The translations under genes were made by a program, and so were the position numbers. A stretch of 64,000 nt of DNA from Mesorhizobium shangrilense (GTDB lineage: Bacteria; Pseudomonadota; Alphaproteobacteria; Rhizobiales; Rhizobiaceae): the NCBI RefSeq assembly GCF_028826155.1, contig NZ_JAQGPN010000001.1:1555501-1619500 (forward strand), read 5' to 3'. The notes beneath the pieces were generated by a model, which saw nothing but the letters and a program-made list of their open reading frames with translations, made no database searches and was not told the origin of the DNA. This document shows positions 1 to 64,000 of the stretch, piece by piece. Position 1 is the first letter of the stretch. Every line of letters begins with the position of its first letter.

Positions 1-438
1 GCGCACGCTCTCCAGCGTGTCGAAGCGGCGCGCGAGATCGTTGGCCACGATGGAGATGAAGCCGGGCGCCAGGCCGCATTGCGGGATGAAGGCGCTGCGC
101 GCCGTGGCCGCAAGCTCCTTGACGCGCCGCGTGCTCGCCACGTCCTCGGTGAGGTCGAGATAGTGCACGCCGGCTTCCGCCGCGGCTTCGGCGATCTTCA
201 CGGTGAGGTGGAAGGGGGCCGCCGAAAGCACCGCGAACTTGCCCGCCAGCGCCTTGCCGAGGGCGTCGCGGTCGGAAATGTCGATGCAGAGCCGCTCCAC
301 CTCCTGCGTCACCTCCAGCGCGTCAAGCTGCGCCTGGGCGCGGTCAATGACGGCGACGCGATAGTCGCCCGTGGCGGCCAGCAGGTCAGCGATTGTGGAA
401 CCGATCTTGCCGGCCCCGGCGACCACGATATTCTTCAA
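1..438 (-). CDS. Saccharopine dehydrogenase-like oxidoreductase, N-terminal part (truncated by window edge)
   Basis: The minus-strand frame starts at a TTG (436-438) preceded by a GGGGGA Shine-Dalgarno and runs off the left edge, so only about 146 residues are visible. The N-terminus has a Rossmann nucleotide-binding motif (VAGAGKIG) followed by segments typical of the saccharopine dehydrogenase NADP-binding family, such as SAAPFH, YLDLTED and CGLAPGF. Family members act on lysine-derived saccharopine or related amino-acid adducts; which substrate is used here cannot be told from this fragment. It is divergent from the Lrp/AsnC gene at 559, a common arrangement in which the regulator controls the neighbouring amino-acid catabolic gene. 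That regulatory link is inferred. Confidence 0.8.
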   Translation of the reverse strand, partial: MKNIVVAGAGKIGSTIADLLAATGDYRVAVIDRAQAQLDALEVTQEVERLCIDISDRDALGKALAGKFAVLSAAPFHLTVKIAEAAAEAGVHYLDLTEDVASTRRVKELAATARSAFIPQCGLAPGFISIVANDLARRFDTLESVR

Positions 439-467
439 GGCATCGTCCCCCGATTGTGTCTCTCTGC

Positions 468-504
468 CGATACTACCGGCAGTTCATGACAGATCACAGT
501 ATCG
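468..504. promoter_or_regulatory. Inverted repeat between divergent genes, possible Lrp/AsnC operator
   Basis: CGATACT (468-474) and AGTATCG (498-504) form a perfect 7-base inverted repeat with a 23-base spacer. It lies between the start codons of the saccharopine dehydrogenase-like gene and the Lrp/AsnC regulator. Position and dyad symmetry suit an operator for the adjacent regulator, but no binding consensus was matched. Confidence 0.3.
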
Positions 505-558
505 CTTTGGACAGATCGCCGTTATCGTTTGTGCAGAACAACGAAGTCAGTGTGCAAA

Positions 559-987
559 ATGACGACAGATGCGGACAATGCCCTGATCGCGCTGCTGCGC
601 GAGAACGCACGCGCCTCGATCGCCGATCTCGCCCGGCGGCTGGGCGTCTCGCGCACGACGGTGCAGAGCCGCATCGAGCGGCTGGAGCGAAGCGGAGTGA
701 TCGCCGGCTACAGCGTGCGGTTGTCGGCGGAGCACGAGAGGGGGCTGGTCCGCGCCCACATCCTCGTCACCGTGCCGCCGAAGCAGTCGGCTGCGGTGGC
801 GGCCGAACTCGCCCGCATCCCGCAGGTCCGGGCCCTGCATTCGGTCAGCGGCAACTTCGACATGATCATCGTGGTCGAGGCGCCCTCCGTCAGCGACCTC
901 GACACGCTCATCGACAGGATCGGCGCGCTTGACGGCGTCGAGCGCACGCTGTCCTCGATCATCCTGTCCACCCGAATCAACCGCTAG
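559..987 (+). CDS. Lrp/AsnC family transcriptional regulator
   Basis: This 142-residue protein has the two-domain layout of Lrp/AsnC regulators. An N-terminal winged helix-turn-helix spans about residues 5-60 (SIADLARRLGVSRTTVQSRI), and a C-terminal RAM/ligand-binding domain begins around residue 70 (VSGNFDMIIVVE). Length is normal for the family. The ATG at 559 is preferred over an in-frame ATG at 529 because it gives the usual N-terminus, although no strong ribosome binding site is visible. It is divergent from a saccharopine dehydrogenase-like gene and probably responds to an amino acid connected with that enzyme. Confidence 0.9.
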   Translation: MTTDADNALIALLRENARASIADLARRLGVSRTTVQSRIERLERSGVIAGYSVRLSAEHERGLVRAHILVTVPPKQSAAVAAELARIPQVRALHSVSGNFDMIIVVEAPSVSDLDTLIDRIGALDGVERTLSSIILSTRINR

Positions 988-1095
988 GGAAAGTGTCGGA
1001 TCCGGCCTCGCCAGCACGTCCTTGGAATGGCGTCCCCCGCACGCAACCATGGCAAACGGGTGGCGTTTCCCATCCACCACAAGCTGGAGGAAGCC

Positions 1096-1473
1096 ATGCT
1101 CAAGGACAAATCGTCATCCGCCATCGTCGCCGTGAGCGACATCGAGCGGGCAAGGACCTTCTATCGCGACACGCTGGGACTGCAGCTGCTGGACGACAGC
1201 ATGGGCGATGTCCTGGTTTTCCGCACCGGCGACACGTCGCTGGTCGTCTACCGTTCCGACTTCGCCGGAACCAACAAGGCCAACGCAGCCGTCTGGGATG
1301 TCGGCAGCGAGGTCGAATCGATCGCCGCCATGCTGAAGGGTCGTGGTGTGAGCTTCGAGCGCTACGACAATCCCGGAATGGACCTGAAGGGCGACGTCTA
1401 TGTCGCCGGCTCGATGAAGCTGTTCTGGTTCAAGGACCCGGACGGCAACATCCTGCATGTCAACGGTACGTGA
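1096..1473 (+). CDS. VOC (glyoxalase/bleomycin resistance) family protein
   Basis: The 125-residue protein has the vicinal-oxygen-chelate fold signature: AIVAVSDIERARTFYRDTLG at the N-terminus and a C-terminal FKDPDGNILHV strand carrying the usual Glu/Asp-Gly-Asn turn. It is a single-module member that would dimerise. Such proteins include metal-dependent lyases, dioxygenases and drug-binding proteins; the substrate here is unknown. The start at 1096 is chosen because GGAGGAA lies just upstream; an earlier in-frame ATG at 1027 lacks one. Confidence 0.85.
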   Translation: MLKDKSSSAIVAVSDIERARTFYRDTLGLQLLDDSMGDVLVFRTGDTSLVVYRSDFAGTNKANAAVWDVGSEVESIAAMLKGRGVSFERYDNPGMDLKGDVYVAGSMKLFWFKDPDGNILHVNGT

Positions 1474-1502
1474 GGCGCCGGGCCACCGCTGCGAGCGTGA
1501 GC

Positions 1503-2180
1503 CTACCGCGCCGTGCGCGTCGCCATCCAGATGACATGCCGGGCGCCGCGCTTGCCGTTGGCGCGGGTGTTGACCTCTTCGACGGCGAAGCCGGCCTGCT
1601 TGAGCCGCCTGGTGAAGCCGGCGTCGGGCGCCGACGACCAGACCGAGAGGACCCCGCCGGGCCGCAGGGCGGCGTGCGCGGCCCGGAGTCCCGACAGATC
1701 GTAGAGGGCATTGTTGTCCTCCCGGGTCAGCCCTTCCGGGCCGTTGTCGACATCCAGCAGGATTGCATCGTAGCGGGCCTTGGCTGACCGGATGATGCCC
1801 CCGACATCGGCCTGGCGCAGATTGACGCGGCGATCGTCGAGGCAGCCGGCGAAGATCTCCGCCATCGGCCCGCGGGCCCAGGCAACCACGGCGGGAACCA
1901 GTTCGGCAACGGTTACCCTGGCGTCAGCTCCGAGTTCGGCAAGGGCGGCGCGCAGCGTGAAACCCATGCCGAGGCCGCCGATAAGCATGTGCGGAGCCTG
2001 CCGGCCGGCGATCCCGGCGCAGGACAGCCGCGCCATCGCCTCCTCCGAGCCGCTGAGGCGGCTGTTCATCAGTTCGTTGGTGCCGAGCATGATGGAGAAC
2101 TCGGCGCCGCGCTGTTTGAGGCGAAGGGTCTCGTGCGATCCGGGAATCGCGGCCGTGTCGAGCTGGACCCATGGAATCAT
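1503..2180 (-). CDS. Spermidine synthase-like SAM-dependent methyltransferase fold protein
   Basis: The 225-residue protein carries a Rossmann-type SAM-binding core, with motif I as MLIGGLGMGF, an acidic motif (VTVAELVPAVV) and DAILLDVDNGPEGL. These are the landmarks of the spermidine synthase/polyamine aminopropyltransferase superfamily. It is shorter than true SpeE (about 280 residues) and its real substrate is uncertain. It starts three bases after the stop of the queuosine-precursor transporter and is almost certainly cotranscribed with it, so it would come under the same riboswitch-like leader. No functional connection to queuosine is known to me. Confidence 0.75.
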   Translation of the reverse strand: MIPWVQLDTAAIPGSHETLRLKQRGAEFSIMLGTNELMNSRLSGSEEAMARLSCAGIAGRQAPHMLIGGLGMGFTLRAALAELGADARVTVAELVPAVVAWARGPMAEIFAGCLDDRRVNLRQADVGGIIRSAKARYDAILLDVDNGPEGLTREDNNALYDLSGLRAAHAALRPGGVLSVWSSAPDAGFTRRLKQAGFAVEEVNTRANGKRGARHVIWMATRTAR

Positions 2181-2183
2181 TGC

Positions 2184-2864
2184 TTAGACGGCAATCGCCG
2201 GCTGGCTCCAGCGCGCGGCGATGAGCCGGTAGGGAATCAGCGCGAACACGGCGATCAGGAGCTTGACGCCCAGATCGCCCAGCGCCCACGACACCCAGCG
2301 CGGCGCTTCCGTCGCCAGCATGCCGAACAGCGGCGCGGCCTCCAGCGCGAAGGCGTCCTCCGGTCCGACGAAGGAGAAGGCCGCCGCGAAGGCGATGGAG
2401 AAGAAGATCATGGTGTCCACCACAGATCCGGCGAGCGTGCCGAAGATCGGTGCGCGCCACCAGCTCTGGCGGCGCAGCCAGTTGAACACGGTGACGTCGA
2501 GGAGCTGTGCGGTGAGGAACGCCGCGCCGGATGCCACGGCGATCCGCACCAGCCGGTCAGCTGCGGTCTCGAACTCGATGAAGCCGTGGCGGAACAGGAA
2601 AGGCGGCACAACGATCGAGCAGACGACTGCCGTCATGAAGCCGACGAAGACGATCCGACGCGCCATCTGCGGCCCGTAGCGGCGGTTGGCGAGATCGGTC
2701 ACCAGGAAGGCGAATGGATAGGTGAAGGCGCCCCAGGTCAGGAGGTCGGCCAGGGACAAGGGCCCAAGCGTGCCCTGCACGGGGAACTGCACAAGCACGT
2801 TCGACGCCACGACGACGAGCGCCATGGCGACCACAAAGGGCACATAGATCGAGAAACGGAGCAT
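2184..2864 (-). CDS. Queuosine precursor transporter (YhhQ/QueT-type, VUT family)
   Basis: The 226-residue polytopic membrane protein has about six hydrophobic segments and the hallmarks of COG1738: SNVLVQFPV near the N-terminus, LTWGAFTYPFAFLVTDL, RRIVFVGF, LLDVTVFNWLRR and a GSVVDTMIFFSIAF segment. E. coli YhhQ imports preQ0/preQ1 (7-deazaguanine precursors) for tRNA queuosine modification; the same role is inferred here. The ATG is embedded in a preQ1-I riboswitch-like leader (2862-2890), which strongly supports the assignment. The gene lies downstream of rpmB on the same strand and three bases upstream of the spermidine synthase-like gene. Confidence 0.9.
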   Translation of the reverse strand: MLRFSIYVPFVVAMALVVVASNVLVQFPVQGTLGPLSLADLLTWGAFTYPFAFLVTDLANRRYGPQMARRIVFVGFMTAVVCSIVVPPFLFRHGFIEFETAADRLVRIAVASGAAFLTAQLLDVTVFNWLRRQSWWRAPIFGTLAGSVVDTMIFFSIAFAAAFSFVGPEDAFALEAAPLFGMLATEAPRWVSWALGDLGVKLLIAVFALIPYRLIAARWSQPAIAV

Positions 2865-2890
2865 TTTTTTAACCTGGGTTATGGAACCAG
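2862..2890 (-). promoter_or_regulatory. preQ1-I riboswitch-like aptamer overlapping the start codon of the queuosine precursor transporter
   Basis: Read on the minus strand, CUGG (2890-2887) pairs with CCAG (2877-2874) to form P1. Loop L1 starts UUC and contains UAAC, whose C (2878) sits where preQ1-I aptamers pair with the ligand. An A-rich tail (six A, 2870-2865) follows, and CAU in L1 (2883-2881) can pair with the AUG start codon (2864-2862) as the P2 pseudoknot. Stem, UAAC loop and UUAA tail closely resemble the small Thermoanaerobacter aptamer. The AGG at 2875-2873, the only candidate Shine-Dalgarno, overlaps the P1 3' strand. Ligand binding would therefore hide both ribosome site and start codon. 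Identification is by eye, supported by the downstream gene. Confidence 0.7.
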
Positions 2891-2897
2891 TGGCAGG

Positions 2898-2945
2898 CCG
2901 GTCCCCCGACCGGCTGCCCGAGAAGGCGGTTGTCCCCCGCCTTGA
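2898..2945 (-). other. Two GC-rich stem-loops after rpmB, possible terminator/attenuator region
   Basis: GCCGGTC and GACCGGC (seven paired bases around a four-base loop, about 2898-2915) and a GGCGG/CCGCC hairpin (about 2924-2944) lie between the rpmB stop and the riboswitch-like leader. Neither is followed by a clear U-tract on the minus strand, so Rho-independent termination is uncertain. They may simply separate rpmB from the transporter transcript. Confidence 0.4.
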
Positions 2946-2950
2946 AAGAA

Positions 2951-3247
2951 TCAGGCGGTGGCCTCCTCGTCCGCCTTCTTGGCGATCTGCTTCTTCAGCA
3001 GACGAGCGCGCGGCGACAGCTCTGCGCTGTCGGCTTTGGCGAGGAAGCCGTCGAGGCCGCCACGATGTTCGACCGAACGCAGGGCGTTGGCCGAGATGCG
3101 CAGGCGCACGCTCTGGTTCAGGGCTTCCGACTGAAGCGTGACGTTGACCAGGTTCGGCAGGAAGCGACGCTTGGTCTTGTTGTTGGCGTGGCTCACATTG
3201 TGGCCGGACATTACGGCCTTGCCGGTCAGTTCGCAGGAGCGGGACAT
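2951..3247 (-). CDS. rpmB: 50S ribosomal protein L28
   Basis: The 98-residue basic protein starts [20 protein letters not shown] and continues with [11 protein letters not shown], the conserved N-terminal half of bacterial L28, then [20 protein letters not shown]. The length is normal for Rhizobiales, whose L28 is longer than the E. coli form. Only one cysteine is visible, so this is the zinc-independent (C-minus) type. The start at 3247 has a GAAGG ribosome binding site about seven bases upstream. Two GC-rich stem-loops lie between its stop and the transporter leader (about 2898-2945). Confidence 0.95.
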
Positions 3248-3525
3248 TATTCGTACCTTCGGTTCACAATTAGGCCAAAGACCAAAGTCGCACCAGACAT
3301 GCGGGCGCGCGGTCTCTTCGGCGGCCTTTGGAAAAGTCGGGGTTCCATAGTGAGATTTCAGCGAAGCGTCAAGCCCGGCAAGCTGGTCGCGCCTTTGGAG
3401 GACGATCGGCCGCTTGCGGACCGCCAACGGAGATGCAGGGGAACGGCCCGCTCACAGAATTGCCGAATTCCGACCCCACTTATTAACACACCTACAAGAA
3501 TGTGGACGGACGGGCATCTCAGGCC

Positions 3526-4323
3526 ATGAACGCATTCATCCACCGATTTCTGGTGCTGTCGGTCGCTGTCCTGGCGGTCGTGCCGTCGGCGTCGAGCGCA
3601 AGGACCGGGGGAAAATCCTTCCGCGGCGAGTATGCTGTCACCTATCTCGGCCTTACGGTCGCACGCTCCAGCATGACATCGACCTTGCGCGACAACGCCT
3701 ATTCGATCGAAGGCTCGGTTTCGACGGCCGGCCTCGGCAAGATTTTCGATGACACGAAAGCGACGCTGTCCGTCAGCGGGCGCATCTCGCGTGACCGGGC
3801 CGTGCCCGAGCGCGCCCACACCAGCTACAAGCACGAGAAGAAGAGCAAGAGCCTCACGATCGATTTCGCCAAAGGCAATGTCGTCGGCACGAAGGTGGTG
3901 CCGCCCCCGAAGCCGCGCGGCCCGGACTGGGTGCCGGTCACGAACGCGCAGCTCCGCGCGGTGCTCGACCCGCTTTCCGCCTTCCTGGTGCCGGCGAGCA
4001 GTCCCGAGCAGGTCTGCGCAAAGCCGCTGAAGCTCTATGACGGCGAGATGCGCGTCGACCTGAAGCTGCGCCATGTGGAGACGAGTACGGTCAAGCTCGT
4101 CGGCTACGAGGGCCCGGCCGTCACCTGCAGCGCCCGCTTCAGCCCGGTTTCGGGCTACCGGGCCAGCAAGAAGTCGATCAAGTTCATGCGCGACCGGGCG
4201 CGCATCTCGATCACATTTGCGCCGCTGGGCACAACCGGGGTATATGCGCCGGTCCGCGCCAGCGTCGGCACCGAGATCGGCACGCTGACGCTGCAGGCGC
4301 GGAAGGTCGAAATCATCGATTAG
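3526..4323 (+). CDS. DUF3108 domain-containing exported protein
   Basis: The 265-residue protein begins with a Sec-type signal peptide (MNAFIHRFLVLSVAVLAVVPSASSA) and continues as a soluble beta-rich domain matching DUF3108: GEYAVTYLGLTVARS near the start, and a late LRHVETSTVKL/CSARFSPVSGY region. It is predicted to be periplasmic. DUF3108 proteins are widespread in Proteobacteria without an established activity. The ATG at 3526 is chosen over 3502 because it opens the signal peptide directly. It is transcribed away from rpmB, with about 278 bases between. Confidence 0.8.
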   Translation: MNAFIHRFLVLSVAVLAVVPSASSARTGGKSFRGEYAVTYLGLTVARSSMTSTLRDNAYSIEGSVSTAGLGKIFDDTKATLSVSGRISRDRAVPERAHTSYKHEKKSKSLTIDFAKGNVVGTKVVPPPKPRGPDWVPVTNAQLRAVLDPLSAFLVPASSPEQVCAKPLKLYDGEMRVDLKLRHVETSTVKLVGYEGPAVTCSARFSPVSGYRASKKSIKFMRDRARISITFAPLGTTGVYAPVRASVGTEIGTLTLQARKVEIID

Positions 4324-4348
4324 GGGGCGATCCGCCCCGGAGGAAGCG

Positions 4349-5239
4349 ATGGGGCGGGCGACACTGATCGGCTTCTCGGCCGTGGCCATGTGGGCGCTGC
4401 TGGCGCTCCTGACCGACGCCTCGGGCGAAGTGCCGCCCTTCCTGCTGTCCGCCATCACCTTCGCCATCGGAACGCTGGTGGGCATCGTCGCGCGCCTCGT
4501 GTCTCCGACTGCCACCGCCCCGGTGAAGATCCCCCCGCAGGTGTGGGGCATCGGCATTGCCGGCCTGTTCGGATACCACTTCTTCTATTTTACGGCGCTG
4601 CGCAACGCGCCGGCCGTCGAGGCAAGCCTGATCGCCTATCTGTGGCCGCTGTTCATCGTGCTCGGCTCGGCGCTGATGCCGGGCGAGCGGCTGCAATGGT
4701 ACCACGTGGCGGGGGCGGTGCTCGGGCTCGCCGGCACGTTCCTCATCGTCACCAATGGCGGCCGGTTCGCCTTCGACAGCCGCTACCTGTTCGGCTACGC
4801 CATGGCCGGCGCCTGCGCCTTCATCTGGACCGGCTATTCGCTGCTCTCGCGACAGTTCCAGGCGGTGCCGACCGCGGTCGTCGCATGGTTCTGCGCGGCG
4901 ACATCGGCACTATCGCTGGTCTGCCACTTCCTGCTGGAGGACACCGTCCTGCCGTCCGGTCCGGGCGAGTGGCTGGCGGTCGTCGGCTTGGGCCTCATGC
5001 CGGTCGGCGCGGCGTTCTATGCGTGGGACCACGGCGTCAAGCGCGGCAACATCCAGGTGCTTGGCGCTGCGAGCTACGCTGCGCCGCTTCTCTCTACGCT
5101 CATCCTCATCGCCGCCGGCTTCGCCGAGGCGACGCCCCACATCCTGCTCGCCTGCGTGCTGATCACGGCGGGCGCGGTGCTTGCGGCCAAGTCGCTGCTG
5201 TTCAAGCGCCGCGCATCGCCAGAGGCCGCCGGCGCATGA
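4349..5239 (+). CDS. DMT superfamily (EamA) transporter, YddG-like
   Basis: The 296-residue protein shows ten hydrophobic segments arranged as two EamA repeats, the usual size for 10-TMS drug/metabolite exporters. The motif YHFFYFTALRNAPAVEASLI in the first repeat is typical of the branch that includes the aromatic amino acid exporter YddG. The actual substrate is unknown. The stop overlaps the start of the lysoplasmalogenase gene by ATGA, indicating translational coupling. Confidence 0.85.
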   Translation: MGRATLIGFSAVAMWALLALLTDASGEVPPFLLSAITFAIGTLVGIVARLVSPTATAPVKIPPQVWGIGIAGLFGYHFFYFTALRNAPAVEASLIAYLWPLFIVLGSALMPGERLQWYHVAGAVLGLAGTFLIVTNGGRFAFDSRYLFGYAMAGACAFIWTGYSLLSRQFQAVPTAVVAWFCAATSALSLVCHFLLEDTVLPSGPGEWLAVVGLGLMPVGAAFYAWDHGVKRGNIQVLGAASYAAPLLSTLILIAAGFAEATPHILLACVLITAGAVLAAKSLLFKRRASPEAAGA

Positions 5240-5916
5240 TGCCCTTTGGCGGCGGCCTCGACTCGGCCTCGAACGGAACGCTGATCTTCTCGATTGGCGC
5301 AGCCATCTTCTATCTCAACGCGCTCGACGCGCCGCCGAACCTCCGGCGCACGGCGGCGAAGGCGCTCGCGGTGGGCTTTCTCGCACTGCTCGCCCTGATC
5401 GAAGGCGGACCGCTCCTGCTCGTGGCCGCGCTCGCGGCGAGCGCTGCCGGCGACGCGTTCCTGTCGCGCCCGGGCGAGCGCGCTTTCCTCGGGGGCTTGG
5501 CGGCCTTTCTCGTGGCGCACGTCCTCTACGTGGCGCTGTTCCTCACTGCAGGGGAGGGCGCCGATTTCGTCCTGGAGCATCCGGCGCGCATGGTAGTCGG
5601 CGCGGTCATGATCGCCGCGACCGGCCTTCTGCTGGCGAGGCTGCGCGTCGTGGCGCCGTCAGAGCTGAAGGCGCCGGTGACCGCCTACGCGGCGGCCATC
5701 CTCGCCATGGGGCTCACTTCCCTCACAATGCCCGGTCCCTGGATCGTGCTCGGGGCGGTCTGCTTCATAGCATCGGACGCCATGCTGGCCGTCGAGAAGT
5801 TCATGCCCGTGCCCGATCCCACGCTGCGGACGGCGATGCGCACCGCCGTCTGGGTGGCCTACTATGCCGCGCAGGCCATCATCACGCTCGGCTTCCTGCT
5901 CGGGAGCGCGAGCTAA
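5236..5916 (+). CDS. Lysoplasmalogenase family protein (YhhN/TMEM86)
   Basis: The 226-residue polytopic membrane protein fits the YhhN family: the acidic segment LAASAAGDAFLSRPG after the third helix and CFIASDAMLAVEKF near the C-terminus correspond to the family's conserved membrane aspartates. Characterised members hydrolyse the vinyl ether bond of lysoplasmalogens; bacterial relatives are mostly untested. ATG at 5236 overlaps the upstream stop by four bases (a second ATG follows at 5239). Its stop overlaps the convergent ChaC-like gene by four bases. Confidence 0.8.
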   Translation: MMPFGGGLDSASNGTLIFSIGAAIFYLNALDAPPNLRRTAAKALAVGFLALLALIEGGPLLLVAALAASAAGDAFLSRPGERAFLGGLAAFLVAHVLYVALFLTAGEGADFVLEHPARMVVGAVMIAATGLLLARLRVVAPSELKAPVTAYAAAILAMGLTSLTMPGPWIVLGAVCFIASDAMLAVEKFMPVPDPTLRTAMRTAVWVAYYAAQAIITLGFLLGSAS

Positions 5917-6440
5917 CCCTGCTCGGGCCTGATGCGGCGGCCGACGTCTTCCAGCCAGTGATCGCGGATCTCGAGCGCGTTGAGGTGCTCGAGCGTGTTG
6001 ATGACATATTCGTCATTTGGGCCCGACTGGCCATGCGATGTGGCGACGATCTCGGCGGCGTGTCCGGCGTCCATGCGGCCGGCATATTGCTCATGGCCGC
6101 GGTCGACGACGTAGCAGACCGCCGTGGCGGTGCCGCCGCTGGAGAGCTTTATCGGCAGCGTGCGCTCCAGATAGACCCTGGTGACGAGCTCGCGCTCGCG
6201 CAGGTAGGCAAGCACTTCCTCGCGCAGTTCGATCGGCACGCGAAAGGCCAGCCCGATGCAGGAGCCGCCACGGTCGAGCCCCAGCACCAGGCCGGGGTGT
6301 TCTTGGGTGCCGCGGTGCACCCAGGAGCGCACGCAGAGCGAACGCCGGAAGCCGTGCAGCCGTGCCCGCTGGACCTCGACATGCGCGAAGCCGGGGCGCC
6401 ACATCAGCGAACCATAGCCAAAGACCCAAAAATCGCCCAT
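5913..6440 (-). CDS. Gamma-glutamylcyclotransferase (ChaC-like)
   Basis: The 175-residue protein begins MGDFWVFGYGSLMWRPGF, the defining substrate-binding YGSL motif of gamma-glutamylcyclotransferases, followed by RSWVHRGTQEHPGLVLGLDRGGSC typical of the ChaC branch. The C-terminal EYVINTLEHL helix is also conserved. ChaC-type enzymes split glutathione to 5-oxoproline and Cys-Gly in the cytosol. The start at 6440 places the YGSL motif at the usual distance; an upstream in-frame ATG at 6500 would overlap the divergent gene. Confidence 0.88.
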   Translation of the reverse strand: MGDFWVFGYGSLMWRPGFAHVEVQRARLHGFRRSLCVRSWVHRGTQEHPGLVLGLDRGGSCIGLAFRVPIELREEVLAYLRERELVTRVYLERTLPIKLSSGGTATAVCYVVDRGHEQYAGRMDAGHAAEIVATSHGQSGPNDEYVINTLEHLNALEIRDHWLEDVGRRIRPEQG

Positions 6441-6490
6441 ATCATCGCCGCTCGTCAGGGTGACCGGCGAGGCGTAACGAAAGAGAGAGC

Positions 6491-7468
6491 ATGGCGTCAA
6501 GCGAGACCACTCCCCGCTATTCCCGCCGCATGGTCTGGCTGGCGGCCTTCATCGTCGTGCTCTTCGGCGGCTACAGTGCCGGCTGGTTCTATGTCGGCAA
6601 CATGCTCGAAGGCCAAGTGCGGACGGCGCTCGCGAACGCCGGGCAGAAGGGCGTCGCCGCCGACTGCGCCAATCCGACGGCGCGCGGCTTCCCGTTTCGC
6701 ATCGGCGTCTACTGCGACAAGGTCAGCTTCGACGACGGCAAGGGGGTGAACGTCTCCGCCGGCGCGCTGAGGTCGGCCGCACAGGTCTACAATCCATTCC
6801 ACGTCGTCAGCGAGCTCGACGGGCCGGCAACCGTCGGCCTCGGCAGCGCGGGCTCCCTTCAGCTGGACTGGAAGGCGCTGCGCGCCAGCGCGCGGCTCGC
6901 GACCCCGCTCCCGGAACGCGTGTCGATCGAGGGCACGGACATCGCCGCAGGTCCCGTTTCCGCCGCCCCACAGCTCAATGCGAAGACGTTCGAGGGCCAC
7001 ATGCGCCCCAAAGGCAGCGATCTCGACGTGGCGGGCAGCATCGGCGACCTGACGGCGGCTGCGGGGCTTGTCCAGGGACGCGTGCTGCCGCCGTTGTCCG
7101 GCCAGATCGACGCGACCATCGCCAACGGCGTCGCCCTGCTGCGTTCCGGTGCCGCTGACCTCAAGGGACAGTCGGCGACGATCCGCAATCTCTGGCTCTC
7201 GACCGGCCCGAACACGGGGGTCGGGGTGAAGGGCAGTATCGCGGCCGACGCCGCCGGCCTGATCGACGCCGACCTGACGCTGACCATCCGCAACGCCAAG
7301 GGCCTTGCCCAAGTCGCGGCTCAGGCGTTCCCCGAAGCCAGCAAGCAGATCAATAACGCCATGCTCGGCCTGGCGATGCTTGGCGAGAACACGTCCGTGC
7401 CTCTCAGGATCGTGAAGGGGAAGGCGACGCTCGGCTTCATTTCGCTCGGCGACATTCCGCCGATCTGA
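6491..7468 (+). CDS. DUF2125 domain-containing membrane-anchored protein
   Basis: The 325-residue protein has one N-terminal transmembrane anchor (about residues 14-36) and a long extracytoplasmic domain matching DUF2125, including CANPTARGFPFRIGVYCDKV near residue 60 and repeated beta-strand segments. It is probably a periplasmic, inner-membrane-anchored protein. Function is unknown, but the gene's position beside tyrC-hisC is conserved in Rhizobiales. It is divergent from the ChaC-like gene with about 50 bases between starts. Confidence 0.8.
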   Translation: MASSETTPRYSRRMVWLAAFIVVLFGGYSAGWFYVGNMLEGQVRTALANAGQKGVAADCANPTARGFPFRIGVYCDKVSFDDGKGVNVSAGALRSAAQVYNPFHVVSELDGPATVGLGSAGSLQLDWKALRASARLATPLPERVSIEGTDIAAGPVSAAPQLNAKTFEGHMRPKGSDLDVAGSIGDLTAAAGLVQGRVLPPLSGQIDATIANGVALLRSGAADLKGQSATIRNLWLSTGPNTGVGVKGSIAADAAGLIDADLTLTIRNAKGLAQVAAQAFPEASKQINNAMLGLAMLGENTSVPLRIVKGKATLGFISLGDIPPI

Positions 7469-7493
7469 CGCCCCGCTTCGGAACGGCGCAGTT

Positions 7494-8429
7494 TTACTTC
7501 TTGACCGGGTGCTCGATCGCCTGACGCCCGAAGTCCGGGGCATCGATCTCCTGGCCCGCCTCGATGATCGAGCGGCGGATCGCGCGGGTCCGCGTGAACA
7601 TGTCGAACAGCTTGTCGCCGTCACCCCAGCGGATCGCCCGCTGCAGCGAGGCGAGATCCTCGGAGAAGCGCGCCAGCATTTCGAGGATGGCGTCCTTGTT
7701 GTGCAGGCAGACGTCGCGCCACATGGTCGGGTCGGAGGCGGCGAGGCGCGTGAAATCGCGGAAACCCGAAGCCGAGTACTTGATCACTTCGGACTTCGTC
7801 ACCTGCTGCAGGTCGTCGGCCGTGCCGACGATGTTGTAGGCGATGATATGCGGCAGGTGCGAGACGATGGCGAGCACCATGTCGTGATGGTCGTGCTCCA
7901 TCGTGTCGATGTTGGAGCCACAGCGCCGCCAGAACTCCGACAGCTTCTCCAGCGCTTCCGGGTCGGTGCCCGGCAGCGGGGTAAAAATGCACCAGCGGTT
8001 CTCGAAGAGGTCCGCGAAGCCGGCGTCGGGGCCTGACTTCTCCGTTCCCGCAATAGGGTGGCCAGGAATGAAATGCACGCCCGCAGGGATGTGCGGCGCC
8101 ATCTGGGCGATCACCGAGGACTTGGTCGAGCCGACGTCGGTCACGATTGCGCCCGGCTTCAGGGCAGGCGCGATCTGCTGCGCCACCTCGCCGGAGGATC
8201 CGACCGGAACCGAAACGATCACCAGATCGGCGTCGCGGACGGCTTCCTCGAGGTCGGTCGTGTAGCTGTCGCCCAGCTTCAGCTCCGCCGCACGGGCGAG
8301 GGTCTTTTCGCTGCGCGTCGCGATCGCGACATGGCCGGCCAGGTTCTCGCGGCGGATGACGCGCGCCAGCGAGGAGCCGATCAGGCCGATGCCGATCAGG
8401 GCGATTTTCTCGAACATCGGGTTGGGCAT
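7494..8429 (-). CDS. tyrC: Prephenate/arogenate dehydrogenase family protein
   Basis: The 311-residue protein has an N-terminal NAD(P)-binding GIGLIGSSLARVIRR motif, then HFIPGHPIAGTEKSGPDAG, the conserved substrate-binding region of TyrA-type dehydrogenases, and a C-terminal helical dimerisation domain. It oxidises prephenate and/or arogenate in tyrosine biosynthesis. It has no fused chorismate mutase or ACT domain, as is usual for the TyrC form. It starts two bases after the hisC stop, so the two genes form an operon. Confidence 0.9.
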   Translation of the reverse strand: MPNPMFEKIALIGIGLIGSSLARVIRRENLAGHVAIATRSEKTLARAAELKLGDSYTTDLEEAVRDADLVIVSVPVGSSGEVAQQIAPALKPGAIVTDVGSTKSSVIAQMAPHIPAGVHFIPGHPIAGTEKSGPDAGFADLFENRWCIFTPLPGTDPEALEKLSEFWRRCGSNIDTMEHDHHDMVLAIVSHLPHIIAYNIVGTADDLQQVTKSEVIKYSASGFRDFTRLAASDPTMWRDVCLHNKDAILEMLARFSEDLASLQRAIRWGDGDKLFDMFTRTRAIRRSIIEAGQEIDAPDFGRQAIEHPVKK

Positions 8430-8431
8430 GA

Positions 8432-9538
8432 TCAGCTCTTCAGAAATTCGGACAGCGCGTCGATGACGCCGCGATTGGCTTCTTCGGTACCGACCGACAT
8501 GCGCAACGCATTGGGGAAGCCGTAGCCGGTCACTGCGCGCAGCACGTAACCGCGCTCGGTGAGATAGGCGTCCGCCGCGGCGGCGCTGTGCCTGCCATCT
8601 TCGGGGAAGTGCACCAGCAGGAAGTTGCCGACGCTCGGCGTGACGCGCAGGCCAAGCGCGGTGAATTGCTCGGTCAGCCAGGTGCGCCAGCGTTCGTTGT
8701 GCGTGACGCTGAGCTCGAGATAGGCGCGATCGTGGACGGCGGCGATCCCCGCCTCGATGGCGACGGCGTTGACGTTGAAGGGACCGCGCATGCGGTTGAT
8801 CGCGTCGACGATGGGAAGCGGTGCGTACATCCAGCCGATGCGCGCGCCGCCGAGGCCGAGCTTCGAGAAGGTGCGTGTCATCACGACATTGTCGGAACTG
8901 GAGACCAGTTCGATGCCGGCCTCGTAGTCGTTGCGCCTGACGAACTCGGCATAGGCGGCGTCGAGCACGAAGAGCACGTGAGGAGGCAGGCCGGCATGCA
9001 GGCGCCGGATCTCGTCGAAGGGCAGGTATGTGCCCGTCGGGTTGTTGGGATTGGCCAGGAAAAGGATCTTCGTGCGCGGGGTTACCGCGGCCAGGATGGC
9101 GTCGACGTCGGCGCGTTCGTCGCGCTCCTTGACGATCACCGGCGTGCCGCCCGCCGCCTTGACGTAGATCTTGTAGACCATGAAGGCGTGTTCGGTGAAA
9201 ATCGCCTCGTCGCCCGGCGACAGGTAGGTCTGCGCGAGCAGGCCCAGGATCTCGTCGGAGCCGTTCGAGCAGACGATGTTCGCCGCGTTCAGGCCATGCG
9301 CCTCCGCCAGCGCCTCGCGCAGCCGCCGGGCGGTGCCGTCGGGATAGATGTCAAGTTTGCCGGCCACTTCGCGCGCCGCCGCGATCGCCTTTGGCGACGG
9401 CCCCAGCGGGTTCTCGTTGGACGACAGCTTGTGCAGCTTGACGCCGGCCGGCGCGGTGCTCTTGCCGGGAACGTAGGCGTCGATGTCCATGACGCCGGGT
9501 TTCGGCTGCGGGCGAGTAGGTGCGTTCGTGTTCGACAT
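8432..9538 (-). CDS. hisC: Histidinol-phosphate aminotransferase
   Basis: The 368-residue fold-type I PLP enzyme shows [15 protein letters not shown] near the N-terminus, [21 protein letters not shown] and the PLP-lysine motif [14 protein letters not shown]. This is the HisC/Cobyric-like branch. Alphaproteobacterial HisC enzymes beside tyrC often serve both histidine and aromatic amino acid transamination, which fits the hisC-tyrC operon here. ATG at 9538 is chosen over a TTG at 9553, which lacks a better ribosome site. Confidence 0.9.
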
Positions 9539-9635
9539 CGAAAATCCAGTCAAGGCCGGGAGGCGCTCGCGGAAATACAGGCGGGAAAAGGGATTGTCGA
9601 GGGAAAGCGTGGTCGCGGCAAGGAGGCCGCCGGCC

Positions 9636-10511
9636 CTACGGCGTGTAGACGACCACCGATTTCGGGCGGATGCGGAAATGCGCCGGCGTCCACGTCGTCA
9701 GCTCGCCGTCGGTATTGACGGGCCGCGGGCGGCGGGTTCGGATGGTGACTTCGGTCGTCTTGAAGGCGCGCACGTCGTCCCACTGGCCCTGCGTGCCGGC
9801 GCGGAGGCTCGGCAGCAGCCGCAGCAGGCGCCACCAGTGGTCGACCTCCAGGCTGTAAAGGTCGAGCCAGCCGTCATCCGCGGTGGCCGATTCCTCAACG
9901 GTCATTCCGCCTCCGTAATGACGGCCATTGCCGACCGAGACCTGCATGGTGCGGATCATTTCGGTTGTGCCATCATGGTCGAGAAAGGCACTGAACAGGC
10001 GCGAGCGCAGCAATATGCGGGAGGCCACGATCGCATAACCGAGGGTTCCCCATCTTTTCTGGGCATGCTCGGTCAGCTCGCGCGCGAGCTCCGCGCTGAA
10101 GCCGATGCTGGCGACGTTGAAGAAGAGGTGACCGTTCACCTCGCCGAGGTCGACATGCTTGGTGCGGCCCTGCACGATAAGCTCAGCCGCCTGCAGCGGG
10201 TCGGTCGGTATGCCCATGGTGCGGGCGAAGTCGTTGGCGGTGCCGAGCGGCAGCACCCCGAGAGGGAGCCCCGTATAGACGAGGGCGGACGCGGCCGCAT
10301 TCAAGGTGCCGTCGCCTCCGCCCAGGATGACGAGGTCGCAGCGGTTGGCATTGCGCGAAATGAGGTCGGAGATGCTCTCGCCCGCGTCGGGCTGCATGTC
10401 GATCAACTCGAAGTTGGCGTCCTCGAGCAGCGTGCGGGCAGGCCCGAGCGGCGTCTCGCCTCGACGGGCGCGGGGGTTGGTTATGACCAGGGCGCGCTTG
10501 GAATTCGACAC
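9636..10511 (-). CDS. Diacylglycerol/sphingoid-base kinase family lipid kinase (YegS-like)
   Basis: The 291-residue protein has the DAGK catalytic-domain signature: [12 protein letters not shown] at the N-terminus, [20 protein letters not shown] around residue 60 and [13 protein letters not shown], which form the nucleotide-binding GGDGT site. The C-terminal beta-sandwich includes [10 protein letters not shown]. These cytosolic enzymes phosphorylate lipids such as diacylglycerol or phosphatidylglycerol. The exact substrate is unknown. It lies about 100 bases upstream of hisC on the same strand. Confidence 0.85.
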
Positions 10512-10650
10512 GGGCGACTCGAGGGGTTGCGGAAGAGGTTGGAAACGAAGGTTGTGAGGAATTCAGTCATATCTATGCCGTGCGGGCAGCTTTGGAAGAC
10601 CTTGCGGCGCGCCGACGCACGCGGGCCGTGGCGCCGCCCCAGGCCTGCCG

Positions 10651-11475
10651 CTATCGGTCCAGCTCGGGCAGGTAGGGGTCCGAATAGGTCCGGCGCAGTT
10701 TTTCTCCGATCTGGCAGTCGACCGGCGATTGAGCCGCGTTCTTGACCACGGCAGGCAGGTCCGCCCCGCTCACCTCCAGGATCAGCTTGCGGCGAATAGC
10801 GTTGGCGAATTCGGATGCGGCCCGCACCGGCAGGACAAAACTCCCCGGACCACCCGTCACGCATTCCGCGTAGTAGGCGTCGAGATCACCGACGCTCGGC
10901 GAGGGGCGTATCAGGATCGGCAGGCCGTTGATGGTGATGCCCTGTGAGATGGCTGCCTTGCGGGCCTCCACGACCGGGCCGCCGATATTGTTGGGGCCGT
11001 CCCCCGAGATGTCGATGACCTTCCGCGTTGCGCGGATGTCGTTTTCCTCGAGGCGCATGGCCGCGTGGCGCAAGGCGGCCGACACGGAGGTGCCCCGGAA
11101 GGTCGCCGCGGGCCGGCGCTCCAGCGTGTCGGCGAAGGCGTTGGCGCTCTCGGCCCCGTCGATGATGCGCCATTCCACTTGCGAGGAGGCGTGAACGCTG
11201 CCGGCCCATTCGAAATAGGTCAATGCGATGCGTCCGTTGGCTCCGTAGCCGATCGCCCGGATGAAATCGGGATGGCGCAGGGCGGCGACATAGCCCGCAC
11301 GCTGCACGGCAAACTCCTCCGGATCCATCGAGCGGGAGATGTCGACGGCCAGCACCAGCTCCAGATCGACTGCCTGGTCGCCCGAAGCGGCGATCAGGCT
11401 CCCCGCCGGCGCGGACAGGACGGCGACCGCCGCGATTGGCAGGAGACGGCGCGCCAATACATGCAGGCTCCACAT
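10651..11475 (-). CDS. DUF1194 domain-containing exported von Willebrand factor A protein
   Basis: The protein of about 274 residues begins with a signal peptide (MWSLHVLARRLLPIAAVAVL...) and contains a vWA-like domain opening VDLELVLAVDISRSMD, a complete DxSxS metal-ion-dependent adhesion motif. VIDISGDGPNN further on is characteristic of DUF1194. It is predicted to be periplasmic or secreted. Function is unknown. The start at 11475 is chosen because it sits directly at the signal peptide; in-frame starts at 11517 and 11571 would extend it with an unlikely leader. Confidence 0.8.
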   Translation of the reverse strand: MWSLHVLARRLLPIAAVAVLSAPAGSLIAASGDQAVDLELVLAVDISRSMDPEEFAVQRAGYVAALRHPDFIRAIGYGANGRIALTYFEWAGSVHASSQVEWRIIDGAESANAFADTLERRPAATFRGTSVSAALRHAAMRLEENDIRATRKVIDISGDGPNNIGGPVVEARKAAISQGITINGLPILIRPSPSVGDLDAYYAECVTGGPGSFVLPVRAASEFANAIRRKLILEVSGADLPAVVKNAAQSPVDCQIGEKLRRTYSDPYLPELDR

Positions 11476-11654
11476 TTTTTGGCCCGTTCTGTCATCAGGC
11501 GGCAGGCACTTTATCATCAAATGTTGTAGCCCGCTGTCGGCGCGAGTCGGATTCCCGCTTGCAGGGTGCAAATCGTCGGATCAATTTCGGCCATGTTCCC
11601 GCAACGGCCGTCAACGTCATGCGTTGAATCGTGATACCCAGCGGAGGGACGGCA

Positions 11655-13421
11655 GTGACGAGCACCCAATTACTGTCCTTCGCCGTCATCGCGCTCATGA
11701 TGGGCGCATTCGTCTGGGGGCGATTCCGCTACGACCTGATTGCGGCGACCGCCCTGATCGTCTCGATCGCTGTCGGCATCGTGCCTTTTGATGCGGCCTT
11801 CGACGGTTTCAGCGACGATATCGTCATCATCGTGGGCAGCGCGCTCGTGGTCAGCTATGGCGTCGCCCGCTCAGGCGTCATGGAGTACGCGGTGCAGCGC
11901 TATGCGCCCAGCGTCTCGTCGCTGCGCGCCCAACTGGCGCTGCTGGTCATCGTGGTCACTGTGCTGTCGGCCTTCGTCAAGAACATCGGAGCGCTGGCGA
12001 TCATGATCCCCATCGCATTCCAGTTCGCGAAGCGGTCCAACGCATCGCCCTCCGTGTTCCTTATGCCGATGGCGTTCGGTTCGCTGCTGGGCGGGCTTCT
12101 GACCCAGGTGGGGACATCGCCGAACATCATCATCTCGCGGGTGCGCGAAGAGATGACCGGGACGTCGTTCAGCATGTTCGATTTCACGCCCGTCGCCGCC
12201 ATGCTGTGCGCCGCCGGCATCGTGTTCCTCCTGCTGTTCTATTGGCTGGTTCCCGCCCGCTCGCGCGAAAGCGCGTCCATGCACGAGGCCATCGACATCA
12301 AGAACTATCTGGTCGAGGCCAGGGTCACGACCGATTCCAACCTGCACGGAAAGCCTGTTGGGGAACTGGTCAAGCTTGCGGAAGGAGACGCGGTCGTCAC
12401 ATCGATCATGCGGCGCGGCTTGCGCATCGCGCCGCTGCCGGACACGGTGTTCAGTTCCGGCGACGTTGTGCTGCTGGAGGGCGACCCCGAGGCGCTGGGG
12501 CGCGTTGTCTCCCACGCAAAGCTCGACCTGACCGGCGACCGCAGCGTCATCAGCCCCAAAGGCACCGAGGCCGAGGCTGTGGAAGCCGTCATCGGCGAGA
12601 ATTCCCCGCTGATCGGATGGTCGGCGAAGAGCTTTGCGCTGCACGAACGCTTCAATGTCAATTTGCTCGCGGTGAGCCGCAAGGATGAACGCCTCACCGA
12701 GCGGCCGGCCGAGGTCAGGCTGCGCCTGGGCGACGTGATCGTGCTGCAGGGCAGCCGAGCCTCGATGCCCGAGGTGCTGCGCACCTTCGGCTGCCTGCCG
12801 CTCGCCGAGCGACCGATTCTGCTGGGCAGCGTCAGGCGGGGAATCGTGCCCATCCTGATCCTTGCCGCGGCGATGGGCGCCACAGCGCTCGGCGCGCTGC
12901 CGATTTCGATCGCCTTCTTCGTTGCAGCGGTCGGTATGGTCGCCCTGAACGCCGTGCCCCTGCGCGAGGTCTACGGTGCGATGGACGGGCCGATCCTCGT
13001 GATGCTCGCTACGCTCATTCCGGTGAGCGATTCGCTGAGGACCAGCGGCGCCACCGACCTCATCGCCGCCTATCTGGCGGAAGTCGGAACGGCGCTGCCC
13101 GCATATGGCGCGCTGGCGCTCATCCTTGTCTGCGCCATGGCCGTCACGCCGTTCCTCAACAATGCGGCGACCGCGCTGGTCATGGCGCCCATCGCCGCAG
13201 GGTTCGCGACAGGCCTGGGCTACAAGCCGGAAGCGTTCCTGATGGCGGTGGCGATCGGCGCCGGCTGCGATTTCCTCACGCCGATCGGACACCAGTGCAA
13301 CACGCTCGTCATGGGGCCGGGTGGATACCGCTTCTCCGACTACGCGCGGCTCGGCCTGCCGCTGTCGATTCTCGTGATCGTGGTCGCCGTGCCGGCGTTG
13401 ATCCTGGTGTGGCCGCTGTAG
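11655..13421 (+). CDS. SLC13/DASS-type permease with two TrkA-C domains
   Basis: The 588-residue protein has about eleven transmembrane helices split by a cytoplasmic insert (about residues 205-400) holding two TrkA-C (RCK_C) ligand-binding modules. Helical-hairpin motifs TQVGTSPNIIISRV and GHQCNTLVMGPGGY match the two SNT-type sites of the divalent anion:sodium symporter family. Relatives with TrkA-C inserts are proposed sulfate or other anion transporters; the substrate here is not determinable. The GTG at 11655 is chosen because GCGGAGGGA precedes it by seven bases. Confidence 0.85.
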   Translation: MTSTQLLSFAVIALMMGAFVWGRFRYDLIAATALIVSIAVGIVPFDAAFDGFSDDIVIIVGSALVVSYGVARSGVMEYAVQRYAPSVSSLRAQLALLVIVVTVLSAFVKNIGALAIMIPIAFQFAKRSNASPSVFLMPMAFGSLLGGLLTQVGTSPNIIISRVREEMTGTSFSMFDFTPVAAMLCAAGIVFLLLFYWLVPARSRESASMHEAIDIKNYLVEARVTTDSNLHGKPVGELVKLAEGDAVVTSIMRRGLRIAPLPDTVFSSGDVVLLEGDPEALGRVVSHAKLDLTGDRSVISPKGTEAEAVEAVIGENSPLIGWSAKSFALHERFNVNLLAVSRKDERLTERPAEVRLRLGDVIVLQGSRASMPEVLRTFGCLPLAERPILLGSVRRGIVPILILAAAMGATALGALPISIAFFVAAVGMVALNAVPLREVYGAMDGPILVMLATLIPVSDSLRTSGATDLIAAYLAEVGTALPAYGALALILVCAMAVTPFLNNAATALVMAPIAAGFATGLGYKPEAFLMAVAIGAGCDFLTPIGHQCNTLVMGPGGYRFSDYARLGLPLSILVIVVAVPALILVWPL

Positions 13422-13561
13422 CAATGCCGGATCGGGCCTTCCCGGGCGGTCGGGCCACCGATTTGTCAGGAGGCTTGGCTGGACCAACAGGTCGCGGATA
13501 GCCATCCGGGGTGCGGCGACGTATAAGCGCTCCCTTTTTCGAAAACGCCGAGACCTGAGAA

Positions 13562-14818
13562 ATGTCCGTCCTTTCCGGCTCAAAGCGCCAGGCGGCGATC
13601 GCCTTCATCCTCATCACCGCCGCGCTCGACATCGTGGCGATGGGGATCGTGATCCCGGTCCTGCCCCAGTTGATCGAGGAGTTCGCCGGGTCGAACGCCA
13701 ATGCCGGCTGGTACAACGGCATCTTCGTCGCGCTCTGGGCGCTGATGCAGTTCGTCTGCTCGCCGATCGTCGGCTCGCTGTCCGACCGCTACGGACGCCG
13801 GCCGGTCATCCTGCTGTCGACGATAGGACTTGCCGCAGACTACGTGCTGATGGCGCTGGCGCCCAACCTCTGGTGGCTGGCCGTGGGCCGCATCATCGCA
13901 GGCATCACCTCCTCCAGCTTCACGACGGCTTTCGCCTACATGGCCGACATAACGCCGCCGGAGGGCCGTGCGCGCGCCTACGGGCTGATCGGCGCCGCAT
14001 TCAGCGGCGGCTTCGTGCTCGGACCGTTGATCGGCGGGTTCGTCGGGGAGATTTCGCCCCGCGCGCCGTTCTGGCTGGCGGCGGCGATGAGCGGCCTCGC
14101 CTTTATCTACGGCCTCGTCGTGCTGCCGGAGTCGCTTGCGCCGGCCAAGCGCATGGCCTTCTCGTGGAAGCGCGCCAATCCGTTCGGAGCGATGGTGCTG
14201 TTGCGTTCCCATCATGAGCTGTTCGGCCTGGCGCTGGTGAACTTCCTGCTGCACTTCGCTCACCACGTGTTCTCGGCGGTCTTCGTGCTCTATGCGGGCT
14301 ACCGCTACGGATGGGGCGCGTGGCAGGTCGGCCTTTTGCTGGCCTTGGTCGGCGTGCTGGACATGGCGGTGCAGGGTCTGCTCGTGGGCCCCATGGTGAA
14401 GCGCTTCGGCGACCGCGCCGTGATGGTGTTCGGGCTGTTTGGCGGCGCCATCGGCATTGCCTGCATGGGCCTGGCGCCGGATTGGATCAGCTTTACCCTG
14501 GCCATGCTACCCAACGCGCTGTGGGGTCTCGCCATGCCGACGATCCAGTCGCTGATGACCCGCCACGTCTCCGAATCGGAGCAGGGTCAGCTCCAGGGCG
14601 CCAACATGAGCCTTGCCAGCATCGCCGGCGTGCTGTCGCCGCTCTTCTTCGGCTGGGTCTATTCCCAGTCGGTATGGGAGGGAGCGCCACGCTGGCTGTC
14701 CGGGCTGTCGCTGCTGATTGCGGCGGGGGTTCTGCTCGGCGCGGCCGTGCTTGGCTGGTGGGTCGCCCGCCAGGCGGGACGCTTCGAGAGCGTCCAGCGA
14801 TCCGCGGAAACTGCTTAG
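13562..14818 (+). CDS. MFS transporter, TetA-like 12-TMS drug:proton antiporter family
   Basis: The 418-residue protein has twelve hydrophobic segments and the major facilitator motif A in the loop after helix 2 (GSLSDRYGRRPVILLS). LDIVAMGIVIPVLPQLIEEF in helix 1 is typical of the TetA/TCR branch. It is likely a proton-driven exporter in the inner membrane. The drug or metabolite is unknown, and resemblance to TetA does not establish tetracycline resistance. Its stop overlaps the convergent methyltransferase stop by four bases. Confidence 0.88.
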   Translation: MSVLSGSKRQAAIAFILITAALDIVAMGIVIPVLPQLIEEFAGSNANAGWYNGIFVALWALMQFVCSPIVGSLSDRYGRRPVILLSTIGLAADYVLMALAPNLWWLAVGRIIAGITSSSFTTAFAYMADITPPEGRARAYGLIGAAFSGGFVLGPLIGGFVGEISPRAPFWLAAAMSGLAFIYGLVVLPESLAPAKRMAFSWKRANPFGAMVLLRSHHELFGLALVNFLLHFAHHVFSAVFVLYAGYRYGWGAWQVGLLLALVGVLDMAVQGLLVGPMVKRFGDRAVMVFGLFGGAIGIACMGLAPDWISFTLAMLPNALWGLAMPTIQSLMTRHVSESEQGQLQGANMSLASIAGVLSPLFFGWVYSQSVWEGAPRWLSGLSLLIAAGVLLGAAVLGWWVARQAGRFESVQRSAETA

Positions 14819-15570
14819 GGCCTGTCGGTCCTGAGCGAAGCGGCGCGCGTGGCCCCCTGCGGCGTCAACACCGGAACGAAGACGCGCCGGGAAGCGCGCT
14901 GCGCCATCGGAACGCCTTGGTAAAGCCGCTTCTGCGCTTCGACGACGATGACGCCGGAGAAAATCGGCCAGAAACGGCGTCCCGCGCGCTCCAGAATGTT
15001 GTGGAAGCGCATCATGAAGCGCCGCTTCGACGGCGGAAAGAAGAGTGCGTCAGCCCAGGCGGACGGGGTGAAGTTGGTCTCGCGCAAGAGATCGGTGAGC
15101 TGACCGCGCGAGAATGGGCGGCCCGTTCCGAACGGGGTGTGCTCGAAACGCGCCCACACGCCCCGGCGATTCGGGACGACGATGACGACGCGGCCGGCCG
15201 GCGACAGCACGCGCCAGATCTCCTTCAGAGTCTCGCGCGGGTTTTCGGCGTGCTCCAGCGCGTGGACCACGAGCATGCGGTCGATGGAGGCGTCGACCAG
15301 CGGCAGTTCCTCGTCGAAGACGAGCGCTGTGGCGGACGGACCGCCTGCCGGCCAGATCACCGCGCCCTGGGTTGCCGGCATGAAGGCGAACACGCGGTCT
15401 GCGTCGGCGCCGAAACGATCGAGCCAGGGCAACGAATAGCCGAGACCCACGAGACGCTCGTTCGGCAGCTTCGCCCAGACGGCCGAAAGCGCCATGGTGA
15501 TCGACCGCTCCGCCAACCGGCCTAGAACGGAGCTGTAGAAGGAGCGCAGCATGACGACGTCGGAATTCAT
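14815..15570 (-). CDS. Class I SAM-dependent methyltransferase (methyltransf_11 type)
   Basis: The 251-residue protein contains a degenerate SAM-binding core with RMLVVHALEHAENPRETLKE, the post-motif region typical of Methyltransf_11 proteins, and the C-terminal LSPAGRVVIVVPNRRGVWAR strand. Motif I is not a clear GxGxG. The start at 15570 gives the N-terminus MNSDVVMLRSFYSSVLG, which resembles rhizobial homologues; a later ATG at 15552 is possible. It is divergent from gloB, an arrangement conserved in related genomes, but its substrate is unknown. Confidence 0.82.
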   Translation of the reverse strand: MNSDVVMLRSFYSSVLGRLAERSITMALSAVWAKLPNERLVGLGYSLPWLDRFGADADRVFAFMPATQGAVIWPAGGPSATALVFDEELPLVDASIDRMLVVHALEHAENPRETLKEIWRVLSPAGRVVIVVPNRRGVWARFEHTPFGTGRPFSRGQLTDLLRETNFTPSAWADALFFPPSKRRFMMRFHNILERAGRRFWPIFSGVIVVEAQKRLYQGVPMAQRASRRVFVPVLTPQGATRAASLRTDRP

Positions 15571-15711
15571 ACGCAGGAAGCTAGAGCAAGATGCATGCGG
15601 ATTGAAGCGCTCCGCGTGCAGCCCGGCTTCGGCTGCGACCGTTTGCGCGGCCCCACAGGGTGACAGCACACACCCGCAGCCCTATGTTCCGGCCAGAATC
15701 CGGAGGCTCCC

Positions 15712-16479
15712 ATGACTATCCAAATCGACCAGTTCCCCTGCCGCGCGGACAATTTCGGCGTGCTCATCCACGACAGCGCAAGTGGGGAAACCGCTCTGAT
15801 CGACGCCCCCGAAGAGACGGCCATCCTCGAGGCGATCAAGCGGACCGGCTGGAAGCCGAGCGTGCTCTTCATCACCCACCACCATGCCGACCACGTCGAA
15901 GCCAATCTGTCGCTCAAGCAGAAATTCGATCTGAAGATCATCGGCCCGAAGGCCGAGGCGTCGAAGATCCCCGGCATCGACCAGACGGTGGCGGAAGGCG
16001 ACGTGCTGACGTTCGGCGGCGAAGAGGTGCGCGTCATCGAGACGCCCGGCCACACGGCGGGACACGTCTCCTACTACTTGCCCAAATCGGGCGTGGCGTT
16101 TACCGCGGACACGCTGTTTGCCCTCGGCTGCGGACGCCTGTTCGAGGCGCCTGCGCCGGTCATGTACGAATCGCTGAAGAAGCTCGCCGCGCTGCCGCCG
16201 GAAACCCAGGTCTATTGCGGCCACGAATACACGCTCTCCAACGCGCGGTTCGCGCTGACGGTCGACCCGACCAACCCGAAGCTCAAGGCGCGCGCGGAAA
16301 AGATCGAGAAGCTGCGCGCGGAGGGGAAGGCGACGCTGCCGACGAGCATCGGCGAAGAACTGGAGACCAACCCCTTCCTGCGCTGGGACGATGCTGCGAT
16401 CCGCAAGAATCTCGGCATGGAAAATGCCTCTGACGCCGAGGTTTTTACCGAAATCCGCAAGCGGAAGGATAATTTTTGA
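15712..16479 (+). CDS. gloB: Hydroxyacylglutathione hydrolase (glyoxalase II)
   Basis: The 255-residue metallo-beta-lactamase-fold enzyme contains the metal-binding THHHADHVE motif (about residues 58-66), [11 protein letters not shown], the [16 protein letters not shown] segment and [14 protein letters not shown], which are specific for glyoxalase II. It hydrolyses S-D-lactoylglutathione to D-lactate and glutathione in methylglyoxal detoxification. The C-terminal glyoxalase II domain ends with NPFLRWDD and RKRKDNF. Length and motifs are standard. Confidence 0.95.
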
Positions 16480-16518
16480 GTAAATCGGCCGGCATTTTGA
16501 TCGAATGCGGGGGGCGAT

Positions 16519-17307
16519 TCAGAGGCTCACGCCCAATTCGGCCAGCCGCTTGACCGCGCTTGGCGGCATCGGCGGCGGGTTCTGCGACCGCGCCGCCTCA
16601 ATGAGGAGTTGGTCGCAGGCGGCTTCCGTCTCGGAAATCAGGCGGTTGATGAACTCTTCGCGGCCAAGGCCCGGCTCTATCGGTTTCAGGAAGCGCGCCT
16701 TGATCGTGCCGGGATAGCGCAGGAATTTCCGCCGCGGCCAATAAAGCCCGGCGACGTGGGCAACCGGCACCACCGGAACGCCGAGCTGGCAGTAGAGCTC
16801 CACGATGCCCCATTTGTAGGCCGGTTCAGCCCCCGGCGAGCGGCGCGTGCCTTCGGGATAGATGATCAGCTGGCGCGGGTTGCGCGCCATCTCGGCCTTG
16901 GTCGCCGCCACCACCGCCTTCAGGGCCTTGGACCGGCTGCCTCGGTCGACCGGGATCATGCGCATCTTCATGATGTACCAGCCGAAGAACGGGATCCACT
17001 GGAGTTCGCGCTTCAGGATGTAGAGAGGGTCGTCCAGATACGGGAAGAAGGCGATCGCGTCCCAGAAGGACTGGTGTTTGGGCGCGAGGATGAATGAGCC
17101 CTCCGGCAGGTTCTCTGCGCCAGTGATCTCGCTCCTGGTCCCGGCGATCTTCTCGTACAGCCAAGCGCTGCTGCGCGCCCAGAACTTCGGCACGAACCAC
17201 GCCATGTGGCGCGGCGCCAGGAAGTAGAACGGCGTCCAGAAGAGCATCTGAAGGATCAGGCTGGCGTAGAAGGCCAGATTGAATGCCAGCGATCGAATGG
17301 CGAGCAT
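16519..17307 (-). CDS. plsC: 1-acyl-sn-glycerol-3-phosphate acyltransferase
   Basis: The 262-residue protein has an N-terminal hydrophobic segment and the acyltransferase HX4D motif (PKHQSFWDAIAF, near residue 79), followed by IPVDRGSRSKAL and the substrate-binding YPEGTRRSPG. PlsC transfers an acyl group to lysophosphatidate to make phosphatidic acid at the inner membrane. The plsC-ydcF-ftsX-ftsE order on one strand is typical of Rhizobiales. Confidence 0.93.
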   Translation of the reverse strand: MLAIRSLAFNLAFYASLILQMLFWTPFYFLAPRHMAWFVPKFWARSSAWLYEKIAGTRSEITGAENLPEGSFILAPKHQSFWDAIAFFPYLDDPLYILKRELQWIPFFGWYIMKMRMIPVDRGSRSKALKAVVAATKAEMARNPRQLIIYPEGTRRSPGAEPAYKWGIVELYCQLGVPVVPVAHVAGLYWPRRKFLRYPGTIKARFLKPIEPGLGREEFINRLISETEAACDQLLIEAARSQNPPPMPPSAVKRLAELGVSL

Positions 17308-17387
17308 GGATGGGCCTGCGGCTGATATGACGGCCGCTCGTTACACCATTGTGCCGGAGAAAGAAAAGCAGCTTCGCCGGCAGAGGA

Positions 17388-18101
17388 TCAGCCGCTGGTC
17401 GGAGCCGCATCGACCATTTCCAGCGTTTGCGCCGGCGGCTCGGCCGGGATCACGCCGCGAGCAAGGGCGGCGAGGTACTTCGTGTATTCCGTGAACAGGA
17501 CCCGCAGCACTTCTCTGCTCGTGAGCCAGCTGCCGCTGCCGACGCCCTTGTTGACGACGGGGTAGGGAACGAAATCGATCGCTCCGACCACGCGCTTCAT
17601 CTCCAGCATCGTGCGCGGCATGTGATAGTTGTTGGTGACCAGGATCGCGCTGGCATAGGCGTGGTCCTTCAACCATTTGGCGCTTTCCTGCGCGTTGCCG
17701 ATGGTGTCGAGGGCGGCATAGTCGACGTCGACGCAGCATTTGAACAGCGACTTGTCGCCGCCGGTGGCGGCGCGCAGATCGTCCAGATTGGCGTTCGGAT
17801 GGACGCCGCTGATCAGCAGGCGTTCGCCCTTTCCCGATTTGAGAAGGCCCACAGCGGCCTCCAGGCGCGACTTGCCGCCGGTCACCACGATGACGGCGTC
17901 GGCCGTGCCGGGGTCGCTCGGCGTCGCCAACGAACTCACATAATCGGCAAACAAGCCGAAGCCGGCGGCAAAGACGGCGACGCCTGCCAACAGGCTGAGG
18001 ACGCCAACGCGAATCGAGCGCATCCAACGGCCCCTGCGGGGCGAAGGCTTGCGTGCAACGACCTCACGCTCTGCGCCAGGGCGGTCCAAATCAGCCATGT
18101 C
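17388..18101 (-). CDS. YdcF family (DUF218) membrane-anchored protein
   Basis: The protein of about 237 residues has a single N-terminal transmembrane helix (about residues 30-55) and a DUF218 domain beginning DAVIVVTGGKSRLEAAVGLL, with GERLLISGVHPN and ILVTNNYHMPRTMLEM, the conserved acidic and His-containing segments of the family. YdcF-type proteins are implicated in envelope metabolism (ElyC relatives); the reaction is unknown. The start could be 18101 or 18116; the former gives a slightly more usual N-terminus. It is probably cotranscribed with ftsEX. Confidence 0.85.
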   Translation of the reverse strand, partial: DMADLDRPGAEREVVARKPSPRRGRWMRSIRVGVLSLLAGVAVFAAGFGLFADYVSSLATPSDPGTADAVIVVTGGKSRLEAAVGLLKSGKGERLLISGVHPNANLDDLRAATGGDKSLFKCCVDVDYAALDTIGNAQESAKWLKDHAYASAILVTNNYHMPRTMLEMKRVVGAIDFVPYPVVNKGVGSGSWLTSREVLRVLFTEYTKYLAALARGVIPAEPPAQTLEMVDAAPTSG

Positions 18102-18166
18102 GCGTCCGTCCATCATCTTCAGGCTAGCCCGGAATTTTGCCGGCGCATAGTAGCGCTCTCATCTCG

Positions 18167-19138
18167 TCAACTGGCATCGTGCTGCCGCGCTTCGATGTCG
18201 GTCAGATAGGCGATCACCGTGAGGTGCGACGTCAGTGCGGTGATGCCGGCAACAGCGAGCATGACGAAGGCCACGCCGGCATAGCCGCTCACGCCGATCG
18301 AGAAATTGCCGAACAGCGCGGTTGCCTGGTCCGCCTCCGGCGTCGCCATGTTCATCGACGACCACCAGGAAAAGGCAATGAACGTAAATACCGCGGCAAT
18401 CCCACCCGCGACGGCGCCCTTGGCGCCGGTCAGCAGGAAGTGGCGGCGGAACTGAACCGCGATGAAGCGCGCCTCGGCGCCGACGAAATGCAGCACGTCG
18501 ATGATGTGTCCGGCCCCCGCCATGGCCCCGCGGGTGGCGAATATCACCGTCAACACGGTTGCCGTCAGCATCAGGGCCAGCACCGACATGCCGATGGTGA
18601 CCATGGTGCGCGCCATGGCGATCAGCCGATCCACCCAGGTGCGGTGATCGTCGAGCGTGGCGGTCGGCAGTTCCGGCGCCAGCCATGTCCGCATCGCGGT
18701 GAAGTCGGGCGGGCTTGCCTGGTCGATGGTGATGATGACCAGACGCGGTATCGGCAGCTGGTTGAAGTCGATGTTGGATCCAAGCCAGGGCTCGAGCAGC
18801 CTCGCGGTCGCCTTCTGGTCGACGATGCGCACGCCGGTGACGCCCGGGAAGCCGGACGCAATGTCGGCCGCCTTGACGAGGGCTGCGTCCATGTCGAGGC
18901 CCTCGGCCGGCTTGATCTGGATGGTGGCCTCGCGGGAGATCTGGGTCTGCCAGTCCGCCGCGGTGTCGCGGATCATGGTTACCGCGCCGAGCGTCAAGCA
19001 CGAGAGGAAGGTCATGATCGCGATGACCAGCACCAGCGCCTGACCGGCCATGCTCTGGTCGGGGATGATCGAGGCCGGCTTGCGGTGTGCACGCTGGGCG
19101 GTCTGAGCGCGCGGTATCTCGGCCGGGACATCAGTCAT
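18167..19138 (-). CDS. ftsX: Cell division protein FtsX
   Basis: The 323-residue membrane protein has an N-terminal cytoplasmic tail, a first helix (about residues 30-55), a periplasmic domain of about 110 residues and three C-terminal helices, the FtsX topology. It partners FtsE in an ABC-like complex that links cell division to peptidoglycan hydrolase activation. Its start lies eight bases inside the end of ftsE, so translation is probably coupled. Confidence 0.92.
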   Translation of the reverse strand: MTDVPAEIPRAQTAQRAHRKPASIIPDQSMAGQALVLVIAIMTFLSCLTLGAVTMIRDTAADWQTQISREATIQIKPAEGLDMDAALVKAADIASGFPGVTGVRIVDQKATARLLEPWLGSNIDFNQLPIPRLVIITIDQASPPDFTAMRTWLAPELPTATLDDHRTWVDRLIAMARTMVTIGMSVLALMLTATVLTVIFATRGAMAGAGHIIDVLHFVGAEARFIAVQFRRHFLLTGAKGAVAGGIAAVFTFIAFSWWSSMNMATPEADQATALFGNFSIGVSGYAGVAFVMLAVAGITALTSHLTVIAYLTDIEARQHDAS

Positions 19139-19790
19139 AGATGTCCAGCCTTCCGGCGGTCAGGATCATGCGGCGCGCGTCGACCTGCTCCATCAAGTGC
19201 AGGTCGTGGGTGGCGATCACCACCGCCGTGCCCAGCCGGTTCATCTCGATGAACAGCCGCAGCAGACGGCGCGCCAGGGGCGGATCCACATTGCCGGTGG
19301 GCTCGTCCGCCAGCAGGATCTCGGGCTGCTCGATGAGGGCGCGGGCGATCGCCACGCGCTGCTTCTCGCCGCCCGAGAGCACCGGCGGCAGCACATGCAT
19401 GCGGTCGCCGAGGCCCACCCATTTGAGCAGTTCGGACACGTCGTGACGGTAGCTCGATTCCTCGCGCCCGCGCACGCGCAGGGGCAGGGCGACGTTGTCG
19501 AAGGTCGACATGTGGTCGAGCAGTCGGAAATCCTGGAACACGATGCCGATGCGGCGGCGCAGAAGGGGCAGTTCCTGCCGTGTGATGCGCGAGCGGTCCT
19601 TTCCGAACATGTTGATGAGGCCGCGCGTCGGCTTCAGGGACATGAAGAGGAGCCGGAGAAGCGAAGTCTTGCCGGCGCCCGAGGGACCGCTCAGGAACTG
19701 GAACGAGCGCTCCGGAAGGTCGAAGGAGATGTCACGCAGGATCTCCGGTCCCAAACCGTAGCGCAGGCCGACATTCTCGAACCGGATCAC
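19131..19790 (-). CDS. ftsE: Cell division ATP-binding protein FtsE
   Basis: The 219-residue ABC ATPase has a Walker A motif (GPSGAGKTS, about residues 36-44), the signature LSGGEKQRVAIARAL and Walker B with catalytic Glu (ILLADEPTG), followed by an H-loop (ATHDLHLM). Size and sequence match FtsE. It energises FtsX during septation. A CtrA-type box lies 66-80 bases upstream of the start codon, suggesting cell-cycle control of ftsEX. Confidence 0.95.
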   Translation of the reverse strand: MIRFENVGLRYGLGPEILRDISFDLPERSFQFLSGPSGAGKTSLLRLLFMSLKPTRGLINMFGKDRSRITRQELPLLRRRIGIVFQDFRLLDHMSTFDNVALPLRVRGREESSYRHDVSELLKWVGLGDRMHVLPPVLSGGEKQRVAIARALIEQPEILLADEPTGNVDPPLARRLLRLFIEMNRLGTAVVIATHDLHLMEQVDARRMILTAGRLDIYD

Positions 19791-19855
19791 TCTGTCCTAC
19801 ACCCTTTGGATTTTCGGCGCATGGCGCCCATCGAACGACATTTGGGCCAGCATGG

Positions 19856-19870
19856 TTAACCGAGCGTTAA
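19856..19870. promoter_or_regulatory. CtrA-binding box (TTAA-N7-TTAA) upstream of ftsE
   Basis: TTAA at 19856-19859 and TTAA at 19867-19870 are separated by exactly seven bases, the full CtrA consensus of Alphaproteobacteria. The site lies 66 bases upstream of the ftsE start and about 95 bases from the divergent gene at 19964. A further TTAAC half-site is at 19905-19909. CtrA is the master cell-cycle regulator, so control of ftsEX is biologically sensible; binding is inferred. Confidence 0.6.
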
Positions 19871-19963
19871 TTTTCGCGGCCGCGCTCCACCCGGTCGGTA
19901 AGCGTTAACCAATTTCCTTTACCACCGCCTGGCACCGAGGCCAAAAAGGATGACGCGGCCCGC

Positions 19964-20593
19964 ATGGCTGATTCCGGCAGCGCACGCTCCGTTTCCGGCG
20001 AAATGATGACCGCTGGAGGTGCGACCGCCCGTGGTGCGGACGCCCTGAGCGATGTCATCGACGCCGACTATGTCGAGATTGTGCCGGAACCTCGCATGCC
20101 CACGCCGCGCGAGGCCGTTGGCGCAATCTCCTCCTTCAATTCCACCGGCATGGCTGTGCTGGAGAGGGGAGCGGCCGCCGCCTCGCCATCCGCCGGAGCG
20201 CGCGGAGGTCCGGTGTTCTGGGTCGCGGGAGCGATCGCCGTGTGCGCTGCCTTCTGGATATCGGGCGGTCACGCATTGGTGCGCGAAAACCTCAGTCCGG
20301 CAACCCAGGACATATCGCCGAAGCTGCTGATCGGCGACGTGCGCTCGCGTTCGGAAACGGTCGAAGGGACACCTGCGCTGCTCGTCGATGGAGAGGTTCT
20401 GAACGAAGGCCGGGCTTCAGGCGAAATGCCCAGCCTGGCGATCCGCGTGACCTCGATGGACAGCGGGGTGACGACCTACTTGTTGGGAACATCGCGTCAG
20501 CCTTTGGCGCCTGGTGCGAAATACCGCTTTTCTAGCCGCCTGGACATGCCTAAGGACGGGGTGAAGACCGTTACGGTCGCCTTCGACGAGTAG
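19964..20593 (+). CDS. Hypothetical single-pass membrane protein, DUF3426-like periplasmic domain
   Basis: The 209-residue protein has a disordered N-terminal part (about residues 1-80), one transmembrane helix (VFWVAGAIAVCAAFWISGG, about 85-103) and a C-terminal beta-sandwich-like domain (ALLVDGEVLNEG ... YRFSSRLDMPKDGVKTVTVAF) resembling the DUF3426/FxLYD type. The zinc-ribbon often found at the N-terminus of such rhizobial proteins is absent. It precedes hpt by ten bases and is probably cotranscribed. Function is unknown. Confidence 0.65.
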   Translation: MADSGSARSVSGEMMTAGGATARGADALSDVIDADYVEIVPEPRMPTPREAVGAISSFNSTGMAVLERGAAAASPSAGARGGPVFWVAGAIAVCAAFWISGGHALVRENLSPATQDISPKLLIGDVRSRSETVEGTPALLVDGEVLNEGRASGEMPSLAIRVTSMDSGVTTYLLGTSRQPLAPGAKYRFSSRLDMPKDGVKTVTVAFDE

Positions 20594-20603
20594 GATGCGT
20601 GTC

Positions 20604-21140
20604 ATGCCAGTTGTCCGCGGCAAGGAAATCGAGGTTCTGTATTCCGCCTCGGCCATCGCCCGCCGTAACCTCGAACTGGCGAAGGAGATCGCCGCACATG
20701 AGTATCACGACCTTCTGGTCATCTCTGTGCTCAAGGGATCGTTCATCTTCGCCGCCGACCTGATCCGCGCCATGCACGACGTCGGCCTGTCGCCAGAGGT
20801 GGAGTTCATCTTCATCTCAAGTTACGGCGCCGGCACCACGAGTGGGGAAGTGCGCGTGCTGCGCGACATCGACAACGATGTGGCGGGGCGCGACGTGCTG
20901 CTGATCGACGACATTCTCGAATCCGGCAAGACGCTCTCTTTTGCGCGCGAGCTCATGCTGTCGCGCGGCGCCAAGAGCTGCTCGCTCGCAGTGCTGCTCG
21001 ACAAGCGGATGCGCCGGCAGGCCAAGATCGATGCCGATTTCGTCGGCTTCGACTGCCCCGACTATTTCGTCGTCGGCTACGGCATGGACGTCGCCCATGC
21101 GTTCCGGGAGCTTCCCTTCGTCGGCGTGGTGAAGAGCTAG
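20604..21140 (+). CDS. hpt: Hypoxanthine phosphoribosyltransferase
   Basis: The 178-residue type I phosphoribosyltransferase has the PRPP-binding motif DVLLIDDILESGKTL, an early VLKGSFIFAADLIRA segment and FVGFDCPDYFVVGYGMD near the C-terminus, all typical of purine salvage HPRTs. It makes IMP or GMP from hypoxanthine or guanine and PRPP. The start at 20604 (MPVVRG) is preferred to 20595 because AGGA lies upstream at suitable spacing. Confidence 0.93.
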   Translation: MPVVRGKEIEVLYSASAIARRNLELAKEIAAHEYHDLLVISVLKGSFIFAADLIRAMHDVGLSPEVEFIFISSYGAGTTSGEVRVLRDIDNDVAGRDVLLIDDILESGKTLSFARELMLSRGAKSCSLAVLLDKRMRRQAKIDADFVGFDCPDYFVVGYGMDVAHAFRELPFVGVVKS

Positions 21141-21456
21141 CCAGCGGAATGCGGGCATTCATTCCGCCGTCCAGGGTCGTAGAGCGCGAGTTCGTCAGCC
21201 GTTGGACGCTGGAAACGTTCCGACCATCGCAGACGCTCAGGCCTGCTGATCTCGAACGCGCCAAACGGCCGATCCTTGTTGCGCCGCCAAATGCGTTTCC
21301 AGAGCCCGTCGAGGGAGGGCGCCGAGATGCGCGTCGATCCAGGGTTAACGTCCATGGGGCTGGTGAGGCGTCCCTATCGCCCCTCATCTAGCCGGCTGCC
21401 GCAGCGTTAAGGAATCGCTTCAGGGAACATCAAGGATTCGCCGCCAAGGTCGCGCC
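21141..21456. other. Gene-free interval hpt to cpdR-like gene, with a stem-loop
   Basis: GCGGAATG (21144-21151) and CATTCCGC (21160-21167) form a perfect eight-base stem immediately after the hpt stop. It has no following T-tract but may protect or terminate the transcript. The rest of the interval, including a GTTAAC at about 21352-21357, shows no convincing gene; short open frames there lack ribosome sites. A promoter for the receiver gene must lie here, but I cannot place it. Confidence 0.5.
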
Positions 21457-21840
21457 ATGGCGAAGATCCTTATTGTCGAAGACGACGACTCGGTGCGCAC
21501 GCTGGCCGCCCGGGCGCTCCAACGAAACGGATACGAGGTCGAGGTGGCCGTCGACGGCGGCAGCGGCCTCGACTGTATACGGGCGGCCGAGGGAAGCTAT
21601 GACCTGGTCGTCTCGGACGTACGGATGCCGGGGATGGACGGCATCGAGATGGCGCGCGCGGCGGCTGCCTCCTATCCCGCGCTGAAGCTGATGCTGATGA
21701 CAGGATACGCGGACCAGCGCGAGCGCTGCGAGTCCCTGCGGGGCGTGGTCCGGGACGTGCTGCAGAAGCCTTTCTCGCTGGCGGATCTGCGCGAGCGCGT
21801 CGAGCATCTCCTGGCGGAAGCCGTCGAGCCGGCAGCCTGA
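21457..21840 (+). CDS. Single-domain response regulator, CpdR-like
   Basis: The 127-residue protein is a lone receiver domain: acidic pocket VEDDD (about residues 7-11), phosphoacceptor Asp in VVSDVRMPGMDG (about residue 52), a conserved Thr in LMTGYAD and a KPF lysine (about residue 105). It has no output domain. Stand-alone receivers of this type, such as CpdR, act by protein contact, for example steering ClpXP proteolysis of cell-cycle regulators. Position near hpt and ftsEX suits a CpdR-type role, but other receiver subfamilies cannot be excluded. Confidence 0.75.
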   Translation: MAKILIVEDDDSVRTLAARALQRNGYEVEVAVDGGSGLDCIRAAEGSYDLVVSDVRMPGMDGIEMARAAAASYPALKLMLMTGYADQRERCESLRGVVRDVLQKPFSLADLRERVEHLLAEAVEPAA

Positions 21841-21962
21841 CCACCGCCCATCGCGGCAGCGGCAGGCATTCTGACGACTGCAGCTTCGCTGCTCTATCTG
21901 CTTGTGAACCGCATTTTTGCGACGCTAGACGAGCCCGTCTGGCTGCGAAATGCGCAGCGACG

Positions 21963-23918
21963 TCAGCCGACGATGCGGTCGCCGTAGTGCCGAGTGATGG
22001 CGTCCGGCGGCCGCTGGTCCGCAGGCAGCGTCTCGGGGAAGTATGTCGGCGCGCCGTGCCGCTTGCCGAACATAATGTCGAACTGCAGGAAGCGGAAATC
22101 CCGGATGATCGGGGCGACCGACTTGGCGCGTGACCACTCCGGCGTCGCTGCGTCGTCGGCGCCGATCAGCATGCTGCGCTCGACCACCCGGTACTGCTCG
22201 CGAACCTTCCCAAGGAAATCCGTGTAGTAGGGATGCTGGATGCCGGCGGCCTTAAAAATCTCCAGCGGCAGGAAGGCGGGGCTGATCGAGCCTGTCTCGG
22301 CGGAGCCGGCGCGATTCGACCAGACGACCAGCGGCGTCTCGCGGTGCAGCGCCATTTTCTCGGCGGATTCCTTGCGGTCCGGCACCGGATTCTTGAGGAA
22401 CCCGGTGTCGACATAGGCAGGCCCGAGCGGTGGCAGGTGGTCGCCGAAGAAGGCGATAACCGTCGGACGATCGCGGTTCGACGCCCATTCGATCAGTTGC
22501 TCCAGGCCTTTGTCGGCGTCCGAGGCGCCTTCCGCATAGGTGAGGATCGAGCCGCGGGCCCAGGGGCCGCCGATGGTGCTCACCGTGTGGGTCGCGGCCG
22601 CGTAGCGATTCGGCTCATAGGGACCATGGCTTTGCAGGCTGACGGCGAAGATGAAGAACGGATCGGTCTTGGCCTCGGCTTCCCTGATGATCTCATCGGT
22701 AAGCGCCGCGTCGGAGACCAGCTGCCCGCGCTTTGCCATGGGCGGCAGCGTCTCCGAGGAGAGGAAGTCGGTAAAGCCGAACGCCTTGTAGACGGGCTTG
22801 CGGTTCCAGAACCAGCCCTCGAAAGGATGGATGGCGAGCGTGTCGTAGCCCTGGCTCTTCAGGAAGGTCGCCATCGACGGCAGCGAGTCGCGCACATACT
22901 GCTGATAGGGGATGCTTCCGTAAGGCAGGAAGGCGTTGGAGAAGCCGGTCAGCGCCTCGAACTCGACGTTGGCCGTCATACCGCCGAACTCCGGCGAAAA
23001 GACGTGACCGGACTGCAGCCGGCGCGCATTCGCGATCGGGTCCGGAGTGATCATGGTGCCCGGCAGCCGCGACGGATCCCAGAAGGATTCGCTCATCACC
23101 ACGATGATGTCGGGGCGGTCGAGCGGAACCGAAGCGGCCGTCGCGGGCTGCGGCGCCGCCGCGATGGCGGCCTGCGAATAGCCGCTCGGGGCCGAGACCT
23201 TGGCCATCGGGACGTTGAGCGCGAAGGCGAGCGCGAAGCCGTTGTGCGCGTAGTTTTCCTTCTGGTCCCACATTATGGGGAAGATCTGAAGGCGGTCTCG
23301 CGCCCACGAGAAGGTCGCGTAGTCCATGATCGACACGAAGAAGGCCAGCGCCGGCAACGCCACCGCCAGTCTGATGATGCGATCGCCCTTTGAAAGGCGC
23401 GGGAACTTGCGCCGCCAGAAACGCCACGCGAAGAAAAGCGCGGCGCTCGCGACGACCATGGAGAGCACCAGGCCGACCGCTGTCCACGGCCTGTCGGCGA
23501 CGAGCAGGGGCATCAGTTCCACGATCTGCCTGGCGTATAGGAAATCGGTCGGGTAGAGCGGATCGCCGAGATAATAGGCCTTCTGGTGCCCGGTGAAGGC
23601 GAGGACCATGAACACCGGCGCAAGCACCAGCAATCCCTGATGCGCGCGACCGAGAAGCGCGTCGAGGCCGAGAAAAAGCAGGCAGAAGATGACGACGGTC
23701 GTCCAGCCCGGCCGATAGGGCTGCAGGAAGAAGCCGAGCGCACCGCCCGCAGAACCACGCGCGACCAGTTCAATCGTGAAGGTGAGGACGAGCGCGATCA
23801 GGAAGGTGACGGAGACGGTCTGCACGGCGCGCGCCAGGCGCTGCCGCCGTGAGGGCGTCAACTCCGGAACAGCCGAATTTACCGACGCCACGGCGCCGCT
23901 TGCGGTCAATGCACTCAA
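21963..23918 (-). CDS. LTA synthase/phosphoglycerol transferase-like membrane sulfatase-fold protein
   Basis: The 651-residue protein has about five N-terminal transmembrane helices and an extracytoplasmic sulfatase/alkaline-phosphatase-type domain. Metal and nucleophile motifs include DIIVVMSESFWDP, GGMTANVEFEALTG (the Thr corresponds to the LtaS nucleophile) and FFGDHLPPLG. Enzymes of this family transfer phosphoglycerol from phosphatidylglycerol; in rhizobia, CgmB decorates periplasmic cyclic beta-glucans this way. That assignment is inferred. The start is a TTG at 23918 with GAGG seven bases upstream. A Pho box lies 28-56 bases upstream. Confidence 0.8.
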   Translation of the reverse strand: MSALTASGAVASVNSAVPELTPSRRQRLARAVQTVSVTFLIALVLTFTIELVARGSAGGALGFFLQPYRPGWTTVVIFCLLFLGLDALLGRAHQGLLVLAPVFMVLAFTGHQKAYYLGDPLYPTDFLYARQIVELMPLLVADRPWTAVGLVLSMVVASAALFFAWRFWRRKFPRLSKGDRIIRLAVALPALAFFVSIMDYATFSWARDRLQIFPIMWDQKENYAHNGFALAFALNVPMAKVSAPSGYSQAAIAAAPQPATAASVPLDRPDIIVVMSESFWDPSRLPGTMITPDPIANARRLQSGHVFSPEFGGMTANVEFEALTGFSNAFLPYGSIPYQQYVRDSLPSMATFLKSQGYDTLAIHPFEGWFWNRKPVYKAFGFTDFLSSETLPPMAKRGQLVSDAALTDEIIREAEAKTDPFFIFAVSLQSHGPYEPNRYAAATHTVSTIGGPWARGSILTYAEGASDADKGLEQLIEWASNRDRPTVIAFFGDHLPPLGPAYVDTGFLKNPVPDRKESAEKMALHRETPLVVWSNRAGSAETGSISPAFLPLEIFKAAGIQHPYYTDFLGKVREQYRVVERSMLIGADDAATPEWSRAKSVAPIIRDFRFLQFDIMFGKRHGAPTYFPETLPADQRPPDAITRHYGDRIVG

Positions 23919-23945
23919 AACACATCCTCATTGCGGCGCGCGCGC

Positions 23946-23974
23946 GTGTCACGCATCTGTCATCGAACCGTCAT
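23946..23974 (+). promoter_or_regulatory. Triple Pho box at the promoter of the phosphoglycerol-transferase-like gene
   Basis: GTGTCAC (23946-23952), CTGTCAT (23957-23963) and CCGTCAT (23968-23974) are direct repeats with an exact 11-base period, matching the PhoB consensus CTGTCAT-N4-CTGTCAT. The array lies just upstream of the TTG start at 23918, but its repeats read opposite to that gene. No gene begins on the plus strand here. Binding of PhoB is predicted; activation or repression cannot be decided by sequence. Confidence 0.65.
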
Positions 23975-24081
23975 CAAAGCTAGGGCTCGCGGCCAAATTG
24001 TGAAGAGCGCCGCGACTTTCGCTACGCCGTATAGGGGGCTGGGGATAAAGCTGGGGAGGCGGGGCCGACCGGCCTTTGGCC

Positions 24082-26661
24082 TCAGCGCATGTCGAGCAGG
24101 CGCTCGAGATAGTCGCGCTCGAGCGCGGGGCTGAGCGCGTTGCCCAGGCGTTTGCGGATGGCTTCGAGGATCTGGCGGGCCCGCTGGACGTCGATCTCGT
24201 CGGGCACCTTGACGGAGTCTCCGAAATCGGGGCCGGTGGTGGCGCGCGGGCGGCCGAGCGGATCGCGATCGGCATTCTGCTGCCGTCCGCCCTGTTCGCT
24301 GCCGCCCTGGTCGCCCTGCATGGCCTGCATCATCTGCTGCATCATGTCCTGGGCGCCCCGGCGCAAAGCTTCAAGGGCGCGCCCCTGCTCGCCGACGGCG
24401 CGTTCGTCCTCGCCCTCGCCAAGCGAACCTTCGGCTTCGCCCATCGCCTCGCCGGCGTCGCCGAACCCTTCGCCCGGCTGGACGCCGAGACCTTCGAGGT
24501 CCTTCATCAGCCCCTGCAGGTCCTTCTGGAGTTGACCCTGGCCCTCCTGCAACTGCTTCAGCGCCTCGGCAAATTCCTCAGGAGTCATGCCGGGGCCGTC
24601 CTGCGGCTGGCCTTCGCCGTTCTCGCCCGCCTGGGGCTCGCCGCCCTGTTCGCCGGGATCGCCGCGCTGCTGCCTGTCCCTCTGCTGCTGCCCGAGCCCG
24701 AAGGTCTCGTTCATGGTCTGCTGCTGGCGACGCATGATGTCGCCCAGCCGATCCATCTGCTTCTTCATCTCGCCGGACTGGCCGTCCTGCTGGCGTTGCT
24801 GCTGGCGGCGGCCGGCCTGGAGATTGTTCATCAGGTTCTGGAGCTCGGAAAGGAGCTGTTGCGCCTGGTCGCGGTTGCCCGACTTGGCGAGGTTCTCGAT
24901 CTGGTCCAGCATACGCTGCAGATCGCTCTCGCGCAGTTGCTGGCCGTTCTGGGGCAGCTGCTCGGCGAGGTTCGGATCCTGCTGCGCGCGTTCGGCGAAT
25001 TCGCGCAGGAATTCATCCATCGCCTCGCGCAGTTCCTTCATGAGCTGATCGATCTCTTCATCGCTGGCGCCATTCTCCAGCGCCTGCTTGAGATTCTCCT
25101 GGGCCTGGCGCAGCCGCTTTTCCGCAGCCGAAAGATCGCCGTCCTCGATGGTCAGCGCCATCTGCCAGAGATAGTCGGCCGCCTCGCGCAGCTGGTCGTC
25201 GCTCTGGGCGAGCTTCAGCCGCGTCATGCCCGCCATGATGCCGAGATAGTGGGAGAGATTGTCGAACGTGTCCTCCGGGCGCAGCGTGATGGCGTCCATC
25301 AGGCCACGCACGTCAGCCTTGCGGTTGGCGTCGAGCGCGAGCATCCGACGCTGCTCCACTACCGCTTTCGCCAGCGGATTGGTGAAGGGACGCGCCGGCA
25401 GGATGATGCGCTTGGTCTCGCTGGTCGCCTCCTGACCGGCGTCGTCGACGGCCTTGAGCGTCAGGGTCACCGGCAGGCCGGCCCAGGCATGCTCGGTCAG
25501 GTCCCGCGAAGCCTTGGCGGCCTTGGCCTCTGCGCCGCGCCGCGGAAGCGCCAGCGGCAGGTCCGGCGCCTCGTAGAGCGGACGCGCATTGGACGCGGAG
25601 GGATCGATCAGCTTGAACTCTGCCTCGGCGGACGCGGCGCCATAGTCGTCGGCGATCTCGTAGTTCAACTCGAGCGTGCCGTTGACCGCCCGCTTCGGCT
25701 CGCCGACGAACGTGATCGTCGGGGGGCTGTCGGGCACGATCTTGAACGCCCAGCTCCTCAGCTCGGCATCGCCGGATTTGAGAACCAGCGTTCCGTCCAT
25801 GGTCAGCTTGCCGGCGAACTGCCGCGATGCGCTCGCGCTCTGGACCACGGGCGGCGCGGCATCGGGCGCAGCGACCTTGGGAGCGATGTCATGGAAGACG
25901 CCGTTCGCCTCCACGAAGGCCAGTGTCTCGTCGCCGGCGCCGCCGGTGACGCGCAGGGCGACGTCGCTGCCTTCCGGCACGGTAAAGGTTGCGCCCGGCT
26001 GTGCGGCATCCGCTGTCAGGAAGATCGGGGCCTTGCGGGTGTAGGCAGGCGGCGTCACCCAGGCGTCGATGCGGGCGGGCAGAGAGTCGACGCTGGCATG
26101 GGCGCGGAAGCCGTCGTCCAGGCGGCCGCCCAGGGGGCCGAAGGAGAACGCGAACGCGGCGAGGAGAAGGAGGGGAACGGCGGCGCGCAGACCCCACGGG
26201 TCCCGCTCGGGTACTCGCGGCCGCGGCAGATCGCCCGACAGATCCCTCAGCCTTGCGGCCATGCGGCGCTGGTGCTCGCGCCAGAGCGCCTCGCCAAACC
26301 CCGTCTCGCGACCGCTCAGCCGGTCGCCCTGAACGGTCACAGGCGTGTGCAGCAGGCGGTTCGAACTTTCGATGCGGCGGTCGATCTCCGTCGCCGATGG
26401 CCGTCTGAAGTAGCGCAGGGGATAGACCGCGCCCAACACGGCGATGCCGAACAGCGCGAGGACGGCGAGCCGCATCACGTCGGGCATCAGCCGGAACAGT
26501 CCGAACCAGGATATCGCGAGGAAGAGGCCGCCGACAATCAGCAGGGGCAGGAGCAGCGGCCAGAGGCGCTCGACATGGATCGCCGTCCAGGTGCCGAGGC
26601 GAGCCCAACGGAGCCGTCCGTTCCGGCTGTTGGTGGCGCTCGCAGTCGTCGGTTCCTTCAT
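24082..26661 (-). CDS. TIGR02302 family (DUF4175) membrane protein
   Basis: The 859-residue protein has two N-terminal transmembrane helices (about residues 30-80), a third near residue 165, an extracytoplasmic beta-rich region and a long C-terminal part rich in Gln, Gly, Glu and Met (about residues 560-800) with coiled-coil character. This matches TIGR02302, a family confined to Alphaproteobacteria and usually next to lysA as here. Function is unknown. It is downstream of lysA on the same strand with about 190 bases between. Confidence 0.88.
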   Translation of the reverse strand: MKEPTTASATNSRNGRLRWARLGTWTAIHVERLWPLLLPLLIVGGLFLAISWFGLFRLMPDVMRLAVLALFGIAVLGAVYPLRYFRRPSATEIDRRIESSNRLLHTPVTVQGDRLSGRETGFGEALWREHQRRMAARLRDLSGDLPRPRVPERDPWGLRAAVPLLLLAAFAFSFGPLGGRLDDGFRAHASVDSLPARIDAWVTPPAYTRKAPIFLTADAAQPGATFTVPEGSDVALRVTGGAGDETLAFVEANGVFHDIAPKVAAPDAAPPVVQSASASRQFAGKLTMDGTLVLKSGDAELRSWAFKIVPDSPPTITFVGEPKRAVNGTLELNYEIADDYGAASAEAEFKLIDPSASNARPLYEAPDLPLALPRRGAEAKAAKASRDLTEHAWAGLPVTLTLKAVDDAGQEATSETKRIILPARPFTNPLAKAVVEQRRMLALDANRKADVRGLMDAITLRPEDTFDNLSHYLGIMAGMTRLKLAQSDDQLREAADYLWQMALTIEDGDLSAAEKRLRQAQENLKQALENGASDEEIDQLMKELREAMDEFLREFAERAQQDPNLAEQLPQNGQQLRESDLQRMLDQIENLAKSGNRDQAQQLLSELQNLMNNLQAGRRQQQRQQDGQSGEMKKQMDRLGDIMRRQQQTMNETFGLGQQQRDRQQRGDPGEQGGEPQAGENGEGQPQDGPGMTPEEFAEALKQLQEGQGQLQKDLQGLMKDLEGLGVQPGEGFGDAGEAMGEAEGSLGEGEDERAVGEQGRALEALRRGAQDMMQQMMQAMQGDQGGSEQGGRQQNADRDPLGRPRATTGPDFGDSVKVPDEIDVQRARQILEAIRKRLGNALSPALERDYLERLLDMR

Positions 26662-26852
26662 CCGCCCTTTCCGGGTGGGGCGGCAATTCCTGCCGCCGCC
26701 TTACAAACCTGAACAATAGCAACAATCGCGGCAAAGGCGAGGCAGTTGCGAAAACGTGATGGGCCGACAGCGCACGGGCCGGGAACCGTTCAGCGTCGTG
26801 ACTGGTTCAAACTCCGGGATGCGCGTGCGAGGCGCCAGGTAAAGCTCTCCGG

Positions 26853-28121
26853 CTACGCCAGCCAGTCCGGCAGCGAATCAAGACCGATGAGGTCTTCATA
26901 GGTGCCGCGCGGCCGGATCACGTGGAAGCGGTCGCCGTCGACAAGCACTTCCGGGATCAGGAGTCGCGTGTTGTAGGTCCCTGCCTGCACCGCGCCGTAG
27001 GCGCCTGCCGTGCCGACCGCGATCAGGTCGCCGGGTTTCATGCGCGGCAGGTCGCGGTCCTGACCCAGATAGTCGCCTGTTTCGCAGACGGGCCCGACGA
27101 TGTCGGCGGTCATGCGCGGCGCATCGGGCGCGGCCTGCACGACGGGCCTGATCTCGTGGAAGGCGTCGTAGAGCGTCGGTCGAATCAGGTCGTTCATCGC
27201 CGCGTCGACGATGACGAAGTTTTTCGCCTCGCCTTCCTTCACGTAGATCACCTCGGAGACCAGGATGCCGGCGTTGCCGACGATCATGCGGCCGGGCTCG
27301 AAGATGACCTTCATGCCTAGATTCGCGACATGCTTGCGGGCGATCGCCGCATAGGCGTCGGGCAGGGGAGGCGGGTTGTTGTCGGTGCGGTAGGGGATGC
27401 CGAGCCCGCCGCCGAGGTCGATGTGCCTGATGTCGTGGCCGTCGGCCTTGAGAGCTCCGACCAATTCGGCTAGCAGCGCATAGGCGTCGTCGAAGGGCTG
27501 CAGGTCGGTGATCTGGCTGCCGATGTGCGTGTCGACGCCCGATACCTTGATCCCAGGCAGTTTTGCAGCACGCGCGTAGACCTGGCGGGCCTTCTGCAGC
27601 GGGATGCCGAACTTGTTCTCGGCCTTGCCCGTGGAGATCTTCTTGTGAGTCTTGGCATCCACGTCGGGATTGATGCGCAGCGAGACCGAGGCTGTCTTGC
27701 CGAGTGCGGCTGCGCGCGCCGAGAGAAGTTCGAGTTCCGGCTCCGATTCCACGTTGAAGCACAAGATGTCGGCGTTCAGCGCAAAATCCATCTCGCGGGC
27801 GGTCTTGCCGACGCCCGAGAAGACGATCTTCTTCGGCGGAACGCCGGCGGCCAGCGCCCTCCGCAACTCGCCTTCCGAAACCACGTCGGCGCCTGCGCCG
27901 AGCTTCGCCAGCGTCCTGATGACGGCCTGGTTGGAGTTGGCCTTCAGCGCGTAGCAGACCAGGATGTCGGCGTTCTCGAAGGCCCTGCTGAAGACGCCGA
28001 AATGGCGTGTGAGCGTGGCCGTCGAATAGCAATAGAACGGTGTCCCGACCGCGGCGGCGATCTCCGGGACGGGCACATCTTCGGCGTACAGCACGCCATC
28101 GCGGTATTCGAAGTGGTTCAT
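26853..28121 (-). CDS. lysA: Diaminopimelate decarboxylase
   Basis: The 422-residue fold-type III PLP enzyme has the PLP-lysine motif VCYALKANSNQAVI (about residue 56), VDTHIGSQI, HIDLGGGLGIPY and the C-terminal GPVCETGDYLGQDRDLP segment with the catalytic Cys. It decarboxylates meso-diaminopimelate to lysine, the last step of the pathway. The lptM-lysA-TIGR02302 order downstream of argH/tlpA is a conserved rhizobial arrangement. Confidence 0.95.
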   Translation of the reverse strand: MNHFEYRDGVLYAEDVPVPEIAAAVGTPFYCYSTATLTRHFGVFSRAFENADILVCYALKANSNQAVIRTLAKLGAGADVVSEGELRRALAAGVPPKKIVFSGVGKTAREMDFALNADILCFNVESEPELELLSARAAALGKTASVSLRINPDVDAKTHKKISTGKAENKFGIPLQKARQVYARAAKLPGIKVSGVDTHIGSQITDLQPFDDAYALLAELVGALKADGHDIRHIDLGGGLGIPYRTDNNPPPLPDAYAAIARKHVANLGMKVIFEPGRMIVGNAGILVSEVIYVKEGEAKNFVIVDAAMNDLIRPTLYDAFHEIRPVVQAAPDAPRMTADIVGPVCETGDYLGQDRDLPRMKPGDLIAVGTAGAYGAVQAGTYNTRLLIPEVLVDGDRFHVIRPRGTYEDLIGLDSLPDWLA

Positions 28122-28178
28122 GGCATTCGGAGGTCTGAAAGATACGGAAGTCCGTTCGGCCTGGGCCGGGCGGCAGTG

Positions 28179-28385
28179 CTAGTCGATCAGCCTGTCGAGG
28201 ATGAACGGTTTGTCGGCGACCGGTTTTTCCGGCGCTGGCGGCACGGGCTGCCCGGCCTTTTCGGCCTCACGCCGCGCCTCCAGCTGCGCCTCGTAGGGCG
28301 TGATCAGGTCTGACTTGCGGCCGCAGGCGGCAAGCCCGAACGCGGCGATGAGAACAGCGGATAGAACGAAGCGCGAAGCGGTCAT
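28179..28385 (-). CDS. lptM: Small LptM (YifL)-like lipoprotein
   Basis: The 68-residue protein has a lipoprotein signal peptide with lipobox LAAC (about residues 17-20), followed immediately by GRKSDLITPYEAQ and a Pro/Lys-rich tail. Short lipoproteins with a CGxKxxL core beside lysA are the LptM family, which in E. coli helps oxidative maturation of the LptDE lipopolysaccharide translocon. The role here is inferred from motif and synteny. It lies 57 bases upstream of lysA on the same strand. Confidence 0.8.
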   Translation of the reverse strand: MTASRFVLSAVLIAAFGLAACGRKSDLITPYEAQLEARREAEKAGQPVPPAPEKPVADKPFILDRLID

Positions 28386-28550
28386 GCCAAGGGAGTCCCG
28401 TCGGAAGATGTGACGCTCTTAGCCGAGATCGGGAAAGAATGCATCATCGCTCGGACGCCGGTCGTGCGACATCCGCACCTTCTTGCGGCGGACGTGGACC
28501 GCGCGGCATCCGTTGATAAGGTGGTTCCCGGCATATCGGAGGGCTTTTAG

Positions 28551-29357
28551 ATGACTGCGACAGGGTCGATCGAGGCGATCACGACCGCGCTTCGGGACGA
28601 GGCGGGCATCAGGGCCCTCTTCCTGAGCGGCAGTCGCGGATACGCGCTGGATGATGCCTACAGCGACATCGACTTCCTGGCGGTTGCCGTCGACGGGCCG
28701 ACAGACCGCTTTTCGGCGCTTTGGCGCGATGCAGTGGGCCGGACCGGCGAGATCGTCCTCTGGTGGGATAGGCAGGTGAAGCCCATGCTGATCAACGCCA
28801 TCACCGATGCTTGGGTGCGCGTCGACGTCCTTATCGTGAAACCGGACCAGGTGGCCGGGCACGCGCGCGACGGGCTCAGGGTGCTGTTCGACCGCGACGG
28901 CATCTTCGACCGGCTGCCCGCATCGCTGGGCCCGGCTGTTCCCAACCCGCCCCGCCTGAAATGGCAAATCGAGGAGTTTGTCCGGATCGTCGGCCTGCTG
29001 CCGCTGGCGATGGGCAGGCAGGAATACCTGAACTCGGTCACCGGCGCCTTTTACCTGCGCAACTTGCTGATCGACCTTTTTATCGAGGAAACTGGCGCGC
29101 CGAACAGGGGCGGTGCGCTCCATCTCAACCGGCTGATCACGGAGGAGCAGAAGGAGCTGCTGCGTGCGCTGCCGCCCTTCCTCCCGACGCGCGACGCCAT
29201 GCTGGCGGCCTACCTTGAACATGCGGCCATCTACCTGCCGCGGGCCCGCAGGCTGGCGACGAAACTCGGCGTGGAGTGGCCTGAGCGGTTCGAAGCGGCA
29301 ACCCGGGCACACCTCGGCCGGGAACTGGCGATCGAGTTGCCGGCCTCGCGCTTATGA
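28551..29357 (+). CDS. Nucleotidyltransferase-domain protein
   Basis: The 268-residue protein opens with an NT-fold active site: GSRGYALDDAYSDIDFLAV supplies the GSxG...DxD metal-binding pattern (about residues 27-45), with a third acidic strand at VRVDVLIV. The C-terminal half is helical. It resembles stand-alone nucleotidyltransferases related to aminoglycoside adenylyltransferases, but the substrate is unknown and resistance should not be assumed. It is inserted on the opposite strand between lptM and argH, genes that are usually adjacent. Confidence 0.7.
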   Translation: MTATGSIEAITTALRDEAGIRALFLSGSRGYALDDAYSDIDFLAVAVDGPTDRFSALWRDAVGRTGEIVLWWDRQVKPMLINAITDAWVRVDVLIVKPDQVAGHARDGLRVLFDRDGIFDRLPASLGPAVPNPPRLKWQIEEFVRIVGLLPLAMGRQEYLNSVTGAFYLRNLLIDLFIEETGAPNRGGALHLNRLITEEQKELLRALPPFLPTRDAMLAAYLEHAAIYLPRARRLATKLGVEWPERFEAATRAHLGRELAIELPASRL

Positions 29358-29379
29358 GGGGCAGGCGGGAGCCGTGCGG

Positions 29380-30780
29380 CTAAGCCTTGGCCAGCCGCTT
29401 CTGCCAGTAGCGGATCTGCCGGCGCACCTCGGCCGGTGCGGTGCCGCCGAAAGACTTGCGGCTCTTCACCGAGTTCTGGACAGCGAGCACCGAAAACACG
29501 TCGTCGGTGATGCCGTCGTGGATCGACTTCAGGTCGTCCAGGCTGAGCTTTTCCAGGCCGACCTTCTTCTGCTCGGCAAGCGCCACGGCGCGGCCGGTGA
29601 CATGGTGCGCCTCGCGGAAGGGCAGGCCGAGCGTGCGCACCAGCCAGTCGGCGAGGTCGGTGGCAGTGGAATAGCCGGAGCCGGCAGCCTTCTTCATGGC
29701 CGGCTCGTTCACGGTCATGTCGCCCACCATTCCGGTCATGGCGGCGAGCATGAGATCGAGCGTCTCGGCGGCGTCGAAGACGGCCTCCTTGTCCTCCTGC
29801 ATATCCTTCGAATAGGTCAGCGGCAGGCCCTTCATGACGGTGAGCAGCCCAATCAGATGGCCGTTCACGCGGCCGGTCTTGGCCCGCACCAGTTCGGCGG
29901 CGTCCGGGTTCTTTTTCTGCGGCATGATCGAGGAGCCGGTCGAGAACGAATCGGACAGCCGGACGAAGGCGAATTGCGGCGTCGACCAGATGACGATCTC
30001 TTCCGCCAGCCGCGACAGGTGGGTGGCGCAGATCGCCGCTGTCGACAGGAACTCCAGCGCGTAATCGCGGTCGGAGACGCTGTCGAGCGAGTTGCGGGTG
30101 GGCTCCCGAAAGCCGAGCGCCTTCGCGGTCATGTGCCGGTCGATCGGGAAGCCGGTGCCGGCCAGCGCGGCGGCGCCCAGCGGGCTCTCGTCCATGCGCT
30201 CGATGGCGTCGCGCACGCGGCTGAGGTCGCGCGCGAACATCTCCACGTAGGCCATGCAATGATGGCCGAAGGTCACCGGCTGCGCGGTCTGCAGATGGGT
30301 GAAACCCGGCATCACGGTTGCGGCATGCTCTTCCGCGCGGCGCAGGAACACGGCGATCAGACCCTTGAGGGCGACCGCGACGCGGTTGAACTCGTCCTTG
30401 ACCCAGAGGCGGAAATCGACCGCGACCTGGTCGTTGCGCGAGCGCGCGGTGTGCAGGCGTCCGGCGGCCGGTCCGATCAGTTCGGCAAGTCGCGCCTCGA
30501 CGTTCATGTGGATGTCTTCGAGGCGGGTCGAGAAGGTGAACTTGCCGTCCTCGATCTCTTTCAAAATCGTGTTCAGCCCGTGAGCGATTTTCTCTTGATC
30601 CGCCTTCGAAATGATGGAGGTTTCGGCCAGCATCTCGGCATGCGCGAGCGATCCTCTGATGTCCTGGCCGTAAAGCTTCCTGTCGAAGCCGATGGAGGCA
30701 TTGATCGCTTCCATGATTGCTGACGGGCCCGCGGCGAAACGGCCACCCCACATCTGGTTGCTGGTCTTGGCGTCGCTCAT
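29380..30780 (-). CDS. argH: Argininosuccinate lyase
   Basis: The 466-residue protein has the fumarase/aspartase superfamily signature [12 protein letters not shown], the N-terminal [11 protein letters not shown] and [13 protein letters not shown] motifs, and TSLQ-equivalent [10 protein letters not shown]. It cleaves argininosuccinate to arginine and fumarate. ATG at 30780 ([13 protein letters not shown]) matches family length; an upstream in-frame start at 30807 would leave almost no gap to tlpA. It is divergent from tlpA with 32 bases between start codons. Confidence 0.95.
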
Positions 30781-30812
30781 CGTGGTAACCGGAAGGCTGG
30801 AGAACAAGAAGA

Positions 30813-31514
30813 ATGGCCGACCCGAAGAAACTCTTGCCCGCCCCGAAACTGATCGTGGCAGCCGCGGTGGCAGGCATCCTGGCCGGTGCGGTGGCGGTAT
30901 ATGTCACCGAGCCGCGCTCTGGCAACCCGACTGCATCGGCTGGCGAGGCCGTCGTCGATGCCGGCGACAACAAGTGCGCCGCCAGGGCGGACCTTGCCAA
31001 GGCGGTGGCCGCGTCGGCAAAGGGCGATGTGGCGGCGATGCTTCCGGCCGATCCCCCGCAATCGCTGAAGACGCTGGCGTTCAACGGACCGGACGATGCG
31101 CCGATGACGCTCGCGGACCGGACCGGAAAAACCTTGCTCATCAATCTGTGGGCGACCTGGTGCGCCCCATGCCGCGAGGAGATGCCTGCCCTCGACGCAC
31201 TGCAGAAGGACATGGGCGGCGACGAATTCGAGGTGGTGGCGATCAACGTCGATACCGGCGACGACACGAAGCCCAAGAAGTTCCTGGAGGAGATCAAGGT
31301 GCAGTCGCTGGCCTCCTACCGCGACAACACCATGGACATCTTCAACGAGTTGAAGACCCGCGGACTGGCGCTCGGGCTGCCCGTCACGCTCCTCATCGAC
31401 GAGGACGGGTGCCTGCTGGCGAACATGAATGGACCGGCGCACTGGTCGGGGCCCGACGCCAAGGCGTTCCTGACGGCGGCGATGGGCGAGACGTCCGAAG
31501 CGCCGACTAACTAA
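30813..31514 (+). CDS. tlpA: TlpA family thiol:disulfide reductase
   Basis: The 233-residue protein has an N-terminal membrane anchor (about residues 12-32) and a periplasmic thioredoxin-fold domain with active site [16 protein letters not shown] (about residues 113-128) and a cis-Pro loop ([13 protein letters not shown]). TlpA-like proteins reduce periplasmic cysteines, classically for copper delivery and cytochrome oxidase assembly. Position divergent from argH is conserved in Rhizobiales. Confidence 0.9.
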
Positions 31515-31531
31515 AAGCAAGAAACGCTTTT
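31513..31531 (+). terminator. Weak stem-loop after tlpA
   Basis: AAAAGC (31513-31518) and GCTTTT (31526-31531) form a six-base stem with a seven-base loop ending in four T residues, overlapping the tlpA stop. The stem is A/T-rich, so termination strength is doubtful. Confidence 0.35.
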
Positions 31532-31549
31532 CACCAGCCTGCAACAAAT

Positions 31550-31567
31550 CGGTTGTCGGGCTGTCAT
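31550..31567 (+). promoter_or_regulatory. Degenerate Pho box upstream of ugpB
   Basis: A perfect CTGTCAT (31561-31567) has a weak partner CGGTTGT eleven bases upstream (4 of 7 matches). ugp operons of E. coli and Sinorhizobium are PhoB-controlled, which makes this site plausible, but the match is incomplete. Confidence 0.35.
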
Positions 31568-31626
31568 ATTCCGCCGATACTCCCGTTCGCGAACCTACCT
31601 CGCCAATGAATAAACGGGAGAAAACG

Positions 31627-32937
31627 ATGAAATTCCAGGGCTTTGCGGTCGGTATGGCTGCGACCTTCACCTTGCTCTCGGCGTCTGCGTCCTATGCGGC
31701 AACCGAGATTTCATGGTGGCATGCGATGACCGGCGCCAACAACGAGGTCGTTGAGCAGCTTTCGAAGGAATTCAACGAAAGCCAGAGCGACTACAAGATC
31801 ACGCCTGTCTTCAAGGGCACCTATCCCGAGACGCTCAACGCCGGCATCGCCGCCTTCCGCGCGGGCCAGGCTCCGCACATCATGCAGGTCTTCGACGCCG
31901 GCACCGGCACCATGATGGCCGCGGAGCAGGCGATCAAGCCGGTGGCCGACGTGATCTCCATGGGCGGCTCCGCCTTCGACAAGAGCCAGTACCTGTCGGG
32001 CATCGTCGCCTATTACTCCAAGCCCGACGGCACCATGCTGTCCTTCCCGTACAACTCGTCGTCGCCGATCCTCTACTACAACAAGGACATCTTCCAGAAG
32101 GCCGGGCTCGACGTCGACAACCCGCCGAAGACCTGGGGCGAGGTCTTCGAGGCAGCCAAGAAGATCAAGTCGAGCGGCGCCGCTCCCTGCGGCTTCACCT
32201 CGACCTGGCTGACCTGGATCCACACCGAGAACTTCGCGGCCTGGAACAACCAACAGTGGGGCACCAACGAGAACGGCATCGCCGCCCTTGACGTCGAACT
32301 CAAGGTCAATTCGCCGGTCTTCGTAAAGCACTTCCAGGCGCTGGCGGACCTCGCCAAGGACGGCACCTTCAAGTACGGCGGCCGCACCTCCGAGGCCAAG
32401 CAGATCTTCCTCGCCGGCGAATGCGGCATCTTCACCGAATCGTCCGGCGGTCTCGGCGACATCGTGAAGTCCGGCATGAACTACGGCACCGGCAGCCTGC
32501 CCTACGATGCGGACGTGCAGGGCGCCCCGCAGAACACCATCCCCGGCGGCGCCAGCCTCTGGGTCTTCGGCGGCAAGTCCGACGAGGAGTACAAGGGCGT
32601 GGCCGCGTTCTTCAACTTCCTGTCGCAGACCGACATCCAGGCCCGCCTGCATCAGGTCTCCGGCTATCTTCCGGTGACGATGGCGGCCTACGAGAAGACC
32701 AAAGCCGACGGCTTCTACGAGAAGAACCCGGCGCGCGAGATCCCGATCAAGCAGATGATGGGCAAGGCTCCGACGGAGAATTCCAAGGGCGTTCGCCTCG
32801 CCAACCTGCCGCAGGTGCGCGACATCATGAACGAGGAGTACGAGAAGATGCTGGCCGGCGACCAGACCGCCCAGCAGGCGCTCGACAACATCGTTTCGCG
32901 CGGCAACGCCGCCATCAAGGAAGCGATCGGGAACTGA
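31627..32937 (+). CDS. ugpB: Glycerol-3-phosphate ABC transporter, periplasmic substrate-binding protein
   Basis: The 436-residue protein has a Sec signal peptide (MKFQGFAVGMAATFTLLSASASYA) followed by a type-1 solute-binding domain starting TEISWWHAMTGANNEVVEQL, with FKGTYPETLNAGIAAFRAG and PYNSSSPILYYNKD typical of UgpB. It captures sn-glycerol-3-phosphate or glycerophosphodiesters in the periplasm for UgpAEC. The start at 31627 follows a GGGAG ribosome site; an upstream ATG at 31606 is less suited. Confidence 0.93.
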   Translation: MKFQGFAVGMAATFTLLSASASYAATEISWWHAMTGANNEVVEQLSKEFNESQSDYKITPVFKGTYPETLNAGIAAFRAGQAPHIMQVFDAGTGTMMAAEQAIKPVADVISMGGSAFDKSQYLSGIVAYYSKPDGTMLSFPYNSSSPILYYNKDIFQKAGLDVDNPPKTWGEVFEAAKKIKSSGAAPCGFTSTWLTWIHTENFAAWNNQQWGTNENGIAALDVELKVNSPVFVKHFQALADLAKDGTFKYGGRTSEAKQIFLAGECGIFTESSGGLGDIVKSGMNYGTGSLPYDADVQGAPQNTIPGGASLWVFGGKSDEEYKGVAAFFNFLSQTDIQARLHQVSGYLPVTMAAYEKTKADGFYEKNPAREIPIKQMMGKAPTENSKGVRLANLPQVRDIMNEEYEKMLAGDQTAQQALDNIVSRGNAAIKEAIGN

Positions 32938-32957
32938 TCCCGGCGTCGCGGGCGGCT

Positions 32958-33110
32958 CCCTCCCCCTTGAGGGGAGGGTGGCCGCGAAGCGGCCGGGTGG
33001 GGTGGCAGCGGCAGTGCGCCAGCCTTTCTCCTTCAGCGTCGTAATGGAGGTTCCTTCTTTGGCTACCCCCTCCGCCGCCTTCGGCGGCACCTCCCCCTCA
33101 AGGGGGGAGG
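32958..33110. repeat. Palindromic repeat elements in the ugpB-ugpA gap
   Basis: Two elements are visible. The first has CCCTCCCC (32958-32965) pairing with GGGGAGGG (32971-32978), then GGCCGC-GAA-GCGGCC (32980-32994). The second has GCCGCC-TTC-GGCGGC (33074-33088), then CCTCCCCC (33090-33097) pairing with GGGGGAGG (33103-33110). Each pairs a C-rich/G-rich hairpin with a short stem closed by GAA or TTC, in opposite orders, so the two are inverted copies. The last arm is also the Shine-Dalgarno of ugpA. Confidence 0.85.
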
Positions 33111-33117
33111 ACAGGCG

Positions 33118-34002
33118 ATGACACCCCGCATCGTCTTCCCCAACAAGCTTCTGCCCTACCTGCTGGTCGCGCCGCAGCTCGCCATCACGCTGGTGTTCTT
33201 CTACTGGCCGGCCAGCCAGGCGATCCGTCAGTCGATGCTCCGGGAGGATCCATTCGGGCTGCGGTCGAAATTCGTGTGGTTCGCCAATTTCGAGAAGGTT
33301 CTAGCGGACCCGAACTATCTGAATTCCGTCAAGGTGACGGTAGTCTTCTCCGTCTCGACGGCCTTCGTCGCCATGTCGGTTGCGCTGCTGCTTGCGGTCA
33401 TGGCTGATCGCGTGGTGCGCGGCAAAGGCTTCTATCGCACCCTGATGATCTGGCCCTATGCAGTCGCGCCGGCGATTGCCGGCATGTTCTGGCTGTTCCT
33501 GTTCAACCCGTCGATCGGCACGCTGGCCGTGGCGCTGCGCTGGCTCGGCGTGGCGTGGGACCCGTTGCTCAACGGCAACCAGGCCATGGTGCTGGTCGTC
33601 GCCGCCGCGGCGTGGAAGCAGATCAGCTACAACTTCCTGTTCTTCGTCGCGGGGCTGCAGGCGATCCCCAAGACGCTCATCGAGGCCGCCGCGATCGACG
33701 GCGCCGGCGAAACGAAGCGCTTCTGGACCATCGTCTTCCCGCTGCTGGCGCCGACGACCTTCTTTCTGCTCGTCATCAACACGACCTATGCCTTCTTCGA
33801 CACCTTCGGCATCATCCACGCCGTCACCGGCGGCGGTCCCGGCAAGGCGACCGAGACGCTGGTCTACAAGGTCTACAGCGACGGCGCCCTCAACCAGCTC
33901 CTCGGCGACTCGGCCGCCCAGTCGGTCATCCTCATGGCCATCGTGATCGCGCTGACGGCCGTGCAGTTCCGCTACGTGGAGAGGAAGGTGCACTATGGGT
34001 AG
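33118..34002 (+). CDS. ugpA: Glycerol-3-phosphate ABC transporter permease
   Basis: The 294-residue protein has six transmembrane helices and the binding-protein-dependent permease EAA loop ([26 protein letters not shown], about residues 187-212) that contacts the ATPase. N-terminal [23 protein letters not shown] is typical of UgpA. It forms the channel with UgpE. The ribosome site is GGGGGGAGG, eight bases upstream of the ATG, which is the 3' arm of a palindromic repeat. Confidence 0.93.
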
Positions 34003-34013
34003 CGCCAGGGTTT

Positions 34014-34164
34014 TCTCCTCCCTTGAGGGGGAGATGCCCGCGAAGCGGGCAGAGGGGGGCACCTCAGACGCCACCTCCCCCTCGAGGGGGGAGGAAACGC
34101 CCCGCGCTGCCGGACCTACCCCACCCGGCGAGCTTCGCCCGCCGACCTCCCCTCAAGGGGGAGG
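34014..34164. repeat. Cluster of palindromic repeats in the ugpA-ugpE gap
   Basis: Almost the whole gap is made of hairpins: a CTCCTCCC/GGGGGAG-type stem (about 34014-34033), GCCCGC-GAA-GCGGGC (34036-34050), CCTCCCC pairing with GGGGAGG (34074-34094), an imperfect CGGCGAGC-TTC-GCCCGCCG (34126-34144) and CCTCCCC-TCAA-GGGGGAGG (34146-34164). They resemble the elements in the neighbouring gaps. The last arm provides the ugpE ribosome site. Confidence 0.85.
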
Positions 34165-34170
34165 TGAACC

Positions 34171-35019
34171 ATGATCGGCCAGTCCCGCATCCGCGGCGTC
34201 GTCGCCCACATCGTGCTGATCCTGGGCATCCTGATCGTCGCGTTCCCGATCTATTACACCTTCGTCGCCTCGACCCACACGCTGCAGACCATCCTGCGTC
34301 CGCCGCTGCCGCTGGTGCCCGGGCGCGAGTTCTTCGCCAACTACTACGAAGCGCTGTTCGGCGGCGTCGGCCGCATCGGCGGCGTCAACGTCTGGACGCT
34401 GCTGTTCAACACGACCGTGATGGCGTTCGCCATCGCCATCGGCAAGATCGTCATCTCGATCCTGTCCGCCTACGCGATCGTGTTCTTCCGCTTCCCGTTC
34501 CGGATGACCTTTTTCTGGCTGATCTTCATCACGCTGATGCTGCCGGTCGAGGTGCGCATCATGCCGACCTACAAGGTGATGGTCGATCTCGGCCTGATCG
34601 ACACCTATACCGGCCTGACCCTGCCGCTGATGGCCTCGGCCACGGCCACGCTGCTCTTCCGCCAGTTCTTCCTCACCATCCCCGGCGAACTCGTGGAGGC
34701 GGCGCGCATCGACGGCGCCGGCCCGTGGCGCTTCTTCCGGGACATCCTGCTGCCGCTGTCGCGCACCAACATCGCGGCGCTGTTCGTCATCCTCTTCATC
34801 TACGGCTGGACGCAGTATCTCTGGCCGCTGCTGATGACCAACCGCAACGACATGAACACCATCGTCATCGCACTGAAGAAGATGGTGTCCTTCGCCGACG
34901 CGGACACCGAATGGCACCTCGTCATGGTCACCGCCATGCTCGCCATCGTACCGCCCATCGTCGTGGTCGTCCTAATGCAGCGCTGGTTCGTGCGCGGGCT
35001 GATCGAGACGGAGAAGTGA
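34171..35019 (+). CDS. ugpE: Glycerol-3-phosphate ABC transporter permease
   Basis: The 282-residue protein has six transmembrane helices and the EAA loop LVEAARIDGAGPWRFFRDIL (about residues 174-193). The N-terminal region VAFPIYYTFVASTHTLQTIL and the C-terminal MQRWFVRGLIETEK are typical of UgpE. It pairs with UgpA in the inner membrane. The ribosome site GGGGGAGGTGA upstream of the ATG lies in the 3' arm of a palindromic repeat. Confidence 0.93.
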   Translation: MIGQSRIRGVVAHIVLILGILIVAFPIYYTFVASTHTLQTILRPPLPLVPGREFFANYYEALFGGVGRIGGVNVWTLLFNTTVMAFAIAIGKIVISILSAYAIVFFRFPFRMTFFWLIFITLMLPVEVRIMPTYKVMVDLGLIDTYTGLTLPLMASATATLLFRQFFLTIPGELVEAARIDGAGPWRFFRDILLPLSRTNIAALFVILFIYGWTQYLWPLLMTNRNDMNTIVIALKKMVSFADADTEWHLVMVTAMLAIVPPIVVVVLMQRWFVRGLIETEK

Positions 35020-35040
35020 AGGTGCTCACTATTCAGCCAC

Positions 35041-35118
35041 GCCCCCTCCACCGCCTTCGGCGGTTCCCCTCCCCCGTAAACGGGGGAGGGGGACCACGCG
35101 AAGCGTGGTGGAGGGGGC
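35041..35118. repeat. Three-armed palindromic repeat in the ugpE-ugpC gap
   Basis: GCCCCCTCCACC (35041-35052) can pair with GGTGGAGGGGGC (35107-35118) as an outer closing stem. It encloses three hairpins: CCGCC-TTC-GGCGG (35051-35063), CCCCTCCCCCG-TAAA-CGGGGGAGGGG (35066-35091) and ACCACGC-GAA-GCGTGGT (35093-35109). The outer stem shares a few bases with the flanking arms, so the fold is multi-branched, like a cloverleaf. This is the most complete copy in the window. Confidence 0.85.
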
Positions 35119-35159
35119 GTATGGCCCACGCGTCGGTAGAATGTGGTTCGGGTGAATAG

Positions 35160-36185
<1,026 letters not shown>

Positions 36186-36229
36186 ACGTCCAGCTTCCCG
36201 TCCGCGGAAGACATTCCTTCAAAGCGAAA

Positions 36230-36302
36230 GAGCCCCACTCCGTTCACCGGAATGAGGCTCCTCGTCGAAAAGATCTGGACGTCCGCCTGCCGTGGCCGCA
36301 GG
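36230..36302. terminator. Hairpins between convergent ugpC and atpB
   Basis: GAGCC (36230-36234) and GGCTC (36256-36260), with an inner TCCG/CGGA helix closed by TTCAC, form an imperfect 13-base-pair stem. A second stem CCTGC (36286-36290)/GCAGG (36298-36302) follows. Lying between two convergent genes, they probably serve as a bidirectional terminator, though T-tracts are weak. Confidence 0.5.
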
Positions 36303-36322
36303 TGACGGGCGCGAATTGCGTC

Positions 36323-37072
36323 TCAGTGGCCGGGGTGCAGCGCGTCGTTCAGGTACATGCAGGTGAGCATGGTGAAGATGTAGGCCTGGATCACCGCCAT
36401 CAGCAGCTCCAGCGCCGTCAGCGCGATGGTCATCAGGAGCGGCGCGATGGCGCCGACGACCCCGAGCGCGCCGAGGCTGCTCAGGTCCACGATGAAGCCG
36501 GCGAAGACTTTCAACGTGATGTGGCCGGCTAGCATGACCGCGAACAGACGCACGGAATGACTGATCGGGCGCGACAGGTAGGAGACGACCTCGATCGGGA
36601 TGATGATGGGCGCTAGCACCAGGGGAATGCCCGAAGGCAGGAACAGCCGGAAGAAGCCCAGCCCATGCTTGTACAGGCCGTAGAGCGTCACCGTCAGGAA
36701 CACCAGCATCGCCAGAGAGAAGGTGACGAGGATGTGGCTGGTCACCGTGAAGGCGTAGGGGAACATCCCGATCACGTTGGCGAACAGGATGAACATGAAC
36801 AGCGAGAAGACCAGCGGGAAGAAGCGCATTCCTTGCTCGCCGGCATTGTCACTCAATGTCTTGGCGACGAATTCGTAGAGGAGTTCGGCGCTCGACTGCC
36901 AGCGGCCGGGAACCAGCGCGCGGCCCGAGGTCGAGAACAGGAGGAACATGCCCGCGGACACCACGGTCAGCACCATATAGGCGGACGAGTTGGTGAAGCT
37001 CAGCTCAACGCCGCCGATCTCGGCAAGCGCCAAGAGCGGCTTGATTTCGAATTGTTCGATAGGTCCGGCCAC
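36323..37072 (-). CDS. atpB: F0F1 ATP synthase subunit a, apparently not in an F0 operon
   Basis: The 249-residue protein has the five- to six-helix topology of ATP synthase subunit a. The essential arginine is present in [20 protein letters not shown], and the C-terminus [20 protein letters not shown] is conserved. The Asn that normally follows (RLFANMLAG in relatives) is Val here. It starts at a GTG (37070-37072) with AGGGG upstream. Unlike usual rhizobial atpIBEFF operons, no atpI lies upstream and no atpE downstream: ugpC converges from the other side. It may be an extra copy or the result of a rearrangement. Confidence 0.88.
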
Positions 37073-37535
37073 GGCGATCCCCTAGGTTGGTTGGGGTCGT
37101 CCCCGGCATAGGCAATGGCACGGGTCGTCCCGTGCTTGGGTTGCGGTTACCGGAGACGCCGCCACTTTTCAAGCCCGGAAGCGGCCTCCGTCCGAGGAAG
37201 ACTTCGGCCAACTCGCATACCAAGAGCGCCGACTTGCCGAAGCGCACCCAAAGGGCTGCCGGAAGCCACGAACAGCGGTCGTCGGCAGAAGGGGGAGGCA
37301 GGCCCGCAGTGCGGTTTTCGAAGCCCTCCCGTGTGCGGCAACGGGCGCTTTGGGGGCGTTGACGGCTGTCCAGGCTTGTCGTTTCTGCGAAGATCGGACG
37401 CGCTCAATGCCTGCCGATGGGCTATGCGCTTCCGGACAGGTCGCGTGTCCTGCGCGGAACGCTGGCGCTCTCCGCCAGGGTCCTGCGAATGGTGCAGAGG
37501 CTACAGGCGACGCCAGTGGTGGTGGCGGCCAAAGC
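37073..37535. other. Gene-free stretch between hbd and atpB
   Basis: About 460 bases hold no convincing gene. Open frames on both strands lack ribosome sites and have biased, Arg/Ser-rich translations. I saw no tRNA, known riboswitch or clear terminator. The segment 37160-37350 is unusually structured in composition and could be a dispersed repeat or non-coding RNA, but I cannot show this. The atpB promoter presumably lies at its left end. Confidence 0.5.
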
Positions 37536-38411
37536 TTAGCGGGTCGGGACCGGATGCTCTCCGCGATAGTCGTAGAAACCGCGGCCGGCCTTGCGGCCCA
37601 GCCAGCCGGCCTCGACATATTTGACCAGGAGCGGGCAGGGTCGGTACTTGGAATCCGACAGGCCGTCATGCAGCACCTGCATGATCGACAGGCAGGTATC
37701 CAGGCCGATGAAGTCGGCGAGCTGCAGCGGCCCCATCGGATGGTTGGCGCCGAGCCGCATCGCGGTGTCGATAGCCTCGACCGTGCCGACGCCCTCGTAG
37801 AGCGTGTAGATCGCCTCGTTGATCATCGGCAGCAGGATGCGGTTGACGATGAAGGCCGGAAAATCCTCGGCCACGGTGACGGTCTTGTCGAGGCTGGTAA
37901 CGAATGCCTTGGCGGCCTCGAACGTCGTATCCTCGGTGGCGATGCCGCGCACCAGCTCGACCAGTTTCATTACCGGCACGGGGTTCATGAAGTGGATGCC
38001 GATGAACCGCTCCGGCCGATCGGTCTGCGCGGCAAGACGGGTGATGGAGATCGACGAGGTGTTGGTGGCGAGCAGCGCCGTCGGGTTCAGCTTGGGGCAA
38101 AGCTGGCCGTAGATCTTGCGCTTGATCGTCTCGTCCTCGGTCGCCGCCTCGATGACGAGGTCCGCGCCGGCGAGCCCTTCCATGTCGGCGACGCCGCTGA
38201 TGCGCGCGAGAGCCTGCTGGCGCACTGCGTCCTCAAGCTTGCCCGAGGAGACCTGGCGGGCCATGTTGCCGCTGATGGTCGCGATGCCGTTTTCGATGCG
38301 GTCCGAAGAGATGTCGAAGAGCAGGACCTTGTAACCCGCCATCGCCGCCACATGCGCGATGCCGCCGCCCATCTGGCCGGCCCCGACAATGCCCACCGTC
38401 TCGATCTTCAT
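37536..38411 (-). CDS. 3-hydroxybutyryl-CoA dehydrogenase
   Basis: The protein of about 291 residues has the NAD-binding VGIVGAGQMGGGIAHVAAMAGY motif, ETIKRKIYGQL, the catalytic-region NTSSISITRLA and HFMNPVPVMKLVELVRG with the catalytic His. The C-terminal domain includes FIVNRILLPMINEA and GRKAGRGFYDY. It oxidises 3-hydroxyacyl-CoA in short-chain fatty acid or polyhydroxybutyrate metabolism. In relatives it directly follows etfBA; here about 4 kb of accessory genes intervene. The start at 38411 (MKIETVGIVG) fits the fold best; 38423 is possible. Confidence 0.92.
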   Translation of the reverse strand: MKIETVGIVGAGQMGGGIAHVAAMAGYKVLLFDISSDRIENGIATISGNMARQVSSGKLEDAVRQQALARISGVADMEGLAGADLVIEAATEDETIKRKIYGQLCPKLNPTALLATNTSSISITRLAAQTDRPERFIGIHFMNPVPVMKLVELVRGIATEDTTFEAAKAFVTSLDKTVTVAEDFPAFIVNRILLPMINEAIYTLYEGVGTVEAIDTAMRLGANHPMGPLQLADFIGLDTCLSIMQVLHDGLSDSKYRPCPLLVKYVEAGWLGRKAGRGFYDYRGEHPVPTR

Positions 38412-38691
38412 CTGCTCACACATCCCGTCAGGGCGCTTCCGCCCAGGTATTGTGCGGCGCACACTAGGAGAGCCGTGACACTTCGTCTACCCCGGCGCGG
38501 GCAATTTTGCGCGCCGCTTGCGCCAATGTCAAAGCGAGTGTTGCGCCTAGCCGCCTCGTCGCGCACGAAGATACTCGGATGCGGCCGATATCCGCATTGA
38601 TAGTAGGCAGCGCCGCTCCGAAGGGGTATGCCGGATCAGGTCGCGCCACGCACGCTACGCTGGGCGCCCGGCCTCGCAGGGAAGACGAGAA

Positions 38692-40320
38692 TTGCTCCAA
38701 AGAAGCCCCACGCTCGCTCCGTTCCAGCATCAGAACTTCCGCACCTTGTGGAGCGCCACGCTCATTTCGAACCTGGGCGGTCTCGTGCAGGCGGTGGGAG
38801 CCGGCTGGCTGATGACCACCATCACGGACTCCAAGAGCATGGTGGCGCTGGTGCAGGGCGCGACGACGCTGCCGATCATGCTGTTCTCGCTGGCGAGCGG
38901 GGCCCTGGCCGACAATTTCGACCGCCGCCGCATCATGCTGACGGCACAGGTCATCATGATGCTCGCGTCCGTGGTCCTGGCGGTCGTTGCCGTGCAGGGG
39001 CTGCTGACGCCCTGGCTGATGCTGGGCATCACCTTCGTCATCGGCTGCGGCACCGCGCTGCATAATCCGTCCTGGCAGGCCTCCATGGGGGACATGGTGC
39101 CGCGCGAAGACCTGGCAGCGGCCGTCACGCTCAACGCCATGGGCTTCAATCTGATGCGCAGCGTCGGCCCGGCGATCGGCGGCATCATCGTGGCGACCGC
39201 GGGAGCGGCGGCTGCCTTCATCCTGAACGCCGTAAGCTATGTCGCGCTGATCGTGGCGCTGTTGCGCTGGAAGCCCGCCTACGCCGTGAGCAAGCTGCCG
39301 CGCGAAAGCTTCGGGAGGGCCGTCGCCGCGGGTCTGCGCTACATCGCCATGTCGCCCAACCTGCTGACGGTGATGCTGCGCAGCTTCCTGTTCGGCCTTG
39401 CTGCGGTGGCGATCCTCGCCTTGCTGCCGCTCGTGGCGAGCGAACTCCTTGTCGGCGGCGCGTTGACCTACGGCAGTCTGCTCGGCAGCTTCGGCATAGG
39501 CGCGATCGGTGGCGGGCTGCTCAACTCCAGCTTGCGCGAGCGGCTGAGCAACGAAACCATCGTGCGGCTGGCGAGCCTCGGCTTTGCGGCGAGCTGCGTG
39601 CTGCTGGCGTTCAGCAGAGAGGTATGGCTCAGCCACCTCCTGCTCCTGCCGGTCGGCGCGTGCTGGGTGCTGGCGCTGTCGCTGTTCAACGTCACCGTGC
39701 AGCTGTCGACGCCGCGCTGGGTGGTCGGGCGGGCGCTGTCGCTCTACCAGACCGCGACCTTCGGCGGCATGGCGGCCGGCAGCTGGCTATGGGGCGCGGT
39801 CGCCGACGTCCACGGCGCGAGCCTGGCCCTGGTCGGCTCTGGCGTCGTACTGGTTCTGGCTGCGGTCGTGGGCCTATGGTTCCGGCTGCCCGAGTTTAGT
39901 TCCCTCAACCTCAATCCGCTCGATCAGTTCAGGGAGCCCGAACTCAGGCTCGACCTCAAGGCGCGCAGCGGACCGATCATGATCATGGTCGACTTCAGGA
40001 TCGCGCAGGAGGATGTGCCTGCATTCCTCACCGCGATGGCGGACCGCCGGCGCATTCGCATCCGCGACGGCGCGAGGCAATGGGTACTGCTGCGCGATCT
40101 CGAGAATCCGGAGATCTGGACGGAGAGCTACCATGTGCCGACCTGGGTCGAATATGTGCGCCATAACCAGCGCCGCACCCATGCGGACGCCGAGGTTACC
40201 CAGCGCCTGCTCAAGCTCCACCGCGGTCCCGAAAGTCCGCGCGTCCACCGCATGATCGAGCGGCAGACGGTGCCGCTCCAGGACGACATGCCGCTCAAGG
40301 AGACGCCTGAGATTCATTAG
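38692..40320 (+). CDS. MFS exporter (MFS_3/EntS-like) with C-terminal monooxygenase-like domain
   Basis: The 542-residue protein has about twelve transmembrane helices (residues 15-400) of the MFS_3 'transmembrane secretion effector' type: FRTLWSATLISNLGGLVQ, SGALADNFDRRRIMLTAQ (motif A) and NPSWQASMGDMVPREDLAAA. It continues into a soluble C-terminal segment (about 415-520; IMIMVDFRIAQEDVPAFLTA ... WVEYVRHNQRRT) resembling an antibiotic-biosynthesis-monooxygenase ferredoxin-like fold. It is probably an exporter; substrate unknown. The start is TTG with GGGAAGA upstream. Confidence 0.82.
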   Translation: MLQRSPTLAPFQHQNFRTLWSATLISNLGGLVQAVGAGWLMTTITDSKSMVALVQGATTLPIMLFSLASGALADNFDRRRIMLTAQVIMMLASVVLAVVAVQGLLTPWLMLGITFVIGCGTALHNPSWQASMGDMVPREDLAAAVTLNAMGFNLMRSVGPAIGGIIVATAGAAAAFILNAVSYVALIVALLRWKPAYAVSKLPRESFGRAVAAGLRYIAMSPNLLTVMLRSFLFGLAAVAILALLPLVASELLVGGALTYGSLLGSFGIGAIGGGLLNSSLRERLSNETIVRLASLGFAASCVLLAFSREVWLSHLLLLPVGACWVLALSLFNVTVQLSTPRWVVGRALSLYQTATFGGMAAGSWLWGAVADVHGASLALVGSGVVLVLAAVVGLWFRLPEFSSLNLNPLDQFREPELRLDLKARSGPIMIMVDFRIAQEDVPAFLTAMADRRRIRIRDGARQWVLLRDLENPEIWTESYHVPTWVEYVRHNQRRTHADAEVTQRLLKLHRGPESPRVHRMIERQTVPLQDDMPLKETPEIH

Positions 40321-40414
40321 GCATCTTGCTGCTGACGGAATCGCCTGGCGTCGCACACATGCGGCTAAGAACCGATCGAGCAGCGAACTTGCTCTCGTCA
40401 GAATGGCCTACGCT

Positions 40415-40966
40415 CTAGGCGGCCTCCGCGGCCGGGGCGTAGTGCAGGATGACGACACCCGACTTGAGGGTCCTGGTCTGCAGATGCTTCAGGGGTATCC
40501 GGTTCGGGCTACCCTTGAAGAGCGGCGTGCCTCTCCCGAGGATGACGGGATTGATCCCGAGGCGATACTCGTCGATCAGGCCATGCTCCATCAGGGTCGC
40601 CGTGAAATCGGCGCTGCCGAACACGAAGATGTCTCCGCCGTCGCTGGCCTTCAACTTGGGGACTTCTTCCGCGACATTGCGGTTGAAGAGCTTGGTGTTA
40701 TTCCAGTGGGGGCTCTTCTGCGTCCGCGAGAAGACCACCTTCTCGATGCCGTTCATGAAGTCCGCGATCCAGCCTTGCGCGGACGGCCAATAGGCGGCCA
40801 TCATCTCGTAGGTCGCGCGGCCGAAGATCAGGGTGTCGGCCTGTTGCTGGGTCTCACGAATATAGTTCTCGAGTTCTTCCTCGAAGGCAAACCAGCTGAT
40901 GTCCCTGTCGGGACCTTCAAAGAAGCCGTCGACGGTCACCATGTCCCATATGATCAGCTTTCTCAT
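40415..40966 (-). CDS. Dihydrofolate reductase family protein (RibD C-terminal-like)
   Basis: The 183-residue protein has the RibD_C/DHFR-like fold signature: KLIIWDMVTVDGFFEGPDRD, TLIFGRATYEMMAAYWPS and IFVFGSADFTATLMEHGLIDEYRLGINPVILG. Such stand-alone proteins are NADPH-binding reductases of unknown substrate and should not be equated with FolA. A strong GAGGAGGAG ribosome site precedes the ATG. It follows the SRPBCC gene by 184 bases on the same strand. Confidence 0.85.
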   Translation of the reverse strand: MRKLIIWDMVTVDGFFEGPDRDISWFAFEEELENYIRETQQQADTLIFGRATYEMMAAYWPSAQGWIADFMNGIEKVVFSRTQKSPHWNNTKLFNRNVAEEVPKLKASDGGDIFVFGSADFTATLMEHGLIDEYRLGINPVILGRGTPLFKGSPNRIPLKHLQTRTLKSGVVILHYAPAAEAA

Positions 40967-41149
40967 GAAACACTCCTCCTCGTGTATCTCTTCGTGAATT
41001 CTCGGCCCTATGCCGCGAAGCGCATGCTCGCGCTTTGTCCCCGCATTCCCGGTGACAAGCGGTCGCCGCCGTCGATGAGGACGGACGCGACATGGATGAA
41101 GGACCTCGTCCGCAAGCCCGCTTCGAACCCGAAGCGGAAACCGCAGCGT

Positions 41150-42076
41150 TCAGCGGGATGTGACGAAGCGCTCCAGCTTGCCCAGGGTTTGCAGTCCCAG
41201 CTCCACCGCGCCGAAGCCTTTCGCGTCCTGGAATTCCGCAGCCGTGCTGAACACCATGCCCAGCGTCACCTTCGTCGCGCCGTCCTGATCCTCGAACGAG
41301 GCCCAGGCGTCGGCATGCTTCGGCCCGTTCTCGCCCCAGAGCAGCGCATAGCCGATCCTCTCCTCGGGCCGGACCTCGCCATAGAGATGGTGGTTCGGGA
41401 AGACCGTGCCGTCGGGTGCGATCATGTCGAATACCCATTGGCCGCCGCTTCGCAGGTCGATCTTTTGCGTGCGACAGGAGAAACCATCAGGCCCCCACCA
41501 TTGCGGCAGCGTCTCGGGGTTCATCCACGCAGCCCACACGACGGATCGCGGCGCCCGGATCACCCGCTGCAGCACCATGGTGCGCTCGGCCGCGCTCGCG
41601 AGGTTGTCCATGCCGGCACCGAAGCCTGCCCGGTAGCCGGCCTCCATATCCTCTGCCAGCGAGGAAAGCTGCACGGTCAAGACAAGCCGGCTGCGCTCGC
41701 CAGTGCCTGAGATATCCGCCGTCACCAGCGCTGCCGATTGCGTCACGCCCTCGCACGAGACCACCTCGTAGTTCACGCTGCGCACCTCCGGCTGCAGCTC
41801 CAGCCAGCCGCTTTCGCAGCGGATGTCCGGCTGCCCCTTGACCTTGCAGAGCGAGACCTCGCGTCCGCCGATCCGGGTGTCGGCCTCGAGGAACTCCACG
41901 GTGACCGAGGGAGTGGGCGCGGCCCAGACTGCCCGCGCGGCCGGAGCCGTCCAGGCCTGCCACAGCACCGACGCCGGCGCGACCACGTCCCGCGCGAAGG
42001 TCAGCGTCGCAAAACGGTTCCTGTTGTCATCGAGGCCCATGGGGGTCGTGCTGCCTGCATCCGTGTTCAGTGTCAT
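41150..42076 (-). CDS. Tandem SRPBCC (AHSA1-type) domain protein
   Basis: The protein of 308 residues contains two successive START/Bet v1-like AHSA1 domains: the first begins FARDVVAPASVLWQAWTAP and the second LQRVIRAPRSVVWAAWMNPE with the typical WWGPDGF. Such domains bind hydrophobic ligands; double-domain forms are usually encoded with an ArsR regulator. ATG at 42076 overlaps the arsR-like stop by ATGA, indicating translational coupling. Ligand and role are unknown. Confidence 0.85.
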   Translation of the reverse strand: MTLNTDAGSTTPMGLDDNRNRFATLTFARDVVAPASVLWQAWTAPAARAVWAAPTPSVTVEFLEADTRIGGREVSLCKVKGQPDIRCESGWLELQPEVRSVNYEVVSCEGVTQSAALVTADISGTGERSRLVLTVQLSSLAEDMEAGYRAGFGAGMDNLASAAERTMVLQRVIRAPRSVVWAAWMNPETLPQWWGPDGFSCRTQKIDLRSGGQWVFDMIAPDGTVFPNHHLYGEVRPEERIGYALLWGENGPKHADAWASFEDQDGATKVTLGMVFSTAAEFQDAKGFGAVELGLQTLGKLERFVTSR

Positions 42077-42414
42077 TCTGCGCATCCCTTCATCACGTTC
42101 ATCACAAATTCGTCCAACCGGTCGAGGCGAGCTTCCCAGATGGCCCGCTGGTCATCGAGCCATGTGCGCGCCGGATCCAGGGCCTCGGGCACAATGGCGC
42201 AGGTGCGTATCCGTCCGTCCTTGGACGTGGCGATCAACCCTGCCTCCTCCAGCACTGAAAGGTGCCGCATCACCGTGGGCAGGCGCAGCCCCGTGGGGCC
42301 AGCCAGATCCGTCACCCGCGCAGGCCCTTCAGCTAGCCGGGTCAGCATCGATCGGCGTGTCGGGTCGGCGAGCGCGTGGAAGAGCAGGGAGAGATCGGGA
42401 TCATGCTTAGCCAT
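42073..42414 (-). CDS. ArsR/SmtB family winged-helix regulator
   Basis: The 113-residue protein has an ArsR-type winged helix: LLFHALADPTRRSMLTRLAEG and LPTVMRHLSVLEEAGLIATSKDGRIRTCAI. No obvious metal-binding cysteine motif (CVC) is present, so this is the non-metal branch that pairs with SRPBCC genes. It heads the arsR-SRPBCC-RibD-like cassette and probably autoregulates it. The start at 42414 gives the usual family length; longer in-frame starts are rejected. Confidence 0.88.
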   Translation of the reverse strand: MAKHDPDLSLLFHALADPTRRSMLTRLAEGPARVTDLAGPTGLRLPTVMRHLSVLEEAGLIATSKDGRIRTCAIVPEALDPARTWLDDQRAIWEARLDRLDEFVMNVMKGCAE

Positions 42415-42628
42415 AATGCTAAGTATGGCGCAATCTATCGGGGACGCAAGAGAAAACTTCGCCAAGTTGCTAAGTGTTTTCAGCCCGAGTACGCCGAGCC
42501 CTTGGAGCAGGTGGCTTCCGTTACCCGGCGCGACGCCGACAATGGAGAGGGTCAAAGCACCAAGGCGCGGTCCGTTAACCACCGATCTGCGGCGTTCGAC
42601 GCGAGGCCGCCAGGCTTCTGCCGCCCAA

Positions 42629-42662
42629 CAAAAAAGGCCCGCCGGTTGCGCGGCGGGCCTTT
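42629..42662 (-). terminator. Rho-independent terminator of the etfBA operon
   Basis: On the minus strand, AAAGGCCCGCCG and CGGCGGGCCTTT (42662-42651 with 42644-42633) form a perfect twelve-base stem around a six-base loop and are followed by a T-run. It lies 40 bases beyond the etfA stop. This is the clearest intrinsic terminator in the window. Confidence 0.9.
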
Positions 42663-42701
42663 CGGATTTCTGTTGACTGCTGCAGGGTCGCGGGAGCGCC
42701 C

Positions 42702-43631
42702 TTAGAGCGCCTTCTCGAGTTCCGGCAGGATGGTGAACAGGTCGCCGACGAGGCCGTAGTCGGCGACCTGGAAGATCGGCGCTTCCTCGTCCTTGTTGAT
42801 GGCGACGATGACCTTGGAGTCCTTCATGCCGGCGAGATGCTGGATCGCGCCGGAGATGCCGACCGCGATGTAGAGCTGCGGCGCGACCACCTTGCCGGTC
42901 TGGCCGACCTGCCAGTCGTTCGGCGCGTAGCCGGCGTCGACCGCGGCGCGGCTGGCGCCGACGGCGGCGCCCAGCTTGTCGGCGACCGGCAGGATGACCT
43001 CCTGGAATTTTTCCGAGGAGCCCAGCGCGCGGCCGCCCGAGATGATGATCTTGGCCGAGGTCAGTTCCGGGCGGTCGCTCTCCGACAGCCTGTTCTCGAC
43101 GAAGGAAGAGAGGCCGGGATCGGCCGCCGCAGCGACCGTCTCGACTTGCGCCGCGCCGCCGTCGCCGGCGGCCTGGAAGGAGGCGGTGCGCACGGTGACG
43201 ACCTTCTTGGCGTCGGTCGACTGCACCGTCTGGATGGCGTTGCCGGCATAGATCGGACGCTTGAAGGTGTCGGCCGAGACCACCTCGGTGATCTCGGAGA
43301 CCTGCATCACGTCGAGCAGGGCGGCGATGCGCGGCGCGACGTTCTTGCCCGACGTCGTGGCCGGCGCCACGATGGTGTCGTAGTTGCCGGCGAGCGCCAC
43401 CACCGTGGCGGCCAGCGGCTCGGCCAGGCGCTCGGCGAGCGCGTCGGCCTCGGCCAGCAGAACCTTGCGCACGCCCTTCAGCTTCGATGCGGCGTCGGCC
43501 GCCGCCTTGGCGTTCTTGCCGGCGACCAGCACGTCGACGTCCGATCCGATCTGCAGCGCCGCCGACAGCGCCTTGGCGGTCTGGTCCGACAGCGAAGAAT
43601 TGTCGTGTTCGGCGATGAGGAGAATTGCCAT
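42702..43631 (-). CDS. etfA: Electron transfer flavoprotein subunit alpha
   Basis: The 309-residue protein has the alpha-subunit N-terminal domain ([16 protein letters not shown]) and the C-terminal FAD-binding domain with [39 protein letters not shown] and [24 protein letters not shown]. With EtfB it carries electrons from acyl-CoA and other flavin dehydrogenases to the quinone pool. It is 23 bases downstream of etfB and followed by a strong terminator. Confidence 0.96.
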
Positions 43632-43654
43632 GTTCGTGTTCCTTTCCCGATCGC

Positions 43655-44401
43655 TCAGATGACGCCTGCGGACTTGAGGCTCGAGACCAGCTCGGCCACG
43701 TCCTTCACCTTGACGCCCGCCTTGCGGCCGCCCGGCTCCTCGGTCTTCAGGACCTTGAGGCGCGGCGCGACGTCGGCGCCGAAATCGGACGGGCTCTTCT
43801 CGTCGAGCGGCTTCTTCTTGGCCTTCATGATGTTGGGCAGTGACGCATAGCGCGGCTGGTTCAGGCGCAGGTCGGTGGTGACGATCGCCGGCAGCTTCAG
43901 CTCGACCGTCTGCAGGCCGCCGTCGACCTCGCGGGTGACCTTGGCCTTGTCGCCCTCGATCTCGACCTTGGAGGCGAACGTGCCCTGCGCCCAGCCGAGC
44001 AGCGCGGCCAGCATCTGGCCGGTCTGGTTGGCGTCGTCGTCGATAGCCTGCTTGCCGAGGATGACCAGGCCGGGCTTCTCCGCCTCGACCACGCCCTTCA
44101 GCACCTTGGCGACGCCGAGCGGCTCGACCTCGCCGTCGACCTTGACCAGGATGGCGCGGTCGGCGCCCATGGCGAGCGCCGTGCGAAGCGTCTCCTGCGC
44201 CTGCGCCGGGCCGATCGCGACCACCACGATCTCCTCGACCTTGCCGGCCTCCTTCAACCGGATCGCCTCTTCGACGCTGATCTCGTCGAACGGGTTCATC
44301 GACATCTTGACGTTGGCCAGCTCGACGCCAGAGCCGTCAGCCTTGACGCGGATCTTCACGTTCGCATCGACTACCCGCTTGACCGGGACGAGAACTTTCA
44401 T
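43655..44401 (-). CDS. etfB: Electron transfer flavoprotein subunit beta
   Basis: The 248-residue protein begins [19 protein letters not shown] and shows [32 protein letters not shown] and [18 protein letters not shown], diagnostic for EtfB, which binds AMP. It is the first gene of the etfBA operon here. In relatives the pduO-type adenosyltransferase and twin-TM genes lie just upstream; here dinB, a DMT gene and a rhomboid gene separate them. Confidence 0.96.
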
Positions 44402-44649
44402 GCGCTTGACCTCTCCGATGGAAACTGGGCCGTCCTAGCGTCGGCTCTGTCGGCTTGTCGAGTGCCGACATGCCTGCGCCGGAACGGACACCTAGGTGCG
44501 GCTTGCCGGCAGCAGAGCCGACGATGGTTGGGCTCTGCTCTAGTGAGCGCTTTGGCAAGCGTCAATACGGTCGCGCCGTTCAAACCGGTTGAAATTCTGC
44601 CTTCCCGAACCGGTCCGGGGTTTGGCGTTCTTGACAGTGGATCAATCGT

Positions 44650-44664
44650 GTTCTCTGTATGTTC
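44650..44664 (+). promoter_or_regulatory. LexA (SOS) box upstream of dinB
   Basis: GTTC (44650-44653) and GTTC (44661-44664) are separated by exactly seven bases, the alphaproteobacterial LexA site. It overlaps the probable -10 region of a promoter whose -35 is TTGACA at 44631-44636. The dinB GTG lies 30 bases downstream. Confidence 0.8.
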
Positions 44665-44693
44665 TGCGATTGCCCACGGAACAGGAGGCTGGC

Positions 44694-45953
44694 GTGACGG
44701 GCGATAAGGATTCGCAAGCCACCATCCTCCACGCCGACCTCGACGCGTTTTACGCATCCGTGGAACAGCTTCTCGATCCGTCGCTGCGCGGCAGGCCGGT
44801 CGCCGTCGGCGGCGGTGTCGTCTTGGCCGCCTCATATGAGGCGAAGGCCTTCGGCGTGCACGGCGGGATGCCCGGCCGGAAGGCGCGGGAGCTTTGTCCC
44901 GGCCTGATCTTCGTCGGCGGCAATTTTCAACACTACAAGCGACTCGGCGACGCCGCGATCGGCGTGCTCGGGGATTTCACCCCACTGGTGGAGCGCATCT
45001 CCATCGACGAGGCCTTTGCCGACGTCGCGGGCTGCACACATCTGTTCGGCTCGCCCGAGGCGATCGCGCATCAGGTGCGCCGCCGCGTGCGGACCGAGAT
45101 CGGCTTGCCGATCTCCGTCGGCGTGGCGAGAACCAAGCACCTGGCCAAGATCGCCTCGCAGGTGGCCAAGCCCGACGGGCTGGTGGTTGTCGCGCCGGAA
45201 ACGGAACTCGAATTCCTGCACGGCCTGCCCGTCGAACTGATGTGGGGCGTGGGACCCGCAACCCGCGCCAAGCTCGGGGAACTGGGCGTCTCGACCATTG
45301 GCCAGCTTGCGAACACCCCGGGCTGGTCGCTTGAGCGCGTGCTCGGCCCAGCCGCGGGCGGCAAGCTTTCGGCGCTTGCCTGGAACCGCGACCCGCGGGC
45401 CATCGAAACCCATCGTTCGGCGCGCTCGGCCGGTGCGCAATCCGCTCTCGGCAAGAAGCCCGCGGCGCCGCGCATCATCCGGCCGACCATCCTGCACCTC
45501 GCGGATCGGGTAGCCAGCCGGCTGAGGGCGAAGTCCCTTTCCGGGCGCACGGTGACGGTGCGCGTGCGCTTCGCCGACCTCAGCGCGGTCACCCATGCGA
45601 TCAGTCTGGACCAGCCGGTCTCAGCGACGGCGACGCTTGCCGAGATCGCCGAGGAACTGGTCTGGAGCGTGCTCGCGCGGCATCCGCGCGAACGGACCAT
45701 CTCGCTCCTCGCCGTCTCGGTCTCCCATCTGGAAAAAGAGTGGGCGCTGCAGCTGGAGCTGCCGCTCGGCCTCGCGGACGAGGCCCGGCGGCCGGGAACC
45801 CGTCGCGGCGCCGCCCGCTGGTCGGCCGACCGCGCGGTCGACAAGATCCGCGCGCGCTTCGGTTCTGACGCCGTCGGCTACGGGCCGCTGGCGCTGGAAA
45901 CGCCGCACTCCGTGCCTGACGCCTTCAGGGAGCTGGCGGAGCGGGAGTTGTGA
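44694..45953 (+). CDS. dinB: DNA polymerase IV (Y-family)
   Basis: The 419-residue protein has the Y-family palm motifs ILHADLDAFYASVEQ and RISIDEAFADVAG with the catalytic carboxylates, AASYEAKAFGVHGGMPG, and the helix-hairpin-helix region MWGVGPATRAKLGELGVSTIGQL. A late QLELPLG resembles a beta-clamp-binding motif. It performs error-prone translesion synthesis. The GTG at 44694 follows AGGAGG by seven bases and replaces an upstream in-frame ATG. A LexA box makes it SOS-inducible. Confidence 0.93.
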   Translation: MTGDKDSQATILHADLDAFYASVEQLLDPSLRGRPVAVGGGVVLAASYEAKAFGVHGGMPGRKARELCPGLIFVGGNFQHYKRLGDAAIGVLGDFTPLVERISIDEAFADVAGCTHLFGSPEAIAHQVRRRVRTEIGLPISVGVARTKHLAKIASQVAKPDGLVVVAPETELEFLHGLPVELMWGVGPATRAKLGELGVSTIGQLANTPGWSLERVLGPAAGGKLSALAWNRDPRAIETHRSARSAGAQSALGKKPAAPRIIRPTILHLADRVASRLRAKSLSGRTVTVRVRFADLSAVTHAISLDQPVSATATLAEIAEELVWSVLARHPRERTISLLAVSVSHLEKEWALQLELPLGLADEARRPGTRRGAARWSADRAVDKIRARFGSDAVGYGPLALETPHSVPDAFRELAEREL

Positions 45954-46860
45954 TCGCGGGCGATGAGGCGACTTGCGATGCCGGCCCAAGACGCCGCCGG
46001 CGGTCATCGAGGAAGACAATCAGAAGTCCACTGGAAACGACCAAGGCGATGCCCGCCAGCGCCAGCGGGTTGGGAAGGTGGCCGAACACCACAAAACCCG
46101 AGATCACCGCCCAGACCGTGAAGGCGTAGAAGAAGGGCGCGACCGCGCCGGTCGGCCCCACGCGGTAGGCCATGAAGATGAAGAAATGGCCGAAGTTCAG
46201 GAACAAGCCCGCCGCTCCCAGGAGCAGGACGTGGCGCAGGCCGGGCGTCGCCCATTCTTCCAGCAGCAGATGTCCGATCGCCGCGCCCACCAACACGACG
46301 AGCACGGCGGATAGCGCCACGATCATGCCAGGAACCGAAGCGTCGATGCGGCGGCCGGCGAGGTCGCGCACGGCGCAGAGCACGGCGTTGGCGAGCGCCA
46401 GCAACGCATAGACCGAAAAACCTTCGCCGGTCGGCTGGGCCACCATCAGCGCGCCTGCGAAGCCGACGGCGATCAGCGCTACGGTGACGCCGGCGATGCG
46501 CTCGCGCAGCACCAGGGACGCGCCGATCAGCACGATCAGCGGCGTGATCTGGCCGAGCGCGGTGGCGTCGGCGATCGGCATGTTGGCGAGCGCGACCACG
46601 AAGCACATTACGCCGGCGGTCTCGGCCATGTTGCGCAGCAGGACGCGGCGGTTGAATATCTTGGGCAGCGACCTGCCGTAACCCAGCATCAGCACCAGCG
46701 GCAGGCCCCAGAACAGGCCGGCGACGCCGCGCAGCATCAGCACCTGGTAGGGCGGCATCGCCTCGGTGGCGAGCTTCATCATGGTGTCGTTGACGACATA
46801 AAAGCCGGTCGCCAGCAACATGAACAGCGGACCGCGGAGAGGGTGGGGGGAGTGGAGCAT
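45925..46860 (-). CDS. DMT superfamily (EamA) transporter
   Basis: The 311-residue protein has ten transmembrane segments in two EamA repeats. Features include FMLLATGFYVVNDTMMKLATEAMPP, LMLRGVAGLFWGLPLVL and FFYAFTVWAVISGFVVFG. It resembles the RhaT/RarD-like S-adenosylmethionine or metabolite exporters of alphaproteobacteria, but substrate is unknown. Its 3' end overlaps the convergent dinB 3' end by 29 bases. Confidence 0.85.
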   Translation of the reverse strand: MLHSPHPLRGPLFMLLATGFYVVNDTMMKLATEAMPPYQVLMLRGVAGLFWGLPLVLMLGYGRSLPKIFNRRVLLRNMAETAGVMCFVVALANMPIADATALGQITPLIVLIGASLVLRERIAGVTVALIAVGFAGALMVAQPTGEGFSVYALLALANAVLCAVRDLAGRRIDASVPGMIVALSAVLVVLVGAAIGHLLLEEWATPGLRHVLLLGAAGLFLNFGHFFIFMAYRVGPTGAVAPFFYAFTVWAVISGFVVFGHLPNPLALAGIALVVSSGLLIVFLDDRRRRLGPASQVASSPAITTPAPPAP

Positions 46861-46896
46861 GGCGTGCGTTGAGGAGAGGGGGGTGAGAGTTGGAAC

Positions 46897-47667
46897 CTAC
46901 TGTCTGCCCCAGCGCGGCGCAGGGCGCGTCTGGACCGGCTCCGGCGGGCTTGTCTGATTCTCGACGAGCGCCCTTGGGGTCACCATCTCCCTGTCGAAGA
47001 GCGGCACGTCCCGACGCCTCAGGATCAGGACGAGGACCGCGCCGGCGAGGATGCCCCCGACATGCGCGCCCCATGACACCTGGTCCTCGCCGCCGACGGC
47101 GAACATGACCAGCTGGAACAGGATCCACAGCGCGAGCGATATGTAGGCGGGGATGCGCAGGGGGATGCGGCCGAAGACGAGCACCCAGACTTTTACCCGC
47201 GGGTGCAGGATCAGGTAGGCGGAAACGATGCCGGCGATCGCCCCGGAGGCCCCGATCAGCGGCGCCTCGGAGACAGGCAGCATAAAGCCATGAAACAACG
47301 CGCCGGCGGCCGCACAGAGCAGGTAGAACACGAGGAAGCGGAAGTGCCCCAGCGCATCCTCGACATTGTCGCCGAACACCCACAGGAACAGCATGTTGCC
47401 GCCCAGATGCCAGAGGTCGGCATGGAGGAAGGCATAGGTGACGTAGGTAAGGTCCTCGGGAACGAGAGCGTATTCCGGCGGCAGTTCGGCGAAGTCGAAC
47501 ACCACGGATGGGATGTAGGACAGGCTCAGTACGGCGGCGACCTGAAATTCCTCGGTGCTTAGCGTGGTCAGCAGGTAGACGAGGACGTTTGCCGCGATCA
47601 GGCCGATCGTGACGTACTGGAACCTGATGCGCTTCAGGCTGTTGGCGTCGTGCAGCGGAATGAACAT
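46897..47667 (-). CDS. Rhomboid family intramembrane serine protease
   Basis: The 256-residue polytopic protein has the rhomboid landmarks: the HADLWHLGGNMLFLWVFG segment with the conserved His/Asn, the catalytic GASGAIAG serine (about residue 143) and the catalytic His in WGAHVGGILAG. It cleaves transmembrane substrates within the inner membrane. The start at 47667 (MFIPLHDANS) matches rhizobial rhomboids. It lies 25 bases downstream of the adenosyltransferase gene, hence probably cotranscribed. Confidence 0.92.
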   Translation of the reverse strand: MFIPLHDANSLKRIRFQYVTIGLIAANVLVYLLTTLSTEEFQVAAVLSLSYIPSVVFDFAELPPEYALVPEDLTYVTYAFLHADLWHLGGNMLFLWVFGDNVEDALGHFRFLVFYLLCAAAGALFHGFMLPVSEAPLIGASGAIAGIVSAYLILHPRVKVWVLVFGRIPLRIPAYISLALWILFQLVMFAVGGEDQVSWGAHVGGILAGAVLVLILRRRDVPLFDREMVTPRALVENQTSPPEPVQTRPAPRWGRQ

Positions 47668-47692
47668 CTGCCGGCCTTGCCCCCGAGCCGCG

Positions 47693-48268
47693 TCACCGGT
47701 TCTTTCCGGGCACCCATAGCACGTCGGCATTTCCGTTGTCATTGACGGCCCGGGCCGCCACGAAAAGGAAATCCGATACGCGGTTTATGTATTTCAGTGC
47801 GTCGGGGCCGACCGGTTCCTTCGCAGCCAGCGCCACCATCAGCCGTTCGGCGCGGCGGGCGACCGTGCGGGAGAGGTGAAGAGCTGCCGCCGCCGGCGAG
47901 CCGCCCGGCAGGATGAACGACTTCAGCGGCTTCATTTCCTTGTTGAGCAGGTCGATGTCGGCCTCCAGCCGCTCGACCTGCGAGGCGACGACGCGCAACG
48001 GCTCGTAGTCGAGCGGCTTGCCGTCGTCGGGCATGCAGAGGTCGGCGCCGAGGTCGAAGAGATCGTTCTGGATCCCGGCGAGCATGGCGTCGATGGCGGG
48101 AGCCTCGGTCGCCGTGTGCAGCCGCGCCAGGCCGATGCAGGAGTTCGCCTCGTCGACAGTGCCGAAGGCCTCGATCCTGAGATCGGCCTTGGAGCGCCGC
48201 TCGCCGCTGCCCAGCCCCGTCGTGCCCTTGTCGCCGGTGCGGGTGTAGATCTTGTTCAGCTTGACCAT
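47693..48268 (-). CDS. Cob(I)yrinic acid a,c-diamide adenosyltransferase, PduO type
   Basis: The 191-residue helical-bundle protein starts MVKLNKIYTRTGDKGTTGLGSGERR, the ATP-binding motif of PduO-type adenosyltransferases, with EAFGTVDEANSCIGLAR and SRTVARRAERLMVAL later. It adds the adenosyl group to cob(I)alamin. In rhizobia it sits between a twin-TM protein and etfBA; here accessory genes intervene. The start at 48268 gives the family N-terminus. Confidence 0.93.
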   Translation of the reverse strand: MVKLNKIYTRTGDKGTTGLGSGERRSKADLRIEAFGTVDEANSCIGLARLHTATEAPAIDAMLAGIQNDLFDLGADLCMPDDGKPLDYEPLRVVASQVERLEADIDLLNKEMKPLKSFILPGGSPAAAALHLSRTVARRAERLMVALAAKEPVGPDALKYINRVSDFLFVAARAVNDNGNADVLWVPGKNR

Positions 48269-48322
48269 GCGGACTTCGTTCCTCTGTACGACGCGAGCAT
48301 GTTCAGCCTTCACGGTGGAGAT

Positions 48323-48376
48323 GCCCCTCGACCATGCTTCGCATGATCCCCCGTCCCCGTAAACGGGGAGGACCCA
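48323..48376. repeat. Partial palindromic repeat, same type as in the ugp operon
   Basis: GACCATGC-TTC-GCATGATC (48330-48348, one mismatch) is followed by CCCCG-TAAA-CGGGG (48355-48368) within a C-rich/G-rich stem. Loop sequences TTC and TAAA are the same as in the copy at 35041-35118. It lies in the leader of the adenosyltransferase gene. The rest of the 48269-48550 gap shows nothing recognisable. Confidence 0.7.
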
Positions 48377-48550
48377 GGTTGCACCGGCCCCTGCCGCTGC
48401 AGAGTGCGCCTGGGAGGCGCGGATGGTGCGATCACGGATGGCGATCGCTATTTCAGGCCAGCGATCCGCGCCGGATTGGCATCCCTCGCCGTTTCGATTT
48501 GCCAGAGGAGTGCCGAAGCGGGCGTGGCGTCAGCACCGGAGACGCCGGGA

Positions 48551-48745
48551 TCATCCTCCCCGATTGAACCAAACCGCCAGCAGGATCAGCACGAGCGCGA
48601 TGAACTGCAGGAAGACGCGCATCTGCATGAGCTTGTTCGACGTGTTGCCGGAGCCGCCCTTCATCAGGTTGATCAGGCCGCGCACCAGCACGATGACGAC
48701 GGCGACCATGAACACGATCGCGAGAATGTTGAACACGGTTGCCAT
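48551..48745 (-). CDS. Twin transmembrane helix small protein (HIG1-like)
   Basis: The 64-residue protein consists of two hydrophobic helices (about residues 5-27 and 43-60) joined by a KGGSGNTSNKLMQMRV loop that matches the HIG_1_N family. Mitochondrial relatives associate with cytochrome oxidase complexes; the bacterial role is unsettled. In rhizobia it is consistently encoded next to the PduO-type adenosyltransferase and etfBA, as here. Confidence 0.85.
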   Translation of the reverse strand: MATVFNILAIVFMVAVVIVLVRGLINLMKGGSGNTSNKLMQMRVFLQFIALVLILLAVWFNRGG

Positions 48746-48770
48746 GTGAATTCTTCCAGTTGATCCAATT

Positions 48771-49634
48771 TCAGCCCTGCGACGCCATCAGGCGGTAGAA
48801 GATGGCCGCAGGCAGGATGCGCTTGAGGATGACGCCGATCCTGGCGGGCGTCGTCACCACGTAGTGGGGCCGTGGTCGCGGGTGCTCCAGCGCGTGGCGA
48901 ACCACCTTGTACACGGCTTCGGGACCAAGCTTGAAGCGCGATTTGGCGCCGCCGCCGCGCAGCCTCGCCAGTTGCGCCTGGTAGGCGACCCTGTGCACCG
49001 AGTTTTCGTGATCGATGTTGCGCTCGAAATAGGCCAGCCCGTTGGAGGCGATCTTCGAGGCGACCGGGCCCGGCTCGATCAAAGACACGGTGACGCCGGA
49101 GCCGGCGAGTTCCGCCCGCATGCAGAGCATCAGGCCCTCGATGGCGTGCTTGGACGCGGAATAGGCGCCGCGGAATTTTACCGGCACGAGACCAAGGATC
49201 GAGGAACAATGGACGATGCGGCCGTGGCCCTGCGCGCGCATCACCGGAACGAGCCGGCGGGTCAGGTCGTGCCACCCGAAGAAGTTTGCCTCGAATTGCG
49301 CGCGCAGCGCGTCGACGGGCAGGTCCTCGACCGCGCCGGCCTGCGCGTAGGCGCCGTTGTTGTAGAGGGCGTCCAGCGTGCCGCCGGTGCGGGCGAGCAC
49401 GGCGTCCACGAGTGCTGCGATCGATTCGGGTTCGGCATAATCGAGATAGAAGGCCTCGATGCCGTCTGCCTCGAGCGCAGCGATATCCTCAGGCTTCCTG
49501 GCAGTGGCAAAAACCCGCCAGCCGTCGCGCTTCAGGGCGCGCGCGCAGTGCGCCCCGATTCCGGAAGAGGCGCCGGTGACGATGATGCTGCGCACAGTTT
49601 CCTTCGCCCCTGCCTCTTCCGCGGAACTTGCCAT
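48771..49634 (-). CDS. SDR family oxidoreductase
   Basis: The 287-residue classical short-chain dehydrogenase has the cofactor motif VTGASSGIG, the NNGA-type NNGAYAQAG, the catalytic Ser (VHCSSILG) and YSASKHA with catalytic Tyr and Lys. Substrate is not predictable. The start at 49634 (MASSAEEAGAKETVRS) leaves a short leader before the first strand. It is divergent from the YihY gene. Confidence 0.88.
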   Translation of the reverse strand: MASSAEEAGAKETVRSIIVTGASSGIGAHCARALKRDGWRVFATARKPEDIAALEADGIEAFYLDYAEPESIAALVDAVLARTGGTLDALYNNGAYAQAGAVEDLPVDALRAQFEANFFGWHDLTRRLVPVMRAQGHGRIVHCSSILGLVPVKFRGAYSASKHAIEGLMLCMRAELAGSGVTVSLIEPGPVASKIASNGLAYFERNIDHENSVHRVAYQAQLARLRGGGAKSRFKLGPEAVYKVVRHALEHPRPRPHYVVTTPARIGVILKRILPAAIFYRLMASQG

Positions 49635-49692
49635 TTGTGCGAAAGCCTTCCCATATTCGCAGCCGCGAAACAATCGAACGAGCACATCAGTG

Positions 49693-50544
49693 ATGCGGAA
49701 GATCGTCGCTCTCCGGCGTGTCCTCGGAGACGCGCTGGGACATTTCAACGACGACGACGGCTGGGCGATGGCCAGTCACCTCGCGATCTCCGCCCTGATG
49801 GCGCTGTTCCCCTTCCTGATCTTCGCCACGACGCTGGCGAGCTTCCTCGGCGCGCAGGCCTTCGCCGAAACGGCCGTGCATCTGGTCTTCGACACATGGC
49901 CCGATCAGATCGCAGCGCCGATCGCGCGCGAGGTGGTCAACGTGCTCACCGTGCAGCGCGGCGACCTCTTGACCTTCGGCGTGGCGCTGGCCGGCTTCTT
50001 CGCATCCAATGGCGTCGAGGCCTTGCGCACGTCGCTGAACCGCGCCTACCGCGTGGTCGAGACGCGCTCGATTTGGTTCCGGCGCACTCAAAGCATCGTC
50101 TTCGTGCTGATCGCGACCGTCGGCTTCGTCGCCATCAGCGTGCTGCTGGTCTTCGCGCCGCTCATCGCCCGCTTCCTCGAGGCGCGGTTCGACTGGATCC
50201 AGCCCTACATGGGCACGATCACGCTGTGGCGCTTCGTGATCGCGTCCGCCGTCATCGTATTCGCGCTGGTGGCCGTGCATATCTGGCTGCCGGCCGGAAA
50301 GCGCCGTCTGGTCGACATCGTGCCCGGCATCATCTTCACGCTGATCGCCTGGCTGATCGGATCGACGGTGTTCGCCGCCTATCTCGACAATTTCGCGTCG
50401 TACGTGACGACCTATGCCGGCCTCGCCTCGATCATGATCGCGGTCGTCTTCCTCTACATCGTCTCAGTGATCTTCATCCTCGGCGGCGAGCTCAACGCCT
50501 CGGTCCGCCGCTATCTCGACGCCCGCGCCAAGGTCGCGGGCTGA
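49693..50544 (+). CDS. YihY/BrkB family inner membrane protein
   Basis: The 283-residue protein has six transmembrane helices and the family motifs AMASHLAISALMALFPFLIF near residue 28, ALRTSLNRAYRV and a C-terminal VFLYIVSVIFILGGELNASV. YihY proteins (once misannotated ribonuclease BN) are inner-membrane proteins of uncertain, possibly transport, function. Its 3' end overlaps the convergent DMT gene by 34 bases. Confidence 0.88.
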   Translation: MRKIVALRRVLGDALGHFNDDDGWAMASHLAISALMALFPFLIFATTLASFLGAQAFAETAVHLVFDTWPDQIAAPIAREVVNVLTVQRGDLLTFGVALAGFFASNGVEALRTSLNRAYRVVETRSIWFRRTQSIVFVLIATVGFVAISVLLVFAPLIARFLEARFDWIQPYMGTITLWRFVIASAVIVFALVAVHIWLPAGKRRLVDIVPGIIFTLIAWLIGSTVFAAYLDNFASYVTTYAGLASIMIAVVFLYIVSVIFILGGELNASVRRYLDARAKVAG

Positions 50545-51401
50545 GCCGTCGCCAGGCCTACGCCGAGAGTGGCGATCGCCATGCCCGCGATCTGGACGAG
50601 GCTCAGGTCCTCGCCGAACAGAACATAGGCCATGACGGCGGTGACGGCCGGCACCAGGTAGAACAGTGAGGCGACCTTCGCCATCTCGCCGTCGCGGATC
50701 ATGATCATCAGCAGGAAGATCGCGCCGATCGAAAGCACCAGCACCAGCCAGGCCATGGCGAACAGCAGTTCACCGTTCCAGACGACGTGGCGGGTCTCGA
50801 ACAGCGCCGAGCCCAGCAGCATCGGCACGGCGCCGCCGACATACTGGTAGAACGTGCCCCAATACATGCTGGCCGAAGTGGCGTGCCGCTTCTGCCAGAT
50901 CGTGCCGGCGCTCATCGCGACGACGGCCCAGACGGCCGCGGCCAGCGTCGCCAGCGAGATGCCGCTCGCCGCCACGCCGAGCTTCGGCGACAAGACGATG
51001 ACCACGCCGGCAAACCCGACCGCGAGGCCCAGCCAATGACGCGGCAGGATTTTTTCGCCGAGCAGCGTGCCTGCCATAACCGCCGTCAGCAACGGCTGCA
51101 GGCCGACAATCAGCGCCGAGATGCCGGCCGGCATGCCGTGCTTGATCGCCCAGAACACGCCGCCGAGATAACCGCCATGCATGAGCACGCCGGCGATCAC
51201 CGAATGAAGCGCCTCGCGCCTGCTCGGACGGGGGGACGCGAGGACCTGGGCCAGCATCAGGAGGATGGCTGCCGCGATCAGGAAGCGGGCCGCGAGGAAC
51301 GTGAACGGCTCCGACCACGGCATGGCGTAGCGGGCGCCGATGAACCCGGTCGCCCACAGCAGGACAAAGGCAGGTGGAATGAGTCTGGTGATGCCGGGCA
51401 T
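50511..51401 (-). CDS. DMT superfamily (EamA) transporter
   Basis: The 296-residue protein has ten hydrophobic segments in two EamA repeats: FVLLWATGFIGARYAMPWSEP at the start, and KHGMPAGISALIVGLQPLLTAV before the mid-point. It is the third DMT transporter in this window and differs clearly from the other two. Substrate is unknown. Confidence 0.86.
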   Translation of the reverse strand: MPGITRLIPPAFVLLWATGFIGARYAMPWSEPFTFLAARFLIAAAILLMLAQVLASPRPSRREALHSVIAGVLMHGGYLGGVFWAIKHGMPAGISALIVGLQPLLTAVMAGTLLGEKILPRHWLGLAVGFAGVVIVLSPKLGVAASGISLATLAAAVWAVVAMSAGTIWQKRHATSASMYWGTFYQYVGGAVPMLLGSALFETRHVVWNGELLFAMAWLVLVLSIGAIFLLMIMIRDGEMAKVASLFYLVPAVTAVMAYVLFGEDLSLVQIAGMAIATLGVGLATAQPATLARASR

Positions 51402-51570
51402 GCACGCGATCCTTGCAGGTCGCCGCGTCGATATTGGTTAAGCGGCGGTCAGACAACGCAAAAGCGTTGAAGCAACCATTCAGCGTGGCTTCAGGAAATC
51501 GCCCCCGCCGCTGTCGGAAATGGCAGCTGTTGTGCGTCCTTGAAGGAAAACGGCCCTTCAGGAGACGTCC

Positions 51571-51858
51571 ATGAGCAAGATCAGCGTCGAGAACATCAAC
51601 CATCCCGGCTCCTCCCGGAAGGTCGATGCCGCCATGTATGAGGCGATGCGCTCGGCCTATCTGTCGCTGGTCCCGGCATCCAGGCCCGGCCTCACCATTG
51701 CCGAGATACACGCGCGCTTGCCGCAGAGGCTGCCGCAGGATCTGTTTCCAGACGAGGTGAGGGCGGGATGGTGGGCCAAGACCGTGCAACTCGATCTCGA
51801 AGCCAAAAATGTCATTGCTCGCACCGATGAGAGGCCGCTGCGCCTTTACAAAGTATGA
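51571..51858 (+). CDS. Conserved small protein, DUF6958-like
   Basis: The 95-residue protein starts MSKISVENINHPGSSRKVDA and contains LTIAEIHARLPQRLPQDLFP and GWWAKTVQLDLEAKNVIAR, a compact predominantly helical domain that resembles a winged-helix-like module. I recall similar proteins under DUF6958 but cannot verify it. A CAGGAGA ribosome site lies eight bases upstream. Function is unknown. Confidence 0.65.
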   Translation: MSKISVENINHPGSSRKVDAAMYEAMRSAYLSLVPASRPGLTIAEIHARLPQRLPQDLFPDEVRAGWWAKTVQLDLEAKNVIARTDERPLRLYKV

Positions 51859-51995
51859 AGCAGTATGAAGTCGCGGGAATCGGTGGAGAGACGCCTGCGC
51901 CGGGAGGGATAGCCGGCTTCGCGTGTTGAAAGCGCTCGGCGGACGTGGTCTATCACGCACCCGCCGAACAACTTCACTACGCGAGGAAAGCACGC

Positions 51996-52379
51996 ATGCA
52001 GCGCGTCGCCGTCGTCCTGTTCGCCATTTTGCTGGCCGGGTGCCAATCGGCGACGGGCGCCCTGACGGACGAAAAAGCAGAAACAAGACCGTCCGTCCCG
52101 ACCCTCTCGGGCGGCGAACTCCAGGACCTCATCGTCGGCAAGTCGCTGCGTTATTCCCACTATGGCGCGGTCTCCACCTTCTTCGCCGACAGGCGGTACG
52201 CCTATCGCGATTACGAGGTGCGAGACGGTGGCACCTATTCCATCACGGGCGACACAGTCTGCATCATGTTCGAGGATGGCGGACGCCGCTGCGACAGATA
52301 CGCTCGGATAGGCTCCGACTATTACAGGATCGAGGAAGGCGGGCGGCAGACGAAAGTCGATGGCGTAGGGCCTGCTTAG
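51996..52379 (+). CDS. Hypothetical lipoprotein
   Basis: The 127-residue protein has a lipoprotein signal peptide (MQRVAVVLFAILLAGC) with lipobox LAGC, and a mature domain with aromatic-rich strands (GKSLRYSHYGAVSTFFADRR, YEVRDGGTYSITGDTVCIMF). Two further Cys (VCIMF and RRCDRY) may form a disulphide. The architecture resembles small rhizobial DUF-type outer-membrane lipoproteins that bind ligands, but no family is assigned. The start at 51996 opens the signal peptide. Confidence 0.7.
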   Translation: MQRVAVVLFAILLAGCQSATGALTDEKAETRPSVPTLSGGELQDLIVGKSLRYSHYGAVSTFFADRRYAYRDYEVRDGGTYSITGDTVCIMFEDGGRRCDRYARIGSDYYRIEEGGRQTKVDGVGPA

Positions 52380-52406
52380 GGATCTCGCCGCTCAGACAAA
52401 CGCGCG

Positions 52407-53288
52407 TTACCCGAGGCCGACCAGCCGCCTGACATCCTCTCCGGTGGCGCCGTTCTCCCGCAATTCGTGCAACCCGGTGTCGCGCGAGCTTTTGGACAGC
52501 TTGCGGCCATCATCTCCGAGCATGAGCCTGTGGTGGTAATAGGATGGCTCCGGAAGGCCGAGCAATTCCTGCAAGAGGCGCTGCACCGCGGTGGCGTGGT
52601 AGAGGTCGCGGCCGCGCACGACATGAGTGACCGCCTGGATGGCGTCGTCGAGGACGACCGCCAGGTGATAGCTGGTCGGCACCTCCTTGCGGGCGATGAT
52701 GATGTCTCCCCAGTCCTGGGGGCGCGCAGCGATGGTCGAGCTGCCGGCCAGGGTCTCGTCCGCGAACTCTGTCCAGCCCAGCGATTGGCCGACACGTGCG
52801 ATCGCGGCATCCACATCCAGCCGCCACGCGAAGGGTACGCCCGCGTCGATGCGCCGGCGTCGCTCGCGCCCGGAAAGTCTGCGGTCCACGGGCGGGTAGT
52901 GCGGCACGCCGTCGGGATCGCGCGGCCAGCTCTTGCCGTGGTCGCCGGCTTCCGAGATGTAGGCCCGGATGTCGCTGCGACTCATGAAGGCGGGATAGAC
53001 CAGCTCCGCGCGGATCAGCTTCTTGAGCACGTCGTCATAGTCCGCGAAATGCTCGGATTGCCGGCGCACCGGCTCCTCCCACTGCAGCCCCAGCCAGCGC
53101 AGGTCCTCATAGATCGCAGCCTCGAGTTCCGGCGTGCAGCGCGTGATGTCGATGTCCTCGATGCGGAGCAGGAAGCGTCCGCCCGTGCGCTGCGCCATGT
53201 CGGCGTTGAGGATCGCCGACAGCGCGTGGCCGAGATGCAGCGCGCCGTTCGGGCTCGGCGCGAATCGGAAAACGGGACGTGTCACCAT
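52407..53288 (-). CDS. gluQRS: Glutamyl-Q tRNA(Asp) synthetase
   Basis: The 293-residue protein is a truncated class I synthetase: RFAPSPNGALHLGHALSA carries the HIGH motif, RIEDIDITRC the Glu-binding site, and GRKLSKS the KMSKS equivalent, with no anticodon-binding domain. GluQRS attaches glutamate to queuosine at position 34 of tRNA(Asp). The zinc-binding cysteines of E. coli YadB are replaced (YPAFMSRSDIR instead of a CxC pattern), so the zinc site is probably lost. It links functionally to the queuosine-precursor transporter at 2184-2864. Confidence 0.92.
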   Translation of the reverse strand: MVTRPVFRFAPSPNGALHLGHALSAILNADMAQRTGGRFLLRIEDIDITRCTPELEAAIYEDLRWLGLQWEEPVRRQSEHFADYDDVLKKLIRAELVYPAFMSRSDIRAYISEAGDHGKSWPRDPDGVPHYPPVDRRLSGRERRRRIDAGVPFAWRLDVDAAIARVGQSLGWTEFADETLAGSSTIAARPQDWGDIIIARKEVPTSYHLAVVLDDAIQAVTHVVRGRDLYHATAVQRLLQELLGLPEPSYYHHRLMLGDDGRKLSKSSRDTGLHELRENGATGEDVRRLVGLG

Positions 53289-53361
53289 GTGGCGGGAAAC
53301 GGGTGGCTCTCGTGAACTTGGCGATTGCTACTTTGCCGGCTTGGCGCGAACAAGGCGTGTG

Positions 53362-54039
53362 ATGCGCAGAATCGTGACGCAGGATGATATTTTGGAGGGG
53401 CTGGAGGCCTTGGAACGGCTCGATCCGCGGCTTGCGCCCGTTCGCGCCCGCGCCGGCGACGTGCCATTGCGCCTGTCCGAGCCCGGTTTTGGCAGCCTGG
53501 TCTCCATCATCGTGTCGCAGCAGGTCTCACGGGCGAGCGCGGACGCCATCTTCGGACGCCTGACGGGGCTGCTCGATCCACTGACGCACGACGCGATCCT
53601 CGGCGCACCCGAACAGGTGTTTCGCGAGGCAGGCTTGTCGCGCCCGAAGCAGCGCACGCTGATCGCGCTGTCCGAGGCAGTGCGTGACGGGCTCGATCTT
53701 GGGAACGTCGTCCACCTGGAAGCCGGCGCGGCGATGACGCGGCTAACGGGAGTGCCAGGCATCGGCCCGTGGACTGCCGAGTGCTATCTTCTCTTCGCCG
53801 CGGGCCATCCCGACATTTTTCCGGCGAAGGACGTGGCCCTGCAGAGCGCGGTCGGCCATGCCCTGGGCATCGACCCGAGGCCGGGCGACAAGGCGCTCGG
53901 CCGGCTCGCCGAATCATGGTCGCCCTGGCGAGGCGTCGCGTCGCGGTTGTTTTGGGCGTATTATCGCGAGATGCGCGGCAAAGATGCCGCGCCTCCGGGC
54001 AATCTCCCTGAAAAAAACACAAGGATGGTTGAACTTTAG
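53362..54039 (+). CDS. DNA-3-methyladenine glycosylase II family protein (AlkA-type)
   Basis: The 225-residue protein has the helix-hairpin-helix-GPD motif LTGVPGIGPWTAECYLLFAAG followed by DIFPAKDVALQSAVG, whose Asp is catalytic in AlkA-type glycosylases. SIIVSQQVSRASADAIFGRL is typical of the core domain. It removes alkylated purines in base excision repair. It lacks the N-terminal AlkA extension, as many alphaproteobacterial forms do. ATG at 53362 follows AAGG; longer in-frame starts would overlap gluQRS. Confidence 0.88.
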   Translation: MRRIVTQDDILEGLEALERLDPRLAPVRARAGDVPLRLSEPGFGSLVSIIVSQQVSRASADAIFGRLTGLLDPLTHDAILGAPEQVFREAGLSRPKQRTLIALSEAVRDGLDLGNVVHLEAGAAMTRLTGVPGIGPWTAECYLLFAAGHPDIFPAKDVALQSAVGHALGIDPRPGDKALGRLAESWSPWRGVASRLFWAYYREMRGKDAAPPGNLPEKNTRMVEL

Positions 54040-54135
54040 CAGTTGGTGTGACGCGCAGACCGCTTCACAATCCCGTCATGTAGCGGTTACACTATCAGTG
54101 CCGATTGGTTCGACGCCTTGAGGAGGGCGATTGGA

Positions 54136-54693
54136 GTGACGGTTCACGTATCGCCAGAGGCGTTGCCGGCGCTGGTGCTGAATGCGGACTACCGTCCGCT
54201 CAGCTACTATCCGCTTTCGCTGTGGTCCTGGCAGGATGCGATCAAGGCAGTGTTTCTCGACCGCGTGAACATCGTGGCCGAGTACGAGCACTCTGTATCT
54301 TCGCCCTCCTTCACGATGCGGCTGCCTTCCGTGGTCAGCCTGAAAAGCTATGTGAAGCCGTCGCGCTATCCGGCCTTCACCCGCTTCAACGTATTCCTGC
54401 GTGACCGCTTCCAGTGCCAGTACTGTGGCACGCACGAGGACCTGACCTTCGATCACGTCATACCGCGGCGGTGCGGCGGCGCCACGACGTGGGAAAACGT
54501 CGTCGCGGCCTGCTCGCCCTGCAATCTTCGCAAGGGCGGCCTGATGCCGGCCCATGCCAAGATGTGGCCGGTGCAGAAGCCGTTCCAGCCGACGGTGCAC
54601 GACCTGCACAACAATGGCAGGCTGTTCCCGCCGAACTATCTGCACGAAAGCTGGATGGACTATCTCTACTGGGACGTCGAGCTGGAGCCCTAG
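54136..54693 (+). CDS. HNH endonuclease family protein
   Basis: The 185-residue protein has a zinc-stabilised HNH motif: FQCQYCGTHEDLTFDHVIPR, then GGATTWENVVAACSPCNLRKG, with two CxxC pairs and the metal-binding His. An N-terminal ALVLNADYRPLSYYPLSLWS segment is characteristic of a conserved bacterial HNH group whose biological role is unknown. The GTG at 54136 is chosen, with AGGAGG nine bases upstream. Confidence 0.85.
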   Translation: MTVHVSPEALPALVLNADYRPLSYYPLSLWSWQDAIKAVFLDRVNIVAEYEHSVSSPSFTMRLPSVVSLKSYVKPSRYPAFTRFNVFLRDRFQCQYCGTHEDLTFDHVIPRRCGGATTWENVVAACSPCNLRKGGLMPAHAKMWPVQKPFQPTVHDLHNNGRLFPPNYLHESWMDYLYWDVELEP

Positions 54694-54836
54694 GCGCTTC
54701 TGCCACCTCCAGCGTGGCGGCGAGGCGCGTCTGGCTTCCCGCTTTTGCGGCCTTCACCGACTGGTGCCTCCATGGCAGATTGTTGGCCGCGGGTCATTCC
54801 GCGATCCAGGTCGCTGCCACGTGGGTGTATCTGGTT

Positions 54837-55364
54837 TCATGACGTTTGAAACGCCGAACATCCCTGCTCCAGTGATTGGGCAGCGGCGTCCGCATCGCCC
54901 CAGCCTTCGAAGTCCAGTTGCTTGCCGGCTCCGTGAACGGCAGCCCGAAAGAACTGCTCGATCTCGCCCTGGACACGCGGCGTGATGCTTTCCGTGACAG
55001 GTGCGTAAGGGGCTGCCTGCTTGCAGGGCGCAAGCATGTACCGGTCGTTGGTGATGACCGTGCCGTCGGCATTGGTTTGTCGGACGCGGAGAACGCCCAG
55101 CAGCCTGCATTCGATGATGACGCCGGGCGCGGTTGCTGATTCGTGGATCACCAGACCATCGAGCGGATCGCCATCCTCGCCCTTGGTGGATGGAATGAAG
55201 CCCCAGTCATAGGGATATACCGTTCCTAGCGGAAGCGGCCGCACGTAGATGAACGCTTTGACCTCCGGTTTGTAAGCGAGCTTGCACGTTGATCCGCGCG
55301 GCGTCTCGACGACAAAACGGACGCGGTCCTCGTTGCGTGCTGGAAGTGTGAGAAAGTCGCGCAT
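54837..55364 (-). CDS. ppa: Inorganic diphosphatase (family I-like)
   Basis: The 175-residue protein has the soluble PPase motif DGDPLDGLV with three catalytic Asp residues, an N-terminal VVETPRGSTCKLAYKPE, and YPYDWGFIPSTKGEDG. It hydrolyses pyrophosphate to phosphate. The sequence is more divergent than housekeeping Ppa (DGLV rather than DVLV), so it may be a second, specialised copy. An EcfG-type promoter lies 36-60 bases upstream. Confidence 0.85.
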   Translation of the reverse strand: MRDFLTLPARNEDRVRFVVETPRGSTCKLAYKPEVKAFIYVRPLPLGTVYPYDWGFIPSTKGEDGDPLDGLVIHESATAPGVIIECRLLGVLRVRQTNADGTVITNDRYMLAPCKQAAPYAPVTESITPRVQGEIEQFFRAAVHGAGKQLDFEGWGDADAAAQSLEQGCSAFQTS

Positions 55365-55399
55365 TGGCAGTCCGGCGCTAGCCTCCGAAATCAGGGCAG

Positions 55400-55424
55400 A
55401 AACTCACGATGTCAGTGTCTGTTC
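55400..55424 (-). promoter_or_regulatory. EcfG-type general-stress promoter of the pyrophosphatase gene
   Basis: On the minus strand GGAAC (55424-55420) and AGTT (55403-55400) are separated by 16 bases. This matches the GGAAC-N16-17-GTT consensus for EcfG sigma factors. It lies 36 bases upstream of the ppa start codon. Confidence 0.5.
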
Positions 55425-55541
55425 CCTCGGGGAGCGGAGGCGGCGGCCCGACCCAGACGTCATGCCGAGAGCATCTTTGGCCGAATTGACCTACGTCAGG
55501 TGAATGTTTGTCCGGTAGCTGAGCCAGCACTGCCCGCTAGT

Positions 55542-55736
55542 TCATCCCGCAAGCTGGCGCTCGCTTTTCCGTAAGGCCCGCGCGGCTTCCCTATGCTTGG
55601 CGCTGCTGCGCGCGTGAATGATGTTTCTGGCTTCGACAGCAGCCAGCGCCGAATTCTGGGCAGAGTTGAGCTTTCCCTTCATGAGCGCCAGCGCGCAACA
55701 GTGACGATATGCTTGTTCATATCCGCGCGGGAGCAT
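55542..55736 (-). CDS. Hypothetical small protein
   Basis: The ATG at 55736 follows GGGGAA at good spacing and gives a 64-residue basic, helical protein (KGKLNSAQNSALAAVEARNI, AARALRKSERQLAG). No family is recognised. It overlaps the end of the next upstream gene (stop at 55717), suggesting translational coupling. It may be a real member of the stress cluster or a chance frame. Confidence 0.4.
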   Translation of the reverse strand: MLPRGYEQAYRHCCALALMKGKLNSAQNSALAAVEARNIIHARSSAKHREAARALRKSERQLAG

Positions 55737-56049
55737 TTGATTTCCCCGCACGCGAACGCCCAGGTTCCCTGGGCACTACAGATGAACCCTCAATACTGTC
55801 GACCAGCGCCAACGCCACGGCGCGCGCCTCATAGGTCTCTTCGTTCAACTGCTTCGCGATGACGATCTGCATCAGTGAGTTCAAGATCTCGCATTGTAGG
55901 CCACGGCTAAGAGGACCGTATTCTCGCAGGATCTGCTCTGCGATCTCATTCGCTTCCCCTGTATGGGAGGGAGCGCCCAACCGGATCCTCTCCCTGGCAT
56001 GCCGCGATCCATCCGTCGACGCGATGTATTCAGGCTGTGCGAACAACAT
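55717..56049 (-). CDS. Hypothetical protein
   Basis: The 110-residue protein (ATG at 56049, with GGAG five bases upstream) contains NEIAEQILREYGPLSRGLQ and IAKQLNEETYEARAVALALVD, regular helical segments that look like a genuine product. No family is recognised. It begins 15 bases after the iron-permease-like stop and is probably its operon partner; without the 40-bp duplication next door the two genes would overlap. Confidence 0.5.
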   Translation of the reverse strand: MLFAQPEYIASTDGSRHARERIRLGAPSHTGEANEIAEQILREYGPLSRGLQCEILNSLMQIVIAKQLNEETYEARAVALALVDSIEGSSVVPREPGRSRAGKSNAPARI

Positions 56050-56063
56050 CACTGCTCCGCGGT

Positions 56064-56456
56064 TCAGTTCTCCGCCCTTCCGTGCCGGTCCCTCCTTCCG
56101 CCTCCTTCTCGAGCTGTTCGATCGCTTCTCCCTCCTTCCGCCTCCTTCTCGAGCTGTTCGATCGCTTCCGCGATACGCTTGGGATCTTCGTGTTCGAGAC
56201 CGACGACCTCGTTGCGCGTCTCGCGCAGCGCAAGGATGACTTCGTCGAGTTTGGCGTGAAGCGCAGCGGTGTCGCGATAACCCTGGATCAGCACCACGCC
56301 GGTGATCACGATCGCCAGCATGGAGAGCGCATAGGTGACGACTTCAGTCCAACCGAGTGGAACAAGGGCCGTGCTGACCGCCAGGGCGATCAGCACGAAA
56401 TAGAAACCAGGCGGCTTGGACAGGAAGTCGGCGGTGGAGAAGAGCGCCTTGTTCAT
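56064..56456 (-). CDS. Low-affinity iron permease family protein, frame-altered C-terminus
   Basis: The 130-residue protein has two transmembrane helices (about residues 18-36 and 42-60) and the family segment KLDEVILALRETRNEVVGLEHEDPKRIAEAIEQLEKE, matching the small PF04120 proteins. It is much shorter than yeast Fet4 and its transport role is unproven. A perfect 40-bp tandem duplication (56089-56168) lies in the 3' part. As 40 is not divisible by three, the frame shifts after AEGG and ends with an Arg-rich tail. Without it the frame would continue to about 56030. Confidence 0.75.
   Translation of the reverse strand: MNKALFSTADFLSKPPGFYFVLIALAVSTALVPLGWTEVVTYALSMLAIVITGVVLIQGYRDTAALHAKLDEVILALRETRNEVVGLEHEDPKRIAEAIEQLEKEAEGGRSDRTAREGGGRRDRHGRAEN
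56089..56168. repeat. Perfect 40-bp tandem duplication inside the iron-permease-like gene
   Basis: Bases 56089-56128 are repeated exactly at 56129-56168. Both copies encode EAIEQLEKEAEGG, but in different frames. Perfect identity indicates a recent event, or possibly an assembly artefact. Confidence 0.95.
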
Positions 56457-56477
56457 GACCGTCGCCGCCAATCGAGG

Positions 56478-56999
56478 CTATGCAGCTTCCTGCATCGCCC
56501 GTTCGTTGACGCCGCCCTCGCCGAGGGTCGACAGCGCCTCGTCGGTCGCCTCTTCCTCAGCGAGCGTGGCCTTGAGAAGCTTGGCGGCGTCAGCCATCCC
56601 CATCTGCTCGGCCCAGGCGATCAGGGTGCCGTAGCGAGCAATCTCGTAGTGCTCCACAGCCTGTGCCGCCGCGACAAGCCCAGCGTCGAGCGCGGGCGTT
56701 CCACGGTACTCTTCGAGGACTTCGGTTCCCTCTTCGAGAATCCCGTCGATCGCGGGGCAAGTCTTGCCACGAGCCGCTCTCCCCAGAAGCTCGAAAACCT
56801 GTTCCAGCCTGTCGACTTGGCCTTCCGTCTCGGCCAGATGCTTCTCGAAAGCTGCCGACACTTCTTTTCCCTCGGCTGCCTTCGCCATTTTGGGAAGCGC
56901 CTTGAGGATCTTCTTTTCAGCGTAATAGATGTCCTTGAGACCATCCAGAAAGAGGTTGTCCAACCCCTTTGTGGCGGCGGTGCTGCTTTTGCTTGGCAT
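56478..56999 (-). CDS. Ferritin-like domain protein, YciE/YciF (DUF892) family
   Basis: The 173-residue protein has the DUF892 four-helix bundle: LDNLFLDGLKDIYYAEKKIL, HLAETEGQVDRLEQVFELLG, QAVEHYEIARYGTLIAWAEQ, with Glu/His residues placed for a di-iron site. Such proteins are induced by general and oxidative stress; activity is unsettled. The ATG at 56999 follows GGAGAAAAG. It is upstream of the iron-permease-like gene with 21 bases between. An EcfG-type promoter lies 40-64 bases upstream. Confidence 0.9.
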   Translation of the reverse strand: MPSKSSTAATKGLDNLFLDGLKDIYYAEKKILKALPKMAKAAEGKEVSAAFEKHLAETEGQVDRLEQVFELLGRAARGKTCPAIDGILEEGTEVLEEYRGTPALDAGLVAAAQAVEHYEIARYGTLIAWAEQMGMADAAKLLKATLAEEEATDEALSTLGEGGVNERAMQEAA

Positions 57000-57038
57000 G
57001 AGCTTTTCTCCGAAAAGGTGAGCTGTACTGCGGTCCAT

Positions 57039-57063
57039 AACAGCCTTGGGCGCGGCAGGTTCC
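57039..57063 (-). promoter_or_regulatory. EcfG-type promoter of the DUF892-iron permease operon
   Basis: On the minus strand GGAAC (57063-57059) and TGTT (57042-57039) are separated by 16 bases, matching GGAAC-N16-17-GTT. It lies 40 bases upstream of the start at 56999. Confidence 0.6.
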
Positions 57064-57130
57064 ATCGCGATGCAGAGGTTGCTCTCCCGGCCCCACGGAG
57101 GTGGGGAATGGCCCCACCTCCGCTTGGGGT

Positions 57131-57493
57131 TCAGGACTGCCCGCCCTTGCGGCCGGCTTCGCGTGCGCGTTCGGGGTCATCGGCGAAGTTGCCGCCGCCC
57201 TGCTGATCCCGGCTTTGTCCACGATCGTCCTGGTTCTGCTGACCAGAGCGCTGATCGTCGTCGCCTTGCTGTGATCCGCCGCGCCTGTCTTCGCCTTGCT
57301 GTGATCCGCCGCGCCTGTCGTCGCCTTGCGACTGTTGCCCGCCCTCGCGCCCGGCCTCGGCCGCCAGCTCACGATCCTGCGAAAAGCTGCGCTTCTCGTC
57401 GGGGACGCTCTGCCCGCCCTTCCTGGCGATTTCGCGCTGCTTGTCCTCATCCATCCCGCCGAAGCCGCGATCTGAAGTTCCTTGATTTGTCAT
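57131..57493 (-). CDS. KGG-repeat stress-induced hydrophilic protein
   Basis: The 120-residue protein is highly hydrophilic and contains KGG/stress-induced acidophilic repeat motifs at both ends (REIARKGGQS, AAEAGREGGQQ, AREAGRKGGQS). Between them is a Gln/Gly/Asp/Arg-rich low-complexity core with a 10-residue repeat (GDDRRGGSQQ, GEDRRGGSQQ, GDD...). Such proteins (Con-10/YmdF type) are desiccation- and starvation-induced and probably disordered. The start at 57493 lies 50 bases downstream of a perfect EcfG-type promoter. Confidence 0.85.
   Translation of the reverse strand: MTNQGTSDRGFGGMDEDKQREIARKGGQSVPDEKRSFSQDRELAAEAGREGGQQSQGDDRRGGSQQGEDRRGGSQQGDDDQRSGQQNQDDRGQSRDQQGGGNFADDPERAREAGRKGGQS
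57261..57329. repeat. 30-bp in-frame tandem repeat in the KGG gene
   Basis: A 30-base unit at 57261-57290 recurs at 57291-57320 with one substitution and continues for about nine more bases. It encodes a 10-residue repeat and keeps the frame. Confidence 0.9.
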
Positions 57494-57543
57494 GATCCAG
57501 TCCCTTTCGTTCTTGCGACCCGGGTTTAGGTCGAAGCCACAGC

Positions 57544-57568
57544 AACGGGAGCGATGGGATGCGGTTCC
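57544..57568 (-). promoter_or_regulatory. Consensus EcfG promoter of the KGG-repeat gene
   Basis: On the minus strand GGAAC (57568-57564) and CGTT (57547-57544) are separated by 16 bases, a perfect match to GGAAC-N16-CGTT. The start codon at 57493 is 50 bases downstream. Confidence 0.8.
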
Positions 57569-57719
57569 TGCCGCCGGAGGATCTTTCTTTTTGCGCTTCA
57601 ATGTCATTGTTTATTGACCTTGCGGATCTTCCTGGCCGCGAGGGCTCCGCTCGTCTGGCCTGAGGCCACCGGGCCCTGCCGGCCAGCCAATCCATTGCCG
57701 GCACAAGCGGTGCGCTCTA

Positions 57720-57736
57720 GATCAGGTTCGAACTGA
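57720..57736. promoter_or_regulatory. Palindrome upstream of the Crp/Fnr-type regulator gene
   Basis: ATCAG and CTGAT flank GTTCGAA, giving dyad symmetry about 40 bases upstream of the start at 57778. It resembles Crp/Fnr-type half-sites only loosely. An autoregulatory operator is possible. Confidence 0.3.
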
Positions 57737-57777
57737 TGCGAGCGCGCCGTCGCCGCGCGTAGCTGAGGGCAGTCGTC

Positions 57778-58506
57778 ATGTCCGTGGCCATTCGTCCATT
57801 GATCGATGCCTTGCAACGGTACGACGCTGTGACGGCCGAAGAGCAGGCTGTCATCGAAGCGCTGCCACGCACGGAACGCACCTATGCAAACGGCGCAGAC
57901 ATCGTGTCGGAGGGAGACCGACCGGTCCAAAGCTGTCTTGTGCTGGAAGGCTATGCCATCCGCACTCAAGTTCTCGAGGATGGGGAGCGCCAAATCACGG
58001 CCATTCACATTGCCGGCGATTTTGTCGACTTGCCCAGCCTGTTGTTGAAGACGATCGATCATGGCGTCGCCCCGCTGGGGCCATGCCGGGTGGCGTTGTT
58101 CCCCCATGACGCCCTGCGTCAGCTGACCGACCATCAGCCGCATCTTACCCGCCTGCTGTGGCTCTCAACGTTGGTCGATGCCGCCATCCATCGAAACTGG
58201 ATAGCAGGCATGGGTCGACGCCTGGCCATCGATCATCTCGCGCATTTTGTGTGCGAACTCTATACGCGGCTCCAGAGCCGAGGCCTTGTGGATGGTTTTT
58301 CGTTCCCCTTTCCGGCGACGCAAGCGGAGCTGGGGGACATCCTCGGCTTTTCGACGGTTCACGCGAACCGGACACTCCAGGACCTTCGCAAGCTGGGCCT
58401 TGTTCGTTGGGAAGCGGGCAGGATCACGGTTGAAGACTACGACGAACTGGCGGCGCGATCCGGCTTCAACCCCGCCTATCTCAACCTGCAGCGCGAGCCG
58501 CGTTAG
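57778..58506 (+). CDS. Crp/Fnr family transcriptional regulator
   Basis: The 242-residue protein has an N-terminal cyclic-nucleotide-binding-fold domain (about residues 30-120; SCLVLEGYAIRTQVLEDGERQI) and a C-terminal winged helix (FPFPATQAELGDILGFSTVHANRTLQDLRKLGLV). The iron-sulphur cysteines of Fnr are absent, so the effector is unknown. It lies between the KGG and catalase genes in the stress cluster and may control neighbours. It is divergent from the KGG gene. Confidence 0.88.
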   Translation: MSVAIRPLIDALQRYDAVTAEEQAVIEALPRTERTYANGADIVSEGDRPVQSCLVLEGYAIRTQVLEDGERQITAIHIAGDFVDLPSLLLKTIDHGVAPLGPCRVALFPHDALRQLTDHQPHLTRLLWLSTLVDAAIHRNWIAGMGRRLAIDHLAHFVCELYTRLQSRGLVDGFSFPFPATQAELGDILGFSTVHANRTLQDLRKLGLVRWEAGRITVEDYDELAARSGFNPAYLNLQREPR

Positions 58507-58600
58507 CCGGCTGTTTTCCGACATCCCTCCGGCCAAGCCTCATCTCGTGCCTTGGCCGATGCCCCATGTGTCGCCACGCAGCACGCCGTGAGGCATTCCG

Positions 58601-58625
58601 GGAACGAAACCCCCTGCGCCGCATT
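58601..58625 (+). promoter_or_regulatory. EcfG-like promoter of katE
   Basis: GGAAC (58601-58605) and CATT (58622-58625) are separated by 16 bases; the -10 differs from CGTT by one base. It lies 45 bases upstream of the katE ATG. Confidence 0.5.
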
Positions 58626-58669
58626 GTGAAAACACGCGCCCTTGCGCCTCTCTCCTGAAGGAAACAGAC

Positions 58670-60781
58670 ATGGCCAAAACGTCGATGCGGTCGCCTGACG
58701 GGCGAGCAACCATTCACGATCAGAGATTGGAACGTGGCCAAGGTGGAGAACTCCATCAGGTGGCGGAGGGCGACGTCCCGGTGATGACCACCGCCCAGGG
58801 CGGCCCGGTCGCTGATGATCAGAACACCTTGAAGGTCGGCGCACGCGGGCCGACGCTCATCGAGGACTTTCATTTCCGCGAGAAGATCTTCCATTTCGAC
58901 CACGAACGCATCCCTGAGCGCGTCGTGCACGCACGCGGCTACGGGGCGCACGGGTTCTTTGAAACCTACGAGTCCCTGGCCGCTTACACGCGGGCCGACA
59001 TCTTCCAGCGCCCCGGCGAAAGGACCCCGGTTTTCGTCCGTTTCTCTACGGTGGCCGGCTCCAAGGGTTCCTTCGATCTCGCCCGCGACGTACGCGGCTT
59101 CGCCGTCAAGTTCTATACCAAGGAAGGCAACTGGGATCTGGTCGGGAACAACATTCCCGTCTTCTTCATCCAGGACGCCATCAAGTTTCCCGACGTCATC
59201 CATTCGGTGAAGCCGGAGCCTGACCGCGCCTTCCCCCAGGCGCAGTCGGCGCATGACAATTTCTGGGACTTCATCAGCCTGACGCCGGAATCGATGCACA
59301 TGATCATGTGGGTGATGTCGGACCGGGCAATCCCGCGCTCCTTCCGATTCATGCAGGGCTTCGGCGTTCACACCTTCCGGCTGGTCAACGCCAAGGACGA
59401 ATCCACTTTCGTGAAGTTCATCTGGAAGCCGAAGCTCGGCATGCAGTCCGTGGCCTGGAACGAAGCGGTCAAGATCAACGGAGCCGACCCCGACTACCAT
59501 CGGCGCGACCTGTGGGAGGCGATCCAGTCGGGCAACTTCCCCGAATGGGAACTGAATCTGCAGCTCTTCGACCAGGACTTCGCCGACAGCTTCGATTTCG
59601 ACGTCCTCGATCCCACCAAGATCATTCCCGAGGAGGTGCTCGAGCCCATTCCGGTCGGGCGTCTGGTTCTCGACCGCATGCCCGACAATTTTTTCGCTGA
59701 GACGGAGCAGGTCGCGTTCATGACACAGAACGTTCCCCCTGGCATCGACTTCTCGAACGATCCGCTGCTGCAAGGCCGGAATTTTTCCTATCTCGATACC
59801 CAGCTGAAGCGGCTCGGAAGCCCAAACTTCACCCACATTCCGATCAACGCGCCGAAGTGCCCGTTCCATCACTTCCAGCAGGACGGTCACATGGCGATGC
59901 GCAATCCAGTCGGCCGTGCAAACTACCAGCCGAACTCATGGGGCGAGGGGCCAAGGGAAAGTCCGCTTCACGGGTTCTCCACGTTCGCGAACCCCGAGGA
60001 GGGGCCGAAGGTTCGCCTGCGGGCGGAGAGCTTCGCCGACCACTACAGCCAGGCGCGGCAGTTCTTCATCAGCCAGACCGACGTCGAGCAGCGCCATATC
60101 ATCATGGCGCTGACTTTCGAGCTCAGCAAATGCGAGAACCCGGCCATCCGCGAGCGCATGGTCGCGCACCTGCTCAACATCGATGAGACCCTCGGCAAGG
60201 CGGTGGCCGACAGGCTGGGCATCGCAGAACTGCCCGAGCCGGCCGACGCCGCAGTCCAGACGCGCGACGACCTTCCTCCGTCGCCGGCCCTGAGCATCCT
60301 CGAGAACGGGCCTGGCAGCTTTGAGGGCCGTAAGGTCGGAGTGCTGGTCAGCGAGCAAGCAGACGCCAGCCTGCTGAAAGAATTGCAGGCGGCGATCGAG
60401 GCGGAGGGCGCCGTCATGGAAGTGATCGCAGCCAAGGTGGGCGGCGTCGAGGCTTCCGACGGCAGTTGGATTGCCGCCAGGCACATGATCGACGGCGGGC
60501 CGTCGGTGTTGTTCGATGCGGTTGCACTGGTGCTGACCGGGCCCGGGGCCGAGCGCCTGGTGAACGAAGCCACCGCCCGGGATTTCGTGGCCGACGCGTT
60601 CGCCCATTGCAAGTTCATCGCTTTCACGACCGAGGCGACGCCGCTGATGGAAATGGCGGGAGTCGATCCGGAGGCGGATGAGGGCATGATTCCGCTCGAC
60701 GATGGGGGAGCCGTCGCCGAGTTCATGCAAGCCTGCCGGGAACTGAGATTGTGGTCGCGGGAAGGCAGCGTCAAACTCTAG
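58670..60781 (+). CDS. katE: Catalase, large-subunit (KatE/HPII type)
   Basis: The 703-residue protein has the heme catalase core with catalytic His in [19 protein letters not shown], Asn in [14 protein letters not shown], and the RxFxY heme-Tyr motif in [17 protein letters not shown]-terminal flavodoxin/GATase1-like domain (from about residue 560; [17 protein letters not shown]) marks the large HPII clade. It decomposes hydrogen peroxide in the cytosol and is stationary-phase/stress-linked. A GAAGGA ribosome site lies upstream. The isochorismatase gene follows 18 bases downstream. Confidence 0.95.
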
Positions 60782-60799
60782 AGATCCGGGGGGCGACGC

Positions 60800-61408
60800 A
60801 TGGCAGCGCGCGGACTTGTCCACGGGCCGCTTGGCGGCAACTGCATCCACCTCTGCGTGGACATGCAGCGCCTGTTCGGGCCGGGCGGCCCTTGGCCCGT
60901 TCCCTGGGTGGAAAAGGTGCTTCCTGCAATCGAGGAACTGACCGGCAGGCATCCCGACAGGACGATCTTCACACGCTTCATCCCCGCCGTCCGGCCGGGC
61001 GAGGGGCCGGGGATGTGGGCGCGCTACTATCAACGCTGGGCCGCGGCGACCCTCAGCAACATTGATCCGGCCCTGGTGGAACTGGCGCCTTCGCTGGCGC
61101 GGTTCGTGCCGCCTGCGAAGGTTCTCGACAAGCGCGTCTACTCGCCCTGGACAGAGGGCGGCCTGGACGCGCTCCTCCACGGCTCAACAATCGATGCGCT
61201 TCTTGTCACCGGCGGCGAAACCGACGTGTGCGTGCTGGCGACAGTGCTGGGCGCCATCGACCGCGGCTTCCGGACGGTGATCGTAACCGACGCCATCTGC
61301 AGTTCCGCCGACCAGACGCACGATGCACTGATGGAACTCTATCGTTCGCGTTTCAGCGAGCAGGTAGAGGCGGTCACGATGGAGGAAGTTATTGATGGTT
61401 GGCGCTAA
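60800..61408 (+). CDS. Cysteine hydrolase, isochorismatase family
   Basis: The 202-residue protein has the isochorismatase-fold triad: Asp in HLCVDMQRLF, Lys in VLDKRVYSPW and the nucleophile Cys in GETDVCVLATVLGA, with the usual cis-peptide before it. Related enzymes are nicotinamidases or amidohydrolases; the substrate is unknown. It lies 18 bases after katE, so it is probably cotranscribed and part of the stress response. Confidence 0.88.
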   Translation: MAARGLVHGPLGGNCIHLCVDMQRLFGPGGPWPVPWVEKVLPAIEELTGRHPDRTIFTRFIPAVRPGEGPGMWARYYQRWAAATLSNIDPALVELAPSLARFVPPAKVLDKRVYSPWTEGGLDALLHGSTIDALLVTGGETDVCVLATVLGAIDRGFRTVIVTDAICSSADQTHDALMELYRSRFSEQVEAVTMEEVIDGWR

Positions 61409-61437
61409 GTGACGCTGACGGGGAGGGAGATGACATC

Positions 61438-62076
61438 ATGAGAACCCTGTTTCGGGACAACGGGCTGACAATCGTCCTCGCGGCCTTGTTCCTTTTTTCC
61501 GTGACCGGGATGATCTGGTCGGGCCATATGGCCCACAACCAAGAGCTCCAGCAGCATGGGTCGGAGCCCATAGGGCTGCTTGCCTATGTGACCAGCGGCG
61601 CCTTCCTCTCGGCGCTGTTCGAGAACTGGGAAAGCGAATTCCTGCAGATGTCGGCCTATGTGATGCTGACCGCCGTGCTGTTCCAGCGCGGCTCCGCAGA
61701 GTCGCGCGATCCAGACGATCCCCACCGGCCCGGCGACGAACTCCCTGCGGCAACCCGCGCGCGCAGTCCGATATTGTCATGGCTTTATTCCTATTCGCTG
61801 GGCCTCGCCCTTGCCGGGCTCTTCGTAATCTCCTTCGTCTTGCACTGGTGGGCGAGCTTCGCTGCGGCAAACGAGGAGGCCTTGCGCCACGGCGGCGAAA
61901 TTCAGAGCCTAGACAGCTATCTTCTCGATGCTCAGCTGTGGTTTGAGTCTTTCCAGAATTGGCAGTCCGAGTTTTTGTCGACTGCGGTCCTGGTCGTGCT
62001 GTCGATCTTCCTGCGCCACAAGGGTTCTCCAGAGTCAAAACCCGCCGGCGCGGCCAACGCCGAGACCGGCGCATAG
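61438..62076 (+). CDS. DUF6766-like membrane protein with internal duplication
   Basis: The 212-residue protein has about four transmembrane helices in two similar halves: FENWESEFLQMSAYVMLTAVLFQRGSAES in the first and FQNWQSEFLSTAVLVVLSIFLRHKGSPES in the second. Each half begins with a lone hydrophobic helix. It resembles what I recall as DUF6766, but family assignment needs a profile search. Function is unknown. A GGGAGGGAG ribosome site precedes the ATG. It probably belongs to the katE operon. Confidence 0.75.
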   Translation: MRTLFRDNGLTIVLAALFLFSVTGMIWSGHMAHNQELQQHGSEPIGLLAYVTSGAFLSALFENWESEFLQMSAYVMLTAVLFQRGSAESRDPDDPHRPGDELPAATRARSPILSWLYSYSLGLALAGLFVISFVLHWWASFAAANEEALRHGGEIQSLDSYLLDAQLWFESFQNWQSEFLSTAVLVVLSIFLRHKGSPESKPAGAANAETGA

Positions 62077-62252
62077 GCCGCCTGGTCTGCGTCAACCGAA
62101 GCGGCCAGCAGCGGTCTTCATCGAGGCGGGCTCAAGAAGCACTGTTCGATTGCTGCCGACCCGAGGGGCGGAACAATGAGACGCTGGCCATCCGGCAGCC
62201 GCCATGGATACGCGTGTGGGGAAATCAGGTGAGGAGGTGATCGAAACACGGC

Positions 62253-62277
62253 GGAACAATGTCCGCACCGGCCGGTT
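62253..62277 (+). promoter_or_regulatory. EcfG-type promoter upstream of the microprotein gene
   Basis: GGAAC (62253-62257) and GGTT (62274-62277) are separated by 16 bases, keeping the conserved GTT core. It lies 30 bases upstream of the ATG at 62307. Confidence 0.55.
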
Positions 62278-62306
62278 ATTGCTGTTCAACGAGAGGAAAT
62301 ACCCCC

Positions 62307-62381
62307 ATGCATGGCATAATTTACCTCGTCGGCCTCGTGGTCGTCATCCTGTTCATCCTGTCCGCCCTCGGCCTGCGTTGA
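62307..62381 (+). CDS. 24-residue membrane microprotein
   Basis: A 25-codon frame starts MHGIIYLVGLVVV and ends ILSALGLR, a single hydrophobic helix with a basic C-terminal residue. A GAGAGGAAA ribosome site lies seven bases upstream. Its TGA overlaps an ATG of the next frame (TGATG), and the next gene's better start is 12 bases further on. An EcfG-type promoter lies just upstream. Small proteins of this pattern occur in other Alphaproteobacteria, to my recollection, without a function. Confidence 0.6.
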   Translation: MHGIIYLVGLVVVILFILSALGLR

Positions 62382-62392
62382 TGGAGGGCGAA

Positions 62393-63274
62393 ATGACAGT
62401 CACTCAAACCGGGCCTTTGGAGGCTGTGGTCACGGACGAAGCCGCGGCCCGCTCTTACGTGGATTGGCCGGCCATCATTGCCGGGGTCGTGGTGGCAAGC
62501 GCCATCTCCTTCGTGCTTCTGACGTTCGGTTCGGCCATCGGGCTATCGATGGTGTCTGCTCGGGAAGGGGAATCTGCATCCCTTTTCTGGATATCGGTTG
62601 TCGGCGGCCTCTGGATTCTCTGGGTGCAGGTGAGTGCATCCTTGAGCGGCGGCTACCTGACCGGCCGGATGCGGCGGCGAGTGGGTGATGCGACTGAAGC
62701 AGAGTCCGACATCCGGGACGGCTCAAACGGATTGGTCATGTGGGGCCTTGCCACCCTGGTAGCAGCCGCCATCGCCTGGTCCGGTGCAACAGGAGCCGCA
62801 AGCGTCGTTGGGCAGACCGCAGGAGCCGCGGCTTCGACCGTCGGCCAAGCCGCGGACGCTCTCGATCCTTCCGCGCTCCTTGCTGACCGAGCGGTGCGCG
62901 GGCGGCCCGACGCACCGGCTGTCACGGAGGCGGACAGGCAATCCATCAGCCGCACTCTTCTGGCTGCCGCCACCGGCGATCAAATCGATCCGGCGGATCG
63001 CGACTACCTGGTGACGTTCATTGCGTCGAGGACGGGTCTTTCCCCGGAAGAAGCTTCGGCTAGGGTTGATCAGCTTGTGGAACAGGCGCGCTCCATTGAA
63101 ACACAAGCGCGTGAAGCGGCCGAACGAGCACGGCAGGCTTCAGTCGTTGCCGCGTTCCTCACGGCTGCGGCTCTGGCGCTCGGCGCTGCAGCGGCCTATT
63201 TCGCCGCGACGGTCGGAGGAAATCATCGCGACAAGGAGACCGTCATGGAAGGTTGGTATCGGCCGTGGCGGTAG
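62393..63274 (+). CDS. Gly/Ala-rich multi-pass membrane protein (PhnA-like in some annotations)
   Basis: The 293-residue protein has transmembrane segments near residues 25-50, 60-80 and 110-140, a polar region (about 160-220) and a final helix (about 250-275) preceded by an Ala/Arg/Glu-rich coiled-coil stretch. WPAIIAGVVVASAISFVLLTFGSAIGLSMVS resembles rhizobial membrane proteins sometimes called PhnA-like, a name that does not imply a phosphonate role. ATG at 62393 follows GGAGG by five bases. Function is unknown. Confidence 0.75.
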   Translation: MTVTQTGPLEAVVTDEAAARSYVDWPAIIAGVVVASAISFVLLTFGSAIGLSMVSAREGESASLFWISVVGGLWILWVQVSASLSGGYLTGRMRRRVGDATEAESDIRDGSNGLVMWGLATLVAAAIAWSGATGAASVVGQTAGAAASTVGQAADALDPSALLADRAVRGRPDAPAVTEADRQSISRTLLAAATGDQIDPADRDYLVTFIASRTGLSPEEASARVDQLVEQARSIETQAREAAERARQASVVAAFLTAAALALGAAAAYFAATVGGNHRDKETVMEGWYRPWR

Positions 63275-63547
63275 TCACTTTCCACTAAACCGAAGCTGTG
63301 ATCGGATTATGCGGGGGCTGGCCATCGGAGCCAGCCTCTCGGCAAGCCAGATGACTGACCGTCGCCCGCTCTCGCCCATGGGGACACCAAGCGCAGACAG
63401 GGGAGGTGCACGGCGCCTGCGCCGGCGTCCTGCCAAAGCACAGTACGGAAGGGACGTCCGTGCATTGCCCGACACCTCACGCGATTCCGAATCCTGGAAC
63501 CCGCTGCTCCACTCACGCATTTCACGCAGTTGAAGGCGAGGTGGAAC
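63275..63547. other. Gene-free interval before ligD
   Basis: About 270 bases with no convincing gene. A GGAAC with a weak partner CATT 17 bases downstream (about 63501-63526) might be a poor EcfG-type promoter for ligD. Short open frames lack ribosome sites. Confidence 0.4.
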
Positions 63548-64000
63548 GTGGCCCCTGACAAGCTGTCGACCTACAAGGCAAAGCGGGACTTCGAGACGAC
63601 GCAGGAGCCGAGCGGCAGCGTCGACGTCAAGGCGTCCAACCTACTGCGGTTCGTGATCCAGAAGCATGACGCGACCCGCCTCCACTACGATCTCCGGCTC
63701 GAACTGGACGGCGTGTTCAAGTCCTGGGCCGTGACGAAGGGCCCGTCGCTCGATCCCCACGACAAGCGGCTCGCCGTCGAGGTCGAGGACCATCCCCTGG
63801 ACTACGGAGACTTCGAGGGCACCATTCCCAAAGGCCAGTATGGCGGCGGCACCGTCATGCTGTGGGATCGCGGCCACTGGGAACCGGAAGACAAAGGGTC
63901 GGTCGAGCAGCAGCTCAGGAAGGGAGAGCTAAAGTTCCAGCTCGAAGGCAGGCGCCTCAAGGGCAGCTTCGTCCTGGTCCGCATGGACGGTGACCGGTTC
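63548..64000 (+). CDS. ligD: DNA ligase D, N-terminal 3'-phosphoesterase domain (truncated by window edge)
   Basis: The frame opens at a GTG (63548-63550) preceded by GAGGTG and stays open to the window end (151 codons). It encodes the LigD 3'-phosphoesterase domain: FVIQKHDATRLHYDLRLELDG, SWAVTKGPSLDP, VEDHPLDYGDFEGTIPKGQY and GGGTVMLWDRG, with the catalytic His, Asp and Arg residues. LigD works with Ku in non-homologous end joining. Whether the ligase and polymerase domains follow cannot be seen. Stress-linked NHEJ in rhizobia suits its position in this cluster. Confidence 0.92.
   Translation, partial: MAPDKLSTYKAKRDFETTQEPSGSVDVKASNLLRFVIQKHDATRLHYDLRLELDGVFKSWAVTKGPSLDPHDKRLAVEVEDHPLDYGDFEGTIPKGQYGGGTVMLWDRGHWEPEDKGSVEQQLRKGELKFQLEGRRLKGSFVLVRMDGDRF

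Follow-up and report, generated by a model that had tools for sequence, protein, structure and literature searches.

The question raised by this locus is whether the start codon of a transporter gene can itself form one strand of the riboswitch that controls it. In the window, by which we mean the whole 64-kb stretch of DNA that was analyzed, the yhhQ leader reads CUGG UUC CAU AAC CCAG GUUAAAAAA AUG C on the minus strand from 2890 to 2861 (direct reading). A preliminary description of this DNA had drawn a minimal aptamer here with a 4-bp P1, a UUC...UAAC loop, an A-tract, and a CAU:AUG pseudoknot helix (P2), and we found its letters as drawn at 2890-2862. Our main reading, to which we assign a probability of about 0.77, is that these 29 nt constitute a translational OFF switch of the preQ1-I kind that has CAU:AUG as its P2 and binds preQ1 or a near relative. 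Comparison among relatives supports P1, the 9-nt loop, the A-tract, and the CAU:AUG P2; ligand binding and switching we infer. The features of the locus are the following.

2887..2890, minus strand: 5′ strand of P1, CUGG, by direct reading; CUGG/CCAG occurs in 138 of 141 motif loci.
2884..2886, minus strand: start of the loop, UUC (positions 1-3); its third base has a partner in codon 2 only where relatives carry G as the second base.
2881..2883, minus strand: 5′ strand of P2, CAU, the complement of the start codon.
2878..2880, minus strand: end of the loop, AAC; its last C is the counterpart of C14 in the E. coli crystal structure, the cytosine that gives preQ1 specificity (excerpts of PMC10622847).
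2874..2877, minus strand: 3′ strand of P1, CCAG, by direct reading and from relatives.
2873..2875, minus strand: Shine-Dalgarno-like AGG, mostly within P1, by direct reading.
2865..2873, minus strand: A-rich loop L3, GUUAAAAAA, by direct reading.
2862..2864, minus strand: 3′ strand of P2, which is the AUG start codon of yhhQ, from the reading frame and the protein-family match.
2861, minus strand: first base of codon 2, here C; it adds a fourth pair to P2 where relatives have G at loop position 2, and in the window, with its UUC loop, it stays unpaired.
2184..2864, stop included, minus strand: yhhQ, queuosine precursor transporter, 226 aa, from a TIGR00697 match.
2951..3247, minus strand: rpmB, ribosomal protein L28, the upstream neighbor of yhhQ, from a protein-family match.

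The AUG within P2 is the earliest ATG, GTG, or TTG past the preceding in-frame stop, and it opens the 226-aa frame. With 105.7 bits, the encoded protein lies above the TIGR00697 cutoff of 50.95 for the queuosine precursor transporter, as the gene product had been named earlier, and it scored below the cutoff of the narrower NF008406 (122.8 bits versus 252). The candidate Shine-Dalgarno had been said to overlap P1, and the AGG at 2875-2873 does overlap the P1 3′ strand, eight bases from the AUG. At another place in the window (37092-37136, minus strand), a Guanidine-II (mini-ykkC) riboswitch was matched with 38.3 bits, above the gathering score of 32.

In a first search of relatives, YhhQ was found in 35 of the 37 genomes of the window's family and the motif in 33 of those 35, the exceptions being G007 and G009; in G008 the motif lies about 160 nt farther upstream than the match predicts. 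The leader of G008 (L129/L134) is a variant aptamer with CCGG/CCGG as P1, and its AUG opens a frame of 264 aa, extended at the N-terminus by about 50 codons absent from the window's YhhQ. When the family sample was larger, YhhQ was present in 373 of 394 genomes, and 360 of the 394 had, among the matches listed, at least one match to a search pattern leaving the loop and the start codon free, a count containing matches not all confirmed to precede yhhQ and some that are plainly due to chance. Among the 18 YhhQ genomes without a pattern match, five carry a variant motif (G487, G416, G512, G676, and G008), twelve lack the motif, and in one, G657, only a gene fragment was found. The named carriers are Sinorhizobium meliloti, a Rhizobium, and a Shinella; these are Rhizobiaceae, and the window's family is probably the Rhizobiaceae in a wide sense. 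The start-codon arrangement is common to members of the window's family. A separate observation concerns plasmid p3 of Rhizobium sp. NLR16a (L275), where rpmB and yhhQ with a riboswitch-like leader stand on a 489-kb record called a plasmid.

To score individual positions we used a scan of 164 loci (30 of them fetched by pattern) that required at least 4 P1 pairs and found the motif in 141. As landmarks the scan took the AUG and a loop beginning with U, ending with C, and having CAU as its positions 4-6. The second and third loop positions and the base that follows the AUG (+4) were left free; the constancy of CAU, AUG, and the loop U and C therefore proves nothing. A detector for P1, loop, and P2 together matched 68 of 69 main family leaders versus 29 of 3450 shuffled leaders, the latter being first-order Markov samples, so that the drawn aptamer stands above chance. 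For leaders from genomes without a match to the free-loop pattern, it matched 5 of 16 (one of which, L124, looks spurious) versus 20 of 800 shuffled. Leaders outside the family gave 0 of 9 within the same order (shuffled 2 of 450) and 0 of 53 from other members of the class (22 of 2650), while leaders of the group f48 gave 10 of 12 (1 of 600; these are of a CCG:CGG kind, and the P1 of L033 is doubtful) and gammaproteobacterial leaders 23 of 29 (14 of 1450).

The P1 hairpin is supported by compensatory changes. Its sequence is CUGG/CCAG in 138 of the 141 motif loci, CUAG/CUAG in two, and CCGG/CCGG in one, so the P1 covariation that the preliminary description had proposed to look for is present in relatives as double changes. 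We aligned 47 of 93 distinct leaders (every second one), and the drawn structure paired 93.6% of the cells in this alignment versus 18.9-51.7% when the partners were slid by 1-3 columns. When the alignment was shuffled 500 times, four of five covariation measures were reached by only 0 to 3 shuffles; the fifth, the number of further pair types (3), was matched by 500 of 500.

The evidence for P2 comes from the bases that the scan left free. With G at loop position 2, position 3 pairs with +4 in 82 of 82 loci (65 G-C and 17 C-G): the loop UGG is followed by AUG-C in 65 of 65 loci and the loop UGC by AUG-G in 17 of 17. With the loop UUC, +4 is A in 32 loci, C in 20, and U in seven, and never G (0 of 59). 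Leaving out the loci chosen by pattern gave the same picture without exception (UGG 51 and UGC 17, pairing in 68 of 68; A/C/U 24/16/5 after UUC), and when identical sequences are counted once, all 72 with G as the second loop base pair, where shuffling reached a maximum of 62 and equaled the observed count in 0 of 20,000 trials. We conclude from this dependence on the loop state that P2 is either CAU:AUG or a 4-bp helix, GCAU:AUGC or CCAU:AUGG; the window, with its UUC loop, has CAU:AUG alone, and the fourth pair is absent from 24 of the 47 aligned sequences. The second residue varies, being L, Q, R, or P where the loop has UGG and E, D, V, or G where it has UGC, so it is the base of codon 2 that is conserved and not the residue.

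We placed this pair on a tree of YhhQ proteins from the 82 of 141 motif loci with a whole gene, and the loop state changes at least eight times on it. Two sister loci (L123 and L125, support 94) carry the pair in both orientations, CCAU:AUGG and GCAU:AUGC. A sign test on independent pairs gave p 0.5, and it has no power because only two such pairs lie on well-supported branches. The AUG is invariant within the motif, besides being a scan landmark, so P2 has to draw its support from other groups and from the fourth pair stacked on it. Of the covariation anticipated earlier for CAU and AUG, variation in those pairs themselves is thus lacking within the family, and the fourth pair stacked upon them covaries perfectly, which supports reading the loop as pseudoknotted with the AUG. 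We also looked for GUG/CAC compensation in the GTDB contig collection: four matches had an intact P1 and a non-AUG start, none of them had CA at loop positions 4-5, their frames did not look YhhQ-like by eye, and that exact pattern yielded no GUG/CAC case. Other traits of class I are a loop that begins with U and ends with C and an A-rich L3, all seen in the window, and an H-type layout of a P1 hairpin with a loop-formed P2, seen through P1 and the covariation of loop and codon 2. The specificity C is preceded by A in 116 of the 141 loci, by C in 15, and by U in ten, which we count against our main reading; the matches to the free-loop pattern were inspected by eye only.

Loci in which translation begins elsewhere offer a natural experiment. 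Of 134 evaluable loci, 126 have the P2 AUG as their in-frame start, and in the other eight the best-scoring start lies downstream of it by 13 nt (six loci), 14 nt (one), or 4 nt (one), with the proviso that start calls on short fetched stretches rest on few residues. The CAU and the AUG, which are scan landmarks, are still present in all eight, so the pairing is apparently kept for the knot, beyond initiation. These loci bear on a reading that we hold unlikely though deserving of weight, in which control runs through the Shine-Dalgarno partly buried in P1 or through a distant block to the ribosome and the AUG pairing adds little repression. As that reading would have it, 130 of the 141 motif loci carry AGG at the end of P1 (112 have AGGA), and a type I preQ1-I switch is described in excerpts of PMC11625349 as repressing without appreciable Shine-Dalgarno occlusion. 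The eight loci with a displaced start, however, fall among ten loci (genera g24, g326, and g349) that have C after P1, in which the AGG is therefore removed, and in these the P2 strand reads AUGGA in 10 of 10 cases versus 2 of 131 in the others. This regularity suggests a possible Shine-Dalgarno at P2, a role in which the GGA of AUGGA could serve; the three such loci in the YhhQ tree form one clade. The signal held in P2 can apparently be a start codon or a Shine-Dalgarno. In one locus, L182, the P2 AUG opens a five-codon frame, MDPKT, the stop of which overlaps the next AUG as AUGA, and this frame is possibly a coupled leader peptide.

By the mechanism we propose for this switch, preQ1 or a near relative would occupy the space between the two helices, forming a Watson-Crick pair with the last loop C and being touched by the A directly before the AUG, and the A of the AUG would take the place in the ceiling that the Shine-Dalgarno A28 holds in E. 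coli. The ligand would lock P2 and bury the start codon together with part of the AGG Shine-Dalgarno, so that synthesis of the transporter would stop when the precursor is plentiful; with no ligand bound, P2 would open and translation would start. In this way the bound precursor probably masks the start signal, and import is shut off. The solved E. coli switch, which has the same loop layout and regulates the same gene, speaks for this proposal.

As for the ligand, E. coli TGT is matched closely in the window's genome, where QueF, the preQ1-making enzyme, and QueC are matched more weakly. We searched 68 genomes using the window's QueF as query and set aside G657 and 11 genomes without YhhQ (seven of which have QueF). 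A match was found in 25 of 39 genomes with the motif versus 2 of 17 without it (Fisher p 0.0004), a count in which the genomes are not independent, one decayed leader was entered as lacking the motif, and other forms of QueF would be missed. In genus g338, the two genomes that match QueF carry the motif, and the five that do not match it lack the motif. Six leaders from small genomes with no match to the window's QueF (L124, L126, L127, L133, L291, and L295) have lost the aptamer or show it decayed, and in most of them a Shine-Dalgarno-like or A-rich tail remains before the start. That the pseudoknot is real and the ligand is another 7-deazaguanine, preQ0 or queuine, we regard as distinctly unlikely. 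Fourteen of the 39 motif genomes, including three of the window's genus, lack a match to the window's QueF, and E. coli YhhQ carries preQ0 as well as preQ1, both of which speak for such a ligand; against it stand the association with QueF just given and the strong preference of the E. coli type III switch for preQ1 over preQ0, about 138-fold (excerpts of PMC10622847). Finally, a ligand-free reading, in which a fixed hairpin belongs to a conserved ribosome-binding region, would fit the high conservation around the AGGA-spacer-AUG site, but is highly improbable given a covarying loop/codon-2 pair that neither a plain ribosome-binding site nor a hairpin explains, a layout resembling that of a ligand-binding RNA of solved structure on the same gene, and the loss or decay of the motif in several small genomes without a QueF match.

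The Rfam preQ1 model RF00522 had no match in the window at its gathering score and none near the site up to E 10, nor did it match any of 101 family genomes searched. Rfam preQ1 matches were likewise absent from five relatives, from four loci of the Rhodobacterales type (L191, L192, L196, and L198), and from the E. coli type III leader. Because the crystallized E. coli switch is missed too, the missing match is uninformative: the lack of a covariance-model hit, named earlier as a refuting outcome, did occur, and it does not refute the aptamer. The Rfam preQ1 model appears to be blind to type III-like leaders, and a large group of leaders goes unreported by it. A family model built from the relatives and the window scored the site at 51 bits as the sole match in 64 kb, a score that is partly by construction since the window's leader was included. 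Plain, non-pseudoknot folding of the 46-nt site was not unusual (z 0.12), and in the window, the sequence folded, it formed one stem with upstream bases.

Type III preQ1-I was reportedly defined by McCown in 2014. Judged by its letters and layout, the window's leader belongs to the preQ1-I kind as a variant that uses the start codon, and it is related to type III. We built a gammaproteobacterial type III model from 23 leaders out of 29 gamma loci plus E. coli, leaving out L138, L149, L150, and L159 (no complete motif) as well as L154, L162, and L165. In the 64 kb, the window's site was the top of its three matches but a weak one (E 1.3). Among 25 relatives, 24 of them with the motif, the model found 11, with a best E of 0.02. 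In the other direction, the family model found none of 30 gamma loci at the leader, and we take such weak and one-sided searches as mild support at most.

Leaders of another kind precede yhhQ in the Rhodobacterales-type loci (L031, L032, L191, L192, L194-L196, L198, L199, and L277, the last from Pseudorhodobacter turbinis; also group f48), with loops such as UCGCCGCUAC. They share the small P1, a loop of the form U..C, an A-rich L3, and a loop-formed P2 but differ in having P1 CAAG/CUUG and similar, a mostly 10-nt loop, and a CCG:CGG P2 upstream of the start codon. These leaders probably make up another preQ1-I-like group.

The loop of type II preQ1-I is 10 nt long. The type II switch of T. 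tengcongensis resembles the window in its H-type pseudoknot and in the AC before the P1 3′ strand, whereas it differs in its partial occlusion of the Shine-Dalgarno (excerpts of PMC11625349). Occlusion of the Shine-Dalgarno is also what that source describes for translational preQ1 switches. In titles and the openings of abstracts on preQ1 switches, rhizobia, alphaproteobacteria, and start-codon sequestration, a preQ1 switch with the start codon as a strand is not described; the literature compared also includes parts of PMC10907184, PMC3766115, PMC11570991, PMC5372724, and PMC2258182, and McCown 2014 lay outside the comparison. Because no such arrangement appears in that literature, we take the start-codon form as a new variant of preQ1-I.

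We lean toward the view that Rhizobiaceae and their kin hold a separate preQ1-I subtype, in which the start codon would be a strand of the pocket, the A before the AUG would read preQ1, the A of the AUG would form the ceiling, the first base of codon 2 would be under selection for its pairing in the RNA, and the P2 signal would have switched between start codon and Shine-Dalgarno within the family while the letters of the pseudoknot stayed the same. If this is true, aptamer, expression platform, and coding sequence are one structure, and the RNA pocket constrains the second residue of the protein, the aptamer strand being AUG plus the first base of codon 2 in many relatives. It would also suggest a route by which one aptamer passes between Shine-Dalgarno and start-codon control.

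The closest relative is the gammaproteobacterial type III switch, with the start codon replacing the Shine-Dalgarno. The E. coli yhhQ leader reads UUGGG UUC CCU CAC CCCAA, followed by an A-rich stretch and AAGG. Excerpts of the crystal structure report (PMC10622847) give its P2 as U11-A28, C10-G29, and C9-G30, with A27 and U7 contacting preQ1, C14 pairing with it, and C8 joining A28-U11 in the ceiling; the same source describes type III as almost confined to gammaproteobacteria. Both leaders have an H-type pseudoknot, an A-tract before P2, and a place before yhhQ, which in the window begins at the motif. They also share a 9-nt loop of the form UUC..AC, UUCCCUCAC in E. coli and UUCCAUAAC in the window, with seven of nine positions alike. 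The window's loop follows the type III form UUC NNN NAC, from which relatives depart with UG for UU in 82 of 141 loci and with no A before the last C in 25 of 141. The window's family further differs in having a second loop state, UGS, in which P2 has 4 bp and extends into codon 2, and in its named Rhizobiaceae carriers, the type III leaders compared being gammaproteobacterial. P2 in E. coli is CCU:AGG with the Shine-Dalgarno, whereas in the window it is CAU:AUG with the start codon and the Shine-Dalgarno-like AGG lies at P1/L3. Loop and tail differ jointly at one P2 pair, C-G in E. coli and A-U in the window: where type III has an AAGG Shine-Dalgarno in P2, the window has AAUG, so that E. coli A27-A28-G29-G30 laid on the window reads A-A-U-G, and the last three bases are the start codon of yhhQ.
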